Assembly: GCF_000819865.1 (NCBI RefSeq)
Contig: NZ_CDDF01000014.1
Coordinates: 1-64,000 of the forward strand
DNA length: 64,000 bases
Origin: Aeromonas eucrenophila
GTDB lineage: Bacteria; Pseudomonadota; Gammaproteobacteria; Enterobacterales; Aeromonadaceae
Reading direction: 5' to 3'
The notes beneath the pieces are model-generated. The model ran no database searches. It worked only from the letters and a program-made list of their open reading frames with translations, and was not told where the DNA came from. The first letter of the stretch is position 1. Every line of letters starts with the position of its first letter. The position numbers and the translations under genes are program-made. Of this stretch, positions 1 to 64,000 are shown in pieces.

Positions 1-460
1 CGATAGACTGGGCTTTTTTCGTTTCGGCTATCTGAAAACTCAGAGATCTGTACCCTCTCTAACGACCAGTGGCAAAAAAGTAACGACTTGATCCCTATGG
101 CTTGCTCTCTGTGTTCCACTGAGGCCCTGCAGCCACTCGCACTCGTAAGAGGCTCTGCCCTCTTCGTCTCCGCTTTCCCTTTATCTCTTTAGCCTCACGC
201 TCAGGTATGAGCTGCTACTCGCCCCATGTCTGAGAACAAGCTCAGGATGAGATGGCCACAGCGGCTATTCAACCCGTTGTTTCCCGAGGCAGGGATGCTT
301 CAGGATCCCTGCATACCAGATGCCATTCCAGGCTCCTGGGTAGCTTTGTAGCGACAGCGATCGGATGAAACGCTACCTGATGATGCTTGTATGGTGGATT
401 GATTAGGTATGGCTGGTTATGGGTAGTAGATATGGGGAGTTATTTTTATAAATAGCATAT
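1..460. other. Non-coding stretch at left edge
   Basis: I see no convincing gene here on either strand. The first bases include a T-run (gggcttttttcg, about 10-21) that looks like the tail of a terminator whose gene lies outside the window. The remainder has stops in all frames and no ribosome site followed by a sustained reading frame. A few GGA-containing patches (about 240-310) resemble CsrA-type motifs but do not form an ordered hairpin array, so I do not call a second RNA. Confidence 0.5.
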
Positions 461-491
461 AAAAGAAAAGGGGACGGCGTCTGCCGTCCCC
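461..491 (-). terminator. csrB intrinsic terminator
   Basis: The stem GGGGACGGC/GCCGTCCCC (470-478 with 483-491) has a 4-nt loop. On the minus strand it is followed by TTTTCTTTT at 469-461. Confidence 0.9.
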
Positions 492-954
492 TCAAGTCAT
501 CTAGTCCAGTCCCTGAACTGCCATGCTCCCTGCAATCCCTGACTCTTTATCCTGTCCTTTGGAATTTCCCCTTCCCAATCCGTTGGGGTGTCCTGTGGCC
601 ATCCTAGCCTGGCAATCGTTCCTGATTGCTTCACCCTCTCCATCCTGGAGGTGTCCATTACCACATCCCGTGGTGTTCCTTGCGTCTTCCTGACAGATAA
701 CCATCCAAGTTATCTCGCTTCATCCTGAAGCTGTTCCTGTCGCCTCCGGCGAGGTTCCTTACATCCTGAAGAGCGATAATCCGTACCACTCTGCCTCGTC
801 CTGAGGTGTCCACCACATCCTGTGGCTGTCCTGTCAATCCTTGGTGATAACCATCCGGGTCATCAGCCTCATCCTGAGGTGTCCTGCCACATCCTGTGGC
901 CTTCCCTGTTTATGCGCCGTTTCTGCATCCTGCCGAACCAGCGCCGTCCTTGTG
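461..954 (-). ncRNA. csrB: CsrB-type CsrA-sequestering sRNA
   Basis: On the minus strand this is a run of about twelve short hairpins whose loops contain GGA, most of the form caGGAtg closed by a 5-6 bp stem, with further GGA motifs in the linkers. Examples in plus-strand coordinates: stems 886-891/895-900, 867-871/875-879, 845-852/858-865, 813-817/821-825, 794-798/802-806, 717-722/726-731, 696-701/709-714, 660-664/670-674, 638-642/646-650, 612-617/624-629. Over 30 GGA triplets fall between 484 and 951. This is the architecture of enterobacterial CsrB, which binds many CsrA dimers and relieves CsrA repression. The RNA ends at a strong intrinsic terminator (470-491) with a T-rich tail at 461-469. 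The 5' end is inferred from the promoter at 961-988, giving about 490 nt, longer than E. coli CsrB (about 370 nt). The small reading frames inside it are chance. Confidence 0.9.
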
Positions 955-960
955 AGACCC

Positions 961-1054
961 ATACTAAGGCAACCGGGAACGGGAACAAGGCGTGATTCGC
1001 CATTGAAAGCGGTGAGACGGTGAATGAATATTGAACTGTAAGAGTAATTTCCCT
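961..1054 (-). promoter_or_regulatory. csrB promoter with candidate UvrY/GacA site
   Basis: On the minus strand TTGTTC (988-983) and TAGTAT (966-961) are separated by 16 bp and fit sigma70 -35 and -10 boxes, putting transcription start near 954. About 90 bp further upstream lies TGTAAG (plus strand 1037-1042), N6, TTCCCT. The first half matches the GacA/UvrY upstream element TGTAAG-N6-CTTACA; the second half is poor. csrB genes are classically activated by BarA/UvrY, so the position fits, but the site is half-degenerate and unproven. Confidence 0.55.
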
Positions 1055-1055
1055 T

Positions 1056-1256
1056 TTATATTAATAGCTTATTTAGTTTCCTGGGAAAGCATAGCGACCA
1101 TGGGATGGCTTCACGTACGGTTCAACGATGAGGGGTCTTACAGGGGGAATGGCGGATCTCTCACAACCAAAAATTGGCAGGAAAACGATGGTACAGAGGG
1201 TTCAATCAGGGGTGTAATAGTTAAAATTTTATTGAATGAATATGCCTGAAAAACAG
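1056..1256. other. Non-coding segment with a domain V-like motif
   Basis: The plus strand around 1092-1124 contains ...TTCACGTACGGTTC followed by a G-rich stretch. This resembles the 3' half of group II intron domain V and its junction to domain VI. The 5' half of the presumed hairpin is poorly conserved and no intron-encoded reverse transcriptase is nearby. A decayed intron 3' fragment is possible; the 72-codon reading frame across it (1031-1249) does not look like a real protein. Confidence 0.3.
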
Positions 1257-1288
1257 GCAAAAAGCCGAGACTCATCTCGGCTTTTTGC
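1257..1288. terminator. Bidirectional intrinsic terminator
   Basis: The perfect inverted repeat GCAAAAAGCCGAGA (1257-1270) with TCTCGGCTTTTTGC (1275-1288) has a 4-nt loop and T-runs in both directions. It ends the WYL regulator gene on the minus strand and separates it from csrB. Confidence 0.85.
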
Positions 1289-1307
1289 GCTTTGTCGAAG
1301 GATCTGA

Positions 1308-2294
1308 TCAGCTGACCCGGGTGCCAGGAGTCGGATATGCCTTGCGCAGGGATTCTGGCGCCAGCACTTCCAGGTTGCCACTCATGTTGTTCAGCCAGGA
1401 GCGGAACTCGGGGGTGTCCTGCACTTCCGTTTCTACCACCACGCTGCGCTTGTCGTAGCGAGTCATGCGCGGGTTGTGGCCAGGGATCTGCCCATCGATC
1501 AGGGTCGGGCAGTTGGCATCGATGCGACCAACGAAGCGGATGGGGCCGCTGACGTCCTGATAGCCTTGCTCGCGGATCAGCTTCTGGACATTGAACTCCT
1601 TCGGCTGGGTCGCGCTGAAGTTGGTCAGCTCCACGTTTTTGATGTGATCGAACGGGATGCCGTAGACCTTGGGATCCAGCTCGGACAGGGTGCAGAGCAG
1701 CACGGGGCCATCCGGCTGGTTCAGAATGCCGAGCGGGTTGATGCGGTCATAGCAGAGCCAAACGGTACGCTCCTTGATGACGCGCTGGATCTCGGCGCTG
1801 AACTTGCGACCACGCCACAGGGCATCGCGGATCAGGGTGCTGCGACGGATCTCCGGGTTGCCGGCGAAGGGGCGTGGCGACTGGTGCACGCTCTCGAGCC
1901 AGCGCTCAGCCAGTTCGCTCTGGCTGTCGCGGATGACCTGACCGGCCTTGTCGATCAGCGGGTTCAATTCGGTCAGCACGCTGGCCGGCAGCAGTTGGCT
2001 CGCCTGATCACTCCAGGTTTTCAGGGCCACTGCCAGGGAGAGCGGCATGATGTTGGCAAAGTCGTTGAGGCCATGGCGCTCGAAACACCAGCCATGGGGT
2101 TTGCTGCGCTCATCGGAGGTGAGGTCGAACAGTCCCATACCGGACATCTCTTCCAGGTCCCGTTGCACGGTACGCAGACTGACGTGAATGCCTTCCTCTT
2201 CCAGTTTTACCTGAAGTTGGCTGGCGGTCAGCTTGTAAGGGCGGTGCGGGATGCAACGCGCCAAGGTCAGTTGTCGTAACAGCTTCTTACTCAT
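1308..2294 (-). CDS. WYL-domain transcriptional regulator (YafY-like)
   Basis: A 328-aa protein with an N-terminal helix-turn-helix of the DeoR/HTH_11 type (about residues 5-60, including SLRTVQRDLEEM). The central/C-terminal part fits a WYL domain, with a NPLGIL stretch and the IKNVELT region. WYL regulators bind DNA as dimers and usually respond to a nucleotide or nucleic-acid-like ligand; the ligand here is unknown. I prefer ATG at 2294, which has AAGG about 9 nt upstream, over a GTG at 2309. Two GCGACA-based palindromes lie about 45-90 bp upstream and may be autoregulatory operators. The gene is followed by a strong terminator and has no operon partner. Confidence 0.8.
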   Translation of the reverse strand: MSKKLLRQLTLARCIPHRPYKLTASQLQVKLEEEGIHVSLRTVQRDLEEMSGMGLFDLTSDERSKPHGWCFERHGLNDFANIMPLSLAVALKTWSDQASQLLPASVLTELNPLIDKAGQVIRDSQSELAERWLESVHQSPRPFAGNPEIRRSTLIRDALWRGRKFSAEIQRVIKERTVWLCYDRINPLGILNQPDGPVLLCTLSELDPKVYGIPFDHIKNVELTNFSATQPKEFNVQKLIREQGYQDVSGPIRFVGRIDANCPTLIDGQIPGHNPRMTRYDKRSVVVETEVQDTPEFRSWLNNMSGNLEVLAPESLRKAYPTPGTRVS

Positions 2295-2340
2295 GGTGCA
2301 TGCCTTCACTGGTTTAGCGTTGAGGTTATCCTAGCTAGCA

Positions 2341-2384
2341 CTTGCGACAGTCTATGTCGCAAGTTTTGCTGCGACAACTGTCGC
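2341..2384. promoter_or_regulatory. Paired palindromic operators (GCGACA core)
   Basis: Site 1 is CTTGCGACA (2341-2349), 5 bp, TGTCGCAAG (2355-2363), a perfect 9-bp inverted repeat. Site 2 is GCGACA (2371-2376), 2 bp, TGTCGC (2379-2384). The shared core suggests one dimeric regulator binding twice. The nearest candidate is the WYL protein encoded immediately downstream on the minus strand. Apart from these sites I see nothing in the gene-free stretch 2295-2627. Confidence 0.6.
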
Positions 2385-2627
2385 CATTTTCATACAGGAT
2401 TCGATAACTCACTGATAGAAATAATAAAATACGCCACGGTAGGGGTTATTTGAAGCCTTTTTTATCTGAAAATAATCATAGGCCCGGAGTGGCTGTTGTC
2501 ATTATCAGGAAAAAGTGATGGCAAGTGGCGCAATGGCTGGGAGCAGCGAATATGCGAAGCGGGGGTGAAAAGAAGAGGGCGGGAGGGGAAGTGCGGTGAG
2601 GGGCTGGTCCTCACCGCAGAGTAGTGA

Positions 2628-3014
2628 TCAGGCCAGCCAGGACCAGGCCGACTTGGTCATGGCGGCACCCACCATGTAGCCAAACACGGCCAGAGCGGCG
2701 ACGCCTGCGACCAGTTTCTGGCTGCGAGCGGGACGCTTGAGCGCCATGACGCCGAGGCCGATGTAGACCACCAGGGCGATCAGCTTGGCCATCAGCCAGG
2801 GTTGCTGGCCCGGGCTCATCTGCAGCGTCACCGCCAGCAGCACGCCAAACACCAGCAGCAGGGTGTCGTTGAGGTGGGGCAGGATCTTGAGCCACTTCTG
2901 TTGCAGCCGGTCGCTGCCGCCGAGGGCCAGCAGCCAGCGGTAGAGGAACAGCAGCACGCTGACCAGGGCCAGGGTCATGTGCAGGTGTTTGAGCAGGGGG
3001 TAATAGGCAATCAT
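2628..3014 (-). CDS. SirB2 family membrane protein
   Basis: A 128-aa hydrophobic protein with four predicted membrane spans, matching the SirB2 family (YYPLLKHLHMTLALVSVLLFLYR at the N-terminus is typical). SirB was named from Salmonella invasion-gene studies; the biochemical role is not established. The start codon overlaps the kefB stop by 4 bases (ATGA), so it is the last gene of a kefG-kefB-sirB2 operon and translationally coupled to the antiporter. An imperfect GC-rich hairpin (about 2592-2618) follows the stop but lacks a T-run. Confidence 0.85.
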   Translation of the reverse strand: MIAYYPLLKHLHMTLALVSVLLFLYRWLLALGGSDRLQQKWLKILPHLNDTLLLVFGVLLAVTLQMSPGQQPWLMAKLIALVVYIGLGVMALKRPARSQKLVAGVAALAVFGYMVGAAMTKSAWSWLA

Positions 3015-4867
3015 ATTGCTTCCTTGTCGTTGTCGGGCAGACCGCTGTTCCAGTTGTGAGCGTGGGTACGCTCCTGTCCTTCCTGATCGTCTTGCAGCAG
3101 ATCGGAGAGGATGTCTCTGTATTGCAGACTCTTGTTGATATAGGTGTGCTCGTCGTCCAGGTAGTTGACCTGCTCGCGCAGCAGCCGGTTATCGTACTGC
3201 TTGAACATCTGGCCGGCGCGCCAGGCCTGGTTGGCCCTGAAGCCCAGCTGGGTCAGGGCCTCGACCCCAAGATCCACCGCAGAGCCCAGGGTTTCCCGGT
3301 GCACGCTGTCGACGCCGAGGCGCAGGATCTCGTGGGCCGTGGGTCTGTCCTGGGCACGCGCCAGTATCTTAAGGTGCGGGAAGTGTTTCTTCACCATTTC
3401 AATCACCTCGAGTGAGGTGGCGGGATCGTTGATGGAGAGCACCAGCAGCTTGGCCTTGTGAGCGCCGGCGGCGTGCAGCAGATCGAGCCGGCTGGCATCC
3501 CCATAAAACACCTGATAACCATACTTGCGCAGCATCTCTATCTGGCTGGCGTCCTGTTCAAGGATGGTGGTGCCAATACCGTGGCCGTGCAGCAGACGAC
3601 CCACTATCTGCCCGAAGCGGCCGAAGCCGGCGATGATGACCGGATGCTCCACCAGCTCCGGCTGCTCGTGCTGCGGCACGTCGTCCCGGTTGCGATAGTC
3701 GAACCAGGGCTGGATCACCTTGTCGTTCAGGATCAGCAGCAGCGGGGTCAGCGCCATGGACAGCGCCACCACCAGGGTCAGCAAGGAGATGGTCGTCCCC
3801 GGCAGCACCTTGTTCTGGGCGGCAAAGGAGAACAGCACGAAGGCGAACTCCCCCCCCTGGGCCAAGGCCAGGGCGAAGGTCCAGCGTTGACTGGGGGAGA
3901 CCCGCAGGATGAGGCCGAGCACCATCAGCACCAGCCACTTGAGCACCATCAAGCCGATCACCAGGGAAGGAATGAGCAGCGGGTGATCGGCAAACAGGCC
4001 GAAGTCGATGCCGGCACCCACCGACATGAAGAAGAGGCCGAGCAGCAGCCCCTTGAACGGTTCTATGTCCGCCTCTAGCTCGTGACGATACTCGCTGTCC
4101 GCCAGTACCACGCCGGCGAGGAAGGAGCCGAGGGCGGGGGAGAGGCCCACCGAATCCATCAGCACGGCGATGGCGATCACCAGCAGCAGGGCGGCGGCGA
4201 CGAAGATCTCCCGCATGTGGGACTGGGCGATGGCGCGAAACACCGGGCGCATCAGGTAATGACCGCCGAGCACTATGCCGGCGATGGCGGCGACCACCAG
4301 CAGGCCGTGCTGCCAGCCAGCCAGATCCGAATTGCCGTTGCTGACGACGGGGGCTATGGCCAGCAGGGGCAGCACCGCCAGTATGGGGATCACGGCGATG
4401 TCCTGGAACAGCAGCACCGCGAAGGCGGAGCGGCCGCTCTCGCTCTGCATCAGCTTGCGCTCCTGCAGGCTCTGCAGAACGATGGCGGTGGAGGAGAGCG
4501 CCAGGATGAGACCGATGGCCAGCCCCTGTTGCCAGGGCAGGCCGATGAGATAGCCCACGCCGGTCAGGGCGACGCTGGTGAGCAGCACCTGCAGGCCGCC
4601 GGTGCCGAGGATGGGGCCCTTCAACTGCCACAGCAGGGCGGGCCTGAGTTCCAGGCCGACCAGGAACAGCATCAGCACCACCCCGAACTCGGCGAAGTGC
4701 ATCACGTCCTTCTGCTCCCCCACCAGGCCGAGCAGGAAGGGGCCTATGATGATGCCGGCCAGCAGGTAGCCGAGCACGGAGCCGAGCCCCCAGCGCTTGG
4801 CGAGCGGCACGGCGATGACCGCCGCCGACAGATAGATCAGGGCATCAAACAGCAATCCGTGTCCCAT
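3011..4867 (-). CDS. kefB: Glutathione-regulated K+ efflux antiporter KefB/KefC type
   Basis: A 618-aa CPA2-family antiporter. The N-terminal two thirds (about 1-385) is a 12-13 span Na+/H+ exchanger domain with the typical LGSVLGYLLAGIIIGP start and the HELEADIEPFKG segment, equivalent to the Kef regulatory loop. The C-terminal part is an RCK/TrkA-N nucleotide-binding domain with the Rossmann motif GFGRFG. In E. coli, glutathione holds Kef closed and glutathione adducts open it, acidifying the cytoplasm to protect against electrophiles. I start at ATG 4867, which has GGAGG 9 nt upstream and matches known Kef N-termini; a longer frame to 4981 overlaps kefG and is unlikely. kefG lies 58 bp upstream and sirB2 overlaps the 3' end. 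Overall resemblance is closer to KefB than KefC. Confidence 0.92.
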   Translation of the reverse strand: MGHGLLFDALIYLSAAVIAVPLAKRWGLGSVLGYLLAGIIIGPFLLGLVGEQKDVMHFAEFGVVLMLFLVGLELRPALLWQLKGPILGTGGLQVLLTSVALTGVGYLIGLPWQQGLAIGLILALSSTAIVLQSLQERKLMQSESGRSAFAVLLFQDIAVIPILAVLPLLAIAPVVSNGNSDLAGWQHGLLVVAAIAGIVLGGHYLMRPVFRAIAQSHMREIFVAAALLLVIAIAVLMDSVGLSPALGSFLAGVVLADSEYRHELEADIEPFKGLLLGLFFMSVGAGIDFGLFADHPLLIPSLVIGLMVLKWLVLMVLGLILRVSPSQRWTFALALAQGGEFAFVLFSFAAQNKVLPGTTISLLTLVVALSMALTPLLLILNDKVIQPWFDYRNRDDVPQHEQPELVEHPVIIAGFGRFGQIVGRLLHGHGIGTTILEQDASQIEMLRKYGYQVFYGDASRLDLLHAAGAHKAKLLVLSINDPATSLEVIEMVKKHFPHLKILARAQDRPTAHEILRLGVDSVHRETLGSAVDLGVEALTQLGFRANQAWRAGQMFKQYDNRLLREQVNYLDDEHTYINKSLQYRDILSDLLQDDQEGQERTHAHNWNSGLPDNDKEAI

Positions 4868-4925
4868 CAGCGGGCCCTCCGTTCGAACAGGTTCGGGGTG
4901 AGCCGAGGGGATATCCAGGTCAGTG

Positions 4926-5525
4926 TCATGACAGTCCCTCCAGCAGATCCCGCAGATAAGCGCTCTCATTGAGCTGGGCATGGCTCAGCTGGTCATCGCG
5001 CAGGGCGCAGATCAGCTGACGATAATCCTGGCCACAGCGGCGCAGGGCCGCCGGATCCTCCAGCTTGTGGAAGGAGTGCAGCACGAAGGGGGGCAGCCAG
5101 CGCATGCCGCACAGCTGGGCGGTCTGCTGGAACGGCAGCAGGAAGTCGAGCAGCGGCCGCTGGTTGTAGCCCGCGCTGCAATAAGACTCGGGCGCCCCGC
5201 CGGTGGTGATGGCGCTGAGCCACTGCTTGCCCTTGAGGGAATGGGCCTCGGGGCCATAGGCGTAACCGTACTCCAGCACCAGATCCATCCACTCCTTCAT
5301 GATGGCCGGGCAGGAGTACCAGTAGAAGGGGTGCTGGAAGACGATGATGTCGTGCGCGGCCAGCAGCGCCTGTTCACGTTTTACGTCGATGAACATGTCC
5401 GGGTACTGGTGGTAGAGATCGTGCAGGGTGATGCCCTCCAGGCCGTCGAGCGCCTGCAGCAGCTGCTTGTTGGCCCTGGAGCTCTGCAGCGCCGGGTGTG
5501 AGAAGATAACCAGAATGCGTTTCAT
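4926..5525 (-). CDS. kefG: Kef ancillary NAD(P)H oxidoreductase (KefG/KefF-like)
   Basis: A 199-aa flavodoxin-like quinone reductase family protein. The N-terminus MKRILVIFSHP is the FMN-binding beta-strand/loop, and the middle segment FQHPFYWYSCPAIMKEWMD is the family signature. KefF/KefG bind their Kef channel at the cytoplasmic face and are needed for full activity; they may also reduce quinones. The gene is first in the operon with kefB and sirB2. ATG 5525 is chosen over the upstream extension to 5687, which has no family similarity. The pairing with a KefB-like channel favours the name kefG. Confidence 0.88.
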   Translation of the reverse strand: MKRILVIFSHPALQSSRANKQLLQALDGLEGITLHDLYHQYPDMFIDVKREQALLAAHDIIVFQHPFYWYSCPAIMKEWMDLVLEYGYAYGPEAHSLKGKQWLSAITTGGAPESYCSAGYNQRPLLDFLLPFQQTAQLCGMRWLPPFVLHSFHKLEDPAALRRCGQDYRQLICALRDDQLSHAQLNESAYLRDLLEGLS

Positions 5526-5735
5526 GGGGTCATAACCTGAGTGGAGACTCGTGTCGACGAAAGAGATATCAGCTGCGACGTTATCAAGAAGTGCGGAGCC
5601 TCGCCAGTATGGGGGCTGACGATGCCGCGCTATCTGCACCACCGGATGTGGCTCTTTTGGCGCCGTGAATGAGGGCCAGTGTGGCATGTCCCACCTGCTA
5701 TCTCACTCTCTTTTGATCTCCCGCAGGTGGCAGGC

Positions 5736-5766
5736 TTGACCCTCCCCCGGGGCCAAGGGTTACCAT
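5736..5766 (+). promoter_or_regulatory. CueR/MerR-type copper-responsive promoter
   Basis: TTGACC (5736-5741) and TACCAT (5761-5766) are separated by 19 bp, the over-long spacer that defines MerR-family activator promoters. Within it ACCCT (5739-5743) and AGGGT (5756-5760) form an inverted repeat placed as in CueR sites (TTGACCTTCC...GGAAGG). It lies 29 bp before the small secreted protein and copG. A CueR gene is not in the window. Confidence 0.7.
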
Positions 5767-5794
5767 AGGCCTCCTTTGATAACCGAGGTCCGTC

Positions 5795-6118
5795 ATGGTT
5801 CTGACCCGCCGCCAACTCGCTCGCGCCCGCCGCTGGCTCCCCCTGTGGAGTCTGCTGATGGTGTTGATGTCCTTTGGCAGCCGGGCGGCGACGGATCTCT
5901 GTACCCTGACGCCCCATTGCAGCCAGAGCGAGCGCACCCTGGAGAAAGCCATGCCCTGTGGCAGCTTCACCTCGGCCCTTGCCATGACGGTGTTGAGCGG
6001 CGACAGCCTGACGGTGGCCGTACTCGAACCCGATGCCCCGGATTTCCTCTCTCCCTCCCTGTTTATGCCGGATGTGCCGCGCGAGCGGCTCGAACGTCCT
6101 CCCCGTCATCTCGGTTGA
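5795..6118 (+). CDS. Small secreted hypothetical protein, probably copper-induced
   Basis: A 107-aa protein I cannot assign firmly. The N-terminus is basic and followed by a hydrophobic stretch (about residues 14-31, WLPLWSLLMVLMSFGSRA), a likely signal peptide or anchor. The mature part has three cysteines (CTLTPHC and CGSF) and a proline/arginine-rich tail ending ERPPRHLG. Small DUF2946-like proteins in copper loci have similar size and layout, but I cannot confirm membership. The start has GAGG 7 nt upstream. It lies between a CueR-type promoter and copG, 49 bp before the latter, suggesting a joint periplasmic copper response. An overlapping frame (5776-6240) lacks protein-like features. 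Confidence 0.65.
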   Translation: MVLTRRQLARARRWLPLWSLLMVLMSFGSRAATDLCTLTPHCSQSERTLEKAMPCGSFTSALAMTVLSGDSLTVAVLEPDAPDFLSPSLFMPDVPRERLERPPRHLG

Positions 6119-6167
6119 GTCGATTCTTACCCTATCGTTGGGCATTTCTTCTTATCCGAGGTGAGTT

Positions 6168-6599
6168 ATGTACAAGTCCCTGTTACTGGCCGTGCTGGCC
6201 GGTACTCTCAGTTTTTCTGCCCTGGCAACGGAGCGGATGACCGTCTACAAGTCCCAGTATTGCGGCTGCTGCAAGACCTGGATCAAGCACATGGAAGATA
6301 ACGGCTTTGAGGTCAAGGTCGTGGAAACCGAGGAGCTCGATCCCATCAAGCAGCAATATGGCATTACCCCGCAGCTGGCTTCCTGCCACACCGGGGTGGT
6401 GAATGGCTATGTGGTTGAGGGGCATGTGCCCGCCGCCGATGTGCAGAAGATGCTCAAGGAAAAACCGGCGATCCGTGGCCTGACCATTCCGGGCATGCCC
6501 CAGAGTGCGCCGGGCATGGACATCCCGGGTCAGCCCTACCAGGTGCTGAGCATTAGCGCGGAGGGCGCGACCAAAGTCTGGTCGAGCTACCCCGGCTGA
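6168..6599 (+). CDS. copG: Periplasmic copper-resistance protein CopG (DUF411)
   Basis: A 143-aa DUF411 protein with a signal peptide (cleavage after SALA, about residue 20) and the thioredoxin-fold-like motif YCGCC close to the mature N-terminus. A later conserved Cys lies in LASCHTGVV. CopG proteins from Pseudomonas and Vibrio bind copper clusters through these cysteines and contribute to copper tolerance. In V. cholerae the gene is part of the CueR response, which agrees with the CueR-type promoter upstream. The gene follows the small secreted protein and is closed by the terminator at 6686-6713. Confidence 0.88.
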   Translation: MYKSLLLAVLAGTLSFSALATERMTVYKSQYCGCCKTWIKHMEDNGFEVKVVETEELDPIKQQYGITPQLASCHTGVVNGYVVEGHVPAADVQKMLKEKPAIRGLTIPGMPQSAPGMDIPGQPYQVLSISAEGATKVWSSYPG

Positions 6600-6685
6600 C
6601 GAACACTGGTCATGAGCCGGCACTATTCCTAATCATGTGAGGCACACCTGAGCGAACCCGTGCCGCTCATGGCCAGAGGAGAGGA

Positions 6686-6713
6686 CCACCATCGCGAGAT
6701 GGTGGCCTTTTTC
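6686..6713 (+). terminator. Intrinsic terminator after copG
   Basis: CCACCATC (6686-6693), loop GCGA, GATGGTGG (6698-6705), then cctttttc. Confidence 0.85.
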
Positions 6714-6913
6714 ATGGATTTGGGGCTAATGTCCGGGGATCACTTGCAACCCGGGGCGACAAGGGGCAGATTGATCGCCATTTATTATCACAGGGTGATG
6801 TTCGGGTTTGCCCGCCTTGCTGCCGCCGCGCGGAGTCCTGGGCCGCAGCCTGATCGTCGATGCATGGCGCGGACGCGAGCCCGCCGACCCTGTTACCGCG
6901 CAAAGGATGCGAC

Positions 6914-9067
6914 ATGTTCATCTTTTCCCGAGGGTTGCTGCTGCTGGCTTGTCTGGCTACGGCGCCCTGTACCCATGCCAATGAAGAGTCCGCCATGCCT
7001 ACCAGCGATACCATCACACAGCCGGCTATTCTCCCTCCCGTGGCCGCCAAACATCCCCATACCCTGAAGAAGCACGGGGACGTCCGGGTCGACAACTACT
7101 ACTGGCTGCGGGACGACGAGCGCCAGAAGCCCGAGGTGCTGGATTATCTCAAGGCCGAGAACGCCTACACCGAGGCCATGCTCAAGCCGACCCAGCCCCT
7201 GCGCGAGCAGCTCTATCAGGAGATGGTGGCCCGCATTCCCCAGCAGGACGAGTCGGTACCCTATGTGAAGAACGGCTACCGCTACCAGACCCGCTATGAA
7301 CCGGGCAAGGAGTACGGCATCTACTCCCGCACCAAGCTGGGGGAGAGGGAAGCCAGCCTGATGCTGGACAGCAACCAGCGCGCCGAGGGACACGAGTTCT
7401 ATGCCCTTGGCGCCCTCGAGGTGAGCCGCAACAACCGCTGGCTGGCGGTGGCGGAAGACTTGCTCTCCCGCCGTCAGTACCAGATCCAGTTCCTGGATCT
7501 GGAGAGCGGCAACTGGGCCGGCGACACCCTGGAAAATACCTCCGGCAACCTGGTGTGGGCCAACGACAGCAAGACGGTGTTCTATGTGCGCAAGCATGCC
7601 AAGACCCTGCTGCCCTATCAGGTCTATCGCCACGTGCTCGGCACGGATCCCGCCAAGGATCAGCTGGTCTACGAGGAGAAGGACGACAGCTTCTACGTCA
7701 GCCTCTACGCCACCACCTCGGAAGACTTCATCGTCATCGCCCTCTCCAGCACCACCAGCGGCGAGGCGCGGCTCATCGATGCCAATGTACCGACCCAGAC
7801 GCCGCGGCTGTTCCTGCCCCGTCAGGTGGATCACGAATACAGCCTGGATCACTACCGTGGTCGCTTCTACGTGCGATCCAACAAGGACGGCAAGAACTTC
7901 GGCCTGTACGAGACCAAGGAGAGCCCGGTGGATCGCTGGAAGGCGGTGATAGCCCCGAACCCGGACGTGCTGCTGGAGAGCTATGCCCTGTTCAAGGAGT
8001 GGCTGGTGCTGGAGGAGCGCAGCCAGGGGCTGACCCGACTGCGCCAGGTCAACTGGCAGAGCGGCGAGCAAAAGGAGATCGCCTTCGACGATCCCGCCTA
8101 TGTCACCTGGCTCGCCTACAACCCCGAGCCTGACACCAGCCAGTTGCGCTACGGCTACTCCTCCATGACCACGCCGTCGTCTACCTATGAGCTGGACATG
8201 GACAGCGACAAGCGCACCCTGCTCAAGCAGCAGGCGGTGGCGGGCTTCAAGGCCGATAAGTATGCCAGTGAGCGGCTCTGGGTGACCGCCCGTGACGGCG
8301 TCAAGGTGCCGGTCTCCCTGGTCTATCGCAAGGACAAGTTCAAGAAAGACAGTCAGAACCCGTTGCTGGTCTATGGCTACGGCTCCTACGGCGCCAGCAT
8401 GGATCCCGACTTCAGCACCGCCCGCCTGAGCCTGCTGGACCGCGGCTTCGTCTACGCCATCGCCCACATCCGGGGCGGCGAAGAGCTGGGCCGCGGCTGG
8501 TATGAAGACGGCAAACTGCTCAAGAAACAGAACAGCTTCCACGACTTCATCGACGTGACCGAGGCGCTGGTGGCGCAGGGCTACGGCGCCCGGGATCAGG
8601 TCTACGCCATGGGCGGCAGCGCCGGCGGCCTGCTGATGGGGGCCGTCATCAATCAGGCGCCCCAGCTCTACCGCGGGGTGGTCGCTCAGGTGCCATTCGT
8701 GGACGTGGTCACCACCATGTTGGACGAGTCCATTCCCCTCACCACAGGGGAGTACGACGAGTGGGGCAACCCGAACCAGAAGCGCTACTACGACTACATG
8801 AAGGCCTACAGTCCCTACGACCAGATCAAGGCCCAGGCCTACCCCAATCTGCTGGTCACCACCGGCCTGCACGACTCCCAGGTGCAGTACTGGGAGCCTG
8901 CCAAGTGGGTCGCCAAGCTGCGGGAGCTGAAGACCGACGACAACCTGCTGCTGCTCAGCACCGACATGGATGCTGGCCACGGTGGCAAGTCGGGTCGCTT
9001 CAAGGCCTATGAGGACATCGCGCTGGAGTTTGCGTTTATCCTGGACTTGGCCAAACCCAAGGCATAA
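6914..9067 (+). CDS. Oligopeptidase B family serine peptidase, exported form
   Basis: A 717-aa S9A family peptidase. An N-terminal seven-bladed beta-propeller (about 40-430) is followed by an alpha/beta-hydrolase domain. The catalytic triad is visible as Ser569 in GGSAGG, Asp654 in LHDSQVQYW and His689 in DAGHGG. Oligopeptidase B cleaves short peptides after Lys/Arg, and the propeller excludes folded proteins. E. coli PtrB is cytosolic, whereas this one begins [18 protein letters not shown], a signal peptide likely cleaved near THA-NE. I choose ATG 6914 (AAAGGATG just upstream) over a frame-extended start at 6860. The gene stands alone between two terminators. A longer lipobox-like reading is possible but weak. 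Confidence 0.88.
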
Positions 9068-9095
9068 ATCGCTGGGGCTTTATCCCGGCAACAGA

Positions 9096-9133
9096 AAGGC
9101 CCGGCCTCCTCCGATCATGGGGCGCCGGGCCTT
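9096..9133 (+). terminator. Terminator after oligopeptidase gene
   Basis: AAGGCCCGGC (9096-9105) pairs with GCCGGGCCTT (9124-9133) across an 18-nt loop that can itself fold. The T-run is short. Confidence 0.6.
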
Positions 9134-9729
9134 CTGCTATCCGGGCATGCCTGCCCAAACCCTTGTCGCTATGCCAGCCCTGACGGCGTCCCAGGCCCGG
9201 CGCCATGATGCGCAGTTGTTAAAAAATACTGGCTCAATGACCACTGGCGACACCTCGCCCGGAGGTATCAGGTTCTGCTGTTACAGGGCGATCTGACTTT
9301 CACTTATTCCGTATAGTTAACGTTTTTAAGCATAACCAACTGCCACGCAAACCCTTGTCAGACAAGGTCCGCAATAGAATCTCGCCTTCCCGCCGCCAGG
9401 TCTCGCCTGATGACTCGCTCAATTAATCCTTGATCAGACAATTGATGATCCGCTTCAAATTTCTCGCTATTTAAATCCGTCATTTTGCCGTTTTGTTTGA
9501 TTTATGTTGGCGGTATGTGCCTAATCAAGTGGTTGCAACTTTGATCTGACCCTCTTCTGGTCAAATCACCCCGAGTCGGCATGAGGCTGACTGTCTCACC
9601 ACAGGATGATGGTGACTTTGGGCAGGGCCTGCGGTGCCCGACCCTTTCCTCACACGAGGTCATATCGTCAGGCCCGGTCTTGATGCGGGCCTGGCTCATA
9701 TTCACCCGGGAATCGGGTGAGATAAAACA
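9134..9729. other. Gene-free leader region before the TRAP operon
   Basis: No coding frame is supported here. It contains an inverted repeat TGATctGACC (9542-9551), 7 bp, GGTCaaATCA (9559-9568) that could be an operator. Two GC-rich hairpins follow close to the start codon: GGCCCG/CGGGCC near 9675-9692, and TCACCCG/CGGGTGA at about 9702-9720. The last ends about 10 nt before the ATG and could affect translation of the binding-protein mRNA. No clean sigma70 promoter stands out. Confidence 0.5.
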
Positions 9730-10719
9730 ATGAAAAGGATGGAAAGCATGAAAGGATTAACCCTGGCGTGTGCCTTGTCAGCTGCCCTGGTTGGCGTCTC
9801 GTTTGGTGGTCAGGTCCAGGCGCAGGAGCGCTTCGTGACGATCGGCACAGGCGGCCAGACCGGTGTCTACTATGTGGCGGGCCAGTCTATCTGCCGTTTC
9901 CTCAACCGCGGCGCCGCCGATCACCAGATCAAATGCAACGCCCCGGCCAGTGGCGGCGGTGTGGCCAACGTCAACGGCATCCGCAGCGGTGAATTCAACT
10001 TCGGCATCATGCAGTCCGACCACCAGTACAAGGCGATGAAGGGGCTGGCACCCTTCCAGGCCGAGGGAGCCATGGACGACATGCGCGCCGTCTTCTCCCT
10101 GCAGAGCGAGGTGTTCACCATACTGGCCCGCCGTGACGCCAAGATCGCCAGTTTCGACGATCTCAAGGGCAAGCGCGTCAACATCGGCAACCCGGGCTCG
10201 GGCCAGCGCGACACCATGGAAGAGATCATGGCGGTCAAGGGCTGGAAGAAGAGCGACTTCGGCTTGGTCTCCGAGCTGAAGCCGGCGGAGCAGGCCTCGG
10301 CGCTTGGCGACAACAACATCGACGCCATGAGCTACTTCGTCGGCCACCCGAACGGTGCCATCCAGGAAGCCTCCACCACCACGGATGCGGTGCTGGTACC
10401 GGTGACCGGGGCCGACATCGACAAGCTGCTGGCCGAGAAGAGCTACTACAGCAAGGCCGAGATCCCCGGCGGCATCTACAAGGGCAGCGACCAGCCGACC
10501 CCGTCCATCGGCGGCAAGGCGGTGCTCTCCACCAGCGCCAAGGCCGATCCGGAAGTGGTCTATCAGCTGGTCAAGTCGGTGTTCGACAACCTGGATCGCT
10601 TCAAGCGCCTGCACCCGGCCTTCGCCGATCTGAAAGAGGCTGACATGATCAAGGTGGGTCTCTCCGCCCCGCTGCATGAAGGCGCCGCCCGCTACTACAA
10701 AGAGCGCGGCTGGCTCTGA
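9730..10719 (+). CDS. TAXI-family TRAP transporter solute-binding protein
   Basis: A 329-aa periplasmic binding protein of the TAXI (TRAP-associated extracytoplasmic immunogenic) family. After a signal peptide (cleaved near VQAQ, about residue 32) comes the hallmark FVTIGTGGQTGVYYVAG. The ligand has not been established for most TAXI proteins; glutamate or related carboxylates are common guesses. ATG 9748 (MKGLTL...) has a better ribosome site (AAGGA 8 nt before) than 9730, so the true protein may be six residues shorter. The fused permease gene follows after a hairpin, so the two form a two-gene transporter operon. Confidence 0.93.
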   Translation: MKRMESMKGLTLACALSAALVGVSFGGQVQAQERFVTIGTGGQTGVYYVAGQSICRFLNRGAADHQIKCNAPASGGGVANVNGIRSGEFNFGIMQSDHQYKAMKGLAPFQAEGAMDDMRAVFSLQSEVFTILARRDAKIASFDDLKGKRVNIGNPGSGQRDTMEEIMAVKGWKKSDFGLVSELKPAEQASALGDNNIDAMSYFVGHPNGAIQEASTTTDAVLVPVTGADIDKLLAEKSYYSKAEIPGGIYKGSDQPTPSIGGKAVLSTSAKADPEVVYQLVKSVFDNLDRFKRLHPAFADLKEADMIKVGLSAPLHEGAARYYKERGWL

Positions 10720-10750
10720 TCCCCGGCCCACGGGCCCTTGTGATGCCATT

Positions 10751-10800
10751 CAACACCCGTCTGCCGCCTCCTCTGTCGCAGCGGGTGTTGTTCTTGTTGT
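10751..10800 (+). terminator. Intercistronic hairpin/attenuator in the TRAP operon
   Basis: CAACACCCG (10751-10759) pairs with CGGGTGTTG (10782-10790) and is followed by ttcttgttgt. It sits between the binding-protein and permease genes. It probably causes partial termination or protects the upstream mRNA, giving more binding protein than permease. Confidence 0.65.
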
Positions 10801-10823
10801 ACTCGTAGGCAGATGTAAATCCT

Positions 10824-13376
10824 ATGCAAGATAAAGAACTCTCCACCGAGGAGCTGATCGCCCAGGACGTGGGCGCCCGGCTGCCCCTCGGCCTCATGGG
10901 CTGGCTCATTACCGGGCTGGCGCTGGCCTGGTCCCTGTTCCAGCTCTGGATCGCCTCACCGCTGCCCTTCATGTTGGGGGTGGGCGTCCTCAACGACACC
11001 GAGACCCGTGCCATTCACCTCGGCTTCGCCCTGTTGCTGGCCTACCTGGTGTTTCCGGCGTTCCGCCGTTCCCCCCGGGATAGAGTCCCGCTCGGGGACA
11101 TCGCCCTCGGCCTCATCGCCGCCGGCGCCGCCATCTACCTGTTCGTGATGTACGAAGCCCTGGCCCAGCGTCCGGGCAACCTCACCACCGCCGACCTGGT
11201 GACTGCCTGCATCGGCATCCCGCTGCTGCTGGAGGCCACCCGTCGCGCCCTGGGCCCGGCCCTGGCGGTGATCGCCCTGGTGTTCCTCGCCTACAGCCTG
11301 GCCGGCCCCTGGATGCCGGGGCTGCTGGCCCACCGCGGGGTGAGCTTCACCGCCTTGGCCAATCACCAGTGGATCACCACAGAGGGGGTGTTCGGCATCG
11401 CCCTCGGGGTCTCCACCAGCTTCGTATTCCTGTTCGTGCTGTTCGGGGCTCTGCTGGAGCGGGCCGGTGCCGGTCACTACTTCATCCAGCTCGCTTTCAG
11501 CCTGCTCGGCCACCTGCGCGGCGGCCCGGCCAAGGCGGCTGTGGTGGCCTCGGCCCTGACCGGGGTCATCTCCGGCTCCTCCATCGCCAACGTGGTCACC
11601 ACGGGCACCTTCACCATCCCCATGATGAAGCGGGTCGGTTTCTCCAAGGAGAAGGCGGGGGCGGTCGAGGTGGCCTCCTCGGTCAACGGCCAGATCATGC
11701 CGCCGGTGATGGGGGCCGCCGCCTTCCTGATGGTGGAGTACGTGGGCATTCCCTACGTCGAGATCATCAAGCACGCCTTCCTGCCGGCGGCCATCTCCTA
11801 CATAGCGCTGCTCTACATAGTGCATCTGGAGGCGCTCAAGCTGGGCATGGAGCCCATCGGCAATCGCCAGCCCAAGCCCTGGCTGCGCCGCCTGACCGGC
11901 TTCGCCTTCGGCGCGGCCCTCATCAGCGGTCTGTCGATGGCGGTCTATTACGGTCTGGGTTGGCTCAAGCCGGCGCTCGGTGACTATGCCCTGCCGGGAG
12001 TTGCCCTGCTGCTGGCCGCCGCCTACCTGGGGCTGCTGAAGATAGCCGCCAGCAACGAGCCGCTGCCCGCCGAGGATCCGGACCAGCCGCTGACCGAGCT
12101 GCCCGACACCCGCGCCGTGCTGCTGTCCGGCCTGCACTTCCTGCTGCCGGTGGTGGTGCTGGTGTGGTGCCTGATGGTGGAGCGCCTCTCGCCGGGGCTG
12201 TCCGCCTTCTGGGGCACCGTCATGCTGACCATCATCTTGCTGACCCAGCGGCCGCTGCTCAACTGGCTGCGCACCGACGGCAAGCACCACTACGGCTCGG
12301 CCCGCGATGGCCTGATCGATCTGCGGGAAGGGCTGGTGGCCGGTGCCCGCAACATGATCGGCATCGGCATCGCCACCGCCACCGCCGGCATCATAGTCGG
12401 CGCCGTCTCCCAGACCGGGGTCGGCCTGGTGCTGGCGGATCTGGTGGAGTTCCTCTCCATGGGCAACCTGCTGCTGATGCTGTTGTTGACCGCCCTGCTG
12501 AGCCTGATCCTCGGCATGGGGCTGCCCACCACGGCGAACTACATAGTGGTGTCCAGCCTGCTGGCCCCGGTGGTGGTGACCCTGGGCCAGCAGAACGGCC
12601 TGATAGTGCCGCTCATCGCGGTGCACCTGTTCGTGTTCTACTTCGGCATCATGGCGGATGTGACCCCGCCGGTGGGGCTGGCGTCGTTCGCGGCGGCGGC
12701 GGTCTCCAAGGGGGATCCCATCAAGACCGGGATCACCGCCTTCTACTACAGCCTGCGCACCGCGGCGCTGCCCTTCCTGTTCATCTTCAACACGGATCTG
12801 CTGCTGATCGACGTGGACTTCGCCCACGGGGTGCTGATCTTCATCGTGGCCACAGTCGCCATGCTGATCTTCGCCGCCGCGACCCAGGGCTGGTTCCTGG
12901 CGCGCAGCCGCTGGTACGAGAGCCTGCTGTTGCTGCTGGTGGCCTTCACCCTGTTCCGCCCCGGTTTCTGGATGGACATGGTGCAGGATCCCTACCGCGA
13001 CACGGCGCCGGCCGAGTTTGCCCAGACCCTGGGTGAGGCTCCGGCGGACAGTACGCTGAGGCTGCTGATACAGGGGGAAGATGCGGTAGGCAAGTTGCGT
13101 CAATCCACGGTGCTGCTGGCGGTGCCGGCCGGAGCGGATGGGGAGGCCCGTCTCGCGAACCTGGGGCTGGCCCTGTATGAGCAGGATGGCAAGACGCTGA
13201 TCGACAGCGTCACCTTCGGCAGCCCGGCAGCCGCGGCCGGGATGGAGTTCGATCAGCAGATCCTCTCCGTCAAGGCCCCCACCGAGCGCTGGCACAAGGA
13301 GCTGATGTGGTTGCCCGGCTTGCTGCTGTTCGCGCTGGTGGTCTGGCTGCAGCGGCGACGGATCCCGCGTGCGTGA
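10824..13376 (+). CDS. TRAP transporter fused permease (DctQM-like) with DUF3394 tail
   Basis: An 850-aa inner-membrane protein fusing the small DctQ-like and large DctM-like TRAP permease subunits, as usual for TAXI systems. Features include SGSSIANVVTTGTFTIPMMK and GLPTTANYIVVSSLLAPVVV, conserved in the DctM transport domain. It drives secondary uptake of the ligand held by the upstream binding protein, using an ion gradient. The last about 200 residues add two or three further spans and a soluble PDZ-like segment (about 740-815) before a final span, matching the DUF3394 extension of this subfamily. The bidirectional terminator at 13390-13416 follows. Confidence 0.93.
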   Translation: MQDKELSTEELIAQDVGARLPLGLMGWLITGLALAWSLFQLWIASPLPFMLGVGVLNDTETRAIHLGFALLLAYLVFPAFRRSPRDRVPLGDIALGLIAAGAAIYLFVMYEALAQRPGNLTTADLVTACIGIPLLLEATRRALGPALAVIALVFLAYSLAGPWMPGLLAHRGVSFTALANHQWITTEGVFGIALGVSTSFVFLFVLFGALLERAGAGHYFIQLAFSLLGHLRGGPAKAAVVASALTGVISGSSIANVVTTGTFTIPMMKRVGFSKEKAGAVEVASSVNGQIMPPVMGAAAFLMVEYVGIPYVEIIKHAFLPAAISYIALLYIVHLEALKLGMEPIGNRQPKPWLRRLTGFAFGAALISGLSMAVYYGLGWLKPALGDYALPGVALLLAAAYLGLLKIAASNEPLPAEDPDQPLTELPDTRAVLLSGLHFLLPVVVLVWCLMVERLSPGLSAFWGTVMLTIILLTQRPLLNWLRTDGKHHYGSARDGLIDLREGLVAGARNMIGIGIATATAGIIVGAVSQTGVGLVLADLVEFLSMGNLLLMLLLTALLSLILGMGLPTTANYIVVSSLLAPVVVTLGQQNGLIVPLIAVHLFVFYFGIMADVTPPVGLASFAAAAVSKGDPIKTGITAFYYSLRTAALPFLFIFNTDLLLIDVDFAHGVLIFIVATVAMLIFAAATQGWFLARSRWYESLLLLLVAFTLFRPGFWMDMVQDPYRDTAPAEFAQTLGEAPADSTLRLLIQGEDAVGKLRQSTVLLAVPAGADGEARLANLGLALYEQDGKTLIDSVTFGSPAAAAGMEFDQQILSVKAPTERWHKELMWLPGLLLFALVVWLQRRRIPRA

Positions 13377-13389
13377 CGCGCGGCCAATA

Positions 13390-13416
13390 AAAACGGCGCC
13401 CTCGAGGCGCCGTTTT
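13390..13416. terminator. Bidirectional terminator
   Basis: AAAACGGCGCC (13390-13400), 5-nt loop, GGCGCCGTTTT (13406-13416). It serves the TRAP operon on plus and the small gene on minus. Confidence 0.85.
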
Positions 13417-13433
13417 CAATATCGGGGCGGAGC

Positions 13434-13556
13434 TTATTCCGCCAGCTCCTGCGCCTGTATCTGGCTCAGAGTCTGCTGCTCCAGCGGGCTCAGGCCGAGC
13501 TGTTCACAGGCCTGTTCGAAGCTGATTCCCACATATGACACATCCTGATGTCGATA
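13434..13556 (-). pseudogene. Decayed tandem duplicate of the adjacent 50-aa gene
   Basis: This segment repeats most of the 50-aa gene at 13568-13720, about 134 bases further on. Across 92 aligned bases (13438-13529 against 13572-13663) I count about four mismatches. Further 5' the copies remain recognisable (ATCGACATCAGGATGTGTCA against ATCGACATCATGATGTGCCA), but a one-base insertion breaks the frame and the start is lost. The 3' end retains its stop (GAATAA). It is a non-functional remnant lying directly downstream of the intact gene. Confidence 0.8.
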
Positions 13557-13567
13557 CCGGGACTGAG

Positions 13568-13720
13568 CTATTCCGACAGCTCCTGCGCCTGTATCTGGCT
13601 CAGAGTCTGCTGTTCCAGCGGGCTCAGGCCGAGTTGTTCACAGGCCTGTTCGAAGCTGATCCCCAGATGGCACATCATGATGTCGATGGCGGGCAGATAG
13701 TTGGTCATTGCGTCTTCCAT
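13568..13720 (-). CDS. Small uncharacterised protein (50 aa)
   Basis: A short gene on the minus strand, translated as MEDAMTNYLPAIDIMMCHLG... and ending QAQELSE. A good ribosome site (AGGAAG, 7 nt before ATG) precedes it. The protein is acidic and probably helical, with no signal peptide; I do not recognise a family. Its reality is supported by the ribosome site and by codon-neutral divergence from the duplicated copy downstream (most differences fall at third positions). It sits alone between the TRAP terminator and yhhN. Confidence 0.65.
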   Translation of the reverse strand: MEDAMTNYLPAIDIMMCHLGISFEQACEQLGLSPLEQQTLSQIQAQELSE

Positions 13721-13894
13721 GGTGATCTTCCTGAGCTGATTCTTATGCCCGAGCCGCGGGGGCGGGGCAATTAGACTTTAGGCGTAGAGTGCCATCTGCT
13801 GCATTCCCCCTGCCACTGGTCGGGGGAATTTGTTAATCTGGCAGTCATTAAAGAGGTTGCCATCCGAGCGCGAGCAACCGATGAGGAGCAGGGC

Positions 13895-14521
13895 ATGTTA
13901 TTGAGTTTCTTGATCATCGCATCGGGCTGGTGGCATATCCGCACCGCCTACGGCTCAGACTCCCGTCAGTTCTATATCAGCAAGCCGCTGACCATGCTGT
14001 TCATCATAGCGCTGGCCTTTGGCTACCAGAGTGACGACCACAATGGCTCCCACGCCTGGATCCTGCTCGGCCTCTGCCTGTCGCTGGCGGGGGACGTGTT
14101 GCTGATGCTGCCAAAGGATCGCTTCATCCAGGGACTGGCGGCATTCTTTGTCGCACATGTCTGCTATATCGTCGGCTTCGCCCAGGGGCCGCTGGTGCTC
14201 AAGCTGGTGGATGGCCTGATGCTGCTGCTGGTGGCGGGCCTGGTGTTCGGCCTGCTGTGGGGCAAGCTCGGGGAGATGAAGATCCCGGTGTTCTGCTACA
14301 TGCTGGTGATCATCGGCATGGCCTGGGTGGCCGCCGGTGCCTGGCATGCCTCGCTCACGGCGGGCTGCTCCGCCGCTCTGGTGGGGGCATTGATGTTCCT
14401 CTTCTCCGACAGCATGCTGGCGCTGGACCGATTCCGCCGCCCCTTCCCCCATGCCAAGGCATGGATCATGAGCAGCTACTTCGCCGCCCAGTTCCTGATT
14501 GCCGCCTCCCTGGCGGGCTGA
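13895..14521 (+). CDS. yhhN: YhhN family membrane protein (lysoplasmalogenase-like)
   Basis: A 208-aa integral membrane protein with about eight spans, matching the YhhN/TMEM86 family (KPLTMLFIIAL near residue 30 and the GDVLLMLP motif near residue 70). Characterised bacterial and animal members hydrolyse the vinyl-ether bond of lysoplasmalogens; whether this bacterium has such lipids is unclear, so the substrate is open. GAGCAGGGC just before the ATG supplies the ribosome site. It is a single gene closed by the shared terminator at 14551-14575. Confidence 0.85.
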   Translation: MLLSFLIIASGWWHIRTAYGSDSRQFYISKPLTMLFIIALAFGYQSDDHNGSHAWILLGLCLSLAGDVLLMLPKDRFIQGLAAFFVAHVCYIVGFAQGPLVLKLVDGLMLLLVAGLVFGLLWGKLGEMKIPVFCYMLVIIGMAWVAAGAWHASLTAGCSAALVGALMFLFSDSMLALDRFRRPFPHAKAWIMSSYFAAQFLIAASLAG

Positions 14522-14550
14522 GCCACGCCACGAGTGCCAAACCGATCATA

Positions 14551-14575
14551 AAAAACGGGCCTGTGGCCCGTTTTT
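14551..14575. terminator. Bidirectional terminator between yhhN and emrB
   Basis: AAAAACGGGCC (14551-14561), loop TGT, GGCCCGTTTTT (14565-14575). Confidence 0.9.
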
Positions 14576-14585
14576 CGTTGCTGCG

Positions 14586-16139
14586 TCATGCCTCCATCGG
14601 CTCGGCGTCGGCGGCCCTGGGGGGCGGCTGCTTGAGCAGCAGCATCATGGCGCTGGCGATGCACAGGAAGACGCCCATCACGAAGAACACCTGGTTGTAC
14701 GCCATGATGGTGGCCTCCCGGTTGATGGTGTTCGACAGCATGGCCTGGGCCTGCAACTGCGCCTGCTCCGGTCCCGCCCCTTGCGCCATCATGCTCTGGG
14801 CCAGCTGCAGCAGGTAGCTCTGCCCCTCTATGCTGCTGGCGGCGAGCGTGCTGCTGATGTTGCTGAACTGGATGCGGGTATCGTTGTCCAGCATGGTGGC
14901 GATCATGGCGATGCCGAAGGCGCCGCCGAGGTTGCGCAGCACGTTGAGCAGGGTGGAGGAGGAGGGGATCTCGTCCGGGGTCAGGCTGGCGGTCGCCACC
15001 AGGGAGAGCGGCACCATGACGAAGGGCTGGCCCAGCGCCCGCACGATCAGCGACTGGATCAGCTGGGGCCCGGCGTAGTCGGCGCTCATGTTCATGTTCA
15101 TGAAGCAGCTTACCCCGAAGATCAGGAAGCCGAAGCTCACCAGATAGCGCGGATCTATCTTGGTCACCAGCCTGGGTACCAGCGGCAGCACCAGCAACTG
15201 GGGCAGCCCCATCCACATCAGCACCTCGCCGATTTCCAGCGCGTTGTAGTTGTGGATCTGGGTCATGTAGAGCGGCAGCACATAGATGGAGCCCATCAAG
15301 CCCATGCCGAGCACCAGGTAGGCAAAGCAGGCCATGGCGAAGCGCGGGCTGTGCAGTAGCCGCAGGTTGACCAGGGGGTGGCGACGCAGCAGCTGGCTGA
15401 TGACGAAGAAGATCAGCGCCACCACGGAGATGACGGTGAGCCGCACTATGAAGCTGGAACCGAACCAGTCCTCCCGGTTGCCCTCTTCCAGTACCACCTC
15501 CAGCAGGCCAAGCCCCACCGCCATGGTGAGGATCCCGACCAGATCCACCCGTTTGATCACCTCCCAGTCCACCGCCTTCTTGTCCAGGCCGTGGGCCAGC
15601 ATGGCCATCACCAGCAGGCCGGGGGGCACGTTCAGATAGAAGATGTAGTGCCAGGAGAACTGCTCCGTCAGCCAGCCCCCCAGGGTCGGCCCTATGGTGG
15701 GGGCGAAGGTGGCACAGAGGCCGAACAGCGCCATGCCGGTAGCCCGCTTGTGCAGCGGCAACAGGCTGATGATGAGGGAGAAGGCCATGGGGATCAGGGC
15801 GCCGCCGGTGAAGCCTTGCAGGGCCCGGAAGACGATCATGCTGGTGAGGTTCCAGCTGAACGAGCAGAGCACGGAGGCGACGATGAAGGCGCCCGTGCTC
15901 CACAGCATGTAGCGGCGGGCGCTCAGGCCCCGGCTGAGCCAGCCGCTCAGGGGGATGGCGATCATCTCCGCCACCAGATAGGAGGTGGAGATCCAGGAGC
16001 TTTCGCTCAGGGTGGCCGACAGGGCTCCCTGAATGTCCTTCAGGGAGGCGTTGGTGATCTGGATGTCGAGTATGGCCATGAAGGCGCCGATGAGGCCCCC
16101 CATGACCGCGATCCAGTTGCGACGCGGGATGGCTTCCAT
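14586..16139 (-). CDS. emrB: DHA2 family multidrug efflux permease (EmrB-like)
   Basis: A 517-aa major facilitator with 14 predicted spans (DHA2/EmrB/QacA type). Motif C-like GLCATFAPTIGPTLGGWLTE near residue 140 marks an antiporter, and LDIQITNASLKDIQ in span 1 is typical of EmrB. It works with the membrane-fusion protein EmrA, and normally a TolC-like outer-membrane channel, to expel hydrophobic compounds using the proton gradient. Its ATG overlaps the emrA stop by one base (TGATG). A LysR gene is divergently transcribed from emrA. The export substrate cannot be read from sequence. Confidence 0.9.
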   Translation of the reverse strand: MEAIPRRNWIAVMGGLIGAFMAILDIQITNASLKDIQGALSATLSESSWISTSYLVAEMIAIPLSGWLSRGLSARRYMLWSTGAFIVASVLCSFSWNLTSMIVFRALQGFTGGALIPMAFSLIISLLPLHKRATGMALFGLCATFAPTIGPTLGGWLTEQFSWHYIFYLNVPPGLLVMAMLAHGLDKKAVDWEVIKRVDLVGILTMAVGLGLLEVVLEEGNREDWFGSSFIVRLTVISVVALIFFVISQLLRRHPLVNLRLLHSPRFAMACFAYLVLGMGLMGSIYVLPLYMTQIHNYNALEIGEVLMWMGLPQLLVLPLVPRLVTKIDPRYLVSFGFLIFGVSCFMNMNMSADYAGPQLIQSLIVRALGQPFVMVPLSLVATASLTPDEIPSSSTLLNVLRNLGGAFGIAMIATMLDNDTRIQFSNISSTLAASSIEGQSYLLQLAQSMMAQGAGPEQAQLQAQAMLSNTINREATIMAYNQVFFVMGVFLCIASAMMLLLKQPPPRAADAEPMEA

Positions 16140-17191
16140 CAGTGGGCCGCGACCACGGGCTCGGGATCACGGGTATCGACGATCACCTCGGTGGAGAGGC
16201 CGGGTCTCAGCTTGCCAGCCAGCACGCCGGGCTCGGGGATACGGATCTTGACCGGCACCCGCTGCACGATTTTGGTGAAGTTGCCGGTGGCGTTCTCCGG
16301 CGGCAGCAGGGCGAACTTGGCACCGGTAGCGGGGGCCAGGCTGTCGATGATGCCCTCGACCGGTTGATCCGGGTAGGCATCCAGAATCACCTCGACCTTC
16401 TGACCCGGTTGCATCTTCTGCAGCTGGGTCTCCTTGAAGTTCGCCTCGACCCAGACCTGCTGCAGCGGCACCAGGCTGGCGACCTGCATGCCGGACTGCA
16501 CGTAGAGGCCTTCCCGCAGGCTGCGCTTGCCGATGATGCCGTCGGCCGGGGCCCGCAGCTCGGTATAACCGAGCTCAAGCTTGGCCTGCTCGAGTTGAGC
16601 CTCGCTCAGGGCCAGTCTGGCCAGATTCTGCTTGGCCTCCGCATCCAGCACCAGCAGGCGCTCGCGAGCGGCCTGCAGGGCGGCCTTGGCCTCCTGCATC
16701 AGGGCCTGGTTGACGCGCAAACCCGCCTTCACCTCGTCCAGATTGTCCTGGGAGCTGTAGTTGCGCTGCTTGAGCTGGCCGATACGATCGACCTGTTGGC
16801 GGGAGCGGACCTGCTCGGCATCGGCCGAGGCGACCTTGGCGTCGGCCTGGCGGATCAGACTGAGCTGCTGGATACGGGTGGCGGCGAGGTTCTCGGCGGT
16901 CGCCTGATTGAGGTGCAAGTCAGCCTCGGCCTCGATCACCTTGGCCTTGTATTCCCGGTCGTCCAGGCGAGCGATCAGCTGCCCGGCCTTCACCTCCTGG
17001 TTGTCGGTCACCAGCACCTCGCTGATATAACCGGGCAGCTTGGAGCCGATGCCGGTCACCTCGCTCTGCAGATAGGCGTTGTCGGTGCTTTCGAAGTAAC
17101 GGCCGTGCAGATACCAGTAAGCGGCGAACAGCACGCCGAGCAGGGCCAGCAGCAGCGCGGCCAGCAGGGGGATCTTCTTGTGTTGACTCAT
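16139..17191 (-). CDS. emrA: Membrane fusion protein (EmrA/HlyD family)
   Basis: A 350-aa periplasmic adaptor. One N-terminal membrane span (about 8-26) is followed by a biotinyl-lipoyl-like half (FESTDNAYLQSEVTGIGSKL, the EmrA signature), a long coiled-coil hairpin (about 85-195, rich in Ala/Gln/Glu) and the returning lipoyl and beta-barrel segments. It bridges the EmrB permease to an outer-membrane channel, not encoded here. It is the first gene of the emrAB operon, 98 bp from the divergent LysR gene, whose product probably controls it. Confidence 0.92.
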   Translation of the reverse strand: MSQHKKIPLLAALLLALLGVLFAAYWYLHGRYFESTDNAYLQSEVTGIGSKLPGYISEVLVTDNQEVKAGQLIARLDDREYKAKVIEAEADLHLNQATAENLAATRIQQLSLIRQADAKVASADAEQVRSRQQVDRIGQLKQRNYSSQDNLDEVKAGLRVNQALMQEAKAALQAARERLLVLDAEAKQNLARLALSEAQLEQAKLELGYTELRAPADGIIGKRSLREGLYVQSGMQVASLVPLQQVWVEANFKETQLQKMQPGQKVEVILDAYPDQPVEGIIDSLAPATGAKFALLPPENATGNFTKIVQRVPVKIRIPEPGVLAGKLRPGLSTEVIVDTRDPEPVVAAH

Positions 17192-17251
17192 GATTTTGGT
17201 TTTTCCTGAACTGTGGGGGGCAGGCTAACATCGGCTGACTGTTTCGATTAG

Positions 17252-17268
17252 TATCCATTCATGAGATA
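17252..17268. promoter_or_regulatory. Candidate LysR operator (TATC-N9-GATA)
   Basis: A short dyad TATC (17252-17255), 9 bp, GATA (17265-17268) lies in the 98-bp space between the divergent emrA and LysR genes. Its spacing is like a LysR T-N11-A box. It is short, so the call is tentative. Confidence 0.35.
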
Positions 17269-17289
17269 TACAGTTTCACTGGTGAGACA

Positions 17290-18192
17290 ATGGACCTGAA
17301 TGCCGCCTTGATTCTAGTGCGCATCGTCGACAAGGGCTCCTTCACCGCCGCCGCCCAGGAGCTGGGAATGACCAAGGCGACGGTCAGCCGCCGTATCGCC
17401 GAGCTGGAGCAGCGACTCGGTGCGCGGTTGCTCTACCGCTCTACCCGCCAGCTCACCCTGACCGAGGCCGGTGAGCAATATTATCTGCGCTGCAGCAAGG
17501 CGGTGGAGGAGTTGGCCCAGGCCGAGCTGATGCTGAGTGCCAGCCAGCAGGAGGTGACCGGCACCCTCAAGCTGGCGGTACCCATCGAAACGGGCCAGCT
17601 GGTGGTCGGCCGGCTGGTGGCGAACTTCCTGCAGGCCTATCCTGGCCTGCGAGTCGATCTGGAGCTGACCAATCGCATCGTGGATCCCATCAGCGAGGGG
17701 CTGGATGCCATAGTGCGGATCGGTGACATGAGCGACTCCAACCTGGCGGCGCGGCGGCTGTGGAGCACCGAACGACGGCTCTGCGCCAGCCCGGAATACC
17801 TGGCTCGGAATCCGGCGATCACCAGACCCGAGGATCTGGTGCAGCACCAGCGGGTGGCGGTCAGCAGCGGCTTTCTGGCCTCCCACTGGTGTTTCGAACT
17901 GGACGGGCGCGAGGTGCTGGTGGATCCTCCTGCCAGATTCAAGGTCAACAACATCACCTGTGCCCGAGAGGCGGCCAAGGCCGGGTTGGGGCTCGCCTCC
18001 CTGCCCGCCATGTTGTGCCATGATGAGCTGGCCGAAGGCTCCCTGGTGGCCCTGTTGCCGGACTGGCAGCAGCCCAAGGTGCCGATCTACCTGCTGTTCC
18101 CCGAGCGGCGGCTGATGCCGCGCAAGTTGCGGGTGTTTATCGATTTTCTGATAGCCAACGGGCCAGAGTACGGCATCGACAACTTGCTGTGA
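17290..18192 (+). CDS. LysR family transcriptional regulator, divergent from emrAB
   Basis: A 300-aa LysR protein with an N-terminal winged helix-turn-helix (about 1-60, SFTAAAQELGMTKATVSRRI). A substrate-binding domain of the type 2 periplasmic fold runs from about 90 to 290. It belongs to the DsdC/AaeR-like group that often sits next to efflux genes and activates them on binding an aromatic or hydrophobic ligand. The divergent arrangement with emrAB strongly suggests that operon is the target. The inducer is unknown. Confidence 0.88.
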   Translation: MDLNAALILVRIVDKGSFTAAAQELGMTKATVSRRIAELEQRLGARLLYRSTRQLTLTEAGEQYYLRCSKAVEELAQAELMLSASQQEVTGTLKLAVPIETGQLVVGRLVANFLQAYPGLRVDLELTNRIVDPISEGLDAIVRIGDMSDSNLAARRLWSTERRLCASPEYLARNPAITRPEDLVQHQRVAVSSGFLASHWCFELDGREVLVDPPARFKVNNITCAREAAKAGLGLASLPAMLCHDELAEGSLVALLPDWQQPKVPIYLLFPERRLMPRKLRVFIDFLIANGPEYGIDNLL

Positions 18193-18236
18193 TTAAGGTC
18201 GGGACATGGCATGGTCATGAATATGAGCGCAGGCGC

Positions 18237-18352
18237 GAGGACAAGGCATGGAACCGTGGATTAACTTGCATCGGGCCTCCCACCCCCAGGAAGCTTATGC
18301 CGGAGAGGGTGATAGCGCTGGCACCGATGACCCTATCGACAAGCAGTATTGA
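18237..18352 (+). pseudogene. Truncated 5' duplicate of the DUF2007 gene
   Basis: The bases around ATG 18248 repeat the ribosome site and first about 20 codons of the DUF2007 gene 114 bp downstream (MEPWINLHRASHPQEAYAGE here, MEPWINLYRASHSLEAYALK there). After about residue 18 the copy diverges and stops at 18350-18352, giving a 34-codon frame. It keeps GAGGACAAG before the ATG and could still be translated. It is best read as a decayed partial tandem duplication. Confidence 0.75.
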
Positions 18353-18361
18353 GGACAAGAC

Positions 18362-18676
18362 ATGGAGCCATGGATCAATTTGTATCGGGCCTCTCACTCG
18401 CTGGAGGCTTATGCCCTGAAGGGGGCGCTGGAGGTCGAAGGGGTGCTGGTGCGGCTCAGCGGAGAAGGGCTGTCGGGGGCGCTGGGGGAGTTGCCGGTGG
18501 ATCTGCTGCAGGTCACCCTGCTGGTGCGCGAGCAGGATCGCAGCCGGGCGGGGCGGATCATCGAGCGCTACCAGCAGCGTCAGGGCAATGGCTGGCTATG
18601 CGGCCAGTGCGGGGAGGAGAACGGCGCCAACTTCGACATCTGCTGGCGCTGTCACCACGATCCCCACGATCACTGA
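18362..18676 (+). CDS. DUF2007 protein with C-terminal zinc ribbon-like motif
   Basis: A 104-aa protein. Residues 1-65 match the DUF2007 fold (a putative signal-transducing, ACT/ferredoxin-like domain beginning WINLYRASHSLEAYALKGAL). The C-terminus has CGQCGEENGANFDICWRC, a CxxC...CxxC pair likely to hold zinc. The function of the family is unknown. The ribosome site is GAGGACAAG before ATG 18362. A partial copy of its 5' end precedes it. Confidence 0.8.
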   Translation: MEPWINLYRASHSLEAYALKGALEVEGVLVRLSGEGLSGALGELPVDLLQVTLLVREQDRSRAGRIIERYQQRQGNGWLCGQCGEENGANFDICWRCHHDPHDH

Positions 18677-18740
18677 TTATCCCCACCCCTGCTCCCGCAA
18701 GGGGGAGTCCAAGGTAGCGACAGATGCCTGAGACCACACC

Positions 18741-20021
18741 TCAACGCGGGAAGTCGATGTCCTCGCCCGCGTTGGCATCGTGATAGGTTTCCAGATCCAG
18801 CTCTCCCTCGCTGCGGGCGATCAACACGGACACCAGAATATCCCCAGATACGTTGACCGTGGTGCGCGCCATGTCCAGCAGGCGATCGATGCCGGCGATC
18901 AGCGCCACCCCTTCCAGCGGCAAGCCTACCGCGGTGAGCGTCAGGGTCAGCAGCATCAGCCCGGTGCCCGGGGTGCCGGCGGTGCCGATGCTGGCCAGGG
19001 TCGCGATGCTGATGATGGTCAGGTAATCCACCAGGTGCAGATCCACCCCGAAGGCCTGAGCCACGAACAGGGCCGTTACCCCCTGATAGAGAGCCGTGCC
19101 ATCCATGTTGATGGTGGCGCCTATGGGCAGCACCTTGGCGGTGATGGCGGGGGAGACCCCGAGCCTGCGCTCGGCGCAGGCCAGGCTGATGGGCAGGGTA
19201 CTGCTGCTGGAGCTGCTGGTGAAGGCGATCGCCTGGGCATCCAGGATGCTCTTGAAGTAGTGCAGCGGGTTGAGGCGTGCCAGCAGGATCAGCAGGCTGC
19301 TGTAGACGCCGAGCACGTGCAGCAGGCAACCGAGGTAGACGGCCCCTATCACCTTGAGCAGGGGCAGCAGCAGATCCAGCCCGTACTTGCCCGTCATCCA
19401 GGCCATCAGGGCGCAGACGCCGTAGGGCGCCAGCGTCATCACCATCTGGGTCAGCTTGAACATGCCCTCCGCCAATGAGGTGAAGAACAGGATCGCGGGC
19501 CGGCCGCGACGGCCGCTGGCGTTGAGGGCGAGGGCGAGGGCCACCGCGAACACGATCACCTGCAGTATCTTGCCGTCCACCATGGCCTGGATCGGGTTGC
19601 GCGGCACCAGATGGCTGAGCACGCTGGCCAGGGTCGGCTGTGCCAGCACCCCGGTGCGCTCGTAGGGGCCCATGTTGGCCCCCATGCCGGGTTCCAGCAG
19701 CCAGCCCATCATCAGGCCGATGCAGATGGCGATGGCGGTGGAGAACAGATAGAGGGCGATGGCCTTGCCGCCAATCCGGTCCAGGGTCTTGCCCTTGAGC
19801 AGGGAGGTGAGGCCGGCGATGACGGAGCAGAAGATGAGCGGCACCATCAGCATCTGTATGGTGTTGACGAACAGGACGCCGATGGGTTTGAGCAGCAGCG
19901 CCTGCTCACTGAAGCCGAGCCCGAGCCCTATCCCGGTCAGCATGCCGAGCAGGGTCTTCAACCAGAGTGGGCGGCGGGTCCAGATCCGCCAGGGCTTGAA
20001 GGCCAATCCATGGAACAGCAT
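18741..20021 (-). CDS. Dicarboxylate/amino acid:cation symporter (DAACS family)
   Basis: A 426-aa secondary transporter related to GltP/DctA/SstT. The serine-rich hairpin HP1 is visible (AFTSSSSSSTLPISLACAE), as are the NMDGTALYQG motif of the sixth/seventh span region and GTAGTPGTGLMLL in HP2, all parts of the substrate and Na+ site. It imports an acidic or small neutral amino acid or dicarboxylate with Na+ or H+. I favour ATG 20021 (AAGGA 10 nt upstream) over ATG 20057, which lacks a ribosome site. It is a single gene with its own promoter. Confidence 0.88.
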   Translation of the reverse strand: MLFHGLAFKPWRIWTRRPLWLKTLLGMLTGIGLGLGFSEQALLLKPIGVLFVNTIQMLMVPLIFCSVIAGLTSLLKGKTLDRIGGKAIALYLFSTAIAICIGLMMGWLLEPGMGANMGPYERTGVLAQPTLASVLSHLVPRNPIQAMVDGKILQVIVFAVALALALNASGRRGRPAILFFTSLAEGMFKLTQMVMTLAPYGVCALMAWMTGKYGLDLLLPLLKVIGAVYLGCLLHVLGVYSSLLILLARLNPLHYFKSILDAQAIAFTSSSSSSTLPISLACAERRLGVSPAITAKVLPIGATINMDGTALYQGVTALFVAQAFGVDLHLVDYLTIISIATLASIGTAGTPGTGLMLLTLTLTAVGLPLEGVALIAGIDRLLDMARTTVNVSGDILVSVLIARSEGELDLETYHDANAGEDIDFPR

Positions 20022-20154
20022 GACGCCAATGTCCTTATTTTCTGTCTGCGATGGCAAAAAGGGGCGCTAGTGTAGCCATCCCCTGCCCAGGTTGCCACAT
20101 TATCGACAAAGCGGTGCTCACGGCCAGCCCGCGGTTGTTAAAAACGCCAATTTA

Positions 20155-20203
20155 TTGGTTTACATCAAGATCGGATTTGGCCATTCCGGCTTTAATGAAC
20201 ATC
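20155..20203 (+). promoter_or_regulatory. FNR-type class II promoter of yecH
   Basis: TTGGT-TTAC-ATCAA (20155-20168) matches the FNR consensus TTGAT-N4-ATCAA with one mismatch. A -10 box TTTAAT lies at 20191-20196, predicting a start near 20203. The FNR site is then centred at -41.5, the exact class II activator position. This suggests oxygen-limited expression of yecH. Confidence 0.6.
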
Positions 20204-20229
20204 TGACATGATAATTAACGAGGTTTGAG

Positions 20230-20475
20230 ATGTCCCAGTCGATACATGGTCACGAAGTGATGGAGATGATGCTGACCCAGGATGGCCAGTTTACCCGCGC
20301 CAGCCTCAAGCAGGCGATCGACGCGCATTTCGGTGCCGAGGCCCGTTTTCACACCTGCAGCGCCAGCGAGATGGATGCAGAGGCCCTGATCGAACTGCTG
20401 GCCAAGCGCGGCAAGTTCATCGAGTCGGAGCAAGGTTTCCAGACCCGCGCCGACAAGATCTGCAATCACGGCTGA
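20230..20475 (+). CDS. yecH: YecH family metal-binding protein
   Basis: An 81-aa protein matching YecH (HGHEVMEMML at the start; FHTCSASEMDAEALIELLAKRGKF in the middle). Conserved His and Cys residues (HGHEV, HTC, terminal CNHG) suggest metal binding; the family role is not established. The ribosome site is GAGG 9 nt before ATG. An excellent FNR-like site lies upstream, so it is probably induced anaerobically. Confidence 0.88.
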   Translation: MSQSIHGHEVMEMMLTQDGQFTRASLKQAIDAHFGAEARFHTCSASEMDAEALIELLAKRGKFIESEQGFQTRADKICNHG

Positions 20476-20585
20476 GGCCGGCGGCGAGCCGTGTCCTGCG
20501 GCTCGCGCAATCTTCCTCCCTTTGTTAGTATTTCCCCCTCTTTTCCTCTGTCGAAGGCTTGGCCCGGGCATAGCCCGTCAATCGT

Positions 20586-21185
20586 ATGGATACTTTCTCC
20601 GCTGCCGTCATGTTGTTTCTGATCATGGATCCGCTGGGCAACCTGCCGGTCTTCCTCTCCATTTTGCGTCATGTCGATCCCAAGCGGCGACGCAAGGTGA
20701 TGATCCGTGAGCTGTTGTTCTCCCTGGCCATCATGCTGGCCTTCCTGTTTGCCGGTCAGCAGATCCTGAGCTTCCTCAATCTGCGCCAGGAGGCGGTGAG
20801 CATCGCCGGGGGCATCATCCTGTTCCTCATCGCCATCAAGATGATCTTCCCGACACCCGGTGGCGTGACCGGGTTGGCCGCCGGTGAGGAACCCTTCCTG
20901 GTGCCCATGGCCATCCCCATGATCGCGGGTCCTTCCATCCTGGCCTCATTGCTGCTGCTGGCGAATCAGGAGCCGACCCGGATGGCGGACTGGTCCCTGG
21001 CCCTGCTGCTGGCCTGGGGTGCCAGCGCCGTGATCCTGATGTTCTACGAGCTGTTCAACAAGCTGCTGGGTGAGCGAGGACTCACCGCCGTGGAGCGGCT
21101 GATGGGGATGCTGCTGGTGATGATCTCGGTGCAGATGTTGCTCGACGGCGTGCACCACTATCTGGCGGTGACCGGTCAGGGCTGA
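20586..21185 (+). CDS. yhgN: MarC/YhgN family membrane protein
   Basis: A 199-aa inner-membrane protein with six spans and the family signatures FLIMDPLGNLPVFLSIL (span 1) and AIPMIAGPSILASLLLL. The family is annotated as NAAT transporters, but substrate evidence is thin. Length and sequence agree with YhgN rather than MarC. Its mRNA ends at the terminator 21211-21238. Confidence 0.88.
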   Translation: MDTFSAAVMLFLIMDPLGNLPVFLSILRHVDPKRRRKVMIRELLFSLAIMLAFLFAGQQILSFLNLRQEAVSIAGGIILFLIAIKMIFPTPGGVTGLAAGEEPFLVPMAIPMIAGPSILASLLLLANQEPTRMADWSLALLLAWGASAVILMFYELFNKLLGERGLTAVERLMGMLLVMISVQMLLDGVHHYLAVTGQG

Positions 21186-21210
21186 CCGGCCAGCATGATG
21201 GCGTGAATGA

Positions 21211-21238
21211 ACGGGGCTGCACGGAGCCCCGTTTTTTT
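21211..21238 (+). terminator. Terminator after yhgN
   Basis: ACGGGGCT (21211-21218) pairs with AGCCCCGT (21225-21232), followed by seven Ts. Confidence 0.92.
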
Positions 21239-21258
21239 GCCTGTGCTACGGCGCACCG

Positions 21259-21415
21259 GCAGTCAGTGCCGACGCTCAGGATCCCTCGGTCGCCGAGGTC
21301 TAGAGCTTGCTCATGATGAGGGCGAGCAGGTTTTCCGCAGCCAGTGCCGAGGCTCAGGATCCTTCGATTGCCGAGGTCTAGAGCTTGCTCATGATAAGGG
21401 CGAGCAGGGTTTCCC
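21259..21415. repeat. Two 78-79 bp tandem units derived from the 3' end of the LysR gene
   Basis: Unit 1 (21259-21336) and unit 2 (21337-21415) are about 90 percent identical by eye. Each contains the last 40 or so bases of the minus-strand LysR gene, including the stop. Unit 2 carries the real gene end, with its stop at 21378-21380. Unit 1 is a copy lying just downstream of the gene, and the junction sequence CTCAGGATCC...GCCGAGGTCTAGAG is repeated in both. Confidence 0.8.
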
Positions 21416-22322
21416 GCAGCCAACGGTGGCCCGGATCCTCCTCGTGACTCTGATGCCAGATCAGCAGGTGGGAGATGCTGTCCAGCGCGATGGGTAGCGG
21501 CAGCGGCACCAGCGGGTAGACCTGGGTCGCGTGACGGGCATAGAGCTTGGAGAGGGTGACTATCATGTCCGAGTGCATGCCCATCCGCAGCGCCGCCTCG
21601 AACGAGGGCACGGTCGCCTCTATCCGGCGATAGAGATCCTGCTCCGCCAGCTTGTGATCCAGCATCCAGCGATCCCGCCCCTCGCAGTAGGTCTGCACGT
21701 GGGGATAGGCGAGATAGCGGGCGAGATCCCAGTCCGTCTCCTGCAGCGCCGGGTGATCCTGCTGCACCAGGCAGGTGAGGTCATCGATGGCGAGCAGGCG
21801 CTGGCAGATGGCGTTGGGCAGGGTATCGAGTCGGAAATCCGAGGTGATGCAGTTCTCCCGCACCGTGAAGGCGATGTCCACCTGGCCCTGGCTCATCTCG
21901 GTCAGGCTGTGCTCCGTCCACTCCTCGTAGCGCAGCCGGATCCCCGGTGCCTGGCGCTTGAGTTCGCTCAGGTAGAGGGGGGCGAACAGGGTGAAGGCGC
22001 TGTCCATGCTGGCGATGACGAACTCACGCTCGGTATGGGCAGGATCGAAATCCGGCGGCTGGATCAGGTTGTCCAGCGACAACAGTATGGGTTGCAACTG
22101 CTGCTGCAGACCGAGGGCACGGGGGGTGGGTTCCAGCCCATAGGCGGAGCGCACGAACAGGGGATCGTCGAAGGTGTCCCGCAGGCGACCCAGGGCCTTG
22201 CTGACGGCCGATTGGCTCAGGTGCAGGCGGCGGGCGGCCCGGCTGCCATTGCGCTCTTCCAGCAAGACTTGCAGGATAATCAATAAATTAAGGTCTATGC
22301 GCCCGAGCTGTTCCAGCAACAT
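21378..22322 (-). CDS. LysR family transcriptional regulator (LeuO/NodD-like group)
   Basis: A 314-aa LysR protein. The N-terminal DNA-binding domain DLNLLIILQVLLEERNGSRA...LSQSAVSKALGRLR (about 8-65) places it in the LeuO/NodD/YidZ-type group, often pleiotropic regulators. The ligand domain covers about 90-300. ATG 22322 has AAGGAG 9 nt upstream and is chosen over a TTG at 22340. No divergent target gene is close: the plus-strand neighbours are an orphan terminator and a TatA-like gene. Its 3' end is involved in a tandem repeat. Confidence 0.85.
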   Translation of the reverse strand: MLLEQLGRIDLNLLIILQVLLEERNGSRAARRLHLSQSAVSKALGRLRDTFDDPLFVRSAYGLEPTPRALGLQQQLQPILLSLDNLIQPPDFDPAHTEREFVIASMDSAFTLFAPLYLSELKRQAPGIRLRYEEWTEHSLTEMSQGQVDIAFTVRENCITSDFRLDTLPNAICQRLLAIDDLTCLVQQDHPALQETDWDLARYLAYPHVQTYCEGRDRWMLDHKLAEQDLYRRIEATVPSFEAALRMGMHSDMIVTLSKLYARHATQVYPLVPLPLPIALDSISHLLIWHQSHEEDPGHRWLRETLLALIMSKL

Positions 22323-22389
22323 GATATGAATCTCCTTCAATTCTTAGATGAATTTATACCATTTGTTTTCATATCTTGGCGACCCTATG

Positions 22390-22492
22390 CTCGAAACGTC
22401 TCACGCCGTTATGGTACTGCTACAGGATGTAGTAGTTGAGGGAGACAAGTAGCACCGACTCGTACGGCGGCCATGGGTCGCCGTATTTTTTT
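22390..22492 (+). ncRNA. Candidate sRNA ending in an orphan terminator
   Basis: A strong terminator, TACGGCG (22463-22469) with CGCCGTA (22479-22485) and seven Ts, has no plus-strand gene upstream, since the LysR gene points away. A transcript starting in the AT-rich LysR upstream region would be roughly 100 nt. The 5' boundary is a guess; no clear promoter was placed. Confidence 0.4.
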
Positions 22493-22594
22493 GCTGATTG
22501 ATTCGCAAACTTGCACCTGCCTTGATTTCGCCCAACAATCGCTATGCATTCTTTTGATACAAACTATCGATATCTATCAGTCAGGAGCATCCCC

Positions 22595-22756
22595 ATGGGA
22601 CTCGGTGGAATTCATATCTGGCATTTGTTGATCCTGCTCGTGGTCGTCGTTCTGGTGTTTGGCAGCAAACGCCTGGCCAGCGCCGGAGAGGATCTGGGCA
22701 CCGCCATCAAGGATTTTCGCAAGGCCTTGCGTGACGATGATACGCAGCCGAAATAA
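22595..22756 (+). CDS. tatA: Stand-alone TatA/TatE family translocase subunit
   Basis: A 53-aa protein with a short N-terminal membrane helix (IWHLLILLVVVVLVFGSKRL), the FGSKRL hinge and the amphipathic helix GEDLGTAIKDFRKALRDDD typical of TatA/TatE. It would join the twin-arginine pore that exports folded proteins. No tatB or tatC is adjacent, so it resembles the solitary tatE of enterobacteria. ATG 22595 follows CAGGAGC; a frame extension to 22544 is not TatA-like. The yfcZ-like gene follows after 11 bp. Confidence 0.85.
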   Translation: MGLGGIHIWHLLILLVVVVLVFGSKRLASAGEDLGTAIKDFRKALRDDDTQPK

Positions 22757-22767
22757 GTAGGAGTTGA

Positions 22768-23067
22768 ATGATGTCTGTAAACGAGAGAGTGCAGGAAACC
22801 TGCGACAGCTGTGGCAGCATGGCCGAGATCGGCACCATCATAGGTGAGGGCGACGAGCTGATGGAGCTGGTGATCGAGGCCGCGACAGAAGCCGATGCCC
22901 GCGCCAAGCTGGCGGTCTATGAGGCTCTGGCCAAGCAGGTGACCGCCGAAGCCAGCGTCAGCAGCGAGCTGAGCCAGGTGGCCGAGGGCGTGATCCTCAA
23001 GGCTCGCCTGCAATTCACCTGCACCGCCGAGAAGCTGATCTTCGAGTTGCGTGCCCGCTCAGTCTGA
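22768..23067 (+). CDS. yfcZ: YfcZ/YiiS family protein (DUF406)
   Basis: A 99-aa cytosolic protein of the small YfcZ/YiiS family, with an N-terminal CDSCGSMAEIGTIIGEGDE segment and a mixed alpha/beta body. Its role is unknown. AGGAG lies directly upstream, and the second ATG (22771) has the better spacing. The 11-bp gap to tatA suggests co-transcription. The weak hairpin at 23079-23102 follows. Confidence 0.8.
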   Translation: MMSVNERVQETCDSCGSMAEIGTIIGEGDELMELVIEAATEADARAKLAVYEALAKQVTAEASVSSELSQVAEGVILKARLQFTCTAEKLIFELRARSV

Positions 23068-23078
23068 GCATTGTGATG

Positions 23079-23102
23079 ATACGGCAGGCCTGCCTGCCGT
23101 AT
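23079..23102 (+). terminator. Hairpin after yfcZ-like gene (weak terminator)
   Basis: The palindrome ATACGGCAGGC/GCCTGCCGTAT is centred at about 23090. No T-run follows, so termination may be inefficient or factor-dependent. Confidence 0.45.
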
Positions 23103-23189
23103 TGACCCTGCAGCCGCAGCTCCCCGTTCTATAGTGAGTTATCCCACGGACGACTCGCCGATGTGAATCGGTCAACAGAAGGAGAGAGG

Positions 23190-24662
23190 ATGCGGCGATG
23201 GATCTGGGGCCTGTTGGCCCTCTGGTGCCTTCCTCTGCTGGCGGCGGATCCCAAGCCCCTGCCAGACGATTCCCCCACACGCGCAGTGGACGTCAGACCG
23301 AAACTCTTGCCCCAACCCGGGGACCTCGAACACATTCTGCAAAAAAAAGAACTCAGGGCCCTGGTGGTCTATGAGCGGGGTTTCTTCTTCTTCGACAAGG
23401 GCGCCCAGTACGGCATCCTGGTCAATCAGCTGCAAGGCTTCGAGCGATGGCTAAACAAGACCTATCTCGCCAAAGAGAAGCTCAAGCTCAAGATCATCTA
23501 CATCCCGGTACGTCAGGACAAGTTGCTGGACTACCTCACCGAGGGGCGCGGCGATCTGGTGGCAGCCACCATGACGGTGACGCCGACCCGGCGTGAGCAG
23601 GTCACCTTCTCCGCTCCCATCATTTCGCCCATTGAGGAGTGGGTGGTGAGCCAGCATGCCTTGCCCGGCTTCAACCGCATCACTCAGCTATCGGGCCGGC
23701 GGATCTGGGTGCGGGCCAGCTCCAGCTACTATGAGAGCCTGCACCAGCTGAACTGGCTGTTTCGCGAGCTGGGGCTGCCGCCGGTGTACATAGAGACGGT
23801 GCCCGAGTATCTGCAGGACGGGGATCTGATGGAGATGGTGGCCGCCGGCATCATACCGCTGACCGTGACCGACAGCTTCAAGGGGCGGATCTGGCTCGAC
23901 ATGATAGGGGGCCTCAAGGCCCACAAGCTGATCCCGCTGCGGGACAAGGGGCGCAGTGCCTGGGCCCTGCGCAACAACAGCCCCGAGCTGCTCAAGGCGG
24001 TAAACGCCTATATCTCGGAGTCCAGCAAGCGCACCCTCTACAGCGACATGACCCTGCGCCGCCTGCTGGCCCAGAGCGAGCAGATGAGCAACATACTGGC
24101 GCCAGACCCGCTGGGGCGGCTGTCGACCATCCGCCAGGTACTCGAGACCCAGGCCGCCAAATACAAGCTGGACTGGCTGATGCTGGCGGCACTTGGCTAC
24201 AAGGAGTCGGGGCTCAATCCCAATGTCGGCTCCCACGGCGGGGCGGTCGGCATCATGCAGTTGCTGCCGAGCACCGGCGGCGCCGTGGGGATCCGCGGCG
24301 CCAGGTTCAGCAGCCTGGAAGGCAATGTGGAGGCCGCCTGCCGCTACCTGAGGCTCATTCTCGACACCTATTTCAACGATCCCGAGATGGACAACATCAA
24401 CCGCCATCTGTTTGCCCTGGCGGCCTACAACGCGGGCCCGAACCGGGTGCAGGCGTTGCAGGCCAAGGCCAGGGAGAGGGGGCTGGATCCGAACGTCTGG
24501 TTCGGCAACGTGGAGCAGCTGGTGGCCAACGAGGTGGGCCAGGGACCCATCAACTACGTGGGCACCATCTACAAGTACTACGTGGCTTATCGCTTCAGCC
24601 TGCCTCAGGTGGAGGGCAAGACCGAGGCCATCTCTGACGCCAAGGAGGCGGTTCAGCCCTGA
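23190..24662 (+). CDS. mltF: Membrane-bound lytic murein transglycosylase F
   Basis: A 490-aa periplasmic protein. A signal peptide (RRWIWGLLALWCLPLLAA, about 2-20) precedes an ABC-type solute-binding-like regulatory module (about 45-270) and a lysozyme-like SLT domain (about 290-450). The catalytic Glu is at about position 339 in GYKESGLNP, followed by GAVGIMQLLP and AAYNAGPNRV of family 1E. It cleaves peptidoglycan strands to 1,6-anhydromuropeptides and binds cell-wall peptides at the regulatory module. ATG 23190 has GGAGAG upstream. No lipobox is seen, so membrane attachment is probably non-lipid. It is a single gene. Confidence 0.92.
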   Translation: MRRWIWGLLALWCLPLLAADPKPLPDDSPTRAVDVRPKLLPQPGDLEHILQKKELRALVVYERGFFFFDKGAQYGILVNQLQGFERWLNKTYLAKEKLKLKIIYIPVRQDKLLDYLTEGRGDLVAATMTVTPTRREQVTFSAPIISPIEEWVVSQHALPGFNRITQLSGRRIWVRASSSYYESLHQLNWLFRELGLPPVYIETVPEYLQDGDLMEMVAAGIIPLTVTDSFKGRIWLDMIGGLKAHKLIPLRDKGRSAWALRNNSPELLKAVNAYISESSKRTLYSDMTLRRLLAQSEQMSNILAPDPLGRLSTIRQVLETQAAKYKLDWLMLAALGYKESGLNPNVGSHGGAVGIMQLLPSTGGAVGIRGARFSSLEGNVEAACRYLRLILDTYFNDPEMDNINRHLFALAAYNAGPNRVQALQAKARERGLDPNVWFGNVEQLVANEVGQGPINYVGTIYKYYVAYRFSLPQVEGKTEAISDAKEAVQP

Positions 24663-24902
24663 GCCTCATCCCAGGCTGGGGTGCTGCATCTGAAGTGTGG
24701 TGCCCGGGGCCTCCCACCCCTGATCTCTGTGTTGCAGATACCAGGGGGCAAGTTGCCTGGCCGGGGTGGGATCCGGTTGGCTGGCCTGGGGCCTATGGCA
24801 CAGAGAGGGGCGGTCACAGAGTTCCATGGTCGACTCCTTGGCTCGTTGCGATCAGGGGGGCTGCTCGGGTTATGCCATGGCCCCATGACAAGGAGATGAC
24901 GC

Positions 24903-26159
24903 TTGATCCCCGCCGAATTTGCCCTGCTCGACGATCCTGCCGCCGCTCTGAAGCTGCGTTGCCAGCTGATCCGCACCGCCCGCCACCGGATCCAGGCCCA
25001 GTACTACAGCTGGGAGGAAGACGGCAGCGGCAAACTGCTGCTGTCCGAATTGCTGCATGCGGCCAGGCGCGGGGTGCGGGTGCAACTGCTCATCGACGAT
25101 CTCTATGCCGGTGACAACCGCTTCCTGGAGATGGTGGCCCATCAGCCCGGCATAGAGGTGCGCCTGTTCAATCCGTTCTGGTTCAGGGGCTGGCGACCGC
25201 TGGCCCTGCTGCTCGAAGGCCTGCTCAGCTTCAGGCGCATCAACCACCGCATGCACAACAAGCTGTTGCTGGTGGATGGCTGCCAGGGGGTGATCGGGGG
25301 TCGCAACATCGGCGATCGCTACTTCGGTCTGGGAGAGGCACCTCACTTCGTCGATCTGGATATCGTCTGTCGGGGTGGCCTCTGCCAGCAGGCAGAGCAG
25401 GGCTTCAGTCTCTATTGGCAGAGCCGCTGGAGCCACCCCATCCGGCGCCTGTGGCGACGCGCCCTGCAGTCCGCCGAGGTCGCCACCGTGAACGACTTCC
25501 TGCTCACCCTGACCGAGCCGGCGGTGGCCGCCGTCTACGATCTGCCCGCCAGCCTGTTCGACGATGAGCCTGTGCCCCTGCACTGGCATCCGGGTCAGGG
25601 CACCTTCTGGTTCGATCGTCCCGGCAAGGGGCTGATCTCCCGACCGACCATGGCATTTGAGCTGGGGCGCAAGCTGGCCGGCAACCGGGGGGCGCTGCGG
25701 TTGGTGAGCCCTTACCTGATACTGACGCGCGGGCTGCGCCGTCGTCTCAAGGAGCAGCGGCAGGCGGGGGTGAGCATAGGGATCCTGACCAACTCCCTGG
25801 CCAGCACCGACGTGCCCCTGGTGTACGGTGCCTATCGCCGTCATCGCCCCTGGCTGGTGCGGCAGGGGATAACGTTGTTCGAGCTGGAAGGGGATGCGCA
25901 GAGCCTGCATGCCAAGCTGATCCTGATGGGAGAGGAGGAGGCGCTGCTCGGCAGTTTCAATCTGGATCCCCGCTCCCTGATGCTCAACACCGAGCTGATG
26001 CTGCACCTGCGTTGCCCCGCGCTCTGCGCCGAGTTGCAGCAGTGGCTGACGGGCTGGCAGCAGGCCGCCGTGCGGCGGGATGCACCTCTTGCCTCGGCAC
26101 TGCGACGGCTGCTGGCCCGGTTGAGCAAGGGGTTGTCGTCACTGCATCCCTGGTTGTGA
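24903..26159 (+). CDS. Phospholipase D superfamily protein (cardiolipin synthase-like)
   Basis: A 418-aa protein with two PLD active-site motifs, HRMHNKLLLVDG (about 115) and SLHAKLILMGEEEALLGSFN (about 335). These HxK(x)4D-type motifs act together in phosphatidyl transfer. It resembles ClsC-type synthases or YmdC relatives, joining phospholipids to make cardiolipin, though the substrate is not certain. No signal peptide or strong membrane span is visible. The start is TTG 24903, supported by AAGGAG 7 nt upstream; no in-frame ATG fits better. The gene-free segment before it (24663-24902) shows no feature I can name. Confidence 0.82.
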   Translation: MIPAEFALLDDPAAALKLRCQLIRTARHRIQAQYYSWEEDGSGKLLLSELLHAARRGVRVQLLIDDLYAGDNRFLEMVAHQPGIEVRLFNPFWFRGWRPLALLLEGLLSFRRINHRMHNKLLLVDGCQGVIGGRNIGDRYFGLGEAPHFVDLDIVCRGGLCQQAEQGFSLYWQSRWSHPIRRLWRRALQSAEVATVNDFLLTLTEPAVAAVYDLPASLFDDEPVPLHWHPGQGTFWFDRPGKGLISRPTMAFELGRKLAGNRGALRLVSPYLILTRGLRRRLKEQRQAGVSIGILTNSLASTDVPLVYGAYRRHRPWLVRQGITLFELEGDAQSLHAKLILMGEEEALLGSFNLDPRSLMLNTELMLHLRCPALCAELQQWLTGWQQAAVRRDAPLASALRRLLARLSKGLSSLHPWL

Positions 26160-26346
26160 GGGCCAAGCTTGTGCGAGATCTCGCAAAGCCTTGTGCGCCA
26201 TAGAAGATAACTTCTGCCATTCAATGTCGCAATAATGCCGTATCGCATTGTTTTTAATCATTTTATGTCAAAGCGTGAATCGAGGTGAGCCCATAAGGAT
26301 TGCATACAAGTCCGCAAAAAATGGTTTTTTATTTTATTTATCTGCG

Positions 26347-26556
26347 TAGTATTTCAACTGCAAGGACAAACACGGCGGCTGGTCTGCCGTGTGGGTGAAG
26401 GTGGTGAGGGTACTTGGTCGGTCGGATTGCTCCGGCAGACGCCCGGATCGGGAGCGGAAACCCGTGAAGCGGCATCGGTACCTCTTATGGCCGGATCCCA
26501 ATATGGAACATGCTATTTGCGAGGGGGTGACATGCGAATGTCGCCCCACTTTTTTA
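26347..26556 (+). ncRNA. Candidate structured non-coding RNA (about 200 nt)
   Basis: Between two genes that give it no 5' partner lies an AT-rich region, a -10-like TAGTAT (26347-26352) and about 200 bases with stems such as CACGGC/GCCGTG (26371-26376/26386-26391) and other GC-rich dyads. It ends in a near-perfect terminator: GGGG-T-GACAT (26524-26533), loop GCGA, ATGTC-G-CCCC (26538-26547), then T-run 26550-26555. The desaturase gene is on the other strand. Short frames across it are not protein-like. It matches no RNA I know by sight (not 6S, Spot 42, GcvB or a common riboswitch). The -35 is weak. Confidence 0.55.
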
Positions 26557-26581
26557 TCGCGCCCTGTCGCCCTTTGCCCAT

Positions 26582-26605
26582 AAAAAGACCGCCAACAGGC
26601 GGTCT
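26582..26605 (-). terminator. Terminator of the desaturase gene
   Basis: AGACCGCC (26586-26593), loop AACA, GGCGGTCT (26598-26605). On the minus strand it is followed by a run of five Ts. Confidence 0.9.
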
Positions 26606-26632
26606 CGAATATGAGTCATCACATGGACGGTA

Positions 26633-27751
26633 TCAGGCGATGCCGGCCAGCAATCGGCTCCAGTTGCGCTTGCTGGCAACGAAACCATCGCGCAGATTGC
26701 GATACTCCAGCTGCAGCTTCAGCCTGTCGTAGCGCGCCAGCGCCTTGCGCTTGCGCTGCTCCAGCAGCAGCTTGCGGCTGCGGTAGTAGTGCTGGATCTG
26801 CTGGCTCAGCTTGTCGTATTCCTCTTGCAGCAGTGCCTGCCATAGCTCCCGATCGTCCTCTTCATGCAGTCTGGCCTGGGCCCGTTTCAGCTGCATCTCC
26901 AGCTTGGCCTGCTCGATGCGCTCCTCCGGGCAGGAGCGCAGATCCCTGGCCAGCCCGCACCAGGCAGCGCTTCGGATCAGCCACTTGGTAGGATCGTACT
27001 GCCACCAGCGGATGCCGTTGCGGTAGTCGTTCTCGAACAGGTGGTGGAAGTTGTGATACCCCTCGCCGAAGGTGAAGAAGGCCAGGATGCCGTTGTCCCG
27101 CGCGCTGTTGCGATCGGTGAAGGGCTGGCTGCCCCAGATATGGGCGAGGGAGTTGATGAAGAAGGTGGTGTGGTGAGTCATCACCATGCGCAGCACCCCG
27201 GCCAGCAACAGCATGCCGAGCAGATCCCCGTGGATCAGTCCGAGCAGCAGCGGAATGCCGATGTTGGTGCCGAGCATCAGCGCCAGGTAGTGCTTGTGCT
27301 GGAAGGCGACGATGGGGTTGTTCTGCAGATCCCGCACGTTGCTGTAGTCGTGGTAAGTCTCGCGCTGATATTCCCGCAGCATCCAGCCGATGTGGGAGTA
27401 CCAGAAGCCGCGGCCCGCGCTGTAGGGATCCCGCTGGTTGTCATCCACGTGGCGATGATGGCGGCGGTGATCGGACGACCAGTGCAGGGCCGAGTTTTGC
27501 AGGGCGAGGGCGCCGCCGATGGCGAAGATCCACTGCAGGATCGGGTGCGCCTTGTAGGTCTTGTGTGACCAGAGCCGATGGTAGCCGGCGGTGATGGAGA
27601 TGCCGCAGTAGCAGAACAGCATCAGGAAACAGAGCCACTGCCAGAGATCGTAGCCCTGGGTCATGCCGTACCAGGGCACGGCGATCAGTGCCGCCAGTCC
27701 GGAGAGGGCAAACAGCAGGGTGTTGCTCATGATGATCGGGGGGCGGTCCAT
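26633..27751 (-). CDS. Acyl-CoA (delta-9) fatty acid desaturase
   Basis: A 372-aa di-iron membrane desaturase. All three histidine boxes are present: HRLWSH (about 57), HRRHHRHVD (about 95) and HNFHH (about 235), with four membrane spans between them. It introduces a cis double bond into acyl chains using oxygen, giving an aerobic route to unsaturated lipids beside FabA/FabB. The C-terminus adds a charged, coiled-coil-like tail (about 290-372, rich in Glu/Lys/Arg) beyond the usual catalytic domain. The gene is divergent from fabR, and the FabR-like palindrome overlaps its promoter region. Confidence 0.9.
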   Translation of the reverse strand: MDRPPIIMSNTLLFALSGLAALIAVPWYGMTQGYDLWQWLCFLMLFCYCGISITAGYHRLWSHKTYKAHPILQWIFAIGGALALQNSALHWSSDHRRHHRHVDDNQRDPYSAGRGFWYSHIGWMLREYQRETYHDYSNVRDLQNNPIVAFQHKHYLALMLGTNIGIPLLLGLIHGDLLGMLLLAGVLRMVMTHHTTFFINSLAHIWGSQPFTDRNSARDNGILAFFTFGEGYHNFHHLFENDYRNGIRWWQYDPTKWLIRSAAWCGLARDLRSCPEERIEQAKLEMQLKRAQARLHEEDDRELWQALLQEEYDKLSQQIQHYYRSRKLLLEQRKRKALARYDRLKLQLEYRNLRDGFVASKRNWSRLLAGIA

Positions 27752-27767
27752 TTTACTCGGCTCCTTT

Positions 27768-27785
27768 CAGCGAACAGTTGTTCAC
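27768..27785. promoter_or_regulatory. Candidate FabR operator
   Basis: The inverted repeat GAACA-GT-TGTTC (27772-27783) extends imperfectly to AGcGAACA...TGTTCACT. It lies about 20 bp upstream of the desaturase start, between that gene and divergent fabR. FabR represses unsaturated fatty acid genes from such divergent regions; the exact motif here is inferred. Confidence 0.5.
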
Positions 27786-27901
27786 TATTCTCCATTGAGC
27801 CGGAATGCGGGTCAATGGTAAAAAAGTCGGAGACAAACCTGATCCCGGCCCCCCCTTCGGGTTATCATTTGGCCTCGCTAACCTCAAGGTGACTGTATTT
27901 C

Positions 27902-28522
27902 GTGGGTATTCGCGCGCAACAAAAAGAAAAAACCCGGCGTACGCTGATCGACGCGGCGTTCAGTCAACTCTGTGCCAACCGCAGCTTCTCCAACCTCAGC
28001 CTGCGGGAAGTGGCGCGGGAGGCGGGCATAGCGCCGACCTCCTTCTACCGCCATTTCCGCGACATGGAAGAGCTGGGGCTGACCCTGGTGGATGAGGGTG
28101 GGCTGACCCTGCGTCAGCTGATGCGTCAGGCACGCCAGCGCATCGCCGGCGGCGGCAGCGTCATCAGCACCTCGGTGCAGACCTTCATGGAATTCGTCGA
28201 AAACAACCCGAACATCTTCCGTTTGCTGCTGCGCGAGCGCTCCGGTACTTCGGCCGCCTTCCGCCAGGCGGTGGCGCGCGAGATCCAGCACTTCATCGCC
28301 GAGCTGACCGACTATCTGGAGGCGACCACGGAGGCGCCGCGGGAAGAGGCCTACATCCAGGCCGAAGCCATGGTCACCATCGTCTTCAGCGCCGGTGCCG
28401 ACGCCCTCGACATGACCAGCGAGGAGTGCAAGGCGCTCTCCGATCGCACCATCAGTCAGCTGCGCATCATCGCCATGGGCGCCGAGGTCCAGAACCGCAA
28501 GCGCCGTGAACCTCTCTCTTAA
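27902..28522 (+). CDS. fabR: TetR-type repressor of unsaturated fatty acid synthesis FabR
   Basis: A 206-aa TetR family regulator. The N-terminal helix-turn-helix runs about 12-55 ([20 protein letters not shown]) and matches FabR closely, and the C-terminal ligand domain binds acyl thioesters. In E. coli it adjusts fabA/fabB to the ratio of saturated to unsaturated acyl chains. Here it is divergent from a desaturase, a natural target, and is followed by yijD as in enterobacteria. Translation starts at GTG 27902; no in-frame ATG fits. Confidence 0.92.
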
Positions 28523-28541
28523 GCCAAGGATGGACAGTCCC

Positions 28542-28907
28542 ATGCATGAACCGAACGCTATCCCCAAGAAACCCTTGTTGTTGGCCCTGCTGATCGGGAT
28601 CTGTGGGGATGCCTTCCTGTCGGTGTTGACCGAATCGGCCGTGCCCTTCTCCTTCTTCCCCCTGATAGCCCTGCTGCTGGCGGCCTATCAGCTCTACCAG
28701 CACTATCGCCACGAGCCCATGGTGGGGAATACCCCTATCTGCATGATCCTTAGCTTTTTCATCGGCGTTTTTGGCCACTCGGCGCTGATCAAGGTGCAAT
28801 ATCCGGAACTTGGCAGCAACTTCTTCTCCCTGATCGCCATGCTGCTGCTGCTCGCCGTGCTCTCCATCAAGCTCGGCATCAGCGTGGGGAAAAAAGTGAA
28901 GGAGTGA
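28542..28907 (+). CDS. yijD: YijD family membrane protein
   Basis: A 121-aa inner-membrane protein with four spans, matching YijD (VPFSFFPLIALLLAAYQLYQ and the YPELGSNFFSLIAML segment). Its role is unknown. The conserved fabR-yijD order suggests a link to membrane lipid composition. ATG 28542 has AAGGA 11 nt upstream; a GTG at 28506 overlapping fabR is less likely. The hairpin at the stop codon (28899-28920) may terminate the mRNA. Confidence 0.85.
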   Translation: MHEPNAIPKKPLLLALLIGICGDAFLSVLTESAVPFSFFPLIALLLAAYQLYQHYRHEPMVGNTPICMILSFFIGVFGHSALIKVQYPELGSNFFSLIAMLLLLAVLSIKLGISVGKKVKE

Positions 28908-28920
28908 CGAGTCACTCCTT
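28899..28920. terminator. Hairpin after yijD
   Basis: AAGGAGTGAC (28899-28908) and GTCACTCCTT (28911-28920) form a stem over the yijD stop codon. The T-tract is short. It may work in both directions between convergent yijD and the DUF1145 gene. Confidence 0.5.
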
Positions 28921-28950
28921 CAGACAGGGTCAGGATGTAAGGCACCTGCC

Positions 28951-29265
28951 TCAGTCGGCTTGAGGGGGCGTCCCGCCCTTCTGCTTGGCATCTATGATGG
29001 CCTGCAGCTTGGCGCGGATATCCATCATGCCGAACACCCCGAAGACCAGTACCTGGGTGAATTCGAGGCGAGTCACCGGGAAGTAGGGCTTGCAGGCGGC
29101 CTTGATCAGGCTGGCCTGTACCCAGTGCATCAGGGCCACGATCAGGCCACAGACCGGCAGAAAACCGTTCAACTTGCCCGGCAGGGTGCCAAACAGGGCG
29201 AGCACTACCCCCAGCCAGAAGAACAGCAAGACGCCCATCGCCAACAGATTAAACACGCGCTTCAT
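28951..29265 (-). CDS. DUF1145 family membrane protein (YhhL-like)
   Basis: A 104-aa protein with three hydrophobic segments (about 7-30, 35-52, 68-80) matching DUF1145, as in E. coli YhhL, which also follows rsmD. Function unknown. It starts at ATG 29265, preceded by GGGAGG. It lies 121 bp downstream of rsmD, and the space is largely filled by a decayed copy of the rsmD 3' end. Confidence 0.82.
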   Translation of the reverse strand: MKRVFNLLAMGVLLFFWLGVVLALFGTLPGKLNGFLPVCGLIVALMHWVQASLIKAACKPYFPVTRLEFTQVLVFGVFGMMDIRAKLQAIIDAKQKGGTPPQAD

Positions 29266-29280
29266 CGTTTACCTCCCTTA

Positions 29281-29386
29281 CATAGAGCTGATAGCAGGCC
29301 TGATCTGATCGACCTGCTTGTCCTTGAGTCGTTGTCCACATTGACCGGGGAGGGCCAGTCGCCCATGTTCCTCTCCCAACCGGTAT
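29281..29386 (-). pseudogene. Decayed duplicate of the rsmD 3' end
   Basis: Downstream of the rsmD stop the minus strand repeats about 100 bases of the end of rsmD with many substitutions. Matching blocks include CTCAAGGACAAGCA and CTGCTATCAGCTCTAT. By eye identity is near 75 percent. The frame is broken and the copy ends 16 bases before the DUF1145 start. Confidence 0.75.
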
Positions 29387-30016
29387 TTAAATCGCAGTGT
29401 CGTTCTGGGTATTCCGCAGATAGAGCTGATAGCAGACCTGACCGGCTTGCTTGTCCTTGAGTAATTGCCAGCTGGCGGGCAGGGCCAGATCGGCCATCTC
29501 CTTTTCCCGCTCCAGATAGATGAGCGCGTCCGGCGCCAGCCAGCCACGTTGCTCCAGCAGTTCGCACACCTGGGGCAGCAACTCGCGGCGAAAGGGCGGA
29601 TCGAGGAACACCAGATCAAACGGCGTCGCCGGGCCTTGCAGCCAGTTCACCGCATCGGCCTGGATCACGCTCCCCTGCTGACTGCCCAGGGCGACCAGAT
29701 TCTTCTTGAGCTGATCGGCGGCGCCCTTGTCCATCTCGACCAGAGTCACCTGCTCGGCATAGCGTGACAGTGCCTCCAGCCCCAGGCCGCCGCTGCCGGC
29801 AAACAGGTCGAGGCAGCGGGTGCCGCGCACATGGGGCGCCAGCCAGTTGAAGATGGTCTCCTTGACGCGATCCGTGGTCGGCCTGAGGCCATCCAGATCC
29901 CTGACCGGCAATTTGCGACCCTTCCACTGACCGCTGATGATTCTTACAACTCCCGCTTTTCCCTGCGGAATTGGGCTTTTATTGGGGCTGTTACGGCTGG
30001 ATTTCACTCTGGGCAT
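29387..30016 (-). CDS. rsmD: 16S rRNA (guanine966-N2)-methyltransferase RsmD
   Basis: A 209-aa SAM-dependent methyltransferase. Motif I is DLFAGSGGLGLEAL (about 69-82), the catalytic motif IV is FLDPPF (about 135), and the N-terminus VVRIISGQWKGRKLPV is the family signature. It methylates G966 in the loop of helix 31 of 16S rRNA in the 30S particle. Divergent from ftsY, as in enterobacteria. Residues 1-22 precede the conserved region and the true start may be at a later codon such as VRIISG. Confidence 0.9.
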   Translation of the reverse strand: MPRVKSSRNSPNKSPIPQGKAGVVRIISGQWKGRKLPVRDLDGLRPTTDRVKETIFNWLAPHVRGTRCLDLFAGSGGLGLEALSRYAEQVTLVEMDKGAADQLKKNLVALGSQQGSVIQADAVNWLQGPATPFDLVFLDPPFRRELLPQVCELLEQRGWLAPDALIYLEREKEMADLALPASWQLLKDKQAGQVCYQLYLRNTQNDTAI

Positions 30017-30127
30017 CGCGTTTCGTCGTCAGAAAATAAAGTGTTAGTATAAGGCGGTTCATTTTTATGCCGACCCACCGAGGGACGGCTATCTTAGCAG
30101 TCAGCCAACGAAGTGAGTATTTTTTAG

Positions 30128-31948
30128 ATGGCAAAAGGTTTGTTTTCCTGGCTGGGTTTCGGCCGCAAGAAAGAAGAGGCCGAGGCCGTCCAATCTCAGG
30201 TCCCCGCCACCACGCCAGCGATCCCTGAGCCCGAGGCCCCCGTTGCCCCCGCTCCCGCTGCCGATCTCCCCCTGACCGAAGCACAGCCGGGTGCCTTCCC
30301 GACGACGCCGGACGAAGGTCCCCTGGTGGTGGAAGAGTGTGAGTCCGAGCTCGAGCCCGTCATCGTCAATGAGGCGCTGATCGCCGACGAGGTGGCCGAA
30401 GCCGCGCGTCTCGCGGCCGACATCAAGGCCATCGAAGAGGCGCACAGGGCCGCCGAGGCCGATGCGGCGCAAGTCGCCCGCATTATCGCCGAAGCAGAGG
30501 CCGTGGAAGCTACTCGCGTTGCCGCCGAGGCAGAGGCTTTGGAAGCCGCTCGCGTTACCGCCGAAGCTCAGGCTGCGGAAGCTGCCCGCGTTGCCGCCGA
30601 GGCTGAGGCTCTGGAAGCCGCTCGTGTTGCCGCCGAAGCTCAGGCTGTGGAAGCCGCTCGCGTTGCCGCCGAGGCAGAGGCTGCGGAAGCCGCTCGCGTT
30701 GCTGCTGAAGCCGCCCGTGTTGCCGCCGAGGCAGAGGCTGTGGAAGCCGCTCGTGTTGCCGCCGAGGCGCAGGCTGTGGAAGCCGCCCGTGTTGCCGCCG
30801 AAGCTCAGGCTGCGGAAGCCGCCCGCGTTGCCGCCGAAGCAGAGGCTGCGGAAGCCGCCCGTGTTGCTGCCGAGGCTCAGGCCGCGGAAGAAGCTCGCAT
30901 CGCCAAAGAGGCCCAGCGAGCGGAAGACCTTCGTCTGGTCGCCGAGATGGAGGCCAACGCCGCCGCCCTGGCTGCTCTGCCGCTGGCCGCCCAGGTGGAC
31001 GACGACACCCAGGACAAGCCGCAGCGGGAGGGTTTCTTCGCCCGCCTCAAGCGCAGCCTGGTGCGCACCAAGGAAAATATCGGTTCCGGCTTCTTCGGCC
31101 TGTTCAGTGGCAAGAAGATCGACGACGAGCTGTTCGAGGAGCTGGAGACCCAGCTGCTGACCGCGGATCTCGGGGTCGACACCACCAGTCGCATCATCGA
31201 CGGCCTGATCAAACATGCGGATCGCAAGCAGCTCAAGGATGCCGAGGCGCTCTACGGCCTGCTCAAGCAGGACATGGGCGAGATACTGGCTCAGGTCGAG
31301 AAGCCGCTGGTCATCGATACCAGCAAGAAGCCCTATGTGATCCTGATGGTCGGCGTCAACGGGGTGGGCAAGACCACCACCATCGGCAAGTTGGCCAAGC
31401 AGTTCCAGGCCGAAGGCAAGAGCGTCATGCTGGCCGCCGGCGATACCTTCCGTGCCGCCGCGGTCGAGCAGCTGCAGGTCTGGGGCCAGCGCAACAACAT
31501 TCCGGTCATCGCCCAGCACACCGGCGCCGACTCCGCCTCCGTCATCTATGATGCCATCGAAGCCGCCCGCTCCCGCGGGGCTGATGTGCTGATCGCCGAC
31601 ACCGCCGGCCGCCTGCAGAACAAGAGCAACCTGATGGAAGAGCTCAAGAAGGTGGTGCGGGTGATGAAGAAGCTGGACGAGGAAGCGCCCCACGAGATCA
31701 TGCTGACTCTGGATGCGGGCACCGGCCAGAATGCCCTGAGCCAGGCCAAGCTGTTCAGCGAGGCGGTGGGCCTGACCGGCATCACCCTCACCAAGCTGGA
31801 CGGTACCGCCAAGGGCGGGATCATCTTCGCGATGGCGGACAAGTTCCAGATCCCGATCCGTTACATCGGGGTGGGCGAGGGGATAGATGACTTGCGTCCC
31901 TTCGTTGCCAACGACTTTATCGAGGCACTGTTCAGTCGCGATGAGTAA
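30128..31948 (+). CDS. ftsY: Signal recognition particle receptor FtsY with long Ala-rich repeat
   Basis: A 606-aa protein, about 110 residues longer than E. coli FtsY. The C-terminal NG domain (about 300-606) is intact: G1 GVNGVGKT (about 409-416), DTAGR, and [10 protein letters not shown]. It docks SRP-ribosome complexes at the membrane and hydrolyses GTP with Ffh. The N-terminal A domain is acidic and contains about twelve copies of a 12-residue unit, [12 protein letters not shown] and variants (about residues 120-260), probably a long charged helix. One unit is shortened to seven residues. The DNA behind it is a 36-bp minisatellite-like repeat. ftsE and ftsX follow, as in E. coli. Confidence 0.95.
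30487..30905 (+). repeat. In-frame 36-bp tandem repeat within ftsY
   Basis: About twelve units of roughly 36 bp (GCCGAGGCAGAGGCTGTGGA..., each ending GCTCGTGTTGCC or similar) encode the [12 protein letters not shown] peptide repeat. Unit lengths are multiples of 3, and one is 21 bp. Copy number is likely to vary among strains. Confidence 0.9.
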
Positions 31949-31977
31949 GCTCAGGCATGATCAGTAAACGCCACACG

Positions 31978-31998
31978 CCCCGACTCTGGTCGGGGTTT
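31978..31998 (+). terminator. Weak terminator between ftsY and ftsE
   Basis: CCCCGAC (31978-31984), TCTG, GTCGGGG (31989-31995), then TTT. It may partly separate ftsY from ftsEX expression. Confidence 0.45.
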
Positions 31999-32018
31999 GT
32001 CAATGTCAGGGATCCGTT

Positions 32019-32693
32019 ATGATTCGTTTCGATAAGGTCAGCAAGGTATACAGCGGCGGCCACCAGGCGCTGCAGAAGGTCAGCTTTCACCTGCGCAAGG
32101 GGGAGATGGCCTTCCTGACCGGCCACTCGGGGGCGGGCAAGAGTACCCTGCTCAAGCTCATCAGCGTGATGGAGCGGCCGACCGATGGCCGGGTCTTCTT
32201 CCACGGCGATGATGTCAGCCAGATCAAGCGCGGCCAGATCCCCTATGTACGCCGCCAGATCGGGATGATCTTCCAGGATCACCGGCTGCTGATGGACCGC
32301 ACCGTGTTCGACAACGTGGCCCTGCCCCTGGTGATCGATGGCTATAGCCATGCGGACATCAACAAGCGGGTGGCGGCGGCCCTGGACAAGGTCGGTCTGC
32401 TCGGCAAGGAACGCTACCAGCCGCGTATGCTCTCCGGTGGTGAACAGCAACGGGTCGGCATCGCCCGCGCCATCGTCAACAAGCCGCCGCTGCTGCTGGC
32501 GGATGAGCCGACCGGCAACCTGGATCCCCAGCTTTCCATGGATATCATGCGACTGTTCGAAGAGTTCAACCGCTTCGGGGTCTCGGTGCTGATCGCGACC
32601 CACGATCTGGGGCTCATCGCCCGCATGCGCTACCGCACCCTGACCCTCAAGGTGGGCCGGATGTATTCACAGCAAGCAGAGGAGGAGATCTGA
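32019..32693 (+). CDS. ftsE: Cell division ATP-binding protein FtsE
   Basis: A 224-aa ABC ATPase with Walker A GHSGAGKS, signature LSGGEQQR, and Walker [13 protein letters not shown]. With FtsX it forms a mechanotransmission complex at the divisome that activates periplasmic peptidoglycan amidases via EnvC. The stop codon overlaps the ATG of the 28-codon echo frame (TGATG at 32691-32695), the arrangement expected with ftsX itself. Confidence 0.95.
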
Positions 32694-32779
32694 TGGCCAT
32701 CGTTCGTCACAAGCAGCCTCTGCTGCGGCGGATCGCAATGTATCATGTCGCCGATATTCGTCATGGGGAGGGGATCTGA
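32693..32779 (+). pseudogene. 28-codon echo of the ftsX start between ftsE and ftsX
   Basis: The first 17 codons of ftsX appear twice, 86 bp apart. The upstream copy reads [17 protein letters not shown] and then HVADIRHGEGI before a TGA at 32777-32779 that overlaps the real ftsX ATG. The ribosome site context (GAGGAGATCTG / GGGAGGGGATCTG) is also repeated. Only one of the first 51 base positions differs (GCC against GCT). ftsX translation is therefore coupled to this mini-frame instead of directly to ftsE. Confidence 0.85.
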
Positions 32780-33732
32780 TGGCTATCGTTCGTCACAAGC
32801 AGCCTCTGCTGCGGCGGATCGCAATGTACTGGGTTGATCACGCTCGCCAGGCCTTCGCCAGCATGGGCGAGCTGTGGCGCAATCCGCTCGCCTCCCTGAT
32901 GACGCTGGCGGTGCTCGGCGTCAGTCTGGCGCTGCCGTCCTGCTTCCACGTGTTGCTGAAGAACGCCGAGATAGTGGAGGGCAGCTGGCAGACCAGCTCC
33001 CAGATCTCCCTCTACCTGCGCAAAGACTTACCGGAGCAGAGCATCCTCGACATGAAGCAGCGGATCCTGCTCTATCCCGAGGTGGAATCAGTCACTTATA
33101 TGAACAGAGACGAGGCGCTGAAGGAGTTTCGCGAGATCTCCGGCTTCGGTGATGCCCTCGATTACCTCGACAGCAACCCGCTGCCGCCGGTGCTGAGCGT
33201 GATCCCGGATCCGCGCTGGCAGAACCCTGACGGCGCCGCCGAACTGCTCGCCAAGCTGGAGAACGAACCCGGCGTCGAGCAGGGCAAGCTGGATCTGCAA
33301 TGGCTGACCCGGCTGCAAGGCATCATGAACCTGCTGCGTCACACCATCACCGGCATCGCCGTGTTGCTGCTCTCCGCCGTGCTGCTGATCGTCGGCAACA
33401 CCCTGCGCCTGAATATTCTCAACCAGCGCTCCGAGATCGAGGTGCTCAAGCTGGTGGGGGCGACCGATGCCTTCATTCATCGTCCCTTCCTCTATACCGG
33501 CATCTGGTTCGGGGTCATCGGCGGCATGCTGGCCTGGTGGCTGACCGAGGTGATGGTGATCTGGAGTGAGGGAGTGGTGAAGGAGCTGGCCGGGCTCTAC
33601 AACAGCAACTTCCGGCTGGTGGGGATGGGGGCGTTTGATGGCTTCAATCTGATACTGCTCGGTGCTATTTTGGGGCTGATTGCGTCCTGGTTTTCGGTAC
33701 ACAGGCACATTCGCGACATCGAACCCTCTTGA
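32779..33732 (+). CDS. ftsX: Cell division protein FtsX
   Basis: A 317-aa membrane protein with a cytoplasmic N-terminus, a first span near residue 40, a large periplasmic loop (about 60-185) and three C-terminal spans (about 190-300), the classic FtsX/MacB-like layout. It transmits ATP hydrolysis by FtsE to the EnvC-amidase system. The start at ATG 32779 overlaps the stop of the upstream mini-frame. A duplicated 5' end precedes it. Confidence 0.95.
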   Translation: MAIVRHKQPLLRRIAMYWVDHARQAFASMGELWRNPLASLMTLAVLGVSLALPSCFHVLLKNAEIVEGSWQTSSQISLYLRKDLPEQSILDMKQRILLYPEVESVTYMNRDEALKEFREISGFGDALDYLDSNPLPPVLSVIPDPRWQNPDGAAELLAKLENEPGVEQGKLDLQWLTRLQGIMNLLRHTITGIAVLLLSAVLLIVGNTLRLNILNQRSEIEVLKLVGATDAFIHRPFLYTGIWFGVIGGMLAWWLTEVMVIWSEGVVKELAGLYNSNFRLVGMGAFDGFNLILLGAILGLIASWFSVHRHIRDIEPS

Positions 33733-34195
33733 TTGATTTTTCATCGCAGCAAAGCACTGGATTTTGAGAACTGGATCAAGTAAAAGAGTTGCCCGTTTCT
33801 GGCACGGGCCACTTTCTCAGAGTAATCTGAATGATGCCTGCGTTCGGGATCTTATTTGGATCCTGTGAACCTTTTGATTTTTAAGCAGTCTATCTAGTGC
33901 GACAGAATGTATACGGGTGTGGCCCTCTGCCTTGCTCGTCTGACTTGGCAAGCATGTGAAGGTTGCGAGCTCCGCAACAATGGACTTAGCATGCTACTTT
34001 TCGGGGGTCCTTCACTGTGACCCCCTTTTTTTGACTGTTCATTTATGATTCATCCCGTCGGCATAAGATAAGCCGGGTTCACGCTGGGGCTGATGTTTGA
34101 CTTATGTTTGACGTGAGCCGCAGAATGGCCCCCGGTCGGTAGACAGACCCTCTCAGGGTGTTAGACTGGTTCGATTGAAAAGTAAGAGGTAGAAC
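33733..34195. other. ftsX-rpoH intergenic region with orphan RNA-like structure
   Basis: 463 bases without a gene. The first part has a GC hairpin GCCCGT/ACGGGC near 33792-33809. From about 33905 to 34032 there is a folded segment ending in a strong terminator (see separate entry). The last 160 bases hold the rpoH promoter region, with TTGACT/TTGACG -35-like elements near 34097-34114. I could not place the rpoH start sites with confidence. Confidence 0.5.
33905..34032 (+). ncRNA. Candidate sRNA or long ftsX 3' UTR with terminator
   Basis: Nested stems AGCATG (33951-33956) with CATGCT (33990-33995) enclose GTTGCG/CGCAAC (33962-33967/33973-33978). A terminator follows: GGGGGTC (34003-34009) with GACCCCC (34019-34025) and seven Ts. 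The nearest upstream gene, ftsX, stops about 270 bases earlier, which is long for a simple 3' UTR. Either an ftsX-derived 3' sRNA or an independent transcript is possible; the 5' end is not defined. Confidence 0.45.
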
Positions 34196-35050
<855 letters not shown>

Positions 35051-35062
35051 GGGCATTCTCCA

Positions 35063-35097
35063 ATACAAAGCAGGGCCTGATGGCCCTGTTTTTGTAT
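35063..35097 (+). terminator. Terminator after rpoH
   Basis: ATACAAA-CAGGGCC pairs with GGCCCTG-TTTTTGTAT around the loop TGAT (35078-35081). Confidence 0.9.
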
Positions 35098-35190
35098 CTG
35101 CCTTATCAGATCGGATCTGTTGTTGCACCTTGCCCCCAATCCCGCCGAATATGGTATGTTGCCGCCATTAACACTCTAGGGAGAGCAGAA

Positions 35191-35850
35191 GTGAAACTTT
35201 TAAACGACCTGTTTACCAATAACCGCGAGTGGGCGGAACGGATCAAGGCCGAGGATCCCGAGTTCTTCGCTACCCTCTCCGCCCAGCAGGCGCCCGAGTA
35301 CCTCTGGATCGGTTGCTCCGACAGCCGGGTACCCGCCAACCAGCTGATGGGCCTGCTGCCGGGGGATGTCTTCGTCCACCGCAACGTCGCCAACCTGGTG
35401 GTGCACACCGACTTCAACTGCCTCTCGGTGCTGCAATACGCGGTCGAGGTGCTCAAGGTGAAACACATCATCATCTGCGGCCACTACGGCTGTGGTGGCG
35501 TGCTGGCGGCCATGCGCAACGAAGAGCTTGGGCTCATCGACAACTGGCTGCGCAACATCAAGGACGTCTACTTCAAGTATCGTGAGCAGCTGGATGCCAT
35601 CGAAGATGAGCACGAGCGCCACGACTACCTGTGCGAGCTGAACGTGGCCGAGCAGGTGGCCAACGTCTGCCACACCACCATCATCCAGAACGCCTGGCGC
35701 AAGGGCCAAGAGCTGGCGGTGCATGGCTGGATCTACGGTATCAAGGACGGCCTGCTGCACGATCTGGATCTCTGCATCAGCGGCCCGGATCAGATCGCGG
35801 ATGTCTACCGCGCCTGGCCGGACATGCGTCCGCCCCATCGCCGCCGCTGA
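35191..35850 (+). CDS. can: Beta-class carbonic anhydrase
   Basis: A 219-aa beta-carbonic anhydrase. Zinc ligands are in GCSDSRVP (Cys, with the Asp-Arg dyad) and CGHYGCGG (His, Cys). It interconverts CO2 and bicarbonate in the cytosol, needed for biosynthetic carboxylations at ambient CO2. The GTG start at 35191 is preceded by AGGGAGAG; an upstream frame from 35080 includes the rpoH terminator and is not used. hutC begins 12 bases after the stop, so the two are probably co-transcribed although functionally unrelated. Confidence 0.94.
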   Translation: MKLLNDLFTNNREWAERIKAEDPEFFATLSAQQAPEYLWIGCSDSRVPANQLMGLLPGDVFVHRNVANLVVHTDFNCLSVLQYAVEVLKVKHIIICGHYGCGGVLAAMRNEELGLIDNWLRNIKDVYFKYREQLDAIEDEHERHDYLCELNVAEQVANVCHTTIIQNAWRKGQELAVHGWIYGIKDGLLHDLDLCISGPDQIADVYRAWPDMRPPHRRR

Positions 35851-35861
35851 GGATACTGCCG

Positions 35862-36566
35862 TTGGCCCCCGCCCTCTACCTGCAGATCAAGCAGCACATC
35901 CTCGACGGGATCCGTGAGCGCCATTATCAGGCGGGGGATCGGATCCCGACCGAGGCGGCCCTGTGCGAGCAGTTCGCGGTGAGCCGGATGACGGTCAACA
36001 AGGCGCTGCGCGAGCTGGTGAGCGAGGGCTGGCTGGTGCGCACCGCAGGCTCCGGCAGCTTTGTGGCGGACCGGCGTGCCGAGTCCCCCCTGCTGGCCAT
36101 TCGCAACATCGCCGAGGAGATCGCCGAGCGGGGCAGCCAGTACAGTGCCAGGGTGATCCGCCTGCAACGGCAGGCCGCCGACGAGAAGGTGGCGGTGCGG
36201 CTCGGGCTGCGGGTGGGGGCGCCCACCTTCCACAGCCTCATCGTCCATCAGGCCGATGGAGAGCCGCTGCAGCTGGAGGAGCGCTTCGTCGATGCGGAGC
36301 GGCTGCCGGGTTATGGCGAGCAGGATTTTACCTGCCAGACGCCGAACAGCTACCTCATGGAAGTCTGCCCGCTCTCCGAGATGGAGCACGTGGTGGAGGC
36401 CGTGTTGCCGAGCGCCGGTGAGGCGGGATTGTTGCAGGTACGAGTCGATACCCCCTGCCTATTGTTGCACCGCCGCACCTGGTCGGACGGTTATCTGGTC
36501 TCCTATGCCAGGCTGCTCTCACCGGGATCCCGCTACAAGCTGACTTCCAAGACCCGCCTCGCCTGA
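35862..36566 (+). CDS. hutC: Histidine utilisation repressor HutC
   Basis: A 234-aa GntR/HutC family regulator. The winged helix-turn-helix is at about 5-70 (GDRIPTEAALCEQFAVSRMTVNKALREL). The C-terminal UTRA effector domain (about 90-230) binds urocanate, which releases HutC from DNA. I start at TTG 35862 (MAPALYLQIKQHIL), with GAGGA about 9 nt upstream; earlier starts would lie inside can. HutC-type TGTATATACA palindromes overlap its own stop codon and the hutI promoter. Confidence 0.9.
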   Translation: MAPALYLQIKQHILDGIRERHYQAGDRIPTEAALCEQFAVSRMTVNKALRELVSEGWLVRTAGSGSFVADRRAESPLLAIRNIAEEIAERGSQYSARVIRLQRQAADEKVAVRLGLRVGAPTFHSLIVHQADGEPLQLEERFVDAERLPGYGEQDFTCQTPNSYLMEVCPLSEMEHVVEAVLPSAGEAGLLQVRVDTPCLLLHRRTWSDGYLVSYARLLSPGSRYKLTSKTRLA

Positions 36567-36567
36567 T

Positions 36568-36577
36568 TGTATATACA
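36568..36577. promoter_or_regulatory. HutC operator-like palindrome 1
   Basis: TGTATATACA overlaps just beyond the hutC stop. It is identical to the site at 36700-36709 and resembles characterised HutC boxes (TGTATATACA core). It may act as an auxiliary operator for looping or cooperative binding. Confidence 0.55.
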
Positions 36578-36593
36578 TATTGATGCTTCAAAG

Positions 36594-36617
36594 GCCCACC
36601 GCTCGGTGGGCTTTTTT
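36594..36617 (+). terminator. Terminator after hutC
   Basis: GCCCACCG (36594-36601), CT, CGGTGGGC (36604-36611), six Ts. Confidence 0.9.
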
Positions 36618-36652
36618 GTGCTTAAACTCTAACGAAGACGCTGTTATCAAGA

Positions 36653-36709
36653 TGTGAATTCGATCCTATCTTTCTCTTTGGAGATCGGCTATAAATTATT
36701 GTATATACA
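36653..36709 (+). promoter_or_regulatory. hutIGUH promoter with CRP-like site and HutC operator
   Basis: The -10 TATAAA (36690-36695) predicts a start near 36702. TGTGA-N6-TCCTA (36653-36668) is a CRP-like site with a good left half and a weak right half, centred at -41.5. The HutC palindrome TGTATATACA (36700-36709) covers the start point. This gives repression by HutC and probable activation by cAMP-CRP, as known for hut operons of other bacteria. Confidence 0.6.
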
Positions 36710-36721
36710 TTTGAGGTTGCT

Positions 36722-37957
36722 ATGAACAAGGAACTGTTGAACTGCGAGCGGGTCTGGCTCAACGTGATGCCCGCCACCCTGCGCCCCGATCTGGCGGACT
36801 ACGGCCTGCTGGAACCCCATGCCCTCGGCGTCCATGACGGCAAGATCCAGGCCCTGGTGCCCATGCAGGATCTCAAGGGGCCCTTCCCCGCCAACTGGCG
36901 TGACATGAGGGGCAAGCTGGTGACCCCCGGCCTCATCGATTGCCACACCCACCTCATCTTCGCCGGCAGCCGTGCCGAAGAGTTCGAACAACGCCAGCAG
37001 GGCGTGCCCTATGCCGAGATTGCCCGCAAGGGCGGCGGCATCCTCAGCACTGTGCGGGCCACCCGCGCCGCCAGCGAGGATCAGCTCTATGAGCTGGCGC
37101 TGCCGAGGATCAAGTCACTGATCCGGGAGGGCGTCACTACTGTCGAGATCAAGTCCGGCTACGGCCTCACGCTGCACGACGAGCTCAAGATGTTGCGGGT
37201 CGCCCGTCGCCTCGGGGAAGCGCTGCCGATCCGGGTCAAGACCACCCTGCTGGCGGCCCATGCGGTGCCGCTCGAGTTTCGCGACGATCCCGACTCCTGG
37301 GTCGAGACCATCTGCCAGGAGATCATCCCGGCTGCCGCCGAGGCGGGGCTGGCGGATGCGGTAGACGTCTTCTGCGAACACATCGGCTTCTCCCTGGCCC
37401 AGACCGAACAGGTCTATCTGGCGGCGGATCAATACGGTCTGGCGGTGAAGGGGCACATGGATCAACTCTCCAACCTCGGCGGCAGCACGCTCGCCGCCCA
37501 CTTTGGCGCTCTCTCGGTGGATCACCTGGAATATCTGGATTCTGCCGGGATCCAGGCCCTGGCACACCGTGGCGTGGTCGCCACCCTGCTGCCCACCGCC
37601 TTCTACTTCCTCAAAGAGACCAAGTTGCCACCGGTCGAGGGGCTGCGCCGGGCCGGGGTGCCCATGGCGGTCTCCTCCGACATCAACCCGGGCACGGCCC
37701 CCATCGTCTCCCTGCGCATGGCCATGAACATGGCCTGCACCCTGTTTGGCCTGACGCCGGTCGAAGCCATGGCCGGGGTGACCCGCCACGCCGCTCAGGC
37801 GTTGGGGGAGCAGGAGCGACTGGGGCAGCTGAGAGTGGGGATGCAGGCGGACTTCCTTATCTGGAGCTGCGCCCATCCGGCCGAGCTCAGCTACCTGGTC
37901 GGCGTCGATCAGCTGGTGAGCCGGGTGTTCAACGGAGAGGAGACGCACCATGGTTGA
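36722..37957 (+). CDS. hutI: Imidazolonepropionase HutI
   Basis: A 411-aa amidohydrolase. The metal site is seen as DCHTHLIFAG (about 77-86). KSGYGLTLHDELKML is a family signature, and further His/Asp ligands lie in KGHMDQL and SSDINPGTAPI. It hydrolyses 4-imidazolone-5-propionate to N-formimino-L-glutamate, step three of histidine degradation. First gene of hutIGUH. Its 3' end overlaps hutG by 8 bases. Confidence 0.95.
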   Translation: MNKELLNCERVWLNVMPATLRPDLADYGLLEPHALGVHDGKIQALVPMQDLKGPFPANWRDMRGKLVTPGLIDCHTHLIFAGSRAEEFEQRQQGVPYAEIARKGGGILSTVRATRAASEDQLYELALPRIKSLIREGVTTVEIKSGYGLTLHDELKMLRVARRLGEALPIRVKTTLLAAHAVPLEFRDDPDSWVETICQEIIPAAAEAGLADAVDVFCEHIGFSLAQTEQVYLAADQYGLAVKGHMDQLSNLGGSTLAAHFGALSVDHLEYLDSAGIQALAHRGVVATLLPTAFYFLKETKLPPVEGLRRAGVPMAVSSDINPGTAPIVSLRMAMNMACTLFGLTPVEAMAGVTRHAAQALGEQERLGQLRVGMQADFLIWSCAHPAELSYLVGVDQLVSRVFNGEETHHG

Positions 37958-38888
37958 GTTGCACAACCTGGACATGGCCGTCTGGCAGGGGCGCCAGGAT
38001 CCGGAGGATGGCGAGCTGGCCCTGCGCTGGCACGACAGGGTACGACCCTGGCAAGAGGATGTGGCTCCCGGTGTGGCCCTGGTGGGCTTCGCCTGCGATG
38101 AAGGGGTGCGCCGTAACAAGGGGCGGGTGGGCGCCGCAAGTGCTCCTCAGGCTATCCGCAAGATGCTGGCCAACAGCGCCTGGCATCTGAGCCAGCCGGT
38201 TTACGACAGTGGCGATCTGGCTTGTGAAGACGGTGATCTCGATGCCGCTCACGACCGACTGGCGGAGCGAGTCGCGCGCCTGCTGGGCGAGGGACATTTC
38301 CCGCTGGTGCTTGGCGGGGGTCACGAGGCGGCCTTCGGCAGCTGGAGCGGCCTCAACCGTCATCTTAAACAGCAGGGTAAGGTAGGCATCATCAACCTGG
38401 ATGCCCACTTCGATCTGCGCATGAAGCTGGAGCAGGCCAGCTCCGGTACCCCCTTCTTCCAGATTGCCGAGCAGTGCGCCGCCCAGGGCACGGCGTTCCA
38501 CTACGCCTGCCTCGGGGTGGCCGAGACTGCCAACACGGCGGCCCTGTTCGCCCGGGCCGAGTCGCTGGGGGTCTGGCACGTGCTGGATGAGGCCATGACC
38601 CAGGCCGATCTGCCCGAGCTGCTGAACGGGCTGGATGCCTTTATCGCCCGCTGTGACCATCTCTATCTCACCATCGATCTGGACGTGCTGCCCGGCGCCG
38701 TCATGCCGGGGGTTAGCGCCCCCGCCGCCCGCGGCGTCGAGCTGGCGGTCATCGAACCCCTGATCGCCCATATCCGGGCCAGCGGCAAGCTCAGGCTCGC
38801 CGATCTGGCCGAGTACAACCCGAGTCTGGATCAGGACAACCGCAGCGCCCGCGTGGCCGCGCGACTGGTCCACCAATTAACCAAATAA
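37950..38888 (+). CDS. hutG: Formimidoylglutamase HutG
   Basis: A 312-aa arginase/agmatinase-family enzyme. Mn2+ ligands are in [20 protein letters not shown] and TIDLDVLPG. It hydrolyses N-formimino-L-glutamate to glutamate and formamide, the last step of this route. Overlap with hutI implies translational coupling. hutU follows after 55 bases. Confidence 0.95.
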
Positions 38889-38943
38889 GGCCGAGGCCCG
38901 TTTGTGCAGCCATGGCTGCCGCATCGATAAACAAGGAGTGTCT

Positions 38944-40647
38944 ATGTCCCTGCAACACCCGGATCCCCGCCACGATCCAAACCGTGTGATCCGCGCCCCG
39001 CGCGGCACCGAGCTGACAGCGAAGAGCTGGCTCACCGAGGCCCCTCTGCGGATGCTGATGAACAACCTGGATCCCGAAGTGGCCGAGCACCCGCAATCTC
39101 TGGTGGTGTATGGCGGCATAGGCCGCGCCGCCCGCAACTGGGCCTGTTACGACAAGATCGTCGAGGTGCTGACCCGGCTGGAGGAGGACGAGACCCTGCT
39201 GGTGCAATCCGGCAAGCCGGTCGGGGTGTTCCAGACCCATAAGGATGCACCGCGAGTGCTGATCGCCAACTCCAACCTGGTGCCCCACTGGGCGAACTGG
39301 GAACACTTCAACGAGCTCGATAAGAAGGGCTTGATGATGTACGGCCAGATGACTGCCGGCTCCTGGATCTACATCGGCACTCAGGGCATTGTGCAGGGCA
39401 CCTACGAGACCTTCTTCTCGGTGGCAAACCAGCACTTCGACGGCAAGCCTGCGGGCCGCTGGATCCTGACCGGTGGCCTGGGTGGTATGGGCGGTGCCCA
39501 GCCGCTGGCCGCTACCATGGCGGGCTTCTCCATGATCGCCGTCGAATGCGACGAGACCCGCATCGATTTCCGCCTCAAGACCCGCTACGTGGACAAGAAG
39601 GCCCATAGCCTGGACGAGGCCCTGGCCATGGTCGAGGATGCCAAGCAGAGCGGCCGCGCCGTCTCCGTCGGCCTGCTCGGCAACGCCGCCGATGTGTTCA
39701 CCGAGCTGGTGGCCCGTGGCATCACCCCGGACGTGGTGACCGACCAGACCTCGGCCCATGACCCCATCCACGGCTACTTGCCCCAGGGCTGGAGCGTCCC
39801 CCAGTGGCGCGAACTGCAAAAGAGCGCGCCCCAGGAAGTGAATCAGGCCGCCCGTCGCTCCATGGCCCGTCAGGTCGAAGCCATGCTGACCCTGCAATCC
39901 CGCGGCGCCGCGACCCTCGATTACGGCAACAACATCCGCCAGATGGCGCTGGAGGAGGGGGTGAAAAACGCCTTCGACTTCCCGGGCTTCGTGCCCGCCT
40001 ACATACGCCCGCTGTTCTGCGAGGGCATAGGCCCCTTCCGCTGGGTGGCCCTGTCCGGGGATCCGGAAGACATCTACAAGACGGATCAGAAGGTCAAGGA
40101 GTTGATCCCGGACGACCCTCACCTGCACAACTGGCTCGACATGGCCCGCGAGCGCATCGCCTTCCAGGGCCTGCCGGCGCGGATCTGCTGGGTTGGCGTC
40201 AAGGATCGGGTGCGGCTCGGCCTTGCCTTCAACGAGATGGTGAAAAATGGCGAGCTGAAGGCCCCCGTGGTCATCGGCCGCGATCACCTGGACTCCGGCT
40301 CGGTGGCGAGCCCGAACCGCGAGACCGAATCCATGCTGGACGGATCCGATGCCGTCTCCGACTGGCCGTTGCTCAACGCCCTGCTCAACACCGCGGGCGG
40401 CGCGACCTGGGTCTCCCTGCACCACGGTGGCGGGGTCGGCATGGGCTTCTCCCAGCACTCCGGGGTGGTCATCGTCTGTGACGGCACGGATGACGCTGCC
40501 AGACGGGTCGGCCGCGTGCTGCGCAACGATCCGGCCACCGGGGTGATGCGTCACGCTGATGCGGGTTACGAGATTGCCATCGACTGCGCCCATGAGGCGA
40601 AACTGGACTTGCCCATGCTGGCTGCTGCCGGCAAAGGAGTGAAATAA
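38944..40647 (+). CDS. hutU: Urocanate hydratase HutU
   Basis: A 567-aa urocanase. It binds NAD+ as an electrophile, and the conserved [19 protein letters not shown] (about 57-76), [15 protein letters not shown] (about 174-188) and [12 protein letters not shown]-like ([13 protein letters not shown]) segments are present. It converts urocanate to imidazolonepropionate, step two. The preferred start is ATG 38944 with AAGGAG 7 nt upstream; the frame opens earlier at 38902 without family similarity. Confidence 0.95.
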
Positions 40648-40648
40648 G

Positions 40649-42181
40649 ATGTTTGAAATCAAGCTATTACCTGGCCAACTCGATCTCAATGTGCTGCGCC
40701 GCGTGAGCCGTGAGCCGGTTCATCTCAGCCTGGACTCTTCTGCCCTGCCGGGGATCCACGCCTCCGCCGCCGTAGTTACCAAGGTGATAGAGCAGAACCG
40801 GGTGGTGTACGGCATCAACACCGGCTTTGGCCTCTTGGCCAACACCCGCATCCCGGTGGAGCAGCTCGACGAGCTGCAACGCTCCATAGTGCTGTCTCAT
40901 GCCGCGGGGATTGGCGAGTACATGGATGACGCCACTGTGCGGCTGATGATGGTGCTCAAGGTCAACTCCCTGGCGCGCGGCTTCTCCGGCATCCGGCTGG
41001 AGGTGCTGGAAGCCCTGATGCGGCTCATCAACACCGAAGTCTATCCTGTGGTGCCGAAGAAGGGCTCCGTCGGTGCCTCCGGCGATCTGGCGCCCCTGGC
41101 CCACATGAGCTGTCTGCTGATCGGGGAGGGCAAGGCCCGGCACAAGGGCGAGCTGATGGACGCCGCCGCTGCGCTCAGGATCGCCGGTCTGGAGCCCATC
41201 TCCCTGGCGCCGAAGGAGGGGCTGGCGCTGCTCAACGGCACCCAGGCCAGCACGGCCTTCGCGCTGGAGGGGCTGTTCCACGCCGAGGATCTGTTTGCCG
41301 GTGCCATCACCATAGGCGCCATGAGCGTGGAGGCGGCGCTCGGCAGCCGCCGCCCCTTCGATGCCCGCATCCACGAAGTACGGGGCCAGCGCGGCCAGAT
41401 AGACGCGGCCACCTGCTACCGCCAGCTGCTGGTGGACGGCAGCGAGATCGGCATGTCCCATCACAACTGCGAGAAGGTGCAGGATCCCTACTCCCTGCGC
41501 TGCCAGCCCCAGGTGATGGGGGCCTGCCTGACCCAGATCCGCCAGGCCGCCGAGGTGCTGGTGTGCGAGGCCAATGCGGTCTCCGACAACCCGCTGGTGT
41601 TCGCCGAGGATGAGGAGATCCTGTCCGGCGGCAACTTCCACGCCGAGCCGGTGGCCTTCGCCGCCGACAACCTGGCGCTGGCCATCGCCGAGATAGGATC
41701 TCTGTCTGAGCGCCGTATGGCGCTGCTGATCGACTCGCGCATGTCGGGTCTGCCCGCCTTCCTGGTCAACAACGGCGGCGTCAACTCCGGCTTCATGATC
41801 GCCCAGGTCACCTCGGCGGCGCTCGCCTCCGAGAACAAGAGCCTGGCTCACCCGGCTTCGGTGGACAGCCTGCCCACCTCGGCCAACCAGGAGGATCACG
41901 TCTCCATGGCCACCTTCGCCGCACGCCGGCTGGCGGACATGGCGGAGAATACCCGCGGCATCCTGGCGGTGGAGCTGCTGGCCGCGGCCCAGGGCCTGGA
42001 TTTCCGTGCCCCCCTGCGCAGCACCGAGCTCATCGAGCTCGCCAAGGGACGACTGCGCAGCCAGGTCAGCTTCTACGACAAGGACAGGTACTTCTCGCCG
42101 GACATCGAGGCTGCCGCCGCCCTGCTGGGGGCAGCCAGCTACAACGATCTGATCCCGGCCGGGGTCTTGCCTAGCCTCTGA
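40649..42181 (+). CDS. hutH: Histidine ammonia-lyase HutH
   Basis: A 510-aa lyase that removes ammonia from histidine to give urocanate, the first step. The autocatalytic MIO cofactor arises from Ala143-Ser144-Gly145 in [15 protein letters not shown]. Other signatures are YGINTGFG (about 54) and QDPYSLRC. It starts one base after the hutU stop codon. The operon ends at the terminator 42206-42233. The product urocanate would relieve HutC repression. Confidence 0.96.
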
Positions 42182-42205
42182 GCCAGAGCATGAAGCGTCC
42201 ATAGC

Positions 42206-42233
42206 AAAAGACCGCCCCGAGGGGCGGTCTTTT
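42206..42233. terminator. Bidirectional terminator between hutH and chaA
   Basis: AAAAGACCGCCCC (42206-42218), GA, GGGGCGGTCTTTT (42221-42233). Confidence 0.92.
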
Positions 42234-42258
42234 CATATCTGGCCTGAGCTGGATCTGG

Positions 42259-43362
42259 CTATGCGTGTTCGAACATCAGGAACAAATAGACCACGAACAG
42301 CACCAGGTGGGTGGCACCGTGCAGCACATTGGTACGGCCGCTGCTGAAGGTCACCTTGCACACCATGAGGGTGGTGAACAGCAGTACCATGTCGGCAGGG
42401 TCGAGGCCGAGGCGCACCTCCTGATCCAGCATGGAGCCGATGAGCAGCACGGCAGGCACCGTCAGGGCTATGGTGGCCAGCACAGAGCCGAAGTAGAGGT
42501 TCATGGCGCGCTGCAGCTGGTTGTTGAAGGCCGCCTTGATGGCGCCAACCGCCTCGGGTGCCAGCACGATACAGGCCACGATGAAGCCGCCGAGTGCCGC
42601 CGGGGCCTCCATCACATGGACCCCGAAGTTGATGGGAATGGCGAGGGTCTTGGCCAGCAGGATGACCACCACCAGATAGGCGAGCAGCAGCAGGGTGTGA
42701 TAGACGTTGCTGTGCAGTATGCCGTGGTGCTCCTCGTGATCCTCGTTATCGCTGTCAACGAAGAAGTGGCTGTGGCTGCGGGTCTGGATCAGCAGGAAGA
42801 CGCCGTAGAGCAGCACCGAGATGATTATCAGCATCCAGGACATGGCGCGGGACATGCTGCCAAGATTGCCCCCTTCGGTGAAGTTAGGCAGCACCAGGCA
42901 GAGCAGGGCCAGGGGGATGATGGCCACCAGATAGGATTTCACCCCGTCCAGATTGAAGCTCTGGGTGTGGTAGCGCCAGCCGCCAAACAACAGGGTGAAG
43001 CCCACCAGGCCGTTGGTGACCAGCATCACCACCGCGAACATGGTGTCCCGCGCCATCACCGGATTGGGGTCGCCGGTCAGCATGACGGAGGAGATCATCA
43101 CCACCTCGAGGGAGATGACAGACAGGGTCAGGATCAGGGTGCCGAAGGGTTCGCCCAGCTTGATGGCCAGGGCATCGGAATGGCGCACGACGGAGAAGAT
43201 GGCCCAGGTGACGACGGCGAGCAGGGCCAGGGATACCGGCAGGTAAACAGCAAGGGGAGTTGCCTCCGTCAGCAGGTTGCTGCCCAGCGTCTTGAAGAAC
43301 AGCAGGGTCAGCAGGCCAACGGGCAGGGCAATCTCTTGCCGGATAAATGACTTCATAGGCAT
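42259..43362 (-). CDS. chaA: Ca2+(Na+,K+)/H+ antiporter ChaA
   Basis: A 367-aa CaCA-superfamily antiporter with about eleven spans. The alpha-repeats are visible: SVISLEVVMISSVMLTGDPNP near 80 and LGGFIVACIVLAPEAVGAIKAA near 245, each containing the acidic residue of the ion site. A histidine/aspartate-rich cytoplasmic loop (DSDNEDHEEHHG, about 205) separates the halves. ChaA exports Na+, Ca2+ or K+ for protons at alkaline pH. The start may be ATG 43362 or 43356 (MKSFIRQ). It is a single gene. Confidence 0.9.
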   Translation of the reverse strand: MPMKSFIRQEIALPVGLLTLLFFKTLGSNLLTEATPLAVYLPVSLALLAVVTWAIFSVVRHSDALAIKLGEPFGTLILTLSVISLEVVMISSVMLTGDPNPVMARDTMFAVVMLVTNGLVGFTLLFGGWRYHTQSFNLDGVKSYLVAIIPLALLCLVLPNFTEGGNLGSMSRAMSWMLIIISVLLYGVFLLIQTRSHSHFFVDSDNEDHEEHHGILHSNVYHTLLLLAYLVVVILLAKTLAIPINFGVHVMEAPAALGGFIVACIVLAPEAVGAIKAAFNNQLQRAMNLYFGSVLATIALTVPAVLLIGSMLDQEVRLGLDPADMVLLFTTLMVCKVTFSSGRTNVLHGATHLVLFVVYLFLMFEHA

Positions 43363-43497
43363 TGGTTCTCATCTCAGGGCGGCTAGGGCCGACGGGGACA
43401 GGGACAAGTCCGGCTGGACCATGGCGAATCCTGCACATGATAAAGGCAGTTGCCCCGTTCGGGGAAAATCATTTTCAGGGGCTAGACCAGCGCCGCG

Positions 43498-45069
43498 TCA
43501 GTGTCCGCCTCTGGTCTGCTGCCAGTGCAGCAGATCGGGCAACGGCATGGGGCGGGCGTACAGATAGCCCTGGATGAGGTGGACGCCGTGCTGGGCGAGG
43601 TAGTCGACCTGAGCCCGGGTTTCGACGCCTTCGGCGATCATCTCCATGTCGGATTCCAGGCCGAAGGCGATGATGGCGTCCAGCAGGCTGCGTTTGGGAT
43701 CGTCGGTGCCTATGGTGTCGACAAACATCTTGTCGATCTTGATCTGGCGAATGCCGAGCCGCTGCAGATAGGCGAAGCCACCGTAGCCGGTACCGAAATC
43801 GTCCAGCTTGAAGTGATATCCCCTCTCCTGCAGCGCCGAGATCTCGCTGGTGGCAGTCTCTATGTCCATGATGGGTTCGCGCTCGGTGAGCTCGAAGGTG
43901 AGCCGGGCCGGGGAGGGCCAGTCGTGGTGCTCCAGCAGGTTGCGCAGATAGGGTTGCTCGATGTGGGCGGCGACCAGGTTGACGCTGACCCACTGTTCAG
44001 GTGCCAGCTGCGGCAGATCTGCTATCACCTTGCCCAGCAACTGTTCCGTCATCGGCAGGATCAGCCCCTGCTGCTCCGCATAGGCGATAAAGGCGCCCGG
44101 CGCCGTGACGTCGTCGTCACGCTGCCAGCGCAGCAGTGCCTCGAAGCCGACGACACGCTGGCTGCGGCTGTCGACGACGGGCTGGTAGAAGGGCACGAAC
44201 TCCTGGCGTGCCAGCCCGGTGTGCAGCAATCCCTTGAGGGAGCGCCGGTAGTTGCGCAGCAGCCAGTAGCCGGTGAGCAGCAGGGCACCCAGCACCCCGC
44301 CCATCCAGAGCGCGTATCGATAGGCAAGTGCCTGGGCATGCTGCTGCAGAGCCTGACCGGCCCACAGGGTCTGGTGGACACTGCCGCTGGGCAGTACGAA
44401 GTCGAGGTGATAGCTACCCGGCTCATCCTTGATGGTCTGATCACCGCGCGGGAAGAGCTGGTGGTTCAGCGAGACGGCGGTTCGCGGCGCCAGCTCGAGA
44501 TAGAAGCAGTTGGCGCAGGGGCGTTTGAGGATGGTGTGGCTCCAGCTGTTGCTCAATATCCAGTAGGCAAGGGCTCCCCGTTGCCTGGCAAACACCACCA
44601 GCTCCTGCTCGGTGTCGAACTCGGGCTGGGTGGCCGTCAACCCGAAGCTGCCGGCGGCGGGCTCGGGGAGGCTGCTGGCATCGACGATCGGCAGATCCGG
44701 CCCCAGGCTGGAGCAGCCCTTGCCCGAGGCCAGCTTCAGCCCCTGCAGCCGTATATGGCGGCTGTAGAGCTTGGGATCCCGCAGCAGCCTCATGTCCCGT
44801 TCCCCGCAGTCCAGGGCGAAGTGGGCCAGCTGATAATCTATGCTCGCCTCCAGCTCCTGCTGCCGCTCCACCATGGCGGCCTCGATCTCGGCGCGTTTCT
44901 CCTTCAGCAGGTAGTGGGCCAGGGCGCTGCTCACCAGCTGGCTCAGCAACAGGCAGATCAAGATGGGGAGGGTGAACAGCAACGGGCTGATCCAGAGGGG
45001 TGACAATCGTTTCAAATCAGACCTGCTCGATGAAAGGGGCTGCGCCGAGGGTATGTCATCATAGTCCAT
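43498..45069 (-). CDS. c-di-GMP phosphodiesterase with CSS sensor domain and EAL domain
   Basis: A 523-aa inner-membrane protein. One span (about 27-52) leads into a periplasmic CSS-motif domain (about 55-235, with conserved cysteines including KGCSSLG and CANC), a second span near 245-265, then a cytoplasmic EAL domain (about 275-520). The catalytic EAL set is intact: FEALLRW, FELTERE, KLDDFGTGYGG, KIDKMFV and IAEGVET. It should hydrolyse c-di-GMP to pGpG. In E. coli CSS-EAL enzymes the periplasmic disulfide state controls activity. It lies next to csrD/mshH and the Msh pilus genes, whose ATPase binds c-di-GMP. Confidence 0.9.
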   Translation of the reverse strand: MDYDDIPSAQPLSSSRSDLKRLSPLWISPLLFTLPILICLLLSQLVSSALAHYLLKEKRAEIEAAMVERQQELEASIDYQLAHFALDCGERDMRLLRDPKLYSRHIRLQGLKLASGKGCSSLGPDLPIVDASSLPEPAAGSFGLTATQPEFDTEQELVVFARQRGALAYWILSNSWSHTILKRPCANCFYLELAPRTAVSLNHQLFPRGDQTIKDEPGSYHLDFVLPSGSVHQTLWAGQALQQHAQALAYRYALWMGGVLGALLLTGYWLLRNYRRSLKGLLHTGLARQEFVPFYQPVVDSRSQRVVGFEALLRWQRDDDVTAPGAFIAYAEQQGLILPMTEQLLGKVIADLPQLAPEQWVSVNLVAAHIEQPYLRNLLEHHDWPSPARLTFELTEREPIMDIETATSEISALQERGYHFKLDDFGTGYGGFAYLQRLGIRQIKIDKMFVDTIGTDDPKRSLLDAIIAFGLESDMEMIAEGVETRAQVDYLAQHGVHLIQGYLYARPMPLPDLLHWQQTRGGH

Positions 45070-45517
45070 TAGCTGGTTCGATTTGAGACTCTGGTTGGAA
45101 CATTAGTGAATCAGCCTGCTAACTCATTGATAATTATGGATTGGTGATGAGGTAGTGGTGAAGATTCAATCGCTGACCTGTCATAAGTGACAATTGTCCA
45201 GCTTATCTGAACTGGTTTAGAGTAGCGGTGCGGTTTGACTCACCGTGTGTTCAATACTCCTGTATCTATTTTTGTCAGTAGCACAGAGTGTTAGTTTTGA
45301 TATTGAGTGTTTCTTTTGGTCCCCACAGTGGGACCATTTTTCTGCCCGCGAGCCAGCCTCCTCCCCGTTTTCTACCTCTCTCCCGACGATACCCTCCCTC
45401 CGTGCGACCAACATGATGGGCCGCTTAATTGCAGAAGCGGGCGCTTCACCCATAGGCGGGCTTTAGCCAAGGCTGATACCATGAGGCCATATGGATGCTG
45501 TCGCTACGGAAAGGCAC
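45070..45517. other. Divergent EAL-csrD intergenic region with an orphan terminator
   Basis: 448 bases with no gene. It must hold divergent promoters for the phosphodiesterase and csrD genes. The plus-strand hairpin TGGTCCC (45317-45323) with GGGACCA (45330-45336), then TTTTT, terminates something that starts in this region, either a short RNA or a csrD leader. TTGACT at 45235-45240 is a -35-like element without a well-spaced -10. Confidence 0.5.
45317..45341 (+). terminator. Orphan terminator upstream of csrD
   Basis: TGGTCCC/GGGACCA with a 6-nt loop and five Ts. There is no plus-strand gene upstream. It could attenuate csrD or end a short RNA. Confidence 0.6.
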
Positions 45518-47446
45518 ATGAAACTGACCACTCAACTCGTCTCCTTTATTACGCTGTGCGTGATAGCGGCCATGACCATGGTGATGCTCGGCGGGGTCTT
45601 CAGCTTCCGCCAGATGGGAATGGAGATGCAGCAGAACCGGGTCGACTCCCTGGTGGAGATCATCGACAAGCAGCTGGGTGCGGCTGACGACGAGCAGGAT
45701 CTGGCCCGCTGGTTGCCCTCCTTACTGCGTGCCACCCATGTGGTCGAGCTGGAGATCCGTCAGGGCAAGCAACGGGTCTACTGGTTTCGCGATGTGCAGC
45801 AACAGACGGATGAGAGTCTGCTGATCCCCTACAGCAAGGCCATCCCCCACCAGACGGGCATGCGGGCCGAGTTCAAGCTGGATAGGCCGTTCAAGGAGTT
45901 CGAGTACTCCATGCAGGCCATGTCCGGCATCTCCTTCGGCGTCTTCATCGTGGTGTTCGGGCTCTGGTACTCCATTCGCTGGTTGCGGCTGCAACTGCGC
46001 GGCGCCGAGCTGCTGGCCGAACGGGCCCAACTGATCCTGGATGGCAAACTCACCAAACTGGCCCATGATCCTGCCGACGAGTGGCCCGTCTCCGCCAGTC
46101 AGGCGCTCAATCACCTGCTGGCCGATCTGGCGGATGCTCGCAAGGAGCGCAGCCGGTTTGACAACTTCATCCGCAGCAACGCCTTCGTCGACAAGGCCAC
46201 CGGCATCGGCAACCGCCTGTTCTTCGATAACCGGCTGGAGAGCGCCATCATGGAGGCGAGCGTGATCAGCGGAGGTGTCATGCTGATCGAGCTGGCCGGA
46301 CTGGAAGAGCTGGATCCCGAGCTGAGCGGGCGCCCGAGCCAGGAGTTGCTGATGGAGGCGAGCGCCTCCATCGGTACCTTCGTGCGCAAGCACAACGGCG
46401 CCCTGCAGGCCCGTTACGGCGCCCAGGTATTTGCCGTGCTGCTGCCCAACATGTCCGAGAGCGAGATGGTGGATGGGGCCAACCAACTGCTCAAGAGCCT
46501 GCTGCGGTTGCATTGGCCGGACGCGGTCAATGCCGAGACCGCCGTCTACCTCGGCGCCGTCTGTTATCAGGCGCAGGACAGCCTGCTCAAGGTGCAGGAA
46601 GAGGCCGAGCTGGCACTCAAGAGCGCACGGCTGCAGGGCCACAGCGGTTGGTTCCTGTACGAGAAGGCGCTGGGGGAAGAGCCGAGCAGCAAGGGGACCG
46701 TGCGCTGGCGGACCCTGATCAGTCGCCGCATCGAGGAGCATGGGATCCATTTCTATCTGCAGCCGGTGCAGCAAGAGCCGGGTCAAGCGGTACTGCAGCA
46801 GGAGCTGCTGATCCGCATCCATGACGAGCAGGGTCGGGAGCTGCAGGCCGGCGTCTTCATGCCGATGGCGGAGAAGGCGGGCCTGCTGTTGCCGCTGGAC
46901 CGGCTGGTGATCGCCCGGACCCTGCGCCTGCTGCGCCAGCATCCGGAACCGGGTTGCCCCGTCAGCCTGTCGCTTTGCGCCCAGAATCTGCTCAATCGGG
47001 AGTTCCAGCGCGAACTCTTCTTCGATCTGTTCCAGCTGCCGCGCAGCATCAATGAGAAGCTGGTGCTGCAGCTGTCGGAGGCCCAGGTGACGCGCCACTA
47101 CGAGGCCCTCAAGCGGCCACTGCGGGCGCTGCGCATGCTGGGCTGCCAGCTGGCCATCGATCATGCCGGTCAGGATGTGGTGAGCACCCAATACATCAAG
47201 GAGTTCGAGATCAACTTCCTCAAGCTTCACCCCAGCCTGGTGCGGGAGATCCACCGTCGTCAGGTCAATCAGATGGCGGTGCGCAGCCTGGTCGGCGGTT
47301 GCGCCAACACCCAGACCAGGGTGATCGCGGTCGGGGTGGAGAGCGGCGACGAGTGGAAGATGTTGCGCCACCTCGGGGTGCATGCGGGGCAGGGTCCCTG
47401 GTTCGCCGAGCCACAGCAACTGGTGATGGCCAACTACGAAGCCTGA
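45518..47446 (+). CDS. csrD: CsrD/MshH: RNase E specificity factor for CsrB decay
   Basis: A 642-aa membrane protein. Two spans (about 8-28 and 140-158) enclose a short periplasmic part; a HAMP-like linker, degenerate GGDEF (about 230-380) and degenerate EAL (about 395-640) follow. The GGDEF site is replaced (RYGAQVFAVLLP where E. coli CsrD has HRSDF) and the EAL site reads ELL, so it should be inactive on c-di-GMP. The segment VSTQYIKEFEINFLKLHPSLVREI matches CsrD closely. In E. coli CsrD makes CsrB and CsrC sensitive to RNase E; in Vibrio the homologue, mshH, heads the MSHA locus as here. ATG 45518 has GGAAAGG upstream. Confidence 0.93.
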   Translation: MKLTTQLVSFITLCVIAAMTMVMLGGVFSFRQMGMEMQQNRVDSLVEIIDKQLGAADDEQDLARWLPSLLRATHVVELEIRQGKQRVYWFRDVQQQTDESLLIPYSKAIPHQTGMRAEFKLDRPFKEFEYSMQAMSGISFGVFIVVFGLWYSIRWLRLQLRGAELLAERAQLILDGKLTKLAHDPADEWPVSASQALNHLLADLADARKERSRFDNFIRSNAFVDKATGIGNRLFFDNRLESAIMEASVISGGVMLIELAGLEELDPELSGRPSQELLMEASASIGTFVRKHNGALQARYGAQVFAVLLPNMSESEMVDGANQLLKSLLRLHWPDAVNAETAVYLGAVCYQAQDSLLKVQEEAELALKSARLQGHSGWFLYEKALGEEPSSKGTVRWRTLISRRIEEHGIHFYLQPVQQEPGQAVLQQELLIRIHDEQGRELQAGVFMPMAEKAGLLLPLDRLVIARTLRLLRQHPEPGCPVSLSLCAQNLLNREFQRELFFDLFQLPRSINEKLVLQLSEAQVTRHYEALKRPLRALRMLGCQLAIDHAGQDVVSTQYIKEFEINFLKLHPSLVREIHRRQVNQMAVRSLVGGCANTQTRVIAVGVESGDEWKMLRHLGVHAGQGPWFAEPQQLVMANYEA

Positions 47447-47456
47447 GTGCCCTGTC

Positions 47457-47480
47457 GGGCCGCCGCCTCAGAGGCGGCCC
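47457..47480. terminator. Hairpin between convergent csrD and the PLP enzyme gene
   Basis: GGGCCGCC (47457-47464) pairs with GGCGGCCC (47473-47480). It overlaps the minus-strand gene end and the T-tract is short. Confidence 0.5.
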
Positions 47481-48415
47481 TGTTCTCTCAGACCTGCGAG
47501 CCCCTGCAGGCCGCCGGTGTGGATGAAGACAATCTCGCTGCCACGGGGGATATGGCCCGCGGCCAGCTCCCGAAACAGCCCCCACATCGCCTTGCCGCTG
47601 TAGATGGGTTCGAGCGGCAGACCGGTCTGGGCGCTAAAGTCCTGCACCCACTGCCACAGAGCCGGGCTGAACTTGGCATAGCCGCCGTCGTGGTGCTCCA
47701 GCGCGATGCGCCAACCAGCAGTGTTGGCGGCGACGGGATGGAGTCGGCACACCTCGTCATGGATGAAGGCGCCGCCCTTGAGCACGGCGATGGCGAGCAC
47801 CTGCTCCCGTTCCCGTTTGCCCGCGATGAGCCCCGCCAGGGTGCCGCCGCTGGCACAGGGCAGCACCCAGAGATCCGGCGAGAAGGGGACTTCGGCCACC
47901 AGTTCGGCCACCCCGGGGATGGCGAGCGGGCTGCTGCCCCCCTCTGGGACTATCAGGGTGTCCGGTGCCATGAACCTGGCCAGCCACTCGGGATCCTGGC
48001 GTCGTCGGTAGCTCTGGCGATCCACGAAGATGAGGTCCATGCCCCAGCCTTTGGCCGCGCTCAGGGTTGCGTTGCTGACGGCCTCGGGTTCACCGCGTAT
48101 GATGCCCGTGGTGCGCAGCCCCGCCCGCAGGCCTGCCGCCGCCAGCGCATGAATATGGTTGGAGTAGGCGCCGCCGAACGACAGCAGGTGGGTCTTCCCC
48201 AGGGCATCGGCCTGTTTCAGGTGGTATTTGAGCTTGCGCCACTTGTTGCCCGAGAGGGTCGGATGGATCAGGTCATCCCGTTTGCACCAGAGCTTGACCC
48301 CATGGGCATCCAGCAAGGGATGCTGGATCTGGTGTAGTGGCGAGGGGAGCAGGCCGGGTGCCAGAAGCGCCTCATTCTGGCTTGGCATAGTGGTCATCGA
48401 TGCATCGTCTGTCAT
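47468..48415 (-). CDS. PLP-dependent deaminase of the ACC deaminase / D-cysteine desulfhydrase family
   Basis: A 315-aa fold-type II PLP enzyme. The PLP lysine lies in SGNKWRKLKY (about 55-64), with KRDDLIHPTLSGNK before it. Phosphate-binding and re-face residues are in GGAYSNHIHALAAAG and LPCASGGTLAG. Family members deaminate 1-aminocyclopropane-1-carboxylate or desulfurise D-cysteine; the substrate cannot be told by sight. It lies on the opposite strand between csrD/mshH and the msh biogenesis genes and is probably unrelated to the pilus. The start (48415 or an inner Met) is uncertain. Confidence 0.82.
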   Translation of the reverse strand: MTDDASMTTMPSQNEALLAPGLLPSPLHQIQHPLLDAHGVKLWCKRDDLIHPTLSGNKWRKLKYHLKQADALGKTHLLSFGGAYSNHIHALAAAGLRAGLRTTGIIRGEPEAVSNATLSAAKGWGMDLIFVDRQSYRRRQDPEWLARFMAPDTLIVPEGGSSPLAIPGVAELVAEVPFSPDLWVLPCASGGTLAGLIAGKREREQVLAIAVLKGGAFIHDEVCRLHPVAANTAGWRIALEHHDGGYAKFSPALWQWVQDFSAQTGLPLEPIYSGKAMWGLFRELAAGHIPRGSEIVFIHTGGLQGLAGLREQGRL

Positions 48416-48484
48416 AAGTCTGGAGGCTAATATTCTGTTTATGTTAAGGTTTAACCCGTTTCACGCAGCCAGGTGCAGGTCTCG

Positions 48485-49348
48485 ATGAAATCACTTTTCC
48501 GACGTTCAGCCCCCGGCCATCGGGTTGGGCTGCTGCTGGCCAGCGATCGCATCCTGCTGGCCTGTGTGGAGCCGCGCCCCTTATTTACCAGCCGCGCCGT
48601 CAATGGGCCCCACGAGTGGCCACAGGCCATGAGCGAGCTGTTTGGCCAGCATGGCCTGGCCAAGTCTAAGGTGCGGGTCGCCTTGGCCGCCACTCTTTAT
48701 CAGCAGATCCAGATCGACAAGCCCGCCGTGCCCGATGCTGAGATGGCCGGCGCCCTGCCCTGGGCCATCAAGGATTTCGTCAACGAGCCGGTATTGCAGC
48801 TCGCCATGGACTATGTGGATCTGCCAACGCCCCCGGCGGGGCGGCCCCGTATCAACGTGATCTGCGTCCCCAAGAACCGGGTCAAGCAGCTGGCGGATGC
48901 GGTCAACGGCTTGGCAACCCTGGAGGCCATCGTCAGCGACGAGCTGGCCATGACGGCGCTCTACGAGGCGGATCAGGCGGTGCGCATGTTGCTATGGCAG
49001 CCCAAGGGTCAGGAGTTGCAGCTGTTGGTGTTCCATCGGGGTGGGCTCTGCTTCTCGCGCCAGCTGCGCGGCTTTGGCAGCCTCACTGGCGCCCATGAGC
49101 CGGACGGCGACCTGCTCGACGGTCTGGCGCTGGAGATCCAGCGCTCCCTCGACTACCTCGCCGGCCAGCTCAAGCTGCCGGAGCCTGGCCAGCTGCAACT
49201 CGCCATCGGCTCCTCCTTCATCGGTGTACTGGTGCGCCATCTGGAGCAGGCATTCGGCTTTCCGGTGTCCGCCATGGCCAACAAAGCCGTGCTGGCCGGG
49301 GTGGAGTATCTCTCCGCTTACGGCGCCGCCCTCGGCAGGAGTGAATGA
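48485..49348 (+). CDS. mshI1: MSHA biogenesis protein MshI1 (PilM-like)
   Basis: A 287-aa protein resembling the actin-like PilM/GspL cytoplasmic domain, with MKSLFRRSAPGHRVGLLLAS at the N-terminus. It would anchor the pilus inner-membrane platform with MshI and MshJ. First gene of the long msh operon. It overlaps the next gene by 4 bases (ATGA). ATG 48485 is preferred to a GTG four codons earlier. Confidence 0.82.
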   Translation: MKSLFRRSAPGHRVGLLLASDRILLACVEPRPLFTSRAVNGPHEWPQAMSELFGQHGLAKSKVRVALAATLYQQIQIDKPAVPDAEMAGALPWAIKDFVNEPVLQLAMDYVDLPTPPAGRPRINVICVPKNRVKQLADAVNGLATLEAIVSDELAMTALYEADQAVRMLLWQPKGQELQLLVFHRGGLCFSRQLRGFGSLTGAHEPDGDLLDGLALEIQRSLDYLAGQLKLPEPGQLQLAIGSSFIGVLVRHLEQAFGFPVSAMANKAVLAGVEYLSAYGAALGRSE

Positions 49349-49941
49349 TGAAGCATCATATCAATCTCTACGGCGCCGAGTTCAGGCCCAGGCGTCAGTG
49401 GGCCAGTCTCAACCAGATGGCCCTGATCTGGGGAGGCTGCCTGTTGTTGCTGGCCGGCATCGGCCTCTTCTACGCCTGGCAGCAGCAGGGGGTCAGCCGC
49501 GAGCTGTCCCAGCTGCAGGCGCTGCTGGAGATCAAGCGCGGCGAGGCCCAGCGCCTGGACGCCGAGCTGGCTCGCCACCTGGCCGACGGCCAGTTGCAGC
49601 AGCAGCTCCTCAATAAGCAGGAAGAACTAAGTGCCAAGCAGGGGCTGATGCAACAGCTGGGCAGCCTCTCCTTGCAAAAATCCCAGGGCTACGCCGGGGT
49701 GATGGCCGATCTGGCCCGTTTGCGCGATCCCCACCTCTCCTTGCAGCGGATCGAGATAAACGACGGACACATCAACCTCTCCGGTCTGGCGGATCGCAGC
49801 CAGGATGTCCCCGCTTGGGTAAATCGCTTCAAGCAGACGCCGTCCCTGGCGGGCAAGCAGTTTGGCGAGCTGACGTTGAGTCGGGACAAAGGGGGCCAGC
49901 TGGCCTTCCAGCTCAGTGGCATCGAGCGGGAGAAACCCTGA
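49345..49941 (+). CDS. mshI: MSHA biogenesis protein MshI (PilN-like)
   Basis: A 198-aa bitopic protein. A short cytoplasmic start (HINLYGAEFRPRRQWASLN) has the conserved INLY-type motif of PilN that binds the PilM groove. One span (about 28-48), a coiled coil (about 50-110) and a small periplasmic ferredoxin-like domain follow. It forms the alignment complex with MshI1 and MshJ. Overlaps on both sides (4 bases and 1 base) show tight coupling. Confidence 0.82.
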   Translation: MMKHHINLYGAEFRPRRQWASLNQMALIWGGCLLLLAGIGLFYAWQQQGVSRELSQLQALLEIKRGEAQRLDAELARHLADGQLQQQLLNKQEELSAKQGLMQQLGSLSLQKSQGYAGVMADLARLRDPHLSLQRIEINDGHINLSGLADRSQDVPAWVNRFKQTPSLAGKQFGELTLSRDKGGQLAFQLSGIEREKP

Positions 49942-50588
49942 TGGAATTGAAAACACAGTGGCAGGAATGGGCGCAGAGAGTCGCCGCCCTCAGCCTGCGG
50001 GAGCGGCTGCTGATCCTGCTGACTGGCGTGATCCTGCTCGGCGCCGGCGCCGTCTACGGTTGGCTGGATGCCGCCGGCGCCCGCCTCGATCAGGATCGCC
50101 AGGCCCTGACGGCGGCCCAGCGGGATCTGGAGATCCTGGATCTGGAGAACCAGGGCAAGCAGGCTCGACTGGCGCGGGACCCCAATGCACAGGTGCGTGA
50201 GCAACTCGGCAGCACCGAACAGAGCCTCGCCAGGCTGGATGCGGAGCTCAGGGCCCAGACGGTGGATCTGATCCCGGCTCACGAGATGCCCGCCGTGCTG
50301 GAGGCGCTGTTGTCTCGCTCCACCAACCTGCATATGCTGGCGCTCACCTCCCAGAAGCCAGAGCCATTGATGGCAGGGGAGCAGAAGGTCAACCTGTTCA
50401 AGCACGGCATCCGGCTCCAGCTGGAGGGCGGCTATTTCGACGTCTATCAGTACCTGAAGGCACTGGAAGCGCTGCCGCGCCACTTCTACTGGAAAGGCTT
50501 CGACTACCGGGTGATCGAGCACCCCAAGGCGACGGTGGAGATGGAGATCTACACCCTCAGCACCAGCAAGGAGTTTATCCGTGGCTAA
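49941..50588 (+). CDS. mshJ: MSHA biogenesis protein MshJ (PilO/GspM-like)
   Basis: A 215-aa inner-membrane protein with one N-terminal span (about 20-42, LLILLTGVILLGAGAVYGWL), a periplasmic coiled coil (about 45-105) and a C-terminal ferredoxin-like fold. It partners MshI in the alignment complex linking the motor to the secretin. The start overlaps the mshI stop (TGATG). Confidence 0.83.
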   Translation: MELKTQWQEWAQRVAALSLRERLLILLTGVILLGAGAVYGWLDAAGARLDQDRQALTAAQRDLEILDLENQGKQARLARDPNAQVREQLGSTEQSLARLDAELRAQTVDLIPAHEMPAVLEALLSRSTNLHMLALTSQKPEPLMAGEQKVNLFKHGIRLQLEGGYFDVYQYLKALEALPRHFYWKGFDYRVIEHPKATVEMEIYTLSTSKEFIRG

Positions 50589-50949
50589 GTGGCCCACCAG
50601 ATTTATTACCCTGCCGCGCCCCGGCAGCCGGTCCGGCCTGGTCTGGCTGGCATTGTGGGGCTGTCTGCTGAGCCCGCAGGCCCTGGCCGAGGTGCTGCAG
50701 GATCCTACCGCGCCCCTGGCCGGTACCAGCACGGGAGCGGGCCCCGCCAAGGCGGCCGGCCTGCCCAGGCTGCAGAGCATCATCCTCGGCAACGGTCCGG
50801 CGCTGGCGGTGCTCAATGGCCAGAGTTATCGGATTGGCCAGCGGGTCGACGGCTATCAGCTGGTGGCGATCAGCGGCGATTCCGTGGTGCTGGAGAAGGG
50901 GGGGAAGCGCCAGACGTTGACCCTGTTTGGCAGCAAGATCAGAAGTTGA
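50581..50949 (+). CDS. mshK: MSHA biogenesis protein MshK (PilP-like)
   Basis: A 122-aa periplasmic protein with a membrane-targeting segment (about 18-36) and a small beta-rich domain (LPRLQSIILGNGPALAVLNG) typical of PilP/GspC homology regions, which contact the secretin N-domains. It starts at GTG 50581, overlapping mshJ by 8 bases. Confidence 0.8.
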   Translation: MAKWPTRFITLPRPGSRSGLVWLALWGCLLSPQALAEVLQDPTAPLAGTSTGAGPAKAAGLPRLQSIILGNGPALAVLNGQSYRIGQRVDGYQLVAISGDSVVLEKGGKRQTLTLFGSKIRS

Positions 50950-51018
50950 AGCCGGTTTCACGCAGCTGCTGCGGGCCAGAGTCATCGAGTTTAATTGCGA
51001 GTCAGGTGCATAAAAAAT

Positions 51019-52701
51019 ATGAAGAAACACCATTTCTGTCTGCTTCCCCTCGCCCTGGCGATGGCGGGTTGTACTACCTACAAGCATCCGGAGCCGGTGC
51101 AGGCCAAGGATGCCCTCAAGCAGGCCATGACCGAGCAGAACCAGAGCGCCCCCCTGACCACCTTGCCCCCCTCGGTGCAAAGCGAACTGCTGCAGCTCAA
51201 TCGTCCCCAGCAGCCGGTGGCGGTGCCGGAGAAGCGGTTGCGCATCGCGGCCCATGACGTCGACGCCGTCGAGTTCTTCGGCTCCCTGTTCAAGGGATCC
51301 CGCTACAGCGTGGCGGTACACCCCGGGGTGGCAGGTTCCATCTCGGTCGAGCTGAAAGATGTGACCCTGCAGGAAGCCCTGGCGGTGGTGGGAGACATGT
51401 ACGGCTTCGATGTGCAGCGCAAGGGCAACGTGTTCCACGTCTATCCGGCCGGCCTGCGCACCGAGACCATACCGGTCAACTACCTGATGATGGCCCGCCG
51501 CGGCCTCTCCCGCACCTCGGTCAGCACCGGCGGCGTCACCGCGAACGACAATAACAACAACGGCAATAACAACAGCTTCGACGGCAGCAACAACAGCAAT
51601 AACGGCAACAACAACCAGGGCTCCTCCTCCAACGGTGACAGCAGTAACAGCAACAACAGCAATGGCACCCGGATCGAGACGGACAGCAACAACGACTACT
51701 GGACCGATCTACGCGACTCCTTGCAGACGCTGATCGGCACCGGCGAGGGCCGGGCCGTCATCACCAGCCCACAGGCGGGCCTGGTCACGGTACGGGCCTA
51801 TCCGAAGGAGCTCAAGGCGGTGCGCGATTTTCTGGATCAGTCCGGCGAGCACCTCAAGCGTCAGGTGGTGCTGGAGGCGCGGATCCTGGAAGTTTCCCTC
51901 AACGAGGGCTACGAGCAGGGCGTGGACTGGAGCGGTCTCTCCGCCAGCTGGGATGGTAACAAGGGGATCATCGGAGGTGGCTCCCTTGGCAAAAACCAGG
52001 TCGGCGCCAGCAACCCCATCTTCAACGCCATCGGGGGTGGCGTCGGTTTCAAGATCTCCGATGGCAACTTCGTGGTGGCGGTCGACCTGCTCAAGACCCA
52101 GGGCGACGTGAACACTCTCTCCAGCCCTCGGGTCACCGCGACCAACAACCAGAAGGCGGTGATCAAGGTGGGCACGGACGAATACTTCGTCACCAACGCC
52201 TCCACCACCACCACCACCTCGGGCAACTCGGCCCCCATCGTCACCCCCAATGTGGAGCTGACCCCCTTCTTCTCCGGCATCGCGCTGGACGTGACGCCGC
52301 AGATCGACGAACAGGGCCGGGTGCTGCTGCACATCCACCCCTCCGTCATCGACACCGAGGAGCAGAAAAAGACCATCGACGTCGGCACCGCCGCTCCGCT
52401 GGTGCTGCCGCTCGCCAAGAGCTCGATCCGTGAGTCCGATACCGTGGTGCAGGCCAACAACGGCGACATCATCGTCATCGGCGGCCTGATGAAGACCGAC
52501 AAGAAAGAGGTCGTCAGCAAGGTACCGCTGCTCGGCGACATTCCCTGGGTCGGCGAGGCGTTCACCAACCGCAGCGAGAGCACCCAGAAGGTCGAGCTGG
52601 TGATCCTGCTCAAGCCGACCGTGGTGGATAACGACACCTGGCAGAAGGAGCTGCAGCGCTCCTCCGAACTGCTCGACAAATGGTACCCGTCCAAGGGCTA
52701 A
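51019..52701 (+). CDS. mshL: MSHA secretin MshL
   Basis: A 560-aa outer-membrane secretin lipoprotein. The lipobox is LAMAGC (Cys about 17). N-domains (about 70-150 and 230-290) precede the C-terminal secretin core, with VPLLGDIPWVGEAF near 500. Multimers form the outer-membrane channel for the pilus. Between the N-domains lies an Asn/Ser/Gly-rich linker of about 40 residues (about 174-216) encoded by AAC/AGC runs, unlike its surroundings. ATG 51019 has AGGTG about 10 nt upstream. Confidence 0.92.
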   Translation: MKKHHFCLLPLALAMAGCTTYKHPEPVQAKDALKQAMTEQNQSAPLTTLPPSVQSELLQLNRPQQPVAVPEKRLRIAAHDVDAVEFFGSLFKGSRYSVAVHPGVAGSISVELKDVTLQEALAVVGDMYGFDVQRKGNVFHVYPAGLRTETIPVNYLMMARRGLSRTSVSTGGVTANDNNNNGNNNSFDGSNNSNNGNNNQGSSSNGDSSNSNNSNGTRIETDSNNDYWTDLRDSLQTLIGTGEGRAVITSPQAGLVTVRAYPKELKAVRDFLDQSGEHLKRQVVLEARILEVSLNEGYEQGVDWSGLSASWDGNKGIIGGGSLGKNQVGASNPIFNAIGGGVGFKISDGNFVVAVDLLKTQGDVNTLSSPRVTATNNQKAVIKVGTDEYFVTNASTTTTTSGNSAPIVTPNVELTPFFSGIALDVTPQIDEQGRVLLHIHPSVIDTEEQKKTIDVGTAAPLVLPLAKSSIRESDTVVQANNGDIIVIGGLMKTDKKEVVSKVPLLGDIPWVGEAFTNRSESTQKVELVILLKPTVVDNDTWQKELQRSSELLDKWYPSKG

Positions 52702-52754
52702 GCCATGACAGCGCATTCGTTGGTCATGCACCGCCCTGGGCCACAGGAGGCCTC

Positions 52755-53645
52755 ATGTACCTGAGTCACTTTGGATTGCAGGAGGCCCCCTTTGGCCTGA
52801 CGCCGAACACCGGTTTCTACTATGGGCTGCCGCCCCATGAGGAGGCCCTGCAGGTGCTGAACTGGGCGCTGGCACAGGGAGAGGGTTTCATCAAGGTGAC
52901 CGGTGAGGTGGGCACCGGCAAGACCCTGCTGTGTCGCAAGCTGCTGACCGAGCTCGGCTCCGAGCAGAGGCCGGTGCGCCTCGCCTGGCTGCCCAATCCT
53001 CACCTCAGCCCCGCGGAGCTGCGTACCGCCCTGGCGCTCGATCTGGGCTTGTCGGTGCGGGATGGCAGCGAGCTGGATCTGACGGATCGCATCCATCGCC
53101 ACCTGATCGCCCTGCATCAGCAGGGCCAACGGGTGGTGGTGCTGATCGACGAGGCGCAGGCGCTGCCGGACGAGACCCTGGAGGCGATCCGGCTGTTCGG
53201 CAATCTGGAGACGGAGTCGAGCAAGCTGCTGCAGATAGTGCTGTTCGGCCAGCCCGAGCTGGATGCCAGGCTGGCCAAACCCCATTTGCGCCAGCTGCGC
53301 CAGCGCATCGGTTTTTCTTACTGCCTGCGCGCCCTGCGCTTTGACGAGGCCCGCGCTTATGTGGAGCATCGGCTGCATGTCTCCGGCTATCGCGGCGCGG
53401 CCCTGTTCGATGGCCGCGCCCTGCGCCTGTTGTGGCGGGCGTCGCGCGGGGTGCCCCGGCTCATCAACGTGCTGGCCCAGAAGTGCCTGATGCTGGCCTA
53501 TGGCCGCGGTGAGCGCCGGATCGGCAGCCGACTGGTGCGCCTCGCCATCCGCGACACCGACGATGCCAGTCGTCCTTCTTTCATCCGCTGGTGGCCGCTG
53601 CTGTTGTTATTGGGCGGTGCCCTGGCCTACGGAGTCTGGTCATGA
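52755..53645 (+). CDS. mshM: MSHA biogenesis AAA ATPase MshM (ExeA-like)
   Basis: A 296-aa AAA+ ATPase of the ExeA/GspA family: Walker A GEVGTGKT (about 51-58) and Walker B VVVLIDEAQAL. A C-terminal hydrophobic segment (about 278-294, WWPLLLLLGGALAYGVW) anchors it in the membrane. Relatives help assemble the secretin through the cell wall. It ends with ATGA overlapping mshN. GGAGG precedes ATG 52755. Confidence 0.88.
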   Translation: MYLSHFGLQEAPFGLTPNTGFYYGLPPHEEALQVLNWALAQGEGFIKVTGEVGTGKTLLCRKLLTELGSEQRPVRLAWLPNPHLSPAELRTALALDLGLSVRDGSELDLTDRIHRHLIALHQQGQRVVVLIDEAQALPDETLEAIRLFGNLETESSKLLQIVLFGQPELDARLAKPHLRQLRQRIGFSYCLRALRFDEARAYVEHRLHVSGYRGAALFDGRALRLLWRASRGVPRLINVLAQKCLMLAYGRGERRIGSRLVRLAIRDTDDASRPSFIRWWPLLLLLGGALAYGVWS

Positions 53646-54790
53646 GCGTGATCAATCAGATGCTCAGGGATCTGGAGCAGCGTCAGGGCGGCGGCGAGTC
53701 CGCCGTCTATGTGGCACCGGTACACCGGCAAGGTTGGTGGATGCTGGCGTTGACCCTGCTGTGCGGGCTGGCCATCGGCATCCTCGGCTGGCGCACCTGG
53801 ATCTACTCGCAACAGAGCCCGCGGGTGCAGGTTCCCACTGCCATGACCGAGGTTTCGCAGTCATCTGGCGCTGTCAGCCACACAAAATCAGCACCTTCCT
53901 CTGTAGCGGCTCCTGCCGTGATGCCGGTGTCGGCGGCGTTGGCCCTGTCGACCCCGGAGGCCGCGACAGTCGCGGACACGCACGCGGCCGAGACGAGCGA
54001 ACCCGAGGCCTTGGAGGCTCTGCCAGCCGCTGACGATGAATCGTTGACGCCTCAGGGTGAGCCCGAGGAGATGGCGGACGACGAGGTCGTGCCGAGCGAT
54101 GAGGAGCTGCAACCGGATCTGCAGGCCGAGCTGGCCGCCGAGCAGGAGGCGATCGCCGCCGCACCGCCGCGCAAGCCGGGGGTGCTGAAGATAGAAACCG
54201 TGGATCTCTCCGAGCCCGAGCTGGCGGCACTGGCCGAGCGCAAGGCGAGCACCGCCATGGCCAAGGGCCAGATGCGGGAGGCCCAGGACAACTATTACCA
54301 GGTGCTGGCCCATGATCCCCACAATCAGGGGGCGCGCGAGCAGTTGGCGGGCCTGCTCTACGGCGAAGGTCGCCTGACCGAGGCCGGCCAGGTGCTGGAA
54401 GAGGGGCTCAGACTGGCGCCGCAGCAGGCCGATTTCCGCCTGCTGCTGGCCCGGGTGGCCATCGGCGAGGGGGATCGCCAGAAGGCGCTCGGCTGGCTGA
54501 CCGGCTATCAACCGGAGCTCGCCAGCAACATGGATTATTACGCGACCTGGGCCGGGCTGACCCAGGAGCTGGGCCAGAATGCCCAGGCGGCGGAGCTCTA
54601 TGTCAAACTGCTGCGCCAGCAACCGGATCAGGGCCGCTGGTGGCTCGGGCTCGGCGTGGCCGAGGATGGTCAGGGCCACAGCCAGCGGGCGCTGGATGCC
54701 TATCGCAACGCCCAGCTGCACGGCAATCTCGGTGCGGCCTCCAGCAGCTGGCTGGAACAACGTATCGCCCAGTTGGCGCCCTCGTCCTGA
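53642..54790 (+). CDS. mshN: MSHA biogenesis protein MshN (TPR protein)
   Basis: A 382-aa protein with one span (about 33-53), an Ala/Pro/Glu-rich acidic linker (about 60-185) and C-terminal tetratricopeptide repeats (about 200-370, e.g. AQDNYYQVLAHDPHNQGARE). The TPR part is periplasmic and probably a pilotin or scaffold for pilus assembly. Overlaps mshM by 4 bases. Confidence 0.85.
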   Translation: MSVINQMLRDLEQRQGGGESAVYVAPVHRQGWWMLALTLLCGLAIGILGWRTWIYSQQSPRVQVPTAMTEVSQSSGAVSHTKSAPSSVAAPAVMPVSAALALSTPEAATVADTHAAETSEPEALEALPAADDESLTPQGEPEEMADDEVVPSDEELQPDLQAELAAEQEAIAAAPPRKPGVLKIETVDLSEPELAALAERKASTAMAKGQMREAQDNYYQVLAHDPHNQGAREQLAGLLYGEGRLTEAGQVLEEGLRLAPQQADFRLLLARVAIGEGDRQKALGWLTGYQPELASNMDYYATWAGLTQELGQNAQAAELYVKLLRQQPDQGRWWLGLGVAEDGQGHSQRALDAYRNAQLHGNLGAASSSWLEQRIAQLAPSS

Positions 54791-54883
54791 GCCTCTGCTT
54801 GGGGATAGGGAATGGAACGAGGTGGTGCTGGCTCTTATGAATAATCGCAATCGGCGTAGTCAGAATCAGGAATCGGAGTATCA

Positions 54884-56596
54884 ATGGCACAACCCAGACT
54901 GAAAATGCGGCTCGGCGACCTGCTGGTGCAAGAGCAGATCATCTCCGATGATCAGCTCCAGCTCGCCCTGCAGCAGCAGCGCCAGACCGGTCGCAAGCTG
55001 GGGACCACCCTGATCGATCTCGGCTTCATCAGCGAGGTGCAGTTGCTGCAGTTCCTCGCCCGTCAGCTGGATGTGCCCTTCTTCGATCTCAACAACCTCA
55101 CCATAGATGGGGCGGCGGTGGCGCTGTTGCCCGAGGTACAGGCCCGCCGTTATCGCGCCCTGGCGGTTCACCTCAGCGACGACCAGGTGACGGTGGCCAT
55201 GTCGGATCCTGCGGACTTGAGCGCCCTCGATGCCATCGCCGCCCTGCTGCGCCCGCGCGAGCTGGTGCTGGCGGTGGCGCGGGAAGGCCAGCTGCTGGAG
55301 TATTTCGACCGCCTCTATCGCCGCACCCGCGAGATCGAGAACTTCGCCGTGCAGCTGCACGAGGAGCATCAGGATTCGGGGTTCGAGCTGGGAGCCAGCA
55401 ATCTCAACGGCGGGGCCGACGAGGGGGAGGCGACGGTGGCCAAGCTGCTGCGCTCCCTGTTCGAAGACGCGGTGCAGGTCGGCGCCTCGGACATCCACAT
55501 AGAGCCGGACGAGAAGGTGCTGCGCATCCGCCAGCGGATCGACGGCATACTGCACGAGAACATCCTCAGCGAGGTGCGCATCGCCCAGGCGCTGGTGCTG
55601 CGCCTGAAACTGGTGGCCGGGCTCGACATCTCCGAGAAGCGGTTGCCCCAGGACGGCCGCTTCGCCATGAAGGTGCGCGGTCGCGACGTGGATGTGCGGA
55701 TGTCGACCATGCCGGTGCAGCACGGGGAATCCGTGGTGATGCGTCTGCTGGATCAATCCTCCGGCATATTGTCGCTGGCCGAGACCGGCATGCCGCCGGA
55801 AATTCTGACGCGTTTTCGCCGCCAGCTCAAACGCCCCCACGGCATGATCCTGGTGACGGGGCCCACCGGCAGCGGCAAGACCACCACCCTCTATGGCGCT
55901 CTCTCAGAGCTCAATCAGGCCAGCCACAAGATCATCACGGTGGAAGACCCGGTGGAGTACCGACTACCCCGGGTCAACCAGGTGCAGGTCAACGCCAAGA
56001 TCGGCCTCACCTTCTCCCAGGTGCTGCGCTCCACCCTGCGTCAGGATCCGGACATCCTGCTGGTAGGGGAGATGCGGGACAACGAGACGGTGGAGATAGG
56101 CCTGCGCGGGGCCATCACAGGTCATTTGGTGCTGACCACCCTGCACACCAACGATGCGGTCACCAGCGCCCTGCGGCTCATCGACATGGGGGCCCCCGGC
56201 TATCTGGTGGCGAGCGCGCTGCGGGCCGTTGTGGCTCAGCGTCTGGTGCGGCGGGTCTGCGAGCACTGCGTCGAGGAGAAGGCCCCCGATGCGGGCCAGG
56301 CCACCTGGCTCGGGGTGCTCTCAGGCGAGGCACCTGGCCAGCATGCCTATCACAAGGGGCGCGGTTGCCAGAGCTGCAACTTCACCGGTTATTCCGGCCG
56401 GATCGGGGTCTACGAGCTGCTGGAGCTGGATCAGGCCATGATGGATGCCCTGCGTCGCAACGACGCTGAAGGCTTCGCCAGGGCGGCGCGGGAGCATGAA
56501 CACTACAGACCGCTGGCCCTGACCGCGCTCGATTACGCCCGTCAGGGCATCACCTCGGTGGACGAGGTGCTCAGGCTGGCCGAGGATCTGGGCTAA
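54884..56596 (+). CDS. mshE: MSHA pilus extension ATPase MshE with c-di-GMP-binding MshEN domain
   Basis: A 570-aa GspE/PilB-type hexameric ATPase. Residues about 8-62 form the MshEN domain: RLGDLLVQEQIISDDQLQLA followed by GRKLGTTLIDLGFIS, the paired 24-residue motifs that bind c-di-GMP in V. cholerae MshE. The ATPase core has Walker A GPTGSGKT (326-333), an Asp box and His box (LTTLHTNDA) and a zinc site (CEHC...CQSC). It polymerises MshA, and c-di-GMP binding should promote extension. GGAG precedes ATG 54884. Confidence 0.94.
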   Translation: MAQPRLKMRLGDLLVQEQIISDDQLQLALQQQRQTGRKLGTTLIDLGFISEVQLLQFLARQLDVPFFDLNNLTIDGAAVALLPEVQARRYRALAVHLSDDQVTVAMSDPADLSALDAIAALLRPRELVLAVAREGQLLEYFDRLYRRTREIENFAVQLHEEHQDSGFELGASNLNGGADEGEATVAKLLRSLFEDAVQVGASDIHIEPDEKVLRIRQRIDGILHENILSEVRIAQALVLRLKLVAGLDISEKRLPQDGRFAMKVRGRDVDVRMSTMPVQHGESVVMRLLDQSSGILSLAETGMPPEILTRFRRQLKRPHGMILVTGPTGSGKTTTLYGALSELNQASHKIITVEDPVEYRLPRVNQVQVNAKIGLTFSQVLRSTLRQDPDILLVGEMRDNETVEIGLRGAITGHLVLTTLHTNDAVTSALRLIDMGAPGYLVASALRAVVAQRLVRRVCEHCVEEKAPDAGQATWLGVLSGEAPGQHAYHKGRGCQSCNFTGYSGRIGVYELLELDQAMMDALRRNDAEGFARAAREHEHYRPLALTALDYARQGITSVDEVLRLAEDLG

Positions 56597-56599
56597 GTC

Positions 56600-57820
56600 A
56601 TGGGATCATTTGCGTATAAAGGCCGCGACAGCCAGGGCAATGCCGTCAACGGTGTGCTGGAGGCCGCCAGCGAGATGGCCGCCGCCGAGCAGCTGATGCG
56701 GCGCGGCGTGATGCCGACCGAGCTCAAACCGGGCAAGGCCAAGTCTGCCAGTATCGACTGGTCCTTGCTGCTGGAGGGGGGCGTCAAGCTCGAGGAGCTG
56801 GTGGTGTTCAGTCGCCAGATGTATGCCCTGACCCGGGCCGGCATCCCGATCCTGCGCGCCATCGCCGGGCTGGAGGAAAGCTCCCACAGCAAGCCGCTGA
56901 AGCGGGCGCTGCATGCGCTGGGGGAAGATCTCGGCAACGGTCGCCCGCTGTCGAGCTCGATGCAGGCCCACCCCAAGGTGTTCAGCAGCCTGTTCGTCGC
57001 CATCATCCACGTCGGCGAGAACACCGGCCAGCTGGAGGAAGCCTTCCTGCAGCTCGCCAACTATTTCGATCTGGAGCTGGAGACCCGCAAGCGGATCAAG
57101 ACCGCCATGCGCTACCCCAGCTTCGTGATGATTGCCATCGGCATCGCCATGGTGATCCTCAACATCATGGTGATCCCGGTCTTCGCCAACATGTTCGCCA
57201 AGTTCGGGGTCGAGTTGCCGCTGGCGACCCGGATCCTGCTCGCCACCTCCCATTTCTTCGTCAACTACTGGTGGCTGTTGCTGCTCATCATGGTGGGGGC
57301 CGTGGTGGGTTGGCGACGCTGGGTCGCCACGGTCAAGGGCAAGCTGACCTGGCACAGATGGCAGCTCAGGCTGCCCATCGTCGGCACCATCATAGAGCGC
57401 TCCCTGCTGGCGCGCTTCGCCCGCAGCTTCTCCATGATGCTCAAGGCCGGGGTGCCGCTCAATACGGCGCTGACCCTGGTGGCGGATGCGGTGGATAACG
57501 CCTGGATGGCGAGCCGGATCCGCGACATGCGAGCCGGCATCGAGCGCGGCGAGAGCCTGCTGCGCACCTCGGGGGCCAGCGGCCTGTTCACCCCGCTGGT
57601 GATGCAGATGATCGCGGTGGGTGAGGAGACGGGGCAGGTGGACGAGCTGCTACACGAGGCGGCCGAGTATTACGAGCGGGAGGTGGACTACGACCTCAAG
57701 AGCCTGACCGCCCGCATCGAACCCATCCTCATCGGCATAGTGGCGGTCATGGTGCTGGTCCTGGCGCTCGGTATCTTTACGCCCATGTGGGACATGATGC
57801 GGGCGGTGCGAGGCAAGTAA
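56600..57820 (+). CDS. mshG: MSHA pilus platform protein MshG (PilC/GspF-like)
   Basis: A 406-aa polytopic platform protein with two GspF domains (about 65-190 and 270-390) and three main spans. It transmits ATPase motion to pilin insertion. It starts 3 bases after mshE. The last about 55 bases of the gene are copied twice, in diverged form, just downstream. Confidence 0.93.
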   Translation: MGSFAYKGRDSQGNAVNGVLEAASEMAAAEQLMRRGVMPTELKPGKAKSASIDWSLLLEGGVKLEELVVFSRQMYALTRAGIPILRAIAGLEESSHSKPLKRALHALGEDLGNGRPLSSSMQAHPKVFSSLFVAIIHVGENTGQLEEAFLQLANYFDLELETRKRIKTAMRYPSFVMIAIGIAMVILNIMVIPVFANMFAKFGVELPLATRILLATSHFFVNYWWLLLLIMVGAVVGWRRWVATVKGKLTWHRWQLRLPIVGTIIERSLLARFARSFSMMLKAGVPLNTALTLVADAVDNAWMASRIRDMRAGIERGESLLRTSGASGLFTPLVMQMIAVGEETGQVDELLHEAAEYYEREVDYDLKSLTARIEPILIGIVAVMVLVLALGIFTPMWDMMRAVRGK

Positions 57821-57830
57821 TGAACGATGT

Positions 57831-57955
57831 TGGTGGGTATCTTCACTCCCCTGATGGTGGGACATGATGCGGGCAGTACGTGGCAAGTAATGAGTTGCTT
57901 GCGGCATCTTCACTCCCTTGGTGGTGCGACATGATGCGGGCGACGCGCAGTCGAC
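57831..57955 (+). pseudogene. Two decayed copies of the mshG 3' end
   Basis: The end of mshG (from ATCTTTACGCCC through GGGACATGATGCGGGC to GGCAAGTAATGA) recurs at about 57834-57893 and, less well, at about 57905-57950. Shared words include ATCTTCACTCCC and GACATGATGCGGGC. Small insertions shift the frame, so the copies are not coding. They fill most of the gap to mshF. Confidence 0.75.
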
Positions 57956-57971
57956 AAGGTTTGGGAGAGGC

Positions 57972-58433
57972 ATGAGCAGACAGTCGGAGCAGGATGATCG
58001 CTGGCTGGGGGGATATAGGCGGGCCCTGGCCGCAGTCCTGCTGTTGGTCATCATCGCTAGCCTGGCCCTGAGCTACCGCAATCACAGGGAGGAGGCGCTG
58101 GCGGTCAGCCTGAGCCTGCTTGGCGAGCAGTTTGCCGAGCGGGTGCAGCGCTTGCACGGGCTCTGGCTCGATCAGCGCAGACCCGAGCTGGTGCATGCAC
58201 AAGGAGTGGCCTGGCAGTTCGATGAGCGCGGCTGGCCGCTCGGGGTGCTGCCGCTGCAGTCCCCTTCCGACAACTGCCGTCAGCTGTGGCTGACCTTGCT
58301 CGGTCAGGAGGCACAGTCGATGCCGAGCTTGCAGGTGCTGGCCAGTCGGGATGGTGGGGGATGTGAATTTGGCTGGGAGGCTAACTGGCTGATCTATCGC
58401 TTCGCCGATGGCAGCGTGCTGAATAAATCTTGA
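57972..58433 (+). CDS. mshF: MSHA biogenesis protein MshF
   Basis: A 153-aa protein with an N-terminal basic patch and one span (about 15-40, ALAAVLLLVIIASLALS), then a soluble periplasmic domain. It matches MshF by position and layout (between mshG and mshB). It probably assists pilin assembly; the exact role is unknown. ATG 57972 follows GGGAGAGG. Confidence 0.82.
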   Translation: MSRQSEQDDRWLGGYRRALAAVLLLVIIASLALSYRNHREEALAVSLSLLGEQFAERVQRLHGLWLDQRRPELVHAQGVAWQFDERGWPLGVLPLQSPSDNCRQLWLTLLGQEAQSMPSLQVLASRDGGGCEFGWEANWLIYRFADGSVLNKS

Positions 58434-58510
58434 ACAATTTCAATCTAGTTCCCCGGTTGCATGATTTTTTTCTGTCCACATGAAATAATGCGGACCATTA
58501 CGGAGGCAGC
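58434..58510 (+). promoter_or_regulatory. Probable second msh promoter region (pilin operon)
   Basis: A 77-base AT-rich gap interrupts the otherwise tightly packed msh genes just before the pilin genes. Vibrio msh loci are reported to have a second promoter at this point. An AT-rich stretch (GATTTTTTTCTG) and TGAAATAATG are seen, but a well-spaced -35/-10 pair could not be fixed. Confidence 0.35.
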
Positions 58511-59170
58511 ATGGCAGCAAAGAGAGTGACGTTCGGTTGCGGATCCGGTCGGATGACGGGTTTTTCCCTGATCGAGCTGGTGATCGTCATCGTGATCCTG
58601 GGGATCCTGGCGGTGACCGCCTTGCCCCGTTTCCTGGATGTGACCGATGAGGCGAAGAAGGCCAGCGTGGAAGGTGTCTCCGGCGGTTTCGCCACCGCTG
58701 TCTCGCTGGTGCGAGCCCAGTGGGAAGCCGAGGGGCGTGCCAGGCAGGACGGCCTCAACACCGTGCTCTACGACGGTTCGCGCTTCTATCTGACCACGCC
58801 GACCGAGAGCCAGGTCAACAATGGTGAGCTCTCGCCGGGCTACCCCATGGACACGACGGCGAGCGGTTCCGTTGATGTGGACCCGGCCAACCTGACGGCC
58901 CCGCGCTGTCTCAATATTTGGGAGGGCCTGCTGCAGAATCCTCCCAAGGCGACTGCCAACTTTGACGAGGTGCGCGGTAGCGGCAATGACCTGAAGTTCT
59001 ATGCCACGGTGAGCAACAACGGACTGGATTCGGTCTGCCGTTACTATCTGGTCAACAGCCTGAACAAGGGCAGTGATGGACGGTATCAGGACCCGCAAGG
59101 GAGCACCGATGCCTATATGAGTTTCAGTTACCGGCCGGCCTCCGGTCAGGTGACGACCAATATCAATTAA
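58511..59170 (+). CDS. mshB: Type IV prepilin-like protein MshB
   Basis: A 219-aa type IV prepilin with a fairly long leader ending RMTG, then FSLIELVIVIVILGILAVTA, the methylated and hydrophobic pilin helix, and a C-terminal globular domain. It is the pilin-like minor or accessory subunit next to MshA. GGAGG lies 6 nt before ATG 58511. Confidence 0.9.
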   Translation: MAAKRVTFGCGSGRMTGFSLIELVIVIVILGILAVTALPRFLDVTDEAKKASVEGVSGGFATAVSLVRAQWEAEGRARQDGLNTVLYDGSRFYLTTPTESQVNNGELSPGYPMDTTASGSVDVDPANLTAPRCLNIWEGLLQNPPKATANFDEVRGSGNDLKFYATVSNNGLDSVCRYYLVNSLNKGSDGRYQDPQGSTDAYMSFSYRPASGQVTTNIN

Positions 59171-59188
59171 TAAACAGAGGAAAATGTA

Positions 59189-59647
59189 ATGAAAAAACAG
59201 GCGGGTTTTACCCTGATCGAACTGGTTATCGTGATCATCATCCTGGGTATTCTGGCGGTCACCGCCGCGCCCAAGTTCCTGAATCTGCAGGATGATGCGC
59301 GTACTTCCACCCTGAAGGGGGTTGAGGGTTCCCTGAATTCTGCCGGTGCCATGGTGTATAGCAAGGCCGTTATTGCTGGCAAGGACACTGCTCCTTCCGA
59401 GACATTGGATGTCGGCAATGGCGTTAGCGTGAATATCGCCTACGGCTACCCTAAGGCAACCAAGACTGATCTCGAGAGTGTTCTCGAGTTGAGTTCTGGT
59501 GACTGGAGTTTCAGCACTCCGGTATCCAGCAGCATCAAGATCTTCCCGGCCGGCGTTTCTGCTACCACCGCAACCGACTGCTTCGTTACTTATACCGAAG
59601 CTGTCTCAGGCTCTCTGCCGACCTCTGAAGTGACTGCCTGTAAGTAA
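59189..59647 (+). CDS. mshA: Major MSHA pilin MshA
   Basis: A 152-aa type IVa prepilin with leader MKKQAG, then FTLIELVIVIIILGILAVTA. The C-terminal disulfide pair (TDC...TAC) delimits the variable D-region. It forms the mannose-sensitive pilus fibre. Codon use is less GC-biased than in the neighbouring genes, typical of highly expressed, variable pilins. Prepilin peptidase PilD is encoded elsewhere. A hairpin follows the stop. Confidence 0.93.
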   Translation: MKKQAGFTLIELVIVIIILGILAVTAAPKFLNLQDDARTSTLKGVEGSLNSAGAMVYSKAVIAGKDTAPSETLDVGNGVSVNIAYGYPKATKTDLESVLELSSGDWSFSTPVSSSIKIFPAGVSATTATDCFVTYTEAVSGSLPTSEVTACK

Positions 59648-59661
59648 GGTCAATCTCAATC

Positions 59662-59692
59662 AAGATGGAGAGAGGTGACTCTCTCCATCTTC
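59662..59692 (+). terminator. Hairpin between mshA and mshC
   Basis: AAGATGGAGAGA pairs with TCTCTCCATCTT around GGTGAC. It lacks a T-run but is long and perfect. It probably attenuates read-through or stabilises the mshA mRNA, so pilin exceeds the minor subunits. Confidence 0.55.
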
Positions 59693-59712
59693 CCTCCAAG
59701 GAGTGCTGTGTC

Positions 59713-60195
59713 ATGACGGCACGAAGCGATGGTTTCACCCTGATTGAACTGGTGATAGTGATCCTGTTACTCGGGATTCTGGCCGCCTTTGCCGTGCCCA
59801 AGTGGCTGGGCAAAGGCGGCTTTGAAACCCATACCGTCAGTGATGAGGTTGTGACCCGGCTGCGGCTGGTGCAAACCATCAACATGAATGAACCCTCCCA
59901 AGCTGGTTCCAAAAATGCCAGGCATACCTTTTTTCAAGCTAAACCCGGCCAGTTCTGGCACTACTCCGTGGCACTAGTCGGTGGTGCTGTGTCTGCGCCA
60001 ATGCACGTTGTGAACTCGGGCGTGTCGGTGACTCTTAACGGACAATCCGAATTCAGCATCCGTTTTGACAAACGCAGCGGTCGCCCCCTGACGCCCGCGG
60101 CCTGTCTCACCGGCTGCGACCTGGTGGTGAGCGATGGCCGGGAGAGTGCCAACCTCCGTATCGAGCCCGAAGGCTATATCCATGCGCTCCCTTGA
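59713..60195 (+). CDS. mshC: Minor pilin-like protein MshC
   Basis: A 160-aa prepilin with a short leader to SDG, then FTLIELVIVILLLGILAAFA. A later cysteine pair is in AACLTGCDL. A minor pilin that primes or caps pilus assembly. AAGGAG lies upstream of ATG 59713. It overlaps mshD by 14 bases. Confidence 0.88.
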   Translation: MTARSDGFTLIELVIVILLLGILAAFAVPKWLGKGGFETHTVSDEVVTRLRLVQTINMNEPSQAGSKNARHTFFQAKPGQFWHYSVALVGGAVSAPMHVVNSGVSVTLNGQSEFSIRFDKRSGRPLTPAACLTGCDLVVSDGRESANLRIEPEGYIHALP

Positions 60196-60799
60196 CGCCC
60201 GCCGCGGCTTCACCCTGATCGAGTTTATCGTCGGCATAGTGCTGCTGGCGGTGGCCTTGACCGGCATCCTGAGCTTGTTGAATAGTCTGGCGCCTCAAAG
60301 CGTGGATCCGGTGCAGCAGGTACGAGCGGCCCAACTGGCCCAGCGCATCCTGAACGAGGTGCTGCAAAAATCCTTCGACGAGCGCTCTGATCACAACGGC
60401 GGGCGTTTTCGCTGCGGCGAGACGGCCGGAACCCCTCCCGTGACCTATCCTGCCTGCACCGACACGGCCAACTATGGCCCGGAGAGCAGTGAGGTTCGCC
60501 CTTATCAGTTCAACGACGTGGACGACTATCAGACCAGCGCCATCTGCAGCAAAAATCTGGTCAGTTGTGATGCTGGCTGGGTGCCTGCCAACTACTTCAG
60601 CGCCCAGAGCGGGCAGGGACTCGATGAGGCGGAATACCGGCAGTTCGGGGTCAAGATCCGGGTGAGCGGAGTCGACTTGACCAAGGATCCTCTGCCAGCT
60701 TGCAGCGGTACCTGCTCCACCGGCAAGCGCGTCGAGCTGTGGGTGCGACTGCCGGATCGCAGCGAGCTGGCCTTCGCCCTCTATCGGGGGAACTACTGA
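60182..60799 (+). CDS. mshD: Minor pilin-like protein MshD
   Basis: A 205-aa prepilin (leader RRG, then FTLIEFIVGIVLLAVALTG) with several cysteines (FRCGETA, PACTD, ICSK, PACSGTC). It resembles PilV-type minor pilins. It starts inside the mshC 3' end and ends overlapping mshO (TGATG). Confidence 0.88.
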   Translation: MRSLDARRGFTLIEFIVGIVLLAVALTGILSLLNSLAPQSVDPVQQVRAAQLAQRILNEVLQKSFDERSDHNGGRFRCGETAGTPPVTYPACTDTANYGPESSEVRPYQFNDVDDYQTSAICSKNLVSCDAGWVPANYFSAQSGQGLDEAEYRQFGVKIRVSGVDLTKDPLPACSGTCSTGKRVELWVRLPDRSELAFALYRGNY

Positions 60800-61578
60800 T
60801 GGGGTCACGGCTGCAGGCGCGGGGCTTTACCCTGATCGAGCTGGTGATGGTGATCCTGCTGCTCGGAGTCATGGTGACCTTCTCCAGCCAGTTTATCGGC
60901 ATCGGCACCCAGATCTACGGGGATGCCAGCCGCCGTGAGCAGTTGATGAGCGACGCCCGTTTCGCCATGGAGCGGCTTAATCGCGAGCTGCGCGACGCTG
61001 TGCCCGGCTCGGTGCGAGTGGAGGATGTCGGGGGGGGGCTGGTCGAACGGGGCACTTGCCTGCGGTTCTGGCCCATCGCTACCGCCAGTCGCTATCTGGG
61101 CTCTGCGGTCAGCAACGGGCTCAGCATAGTCACACCATCCGTGCTCCCCAAGAAAGATGAGGACCTTGCCATCGTCTATCCCCTCGCGAGCACCGGCTTC
61201 CTGAATCAGGGCTGCCTGCAGGGAAGTTGTACCGCCCGCGTCACCGGTGTGGGCAGCGATGTATCGGGCGCGCTGCCCTTGACCCTCAGCAACGGTGCCG
61301 CCAAGGACTCCCCAGGTCGGCGCGTCTATTTTGCCAGCCGGCAGGTGCGCTACTGCGTGCAGGGCGCCGTGCTGACCCGGGCAAGCGCCGCTATCGGGAC
61401 CGATATCACTGCGAGCCCGACTGCGCTGATGGCCGAGCATATCCGCCCGGCAGCCTATTACTTCTATCGGGATCCTGCCGCCTTCAGCCCAAGTGAAGTG
61501 GGGTTGCGGCTGGTGTTCGAGCAACGCGGCGAGAGCGTCAGCTTCAACCACAAGCTGGAGGTGCTCAATGTTCCTTAA
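60799..61578 (+). CDS. mshO: Minor pilin-like protein MshO
   Basis: A 259-aa prepilin with leader ARG, then FTLIELVMVILLLGVMVTFS. It is the PilW-type minor subunit of the MSHA system. The start is fixed by the mshD stop overlap. It overlaps mshP by 11 bases. Confidence 0.88.
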   Translation: MGSRLQARGFTLIELVMVILLLGVMVTFSSQFIGIGTQIYGDASRREQLMSDARFAMERLNRELRDAVPGSVRVEDVGGGLVERGTCLRFWPIATASRYLGSAVSNGLSIVTPSVLPKKDEDLAIVYPLASTGFLNQGCLQGSCTARVTGVGSDVSGALPLTLSNGAAKDSPGRRVYFASRQVRYCVQGAVLTRASAAIGTDITASPTALMAEHIRPAAYYFYRDPAAFSPSEVGLRLVFEQRGESVSFNHKLEVLNVP

Positions 61579-62038
61579 GCCACTCCCCCCCAGCAGACGG
61601 GCCCAGCGCGGCAGCGCCATCATGATCGCGCTCTTCGTCATCGTCATCATGGCCTTGTTGGCGGCGGCCATGGGCCGCTTTTTGGTGGACAGCGGCGAGA
61701 AGAATACGGTCGAGGTGCGTGGTGTACGGGCCCTGATGGCGGCCCAGAGCGGGCTGGAAATAGCCCTCTATCGCCTCTACCCCAATAACAGCTGGACTGC
61801 CCAGCAGTGCGCCGCATCGGCCTCCACCACCACCTTCGCGCTACCCGGGCTGGTGAATTGCCAGGCCATCGTCACCTGCAAGCAGCTCAATGTGAGCGCG
61901 GCCGGTGCCACCCGGACCGGTTATCGCTTCAGCAGCGAAGGGCGCTGCGGCGATCCGGGCGTGAACAATGGCCCGAATCCGGACTTTGCCGTCAGCCGTA
62001 CCTTGGTGGCGGAAGCCTTTGATGGAGTGAATCCATGA
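61568..62038 (+). CDS. mshP: Minor subunit MshP (PilX-like)
   Basis: A 156-aa protein with a type IV-like hydrophobic N-terminus (about 14-36, GSAIMIALFVIVIMALLAAA) but no classical FTLIE motif, as in PilX-type MshP. A cysteine pair (CQAIVTC) follows. ATG 61568 lies within mshO, and its stop overlaps the mshQ ATG (ATGA). Confidence 0.85.
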   Translation: MFLKPLPPSRRAQRGSAIMIALFVIVIMALLAAAMGRFLVDSGEKNTVEVRGVRALMAAQSGLEIALYRLYPNNSWTAQQCAASASTTTFALPGLVNCQAIVTCKQLNVSAAGATRTGYRFSSEGRCGDPGVNNGPNPDFAVSRTLVAEAFDGVNP

Positions 62039-64000
62039 TAGCCCGTTGGCTGATTACTCTATGCCTGTCAGTCACTGTGACGACAGCATGGGCTTCGTTT
62101 GATGATATCAATACTGACGAGACCTTCCCTGCCATTGCGCAGGGACACCATGGCAACAACAACAACAGCTGCCATCAGATCAGCGGTGACCAGCTCTATC
62201 AGGTCAACAATTCGAAAATTAATGGGACAGGAGGCAGAGCGTTAAACTTCTGCTCGATTAACAAAGATCAGAACAATACCCCACGTTGTGATAATGGCGC
62301 CGGCGGCTACCAGGTTTGCCAAGTGACTGGTGCTGACATTCGTGGGCTCAAGTTATCCGGTAACAATGGCTTCCCCTCCATCGGCGCCACCAACTCGCTG
62401 ACTTGCCAATCCGGGCAGCAGACAGTGCCCCTCGCGAGCTATGGTTCCATCACTGCCGAGAATTGCGTCCTGACGTTCCCTAGCCGCAGTGAGTACCAGC
62501 TGAAGACTCTGTCGGTGCGTAACAATGCGACCCTGCTGCTCGGCGAGGGGGATTATTTTATCGACCAGCTGACGATAGATAACGGCACCATCAAGCTGAC
62601 CGGGTCTGGCTTGACCCGGATATTTATCAATCAGGACGTCAAATTCGTTAATACCGTTAATGTCAATGCCGACAATCAGGGACGCTTGATTTGGGTTAAC
62701 TACAACAACATGGTGCTCGACAACAGCACCAAGTTTTACGGTTATCTCTACACCGATAACAAGCTGACCATGAATAACAACGCAGCCATCTATGGGCGGG
62801 TCACAGCCCGCTATCTGAGCATGGATGCGCAGTCCAGTATCAACGAGAATGTCATCATTCCGCCGCTCAGCTGCTTTAGCGATGATTTCTCTGCCAGCAC
62901 CTTGAGCAATAGTTGGGTGGTGGCGCAACGCAACAGCAGTACCCTGCCATCTGTGCAAAATGGTCGTTTGAGATTGACCCAAAACACCACCGATCAGGCA
63001 ACGTCCGCGACTTTCCAGCGCCTCTTCCCAGGGGCCAATAATCTGGTGACCATAGAGTTCGATCAGTATGCCTACAAGACCTCTGGTTCGAGCGGTGCAG
63101 ATGGCATGGCGGTGGTACTTTCCGATGCCGCGATAACTCCGCAACCCGGGGCATTCGGTGGTCCCTTGGGGTATGGATTCAAGACCGGGATCAGTGGCTT
63201 TGCCGGGGGCTGGCTTGGCGTCGGTCTCGACGAATATGGTAACTACGCTAACGAAGGGGGATCTTATAATCCAGGAACTCGCCCTCAGGCTGTTTCTATT
63301 CGTGGTTCCAGCGCCAGCTCGGGCACCTCGGGCTATCGCTATGTGGCCGGCACGGCGAGCAACTTGAGCCCTACTGTCGACAGCGGAACCAGCAGCAATC
63401 GTCCTCATCGCTACCGTATTACCGTCGATTCACGGACGGCGGGAAGTTCACTTGCCTCCGTGGAGCGAAACACGGGCTCTGGTTACAGTATGCTGGTTGG
63501 TCCCATCAATATGCTGAGCCAGACCGGCCAGGCAGCTGTTCCTGCCAATTTCCTGCTGTCGTTGACCGGTTCCACTGGCTCGGTGACCAACTTCCATGAA
63601 CTCGACAACGTCCAGATCTGCGCTCTGAACTCCAGCCCGGTGGGAACCCAGATCGATCACTTCGAGTTCGATCACAGCGGCAACGCCCTGACCTGCAACC
63701 CGGAAACCCTGACCATCCGTGCCTGTGCCAATGCCAGTTGCAGCACGCTTGTCACGGATCAGGTGAGTGTCACCCTGACACCGACTAAGAATGGCAGCAA
63801 TGGCTGGGTAGGCAGCAACCAGGTGACCTATAACGGCAACACCGCTACCGTGACCTTCAGCGGTGGTACCACCACATTGCAGCTTCGCAACAATCTGGCA
63901 AGCGCCATGACGGTGGGGGTGAGCGGATCGACCCCTTCCACCAAACCGCTTAGCACCACCCTGTGCCGGGCCGGCAATGGAGCCTTGAGTGCCGCCGCTT
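62035..64000 (+). CDS. mshQ: MshQ, large pilus-associated adhesin with L-type lectin domain (partial)
   Basis: The first 655 residues are in the window and the gene continues past the right edge. A signal peptide (RWLITLCLSVTVTTAWA) is followed by a beta-helix-like N-terminal region (about 60-290, many Asn/Thr/Asp turns). A concanavalin-type L-type lectin domain (about 290-480) has GADGMAVVL, GGPLGYGFK and GGWLGVGLDEYGNYANEGG; the Asp-aromatic-Asn stretch is the usual Ca2+/Mn2+ and sugar site. Ig/Thr-rich segments follow (about 535-655). MshQ-type proteins are thought to be the tip adhesin. Here the lectin domain offers a direct explanation for mannose-sensitive agglutination. Base composition is lower in GC than upstream msh genes, suggesting diversification. 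Confidence 0.88.
   Translation, partial: MIARWLITLCLSVTVTTAWASFDDINTDETFPAIAQGHHGNNNNSCHQISGDQLYQVNNSKINGTGGRALNFCSINKDQNNTPRCDNGAGGYQVCQVTGADIRGLKLSGNNGFPSIGATNSLTCQSGQQTVPLASYGSITAENCVLTFPSRSEYQLKTLSVRNNATLLLGEGDYFIDQLTIDNGTIKLTGSGLTRIFINQDVKFVNTVNVNADNQGRLIWVNYNNMVLDNSTKFYGYLYTDNKLTMNNNAAIYGRVTARYLSMDAQSSINENVIIPPLSCFSDDFSASTLSNSWVVAQRNSSTLPSVQNGRLRLTQNTTDQATSATFQRLFPGANNLVTIEFDQYAYKTSGSSGADGMAVVLSDAAITPQPGAFGGPLGYGFKTGISGFAGGWLGVGLDEYGNYANEGGSYNPGTRPQAVSIRGSSASSGTSGYRYVAGTASNLSPTVDSGTSSNRPHRYRITVDSRTAGSSLASVERNTGSGYSMLVGPINMLSQTGQAAVPANFLLSLTGSTGSVTNFHELDNVQICALNSSPVGTQIDHFEFDHSGNALTCNPETLTIRACANASCSTLVTDQVSVTLTPTKNGSNGWVGSNQVTYNGNTATVTFSGGTTTLQLRNNLASAMTVGVSGSTPSTKPLSTTLCRAGNGALSAAA

What the first reader, a model, noticed from the sequence alone, without database searches (positions are those of the whole stretch)
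461..954. Unannotated large CsrB-type RNA with over 30 GGA motifs
The minus strand carries a regular array of GGA-loop hairpins, a terminator and a sigma70-like promoter. It is longer and richer in GGA than E. coli CsrB, so a single RNA could titrate many CsrA dimers. Gene callers would leave this region empty or report false short ORFs (for example 501-704).
Basis: partly seen in the sequence, partly recalled or inferred. Interest (0 to 1): 0.6.

Follow-up and report, generated by a model that had tools for sequence, protein, structure and literature searches.

The report
Large CsrB-type CsrA-sponge RNA in Aeromonas
This stretch encodes a long, non-coding RNA of the known CsrB family that most likely soaks up the regulator protein CsrA when the BarA/UvrY sensor switches it on; it is an unusually large but otherwise ordinary member of a well-known family, one of three such RNAs found in this Aeromonas genome.

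Summary
The minus strand at about 954-465 encodes a ~490-nt CsrB-family RNA with 38 GGA motifs (E. coli CsrB: 369 nt, 22). Rfam CsrB (RF00018) hits 750-458 at 126 bits (cut-off 71) but leaves the 5' ~200 nt unmodelled. Alignment of 22 Aeromonas sequences shows 98% paired cells and 23 base pairs with double-sided compensatory changes, including in that 5' part. Promoter, terminator, an IHF-like site and a UvrY-type box (1165-1149) are conserved in about 23 species, laid out as at E. coli csrB. In the window's genome that box pattern occurs exactly three times, each upstream of a GGA-rich RNA: this one, a 279-nt CsrB sibling, and a third that scores below Rfam's cut-off and is syntenic with E. 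coli csrC. The genome also has a UvrY orthologue and a single CsrA. The extra length looks like ~74-nt module duplication; the A. salmonicida group lacks one module. Verdict: new member of a known kind; transcription and CsrA binding are inferred, not shown. Less ordinary by-products: the third RNA and, in another genus of the order, CsrB RNAs built from 51-nt minisatellites.

The parts
465..954 (-). CsrB-type RNA gene, about 490 nt, 38 GGA motifs; the 3' end may run to about 461
   Evidence: conserved promoter and terminator, GGA count, covariation
458..750 (-). part of the RNA matched by Rfam RF00018 CsrB (126 bits); the 5' ~200 nt (751-954) is not covered by the model
468..493 (-). intrinsic terminator GAGGGGACGGCAGACGCCGTCCCCTT followed by TTCTTTTATA
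   Evidence: conserved in the alignment
961..988 (-). promoter: -35 TTGTTC (988-983), 16-nt spacer, -10 TAGTAT (966-961)
   Evidence: conserved in about 23 Aeromonas loci; weak by consensus and not reported by the scan
1059..1071 (+). IHF-like site TATTAATAGCTTA (one mismatch to WATCAANNNNTTR) between the UvrY box and the promoter
   Evidence: read directly from the sequence; region conserved; function inferred from E. coli csrB (PMC4682653)
1149..1165 (-). UvrY/GacA-type box TGTGAGAGATCCGCCAT, centred near -203
   Evidence: E. coli csrB has TGTGAGAGATCTCTTACA at -183/-182 (PMC4682653)
1136..1142 (-). second half-site TGTAAGA, 5 bp downstream of the 18-nt box, where E. coli csrB has TGTAGGAGA
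   Evidence: PMC4682653
826..905 (-). internal module A (about 75 nt, several GGA hairpins and linkers)
   Evidence: self-alignment A-B score 67 against a shuffled maximum of 35; repeat spacing 74
750..830 (-). internal module B; one A/B-type module is missing in A. salmonicida, A. bestiarum and A. popoffii
673..755 (-). internal module C, diverged
   Evidence: A-C score 52 against a shuffled maximum of 31
591..675 (-). internal module D, the start of the part shared with the small sibling RNA
   Evidence: A-D score 57 against a shuffled maximum of 32
1308..2309 (-). upstream neighbour, a 333-aa protein that looks like a WYL-type transcription regulator; conserved synteny in 23 Aeromonas species, not part of the RNA
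   Evidence: family name by inspection only

Best explanation
A UvrY-activated, untranslated CsrB-family RNA. Phosphorylated UvrY binds the TGTGAGAGATC box about 200 nt upstream, with IHF bending the DNA, and drives a weak sigma-70 promoter. The ~490-nt product folds into about 15 short hairpins with GGA in the loop plus unpaired GGA linkers. These bind many CsrA dimers (up to roughly 15-19 by motif count, an inference) and so keep CsrA away from its mRNA targets. It works with two sibling RNAs under the same box. Shown here by computation: the RNA gene, its structure, its family membership, the conserved control region, and the presence of UvrY and CsrA. Inferred from E. coli: UvrY and IHF binding, transcription, CsrA titration.
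For: RF00018 hit at 126 bits. GGA enrichment beyond shuffles. 98.3% of cells paired and 23 pairs with double-sided changes, against 9.5 in column shuffles and at most 4 when partners are slid. Promoter, UvrY box and terminator conserved in about 23 species. The box pattern occurs three times in the own genome, all upstream of GGA-rich RNAs, with 0 for the reversed control. Over 37 genomes 86 of 87 sites lie upstream of one of these RNAs and the controls are 0 (assigned by hand). UvrY orthologue at 75% identity. One CsrA gene.
Against: No transcript, CsrA-binding or UvrY-binding data were available. The -35 element is poor by consensus. Four of the 38 GGAs are in stems. The box keeps only the first half of the E. 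coli palindrome. The box pattern was drawn from these same loci, so its count tests specificity rather than discovery.
Confidence: 0.95

Rival explanations
1. A CsrB-derived locus that is degenerate or silent, a leftover of duplication, with the small sibling doing the work.
For: A second CsrB-type RNA exists in the same genome, and siblings are largely redundant in Vibrio tasmaniensis (PMC6262261).
Against: Promoter, box, terminator and pairing are under visible constraint across about 23 species. It has the best CsrB score and the most GGA in the genome.
Confidence: 0.03
2. A short protein-coding region (ORF 501-704 or others) rather than an RNA gene.
For: Open frames of 50-67 codons exist on both strands.
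Against: Frame not conserved: orthologues stop after 15-69 codons or read on to the end of the alignment. Indels are not in threes and base pairing covaries.
Confidence: 0.01
3. A purine-rich repeat or compositional accident with no RNA function.
For: G+A-rich strand.
Against: GGA count above all 500 dinucleotide shuffles, compensatory pair changes, RF00018 hit.
Confidence: 0.01

Closest known systems
CsrB/RsmB RNA family (Rfam RF00018), E. coli CsrB
   Same: GGA-loop hairpin array, 3' terminator hairpin, UvrY inverted repeat far upstream with a second half-site 5 bp on and an IHF site between box and promoter (PMC4682653)
   Different: 490 nt and 38 GGA against 369 nt and 22; the 5' ~200 nt lies outside the Rfam model; different genomic neighbour (WYL-type regulator gene here, syd/yqcC in E. 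coli)
Small Aeromonas CsrB sibling (G000:C18:77279-77573)
   Same: shares the 3' part, the CAGGGAGCA motif, a UvrY-type box (TGTAAGACATTCGCCAT) and the promoter layout
   Different: 279 nt and 17 GGA; lacks the 5' modules; different locus
E. coli CsrC and its likely Aeromonas counterpart (G000:C3:57093-57357)
   Same: same type of UvrY box, GGA-rich, terminator; syntenic with csrC between yihA-type GTPase and yihI genes
   Different: only sub-threshold or no RF00018 score; 13-19 GGA in about 320-370 nt; in Aeromonas a cytochrome c4-like gene lies between it and the GTPase gene
Vibrio CsrB/C/D siblings
   Same: three sibling RNAs under one response regulator (PMC6262261, PMC6550530)
   Different: separate loci and sequences; no internal 74-nt module described in the passages read

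Membership tests
CsrB/RsmB (RF00018) | covariance-model score above the gathering cut-off | tested here: met
   126 bits against 71
CsrB/RsmB (RF00018) | many GGA motifs, mostly in hairpin loops or unpaired | tested here: met
   38 GGA, 34 unpaired, 15 GGA loops
CsrB/RsmB (RF00018) | conserved, covarying hairpins | tested here: met
CsrB/RsmB (RF00018) | own promoter and intrinsic terminator | tested here: met
   terminator; promoter by conservation; weak by consensus
CsrB/RsmB (RF00018) | UvrY/GacA-type upstream site | tested here: met
   binding itself not tested
CsrB/RsmB (RF00018) | genome encodes CsrA and a UvrY orthologue | tested here: met
CsrB/RsmB (RF00018) | RNA is transcribed and depends on UvrY | not testable with these tools
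   needs RNA-seq or Northern blot in wild type and uvrY deletion
CsrB/RsmB (RF00018) | binds and antagonises CsrA | not testable with these tools
   needs gel shift or CLIP
RsmY (RF00195) / RsmZ | covariance-model score above the gathering cut-off | tested here: not met
   RsmY 16.8 bits against 57; no RsmZ row

The most novel reading that the evidence does not exclude
CsrA-sponge RNAs grow and shrink by whole GGA-hairpin modules: about 74 nt in Aeromonas, where the A. salmonicida group lacks exactly one, and 51 nt in another genus of the order, where one RNA holds 3 to 13 near-identical copies and 22 to 62 GGA. CsrA-titration capacity would then be tuned by repeat copy number, as in a minisatellite. 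Alongside, Aeromonas would have a dedicated three-RNA UvrY regulon whose csrC-like member Rfam misses.
Probability: 0.5. Interest if true: 0.55.

Novelty: new member of a known kind. Interest (0 to 1): 0.33.

Why it matters
CsrA/UvrY circuits control metabolism, biofilm and virulence traits, and uvrY is already known to matter for virulence in A. dhakensis (PMC7250320), where the RNAs in between have not been described as far as the searched literature shows. Naming all three sponge RNAs, with their true ends, makes that pathway testable. The modular length change gives a simple handle on how many CsrA sites a cell needs.

Tried and rejected
Simple offset autocorrelation did not show the module (top offset no better than shuffles), probably because of indels; local alignment and repeat search did. 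The consensus promoter scan missed the promoter. RsmY and the human lncRNA match on the plus strand are below cut-off and taken as chance. The coding hypothesis for ORF 501-704 was rejected. One extra box in G020:C55 has no GGA array downstream. The genus with minisatellite CsrB RNAs is unnamed in the collection; a guess at Moritella found no paper and is left open.

Full report
WHAT WAS CLAIMED. A large CsrB-type RNA on the minus strand at 954-461 with over 30 GGA motifs, a promoter and a terminator.

The minus strand 960-461 has 38 GGA, 21 AGGA, 15 CAGGA and 7 CAGGATG. 500 dinucleotide-preserving shuffles give 23.8 +/- 3.0 GGA (maximum 31) and 0.16 CAGGATG. No other non-overlapping window of that size in the 64 kb exceeds 23 on the minus strand or 18 on the plus strand. 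The terminator is found by the scanner at 493-468. The RNA folds better than shuffles (z -3.8). Rfam RF00018 matches 750-458 minus with 126 bits, cut-off 71, and is the only Rfam hit in the window above the curated cut-offs. The same model gives E. coli csrB 380 bits.

THE ORGANISM AND RELATIVES. The neighbouring 333-aa WYL-type protein is 98-99% identical to those of A. aquatica, A. caviae and A. tecta, so the window is Aeromonas. In 23 Aeromonas loci the same position downstream of that gene holds 32-42 GGA. It is absent there from A. diversa, A. simiae, Aeromonas sp. RU39B and A. cavernicola, and from Zobellella, Oceanimonas and Oceanisphaera.

ENDS OF THE RNA. Alignment of the intergenic region shows CTTGTTC - spacer - CTTAGTATGGGTCTCACAAGGACG conserved. 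Read as -35 TTGTTC (988-983), 16-nt spacer and -10 TAGTAT (966-961), this puts the start near 954 and the length at about 490 nt. Orthologues with clear ends are 486-502 nt, except 422 nt in A. salmonicida and A. bestiarum and 413 nt in A. media.

STRUCTURE. On 22 sequences (A1) the RNAalifold consensus, restricted to local helices, has 98.3% of cells paired. It has 23 pairs with changes on both sides, against 9.5 +/- 1.9 in column shuffles and at most 4 when partners are slid by 1-3 columns. Because the structure was derived from the same alignment, the slid control flatters the percentage paired; the double-sided changes are the stronger evidence. Helices 1-7 (the 5' part, largely outside Rfam's model) hold 15 of the 23. 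Fifteen hairpin loops contain GGA, and 34 of 38 GGAs are unpaired in the window sequence.

CONTROL REGION. TGTGAGAGATCCGCCAT at 1165-1149 is strongly conserved. In E. coli the UvrY site at csrB is TGTGAGAGATCTCTTACA centred at -183/-182, with TGTAGGAGA 5 bp downstream and an IHF site between it and the promoter (PMC4682653). Here the 18-nt box is centred near -203, TGTAAGA follows after 5 bp (1142-1136), and an IHF-like TATTAATAGCTTA lies at 1059-1071. The first half of the box is kept; the second half-palindrome is not.

ONE BOX, THREE RNAs. The pattern TGTRAGANATYNNCCAT occurs exactly three times in the 4.54-Mb genome: upstream of this RNA, of a second CsrB-type RNA (C18:77279-77573, 279 nt, 17 GGA, 86 bits), and of a third GGA-rich element (C3:57093-57357, 17 GGA in 331 nt, reverse strand 0). 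Over 37 Aeromonas genomes there are 87 sites; by position 86 lie upstream of one of the three RNAs, and the reversed pattern gives none. The exception lies near an Hcp-like gene without a GGA array. The pattern was derived from these sites, so this shows specificity, not independent discovery. The third RNA is found in 33 of 37 genomes but scores at most 27 bits against CsrB, and nothing in Rfam reaches its cut-off in the four orthologous loci scanned. Its GGA count alone is only moderately above a mononucleotide shuffle (17 against 10.1 +/- 2.5); conservation, box, terminator and synteny carry the case. In the own genome it lies between a cytochrome c4-like gene followed by a YihA-like GTPase gene on one side and a YihI-like gene on the other (gene names by inspection). 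E. coli csrC lies between yihA and yihI, so it is probably the csrC orthologue. The genome has one CsrA gene and a UvrY orthologue with 75% identity (the stop noted is its normal end).

HOW IT GOT LONG. Inside the RNA, ~75-nt segments repeat the order CCACAGGATGTGG / GGACACCTCAGGATGAGG / GATAACCCGGATGGTTATC. Local alignment scores are A-B 67, A-D 57 and A-C 52, against shuffled maxima of 31-35. These shuffles do not preserve the shared GGA-hairpin grammar, so part of the similarity could be convergence on that grammar; the repeat register (spacing 74 and 152) argues for duplication. The A. salmonicida and A. bestiarum RNAs lack about 74 nt between equivalent points of modules A and B, as unequal recombination would leave. 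In genomes G009, G027 and G029 a long and a short CsrB lie in tandem, each with its own box, which suggests that the siblings arose by tandem duplication and separated later (inference).

NOT THE LARGEST. In another genus of the same order (unnamed in this collection) CsrB-type RNAs have GGA chains of up to 62 motifs over 798 nt, built of 51-nt tandem repeats (12.6 copies at 95% match in L188, 10.8 copies at 98% in L189). Across the species sampled, single RNAs hold 3 to 13 module copies and 22 to 62 GGA, mostly preceded by a UvrY-type box. Some of those contigs end inside or near arrays, so some counts may be truncated or misassembled.

LITERATURE. CsrB and CsrC are listed among the ncRNAs of A. 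salmonicida (PMC8780938), and UvrY is required for full virulence in A. dhakensis (PMC7250320), without the RNAs being characterised there. Multiple CsrB siblings and duplication are known in Vibrio (PMC6262261). No paper describing the Aeromonas RNAs in detail, or a CsrB minisatellite, was found in the searched open-access library, which is incomplete.

VERDICT. A CsrB-family CsrA sponge: real, well conserved, large but ordinary in kind. Interest is moderate and comes mostly from the three-RNA regulon, the csrC-like member missed by Rfam, and modular length change.

Noticed in passing
G000:C3:57093-57357 (L163, minus strand) and orthologues L155-L184: A third GGA-rich RNA with its own UvrY-type box and terminator, syntenic with E. 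coli csrC, present in 33 of 37 Aeromonas genomes but below Rfam's CsrB cut-off (at most 27 bits).
   Followed up: partly
G000:C18:77279-77573 (L047 1780-2074, plus strand): A second, shorter CsrB-type RNA (279 nt, 17 GGA, 86 bits) with box TGTAAGACATTCGCCAT, next to a methyl-accepting chemotaxis protein gene.
   Followed up: yes
L188 (729-1527), L189, L190, L191, L193, L202: In another genus of the order, CsrB-type RNAs consist of 51-nt tandem repeats (up to 12.6 copies, 62 GGA over 798 nt); copy number differs between species, sometimes with two such RNAs in tandem.
   Followed up: partly
L125 (1792-2682), L126, L127: Three Aeromonas genomes carry a long (32-33 GGA) and a short (16-19 GGA) CsrB in tandem, each with its own UvrY-type box, possibly the ancestral arrangement of the two siblings.
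   Followed up: partly
   Followed up: partly
L012, L013, L045, L008: A. salmonicida, A. bestiarum and A. popoffii CsrB RNAs lack one ~74-nt module (422 nt, 33-34 GGA); A. media (L008) is shorter too (413 nt, 32 GGA).
   Followed up: partly
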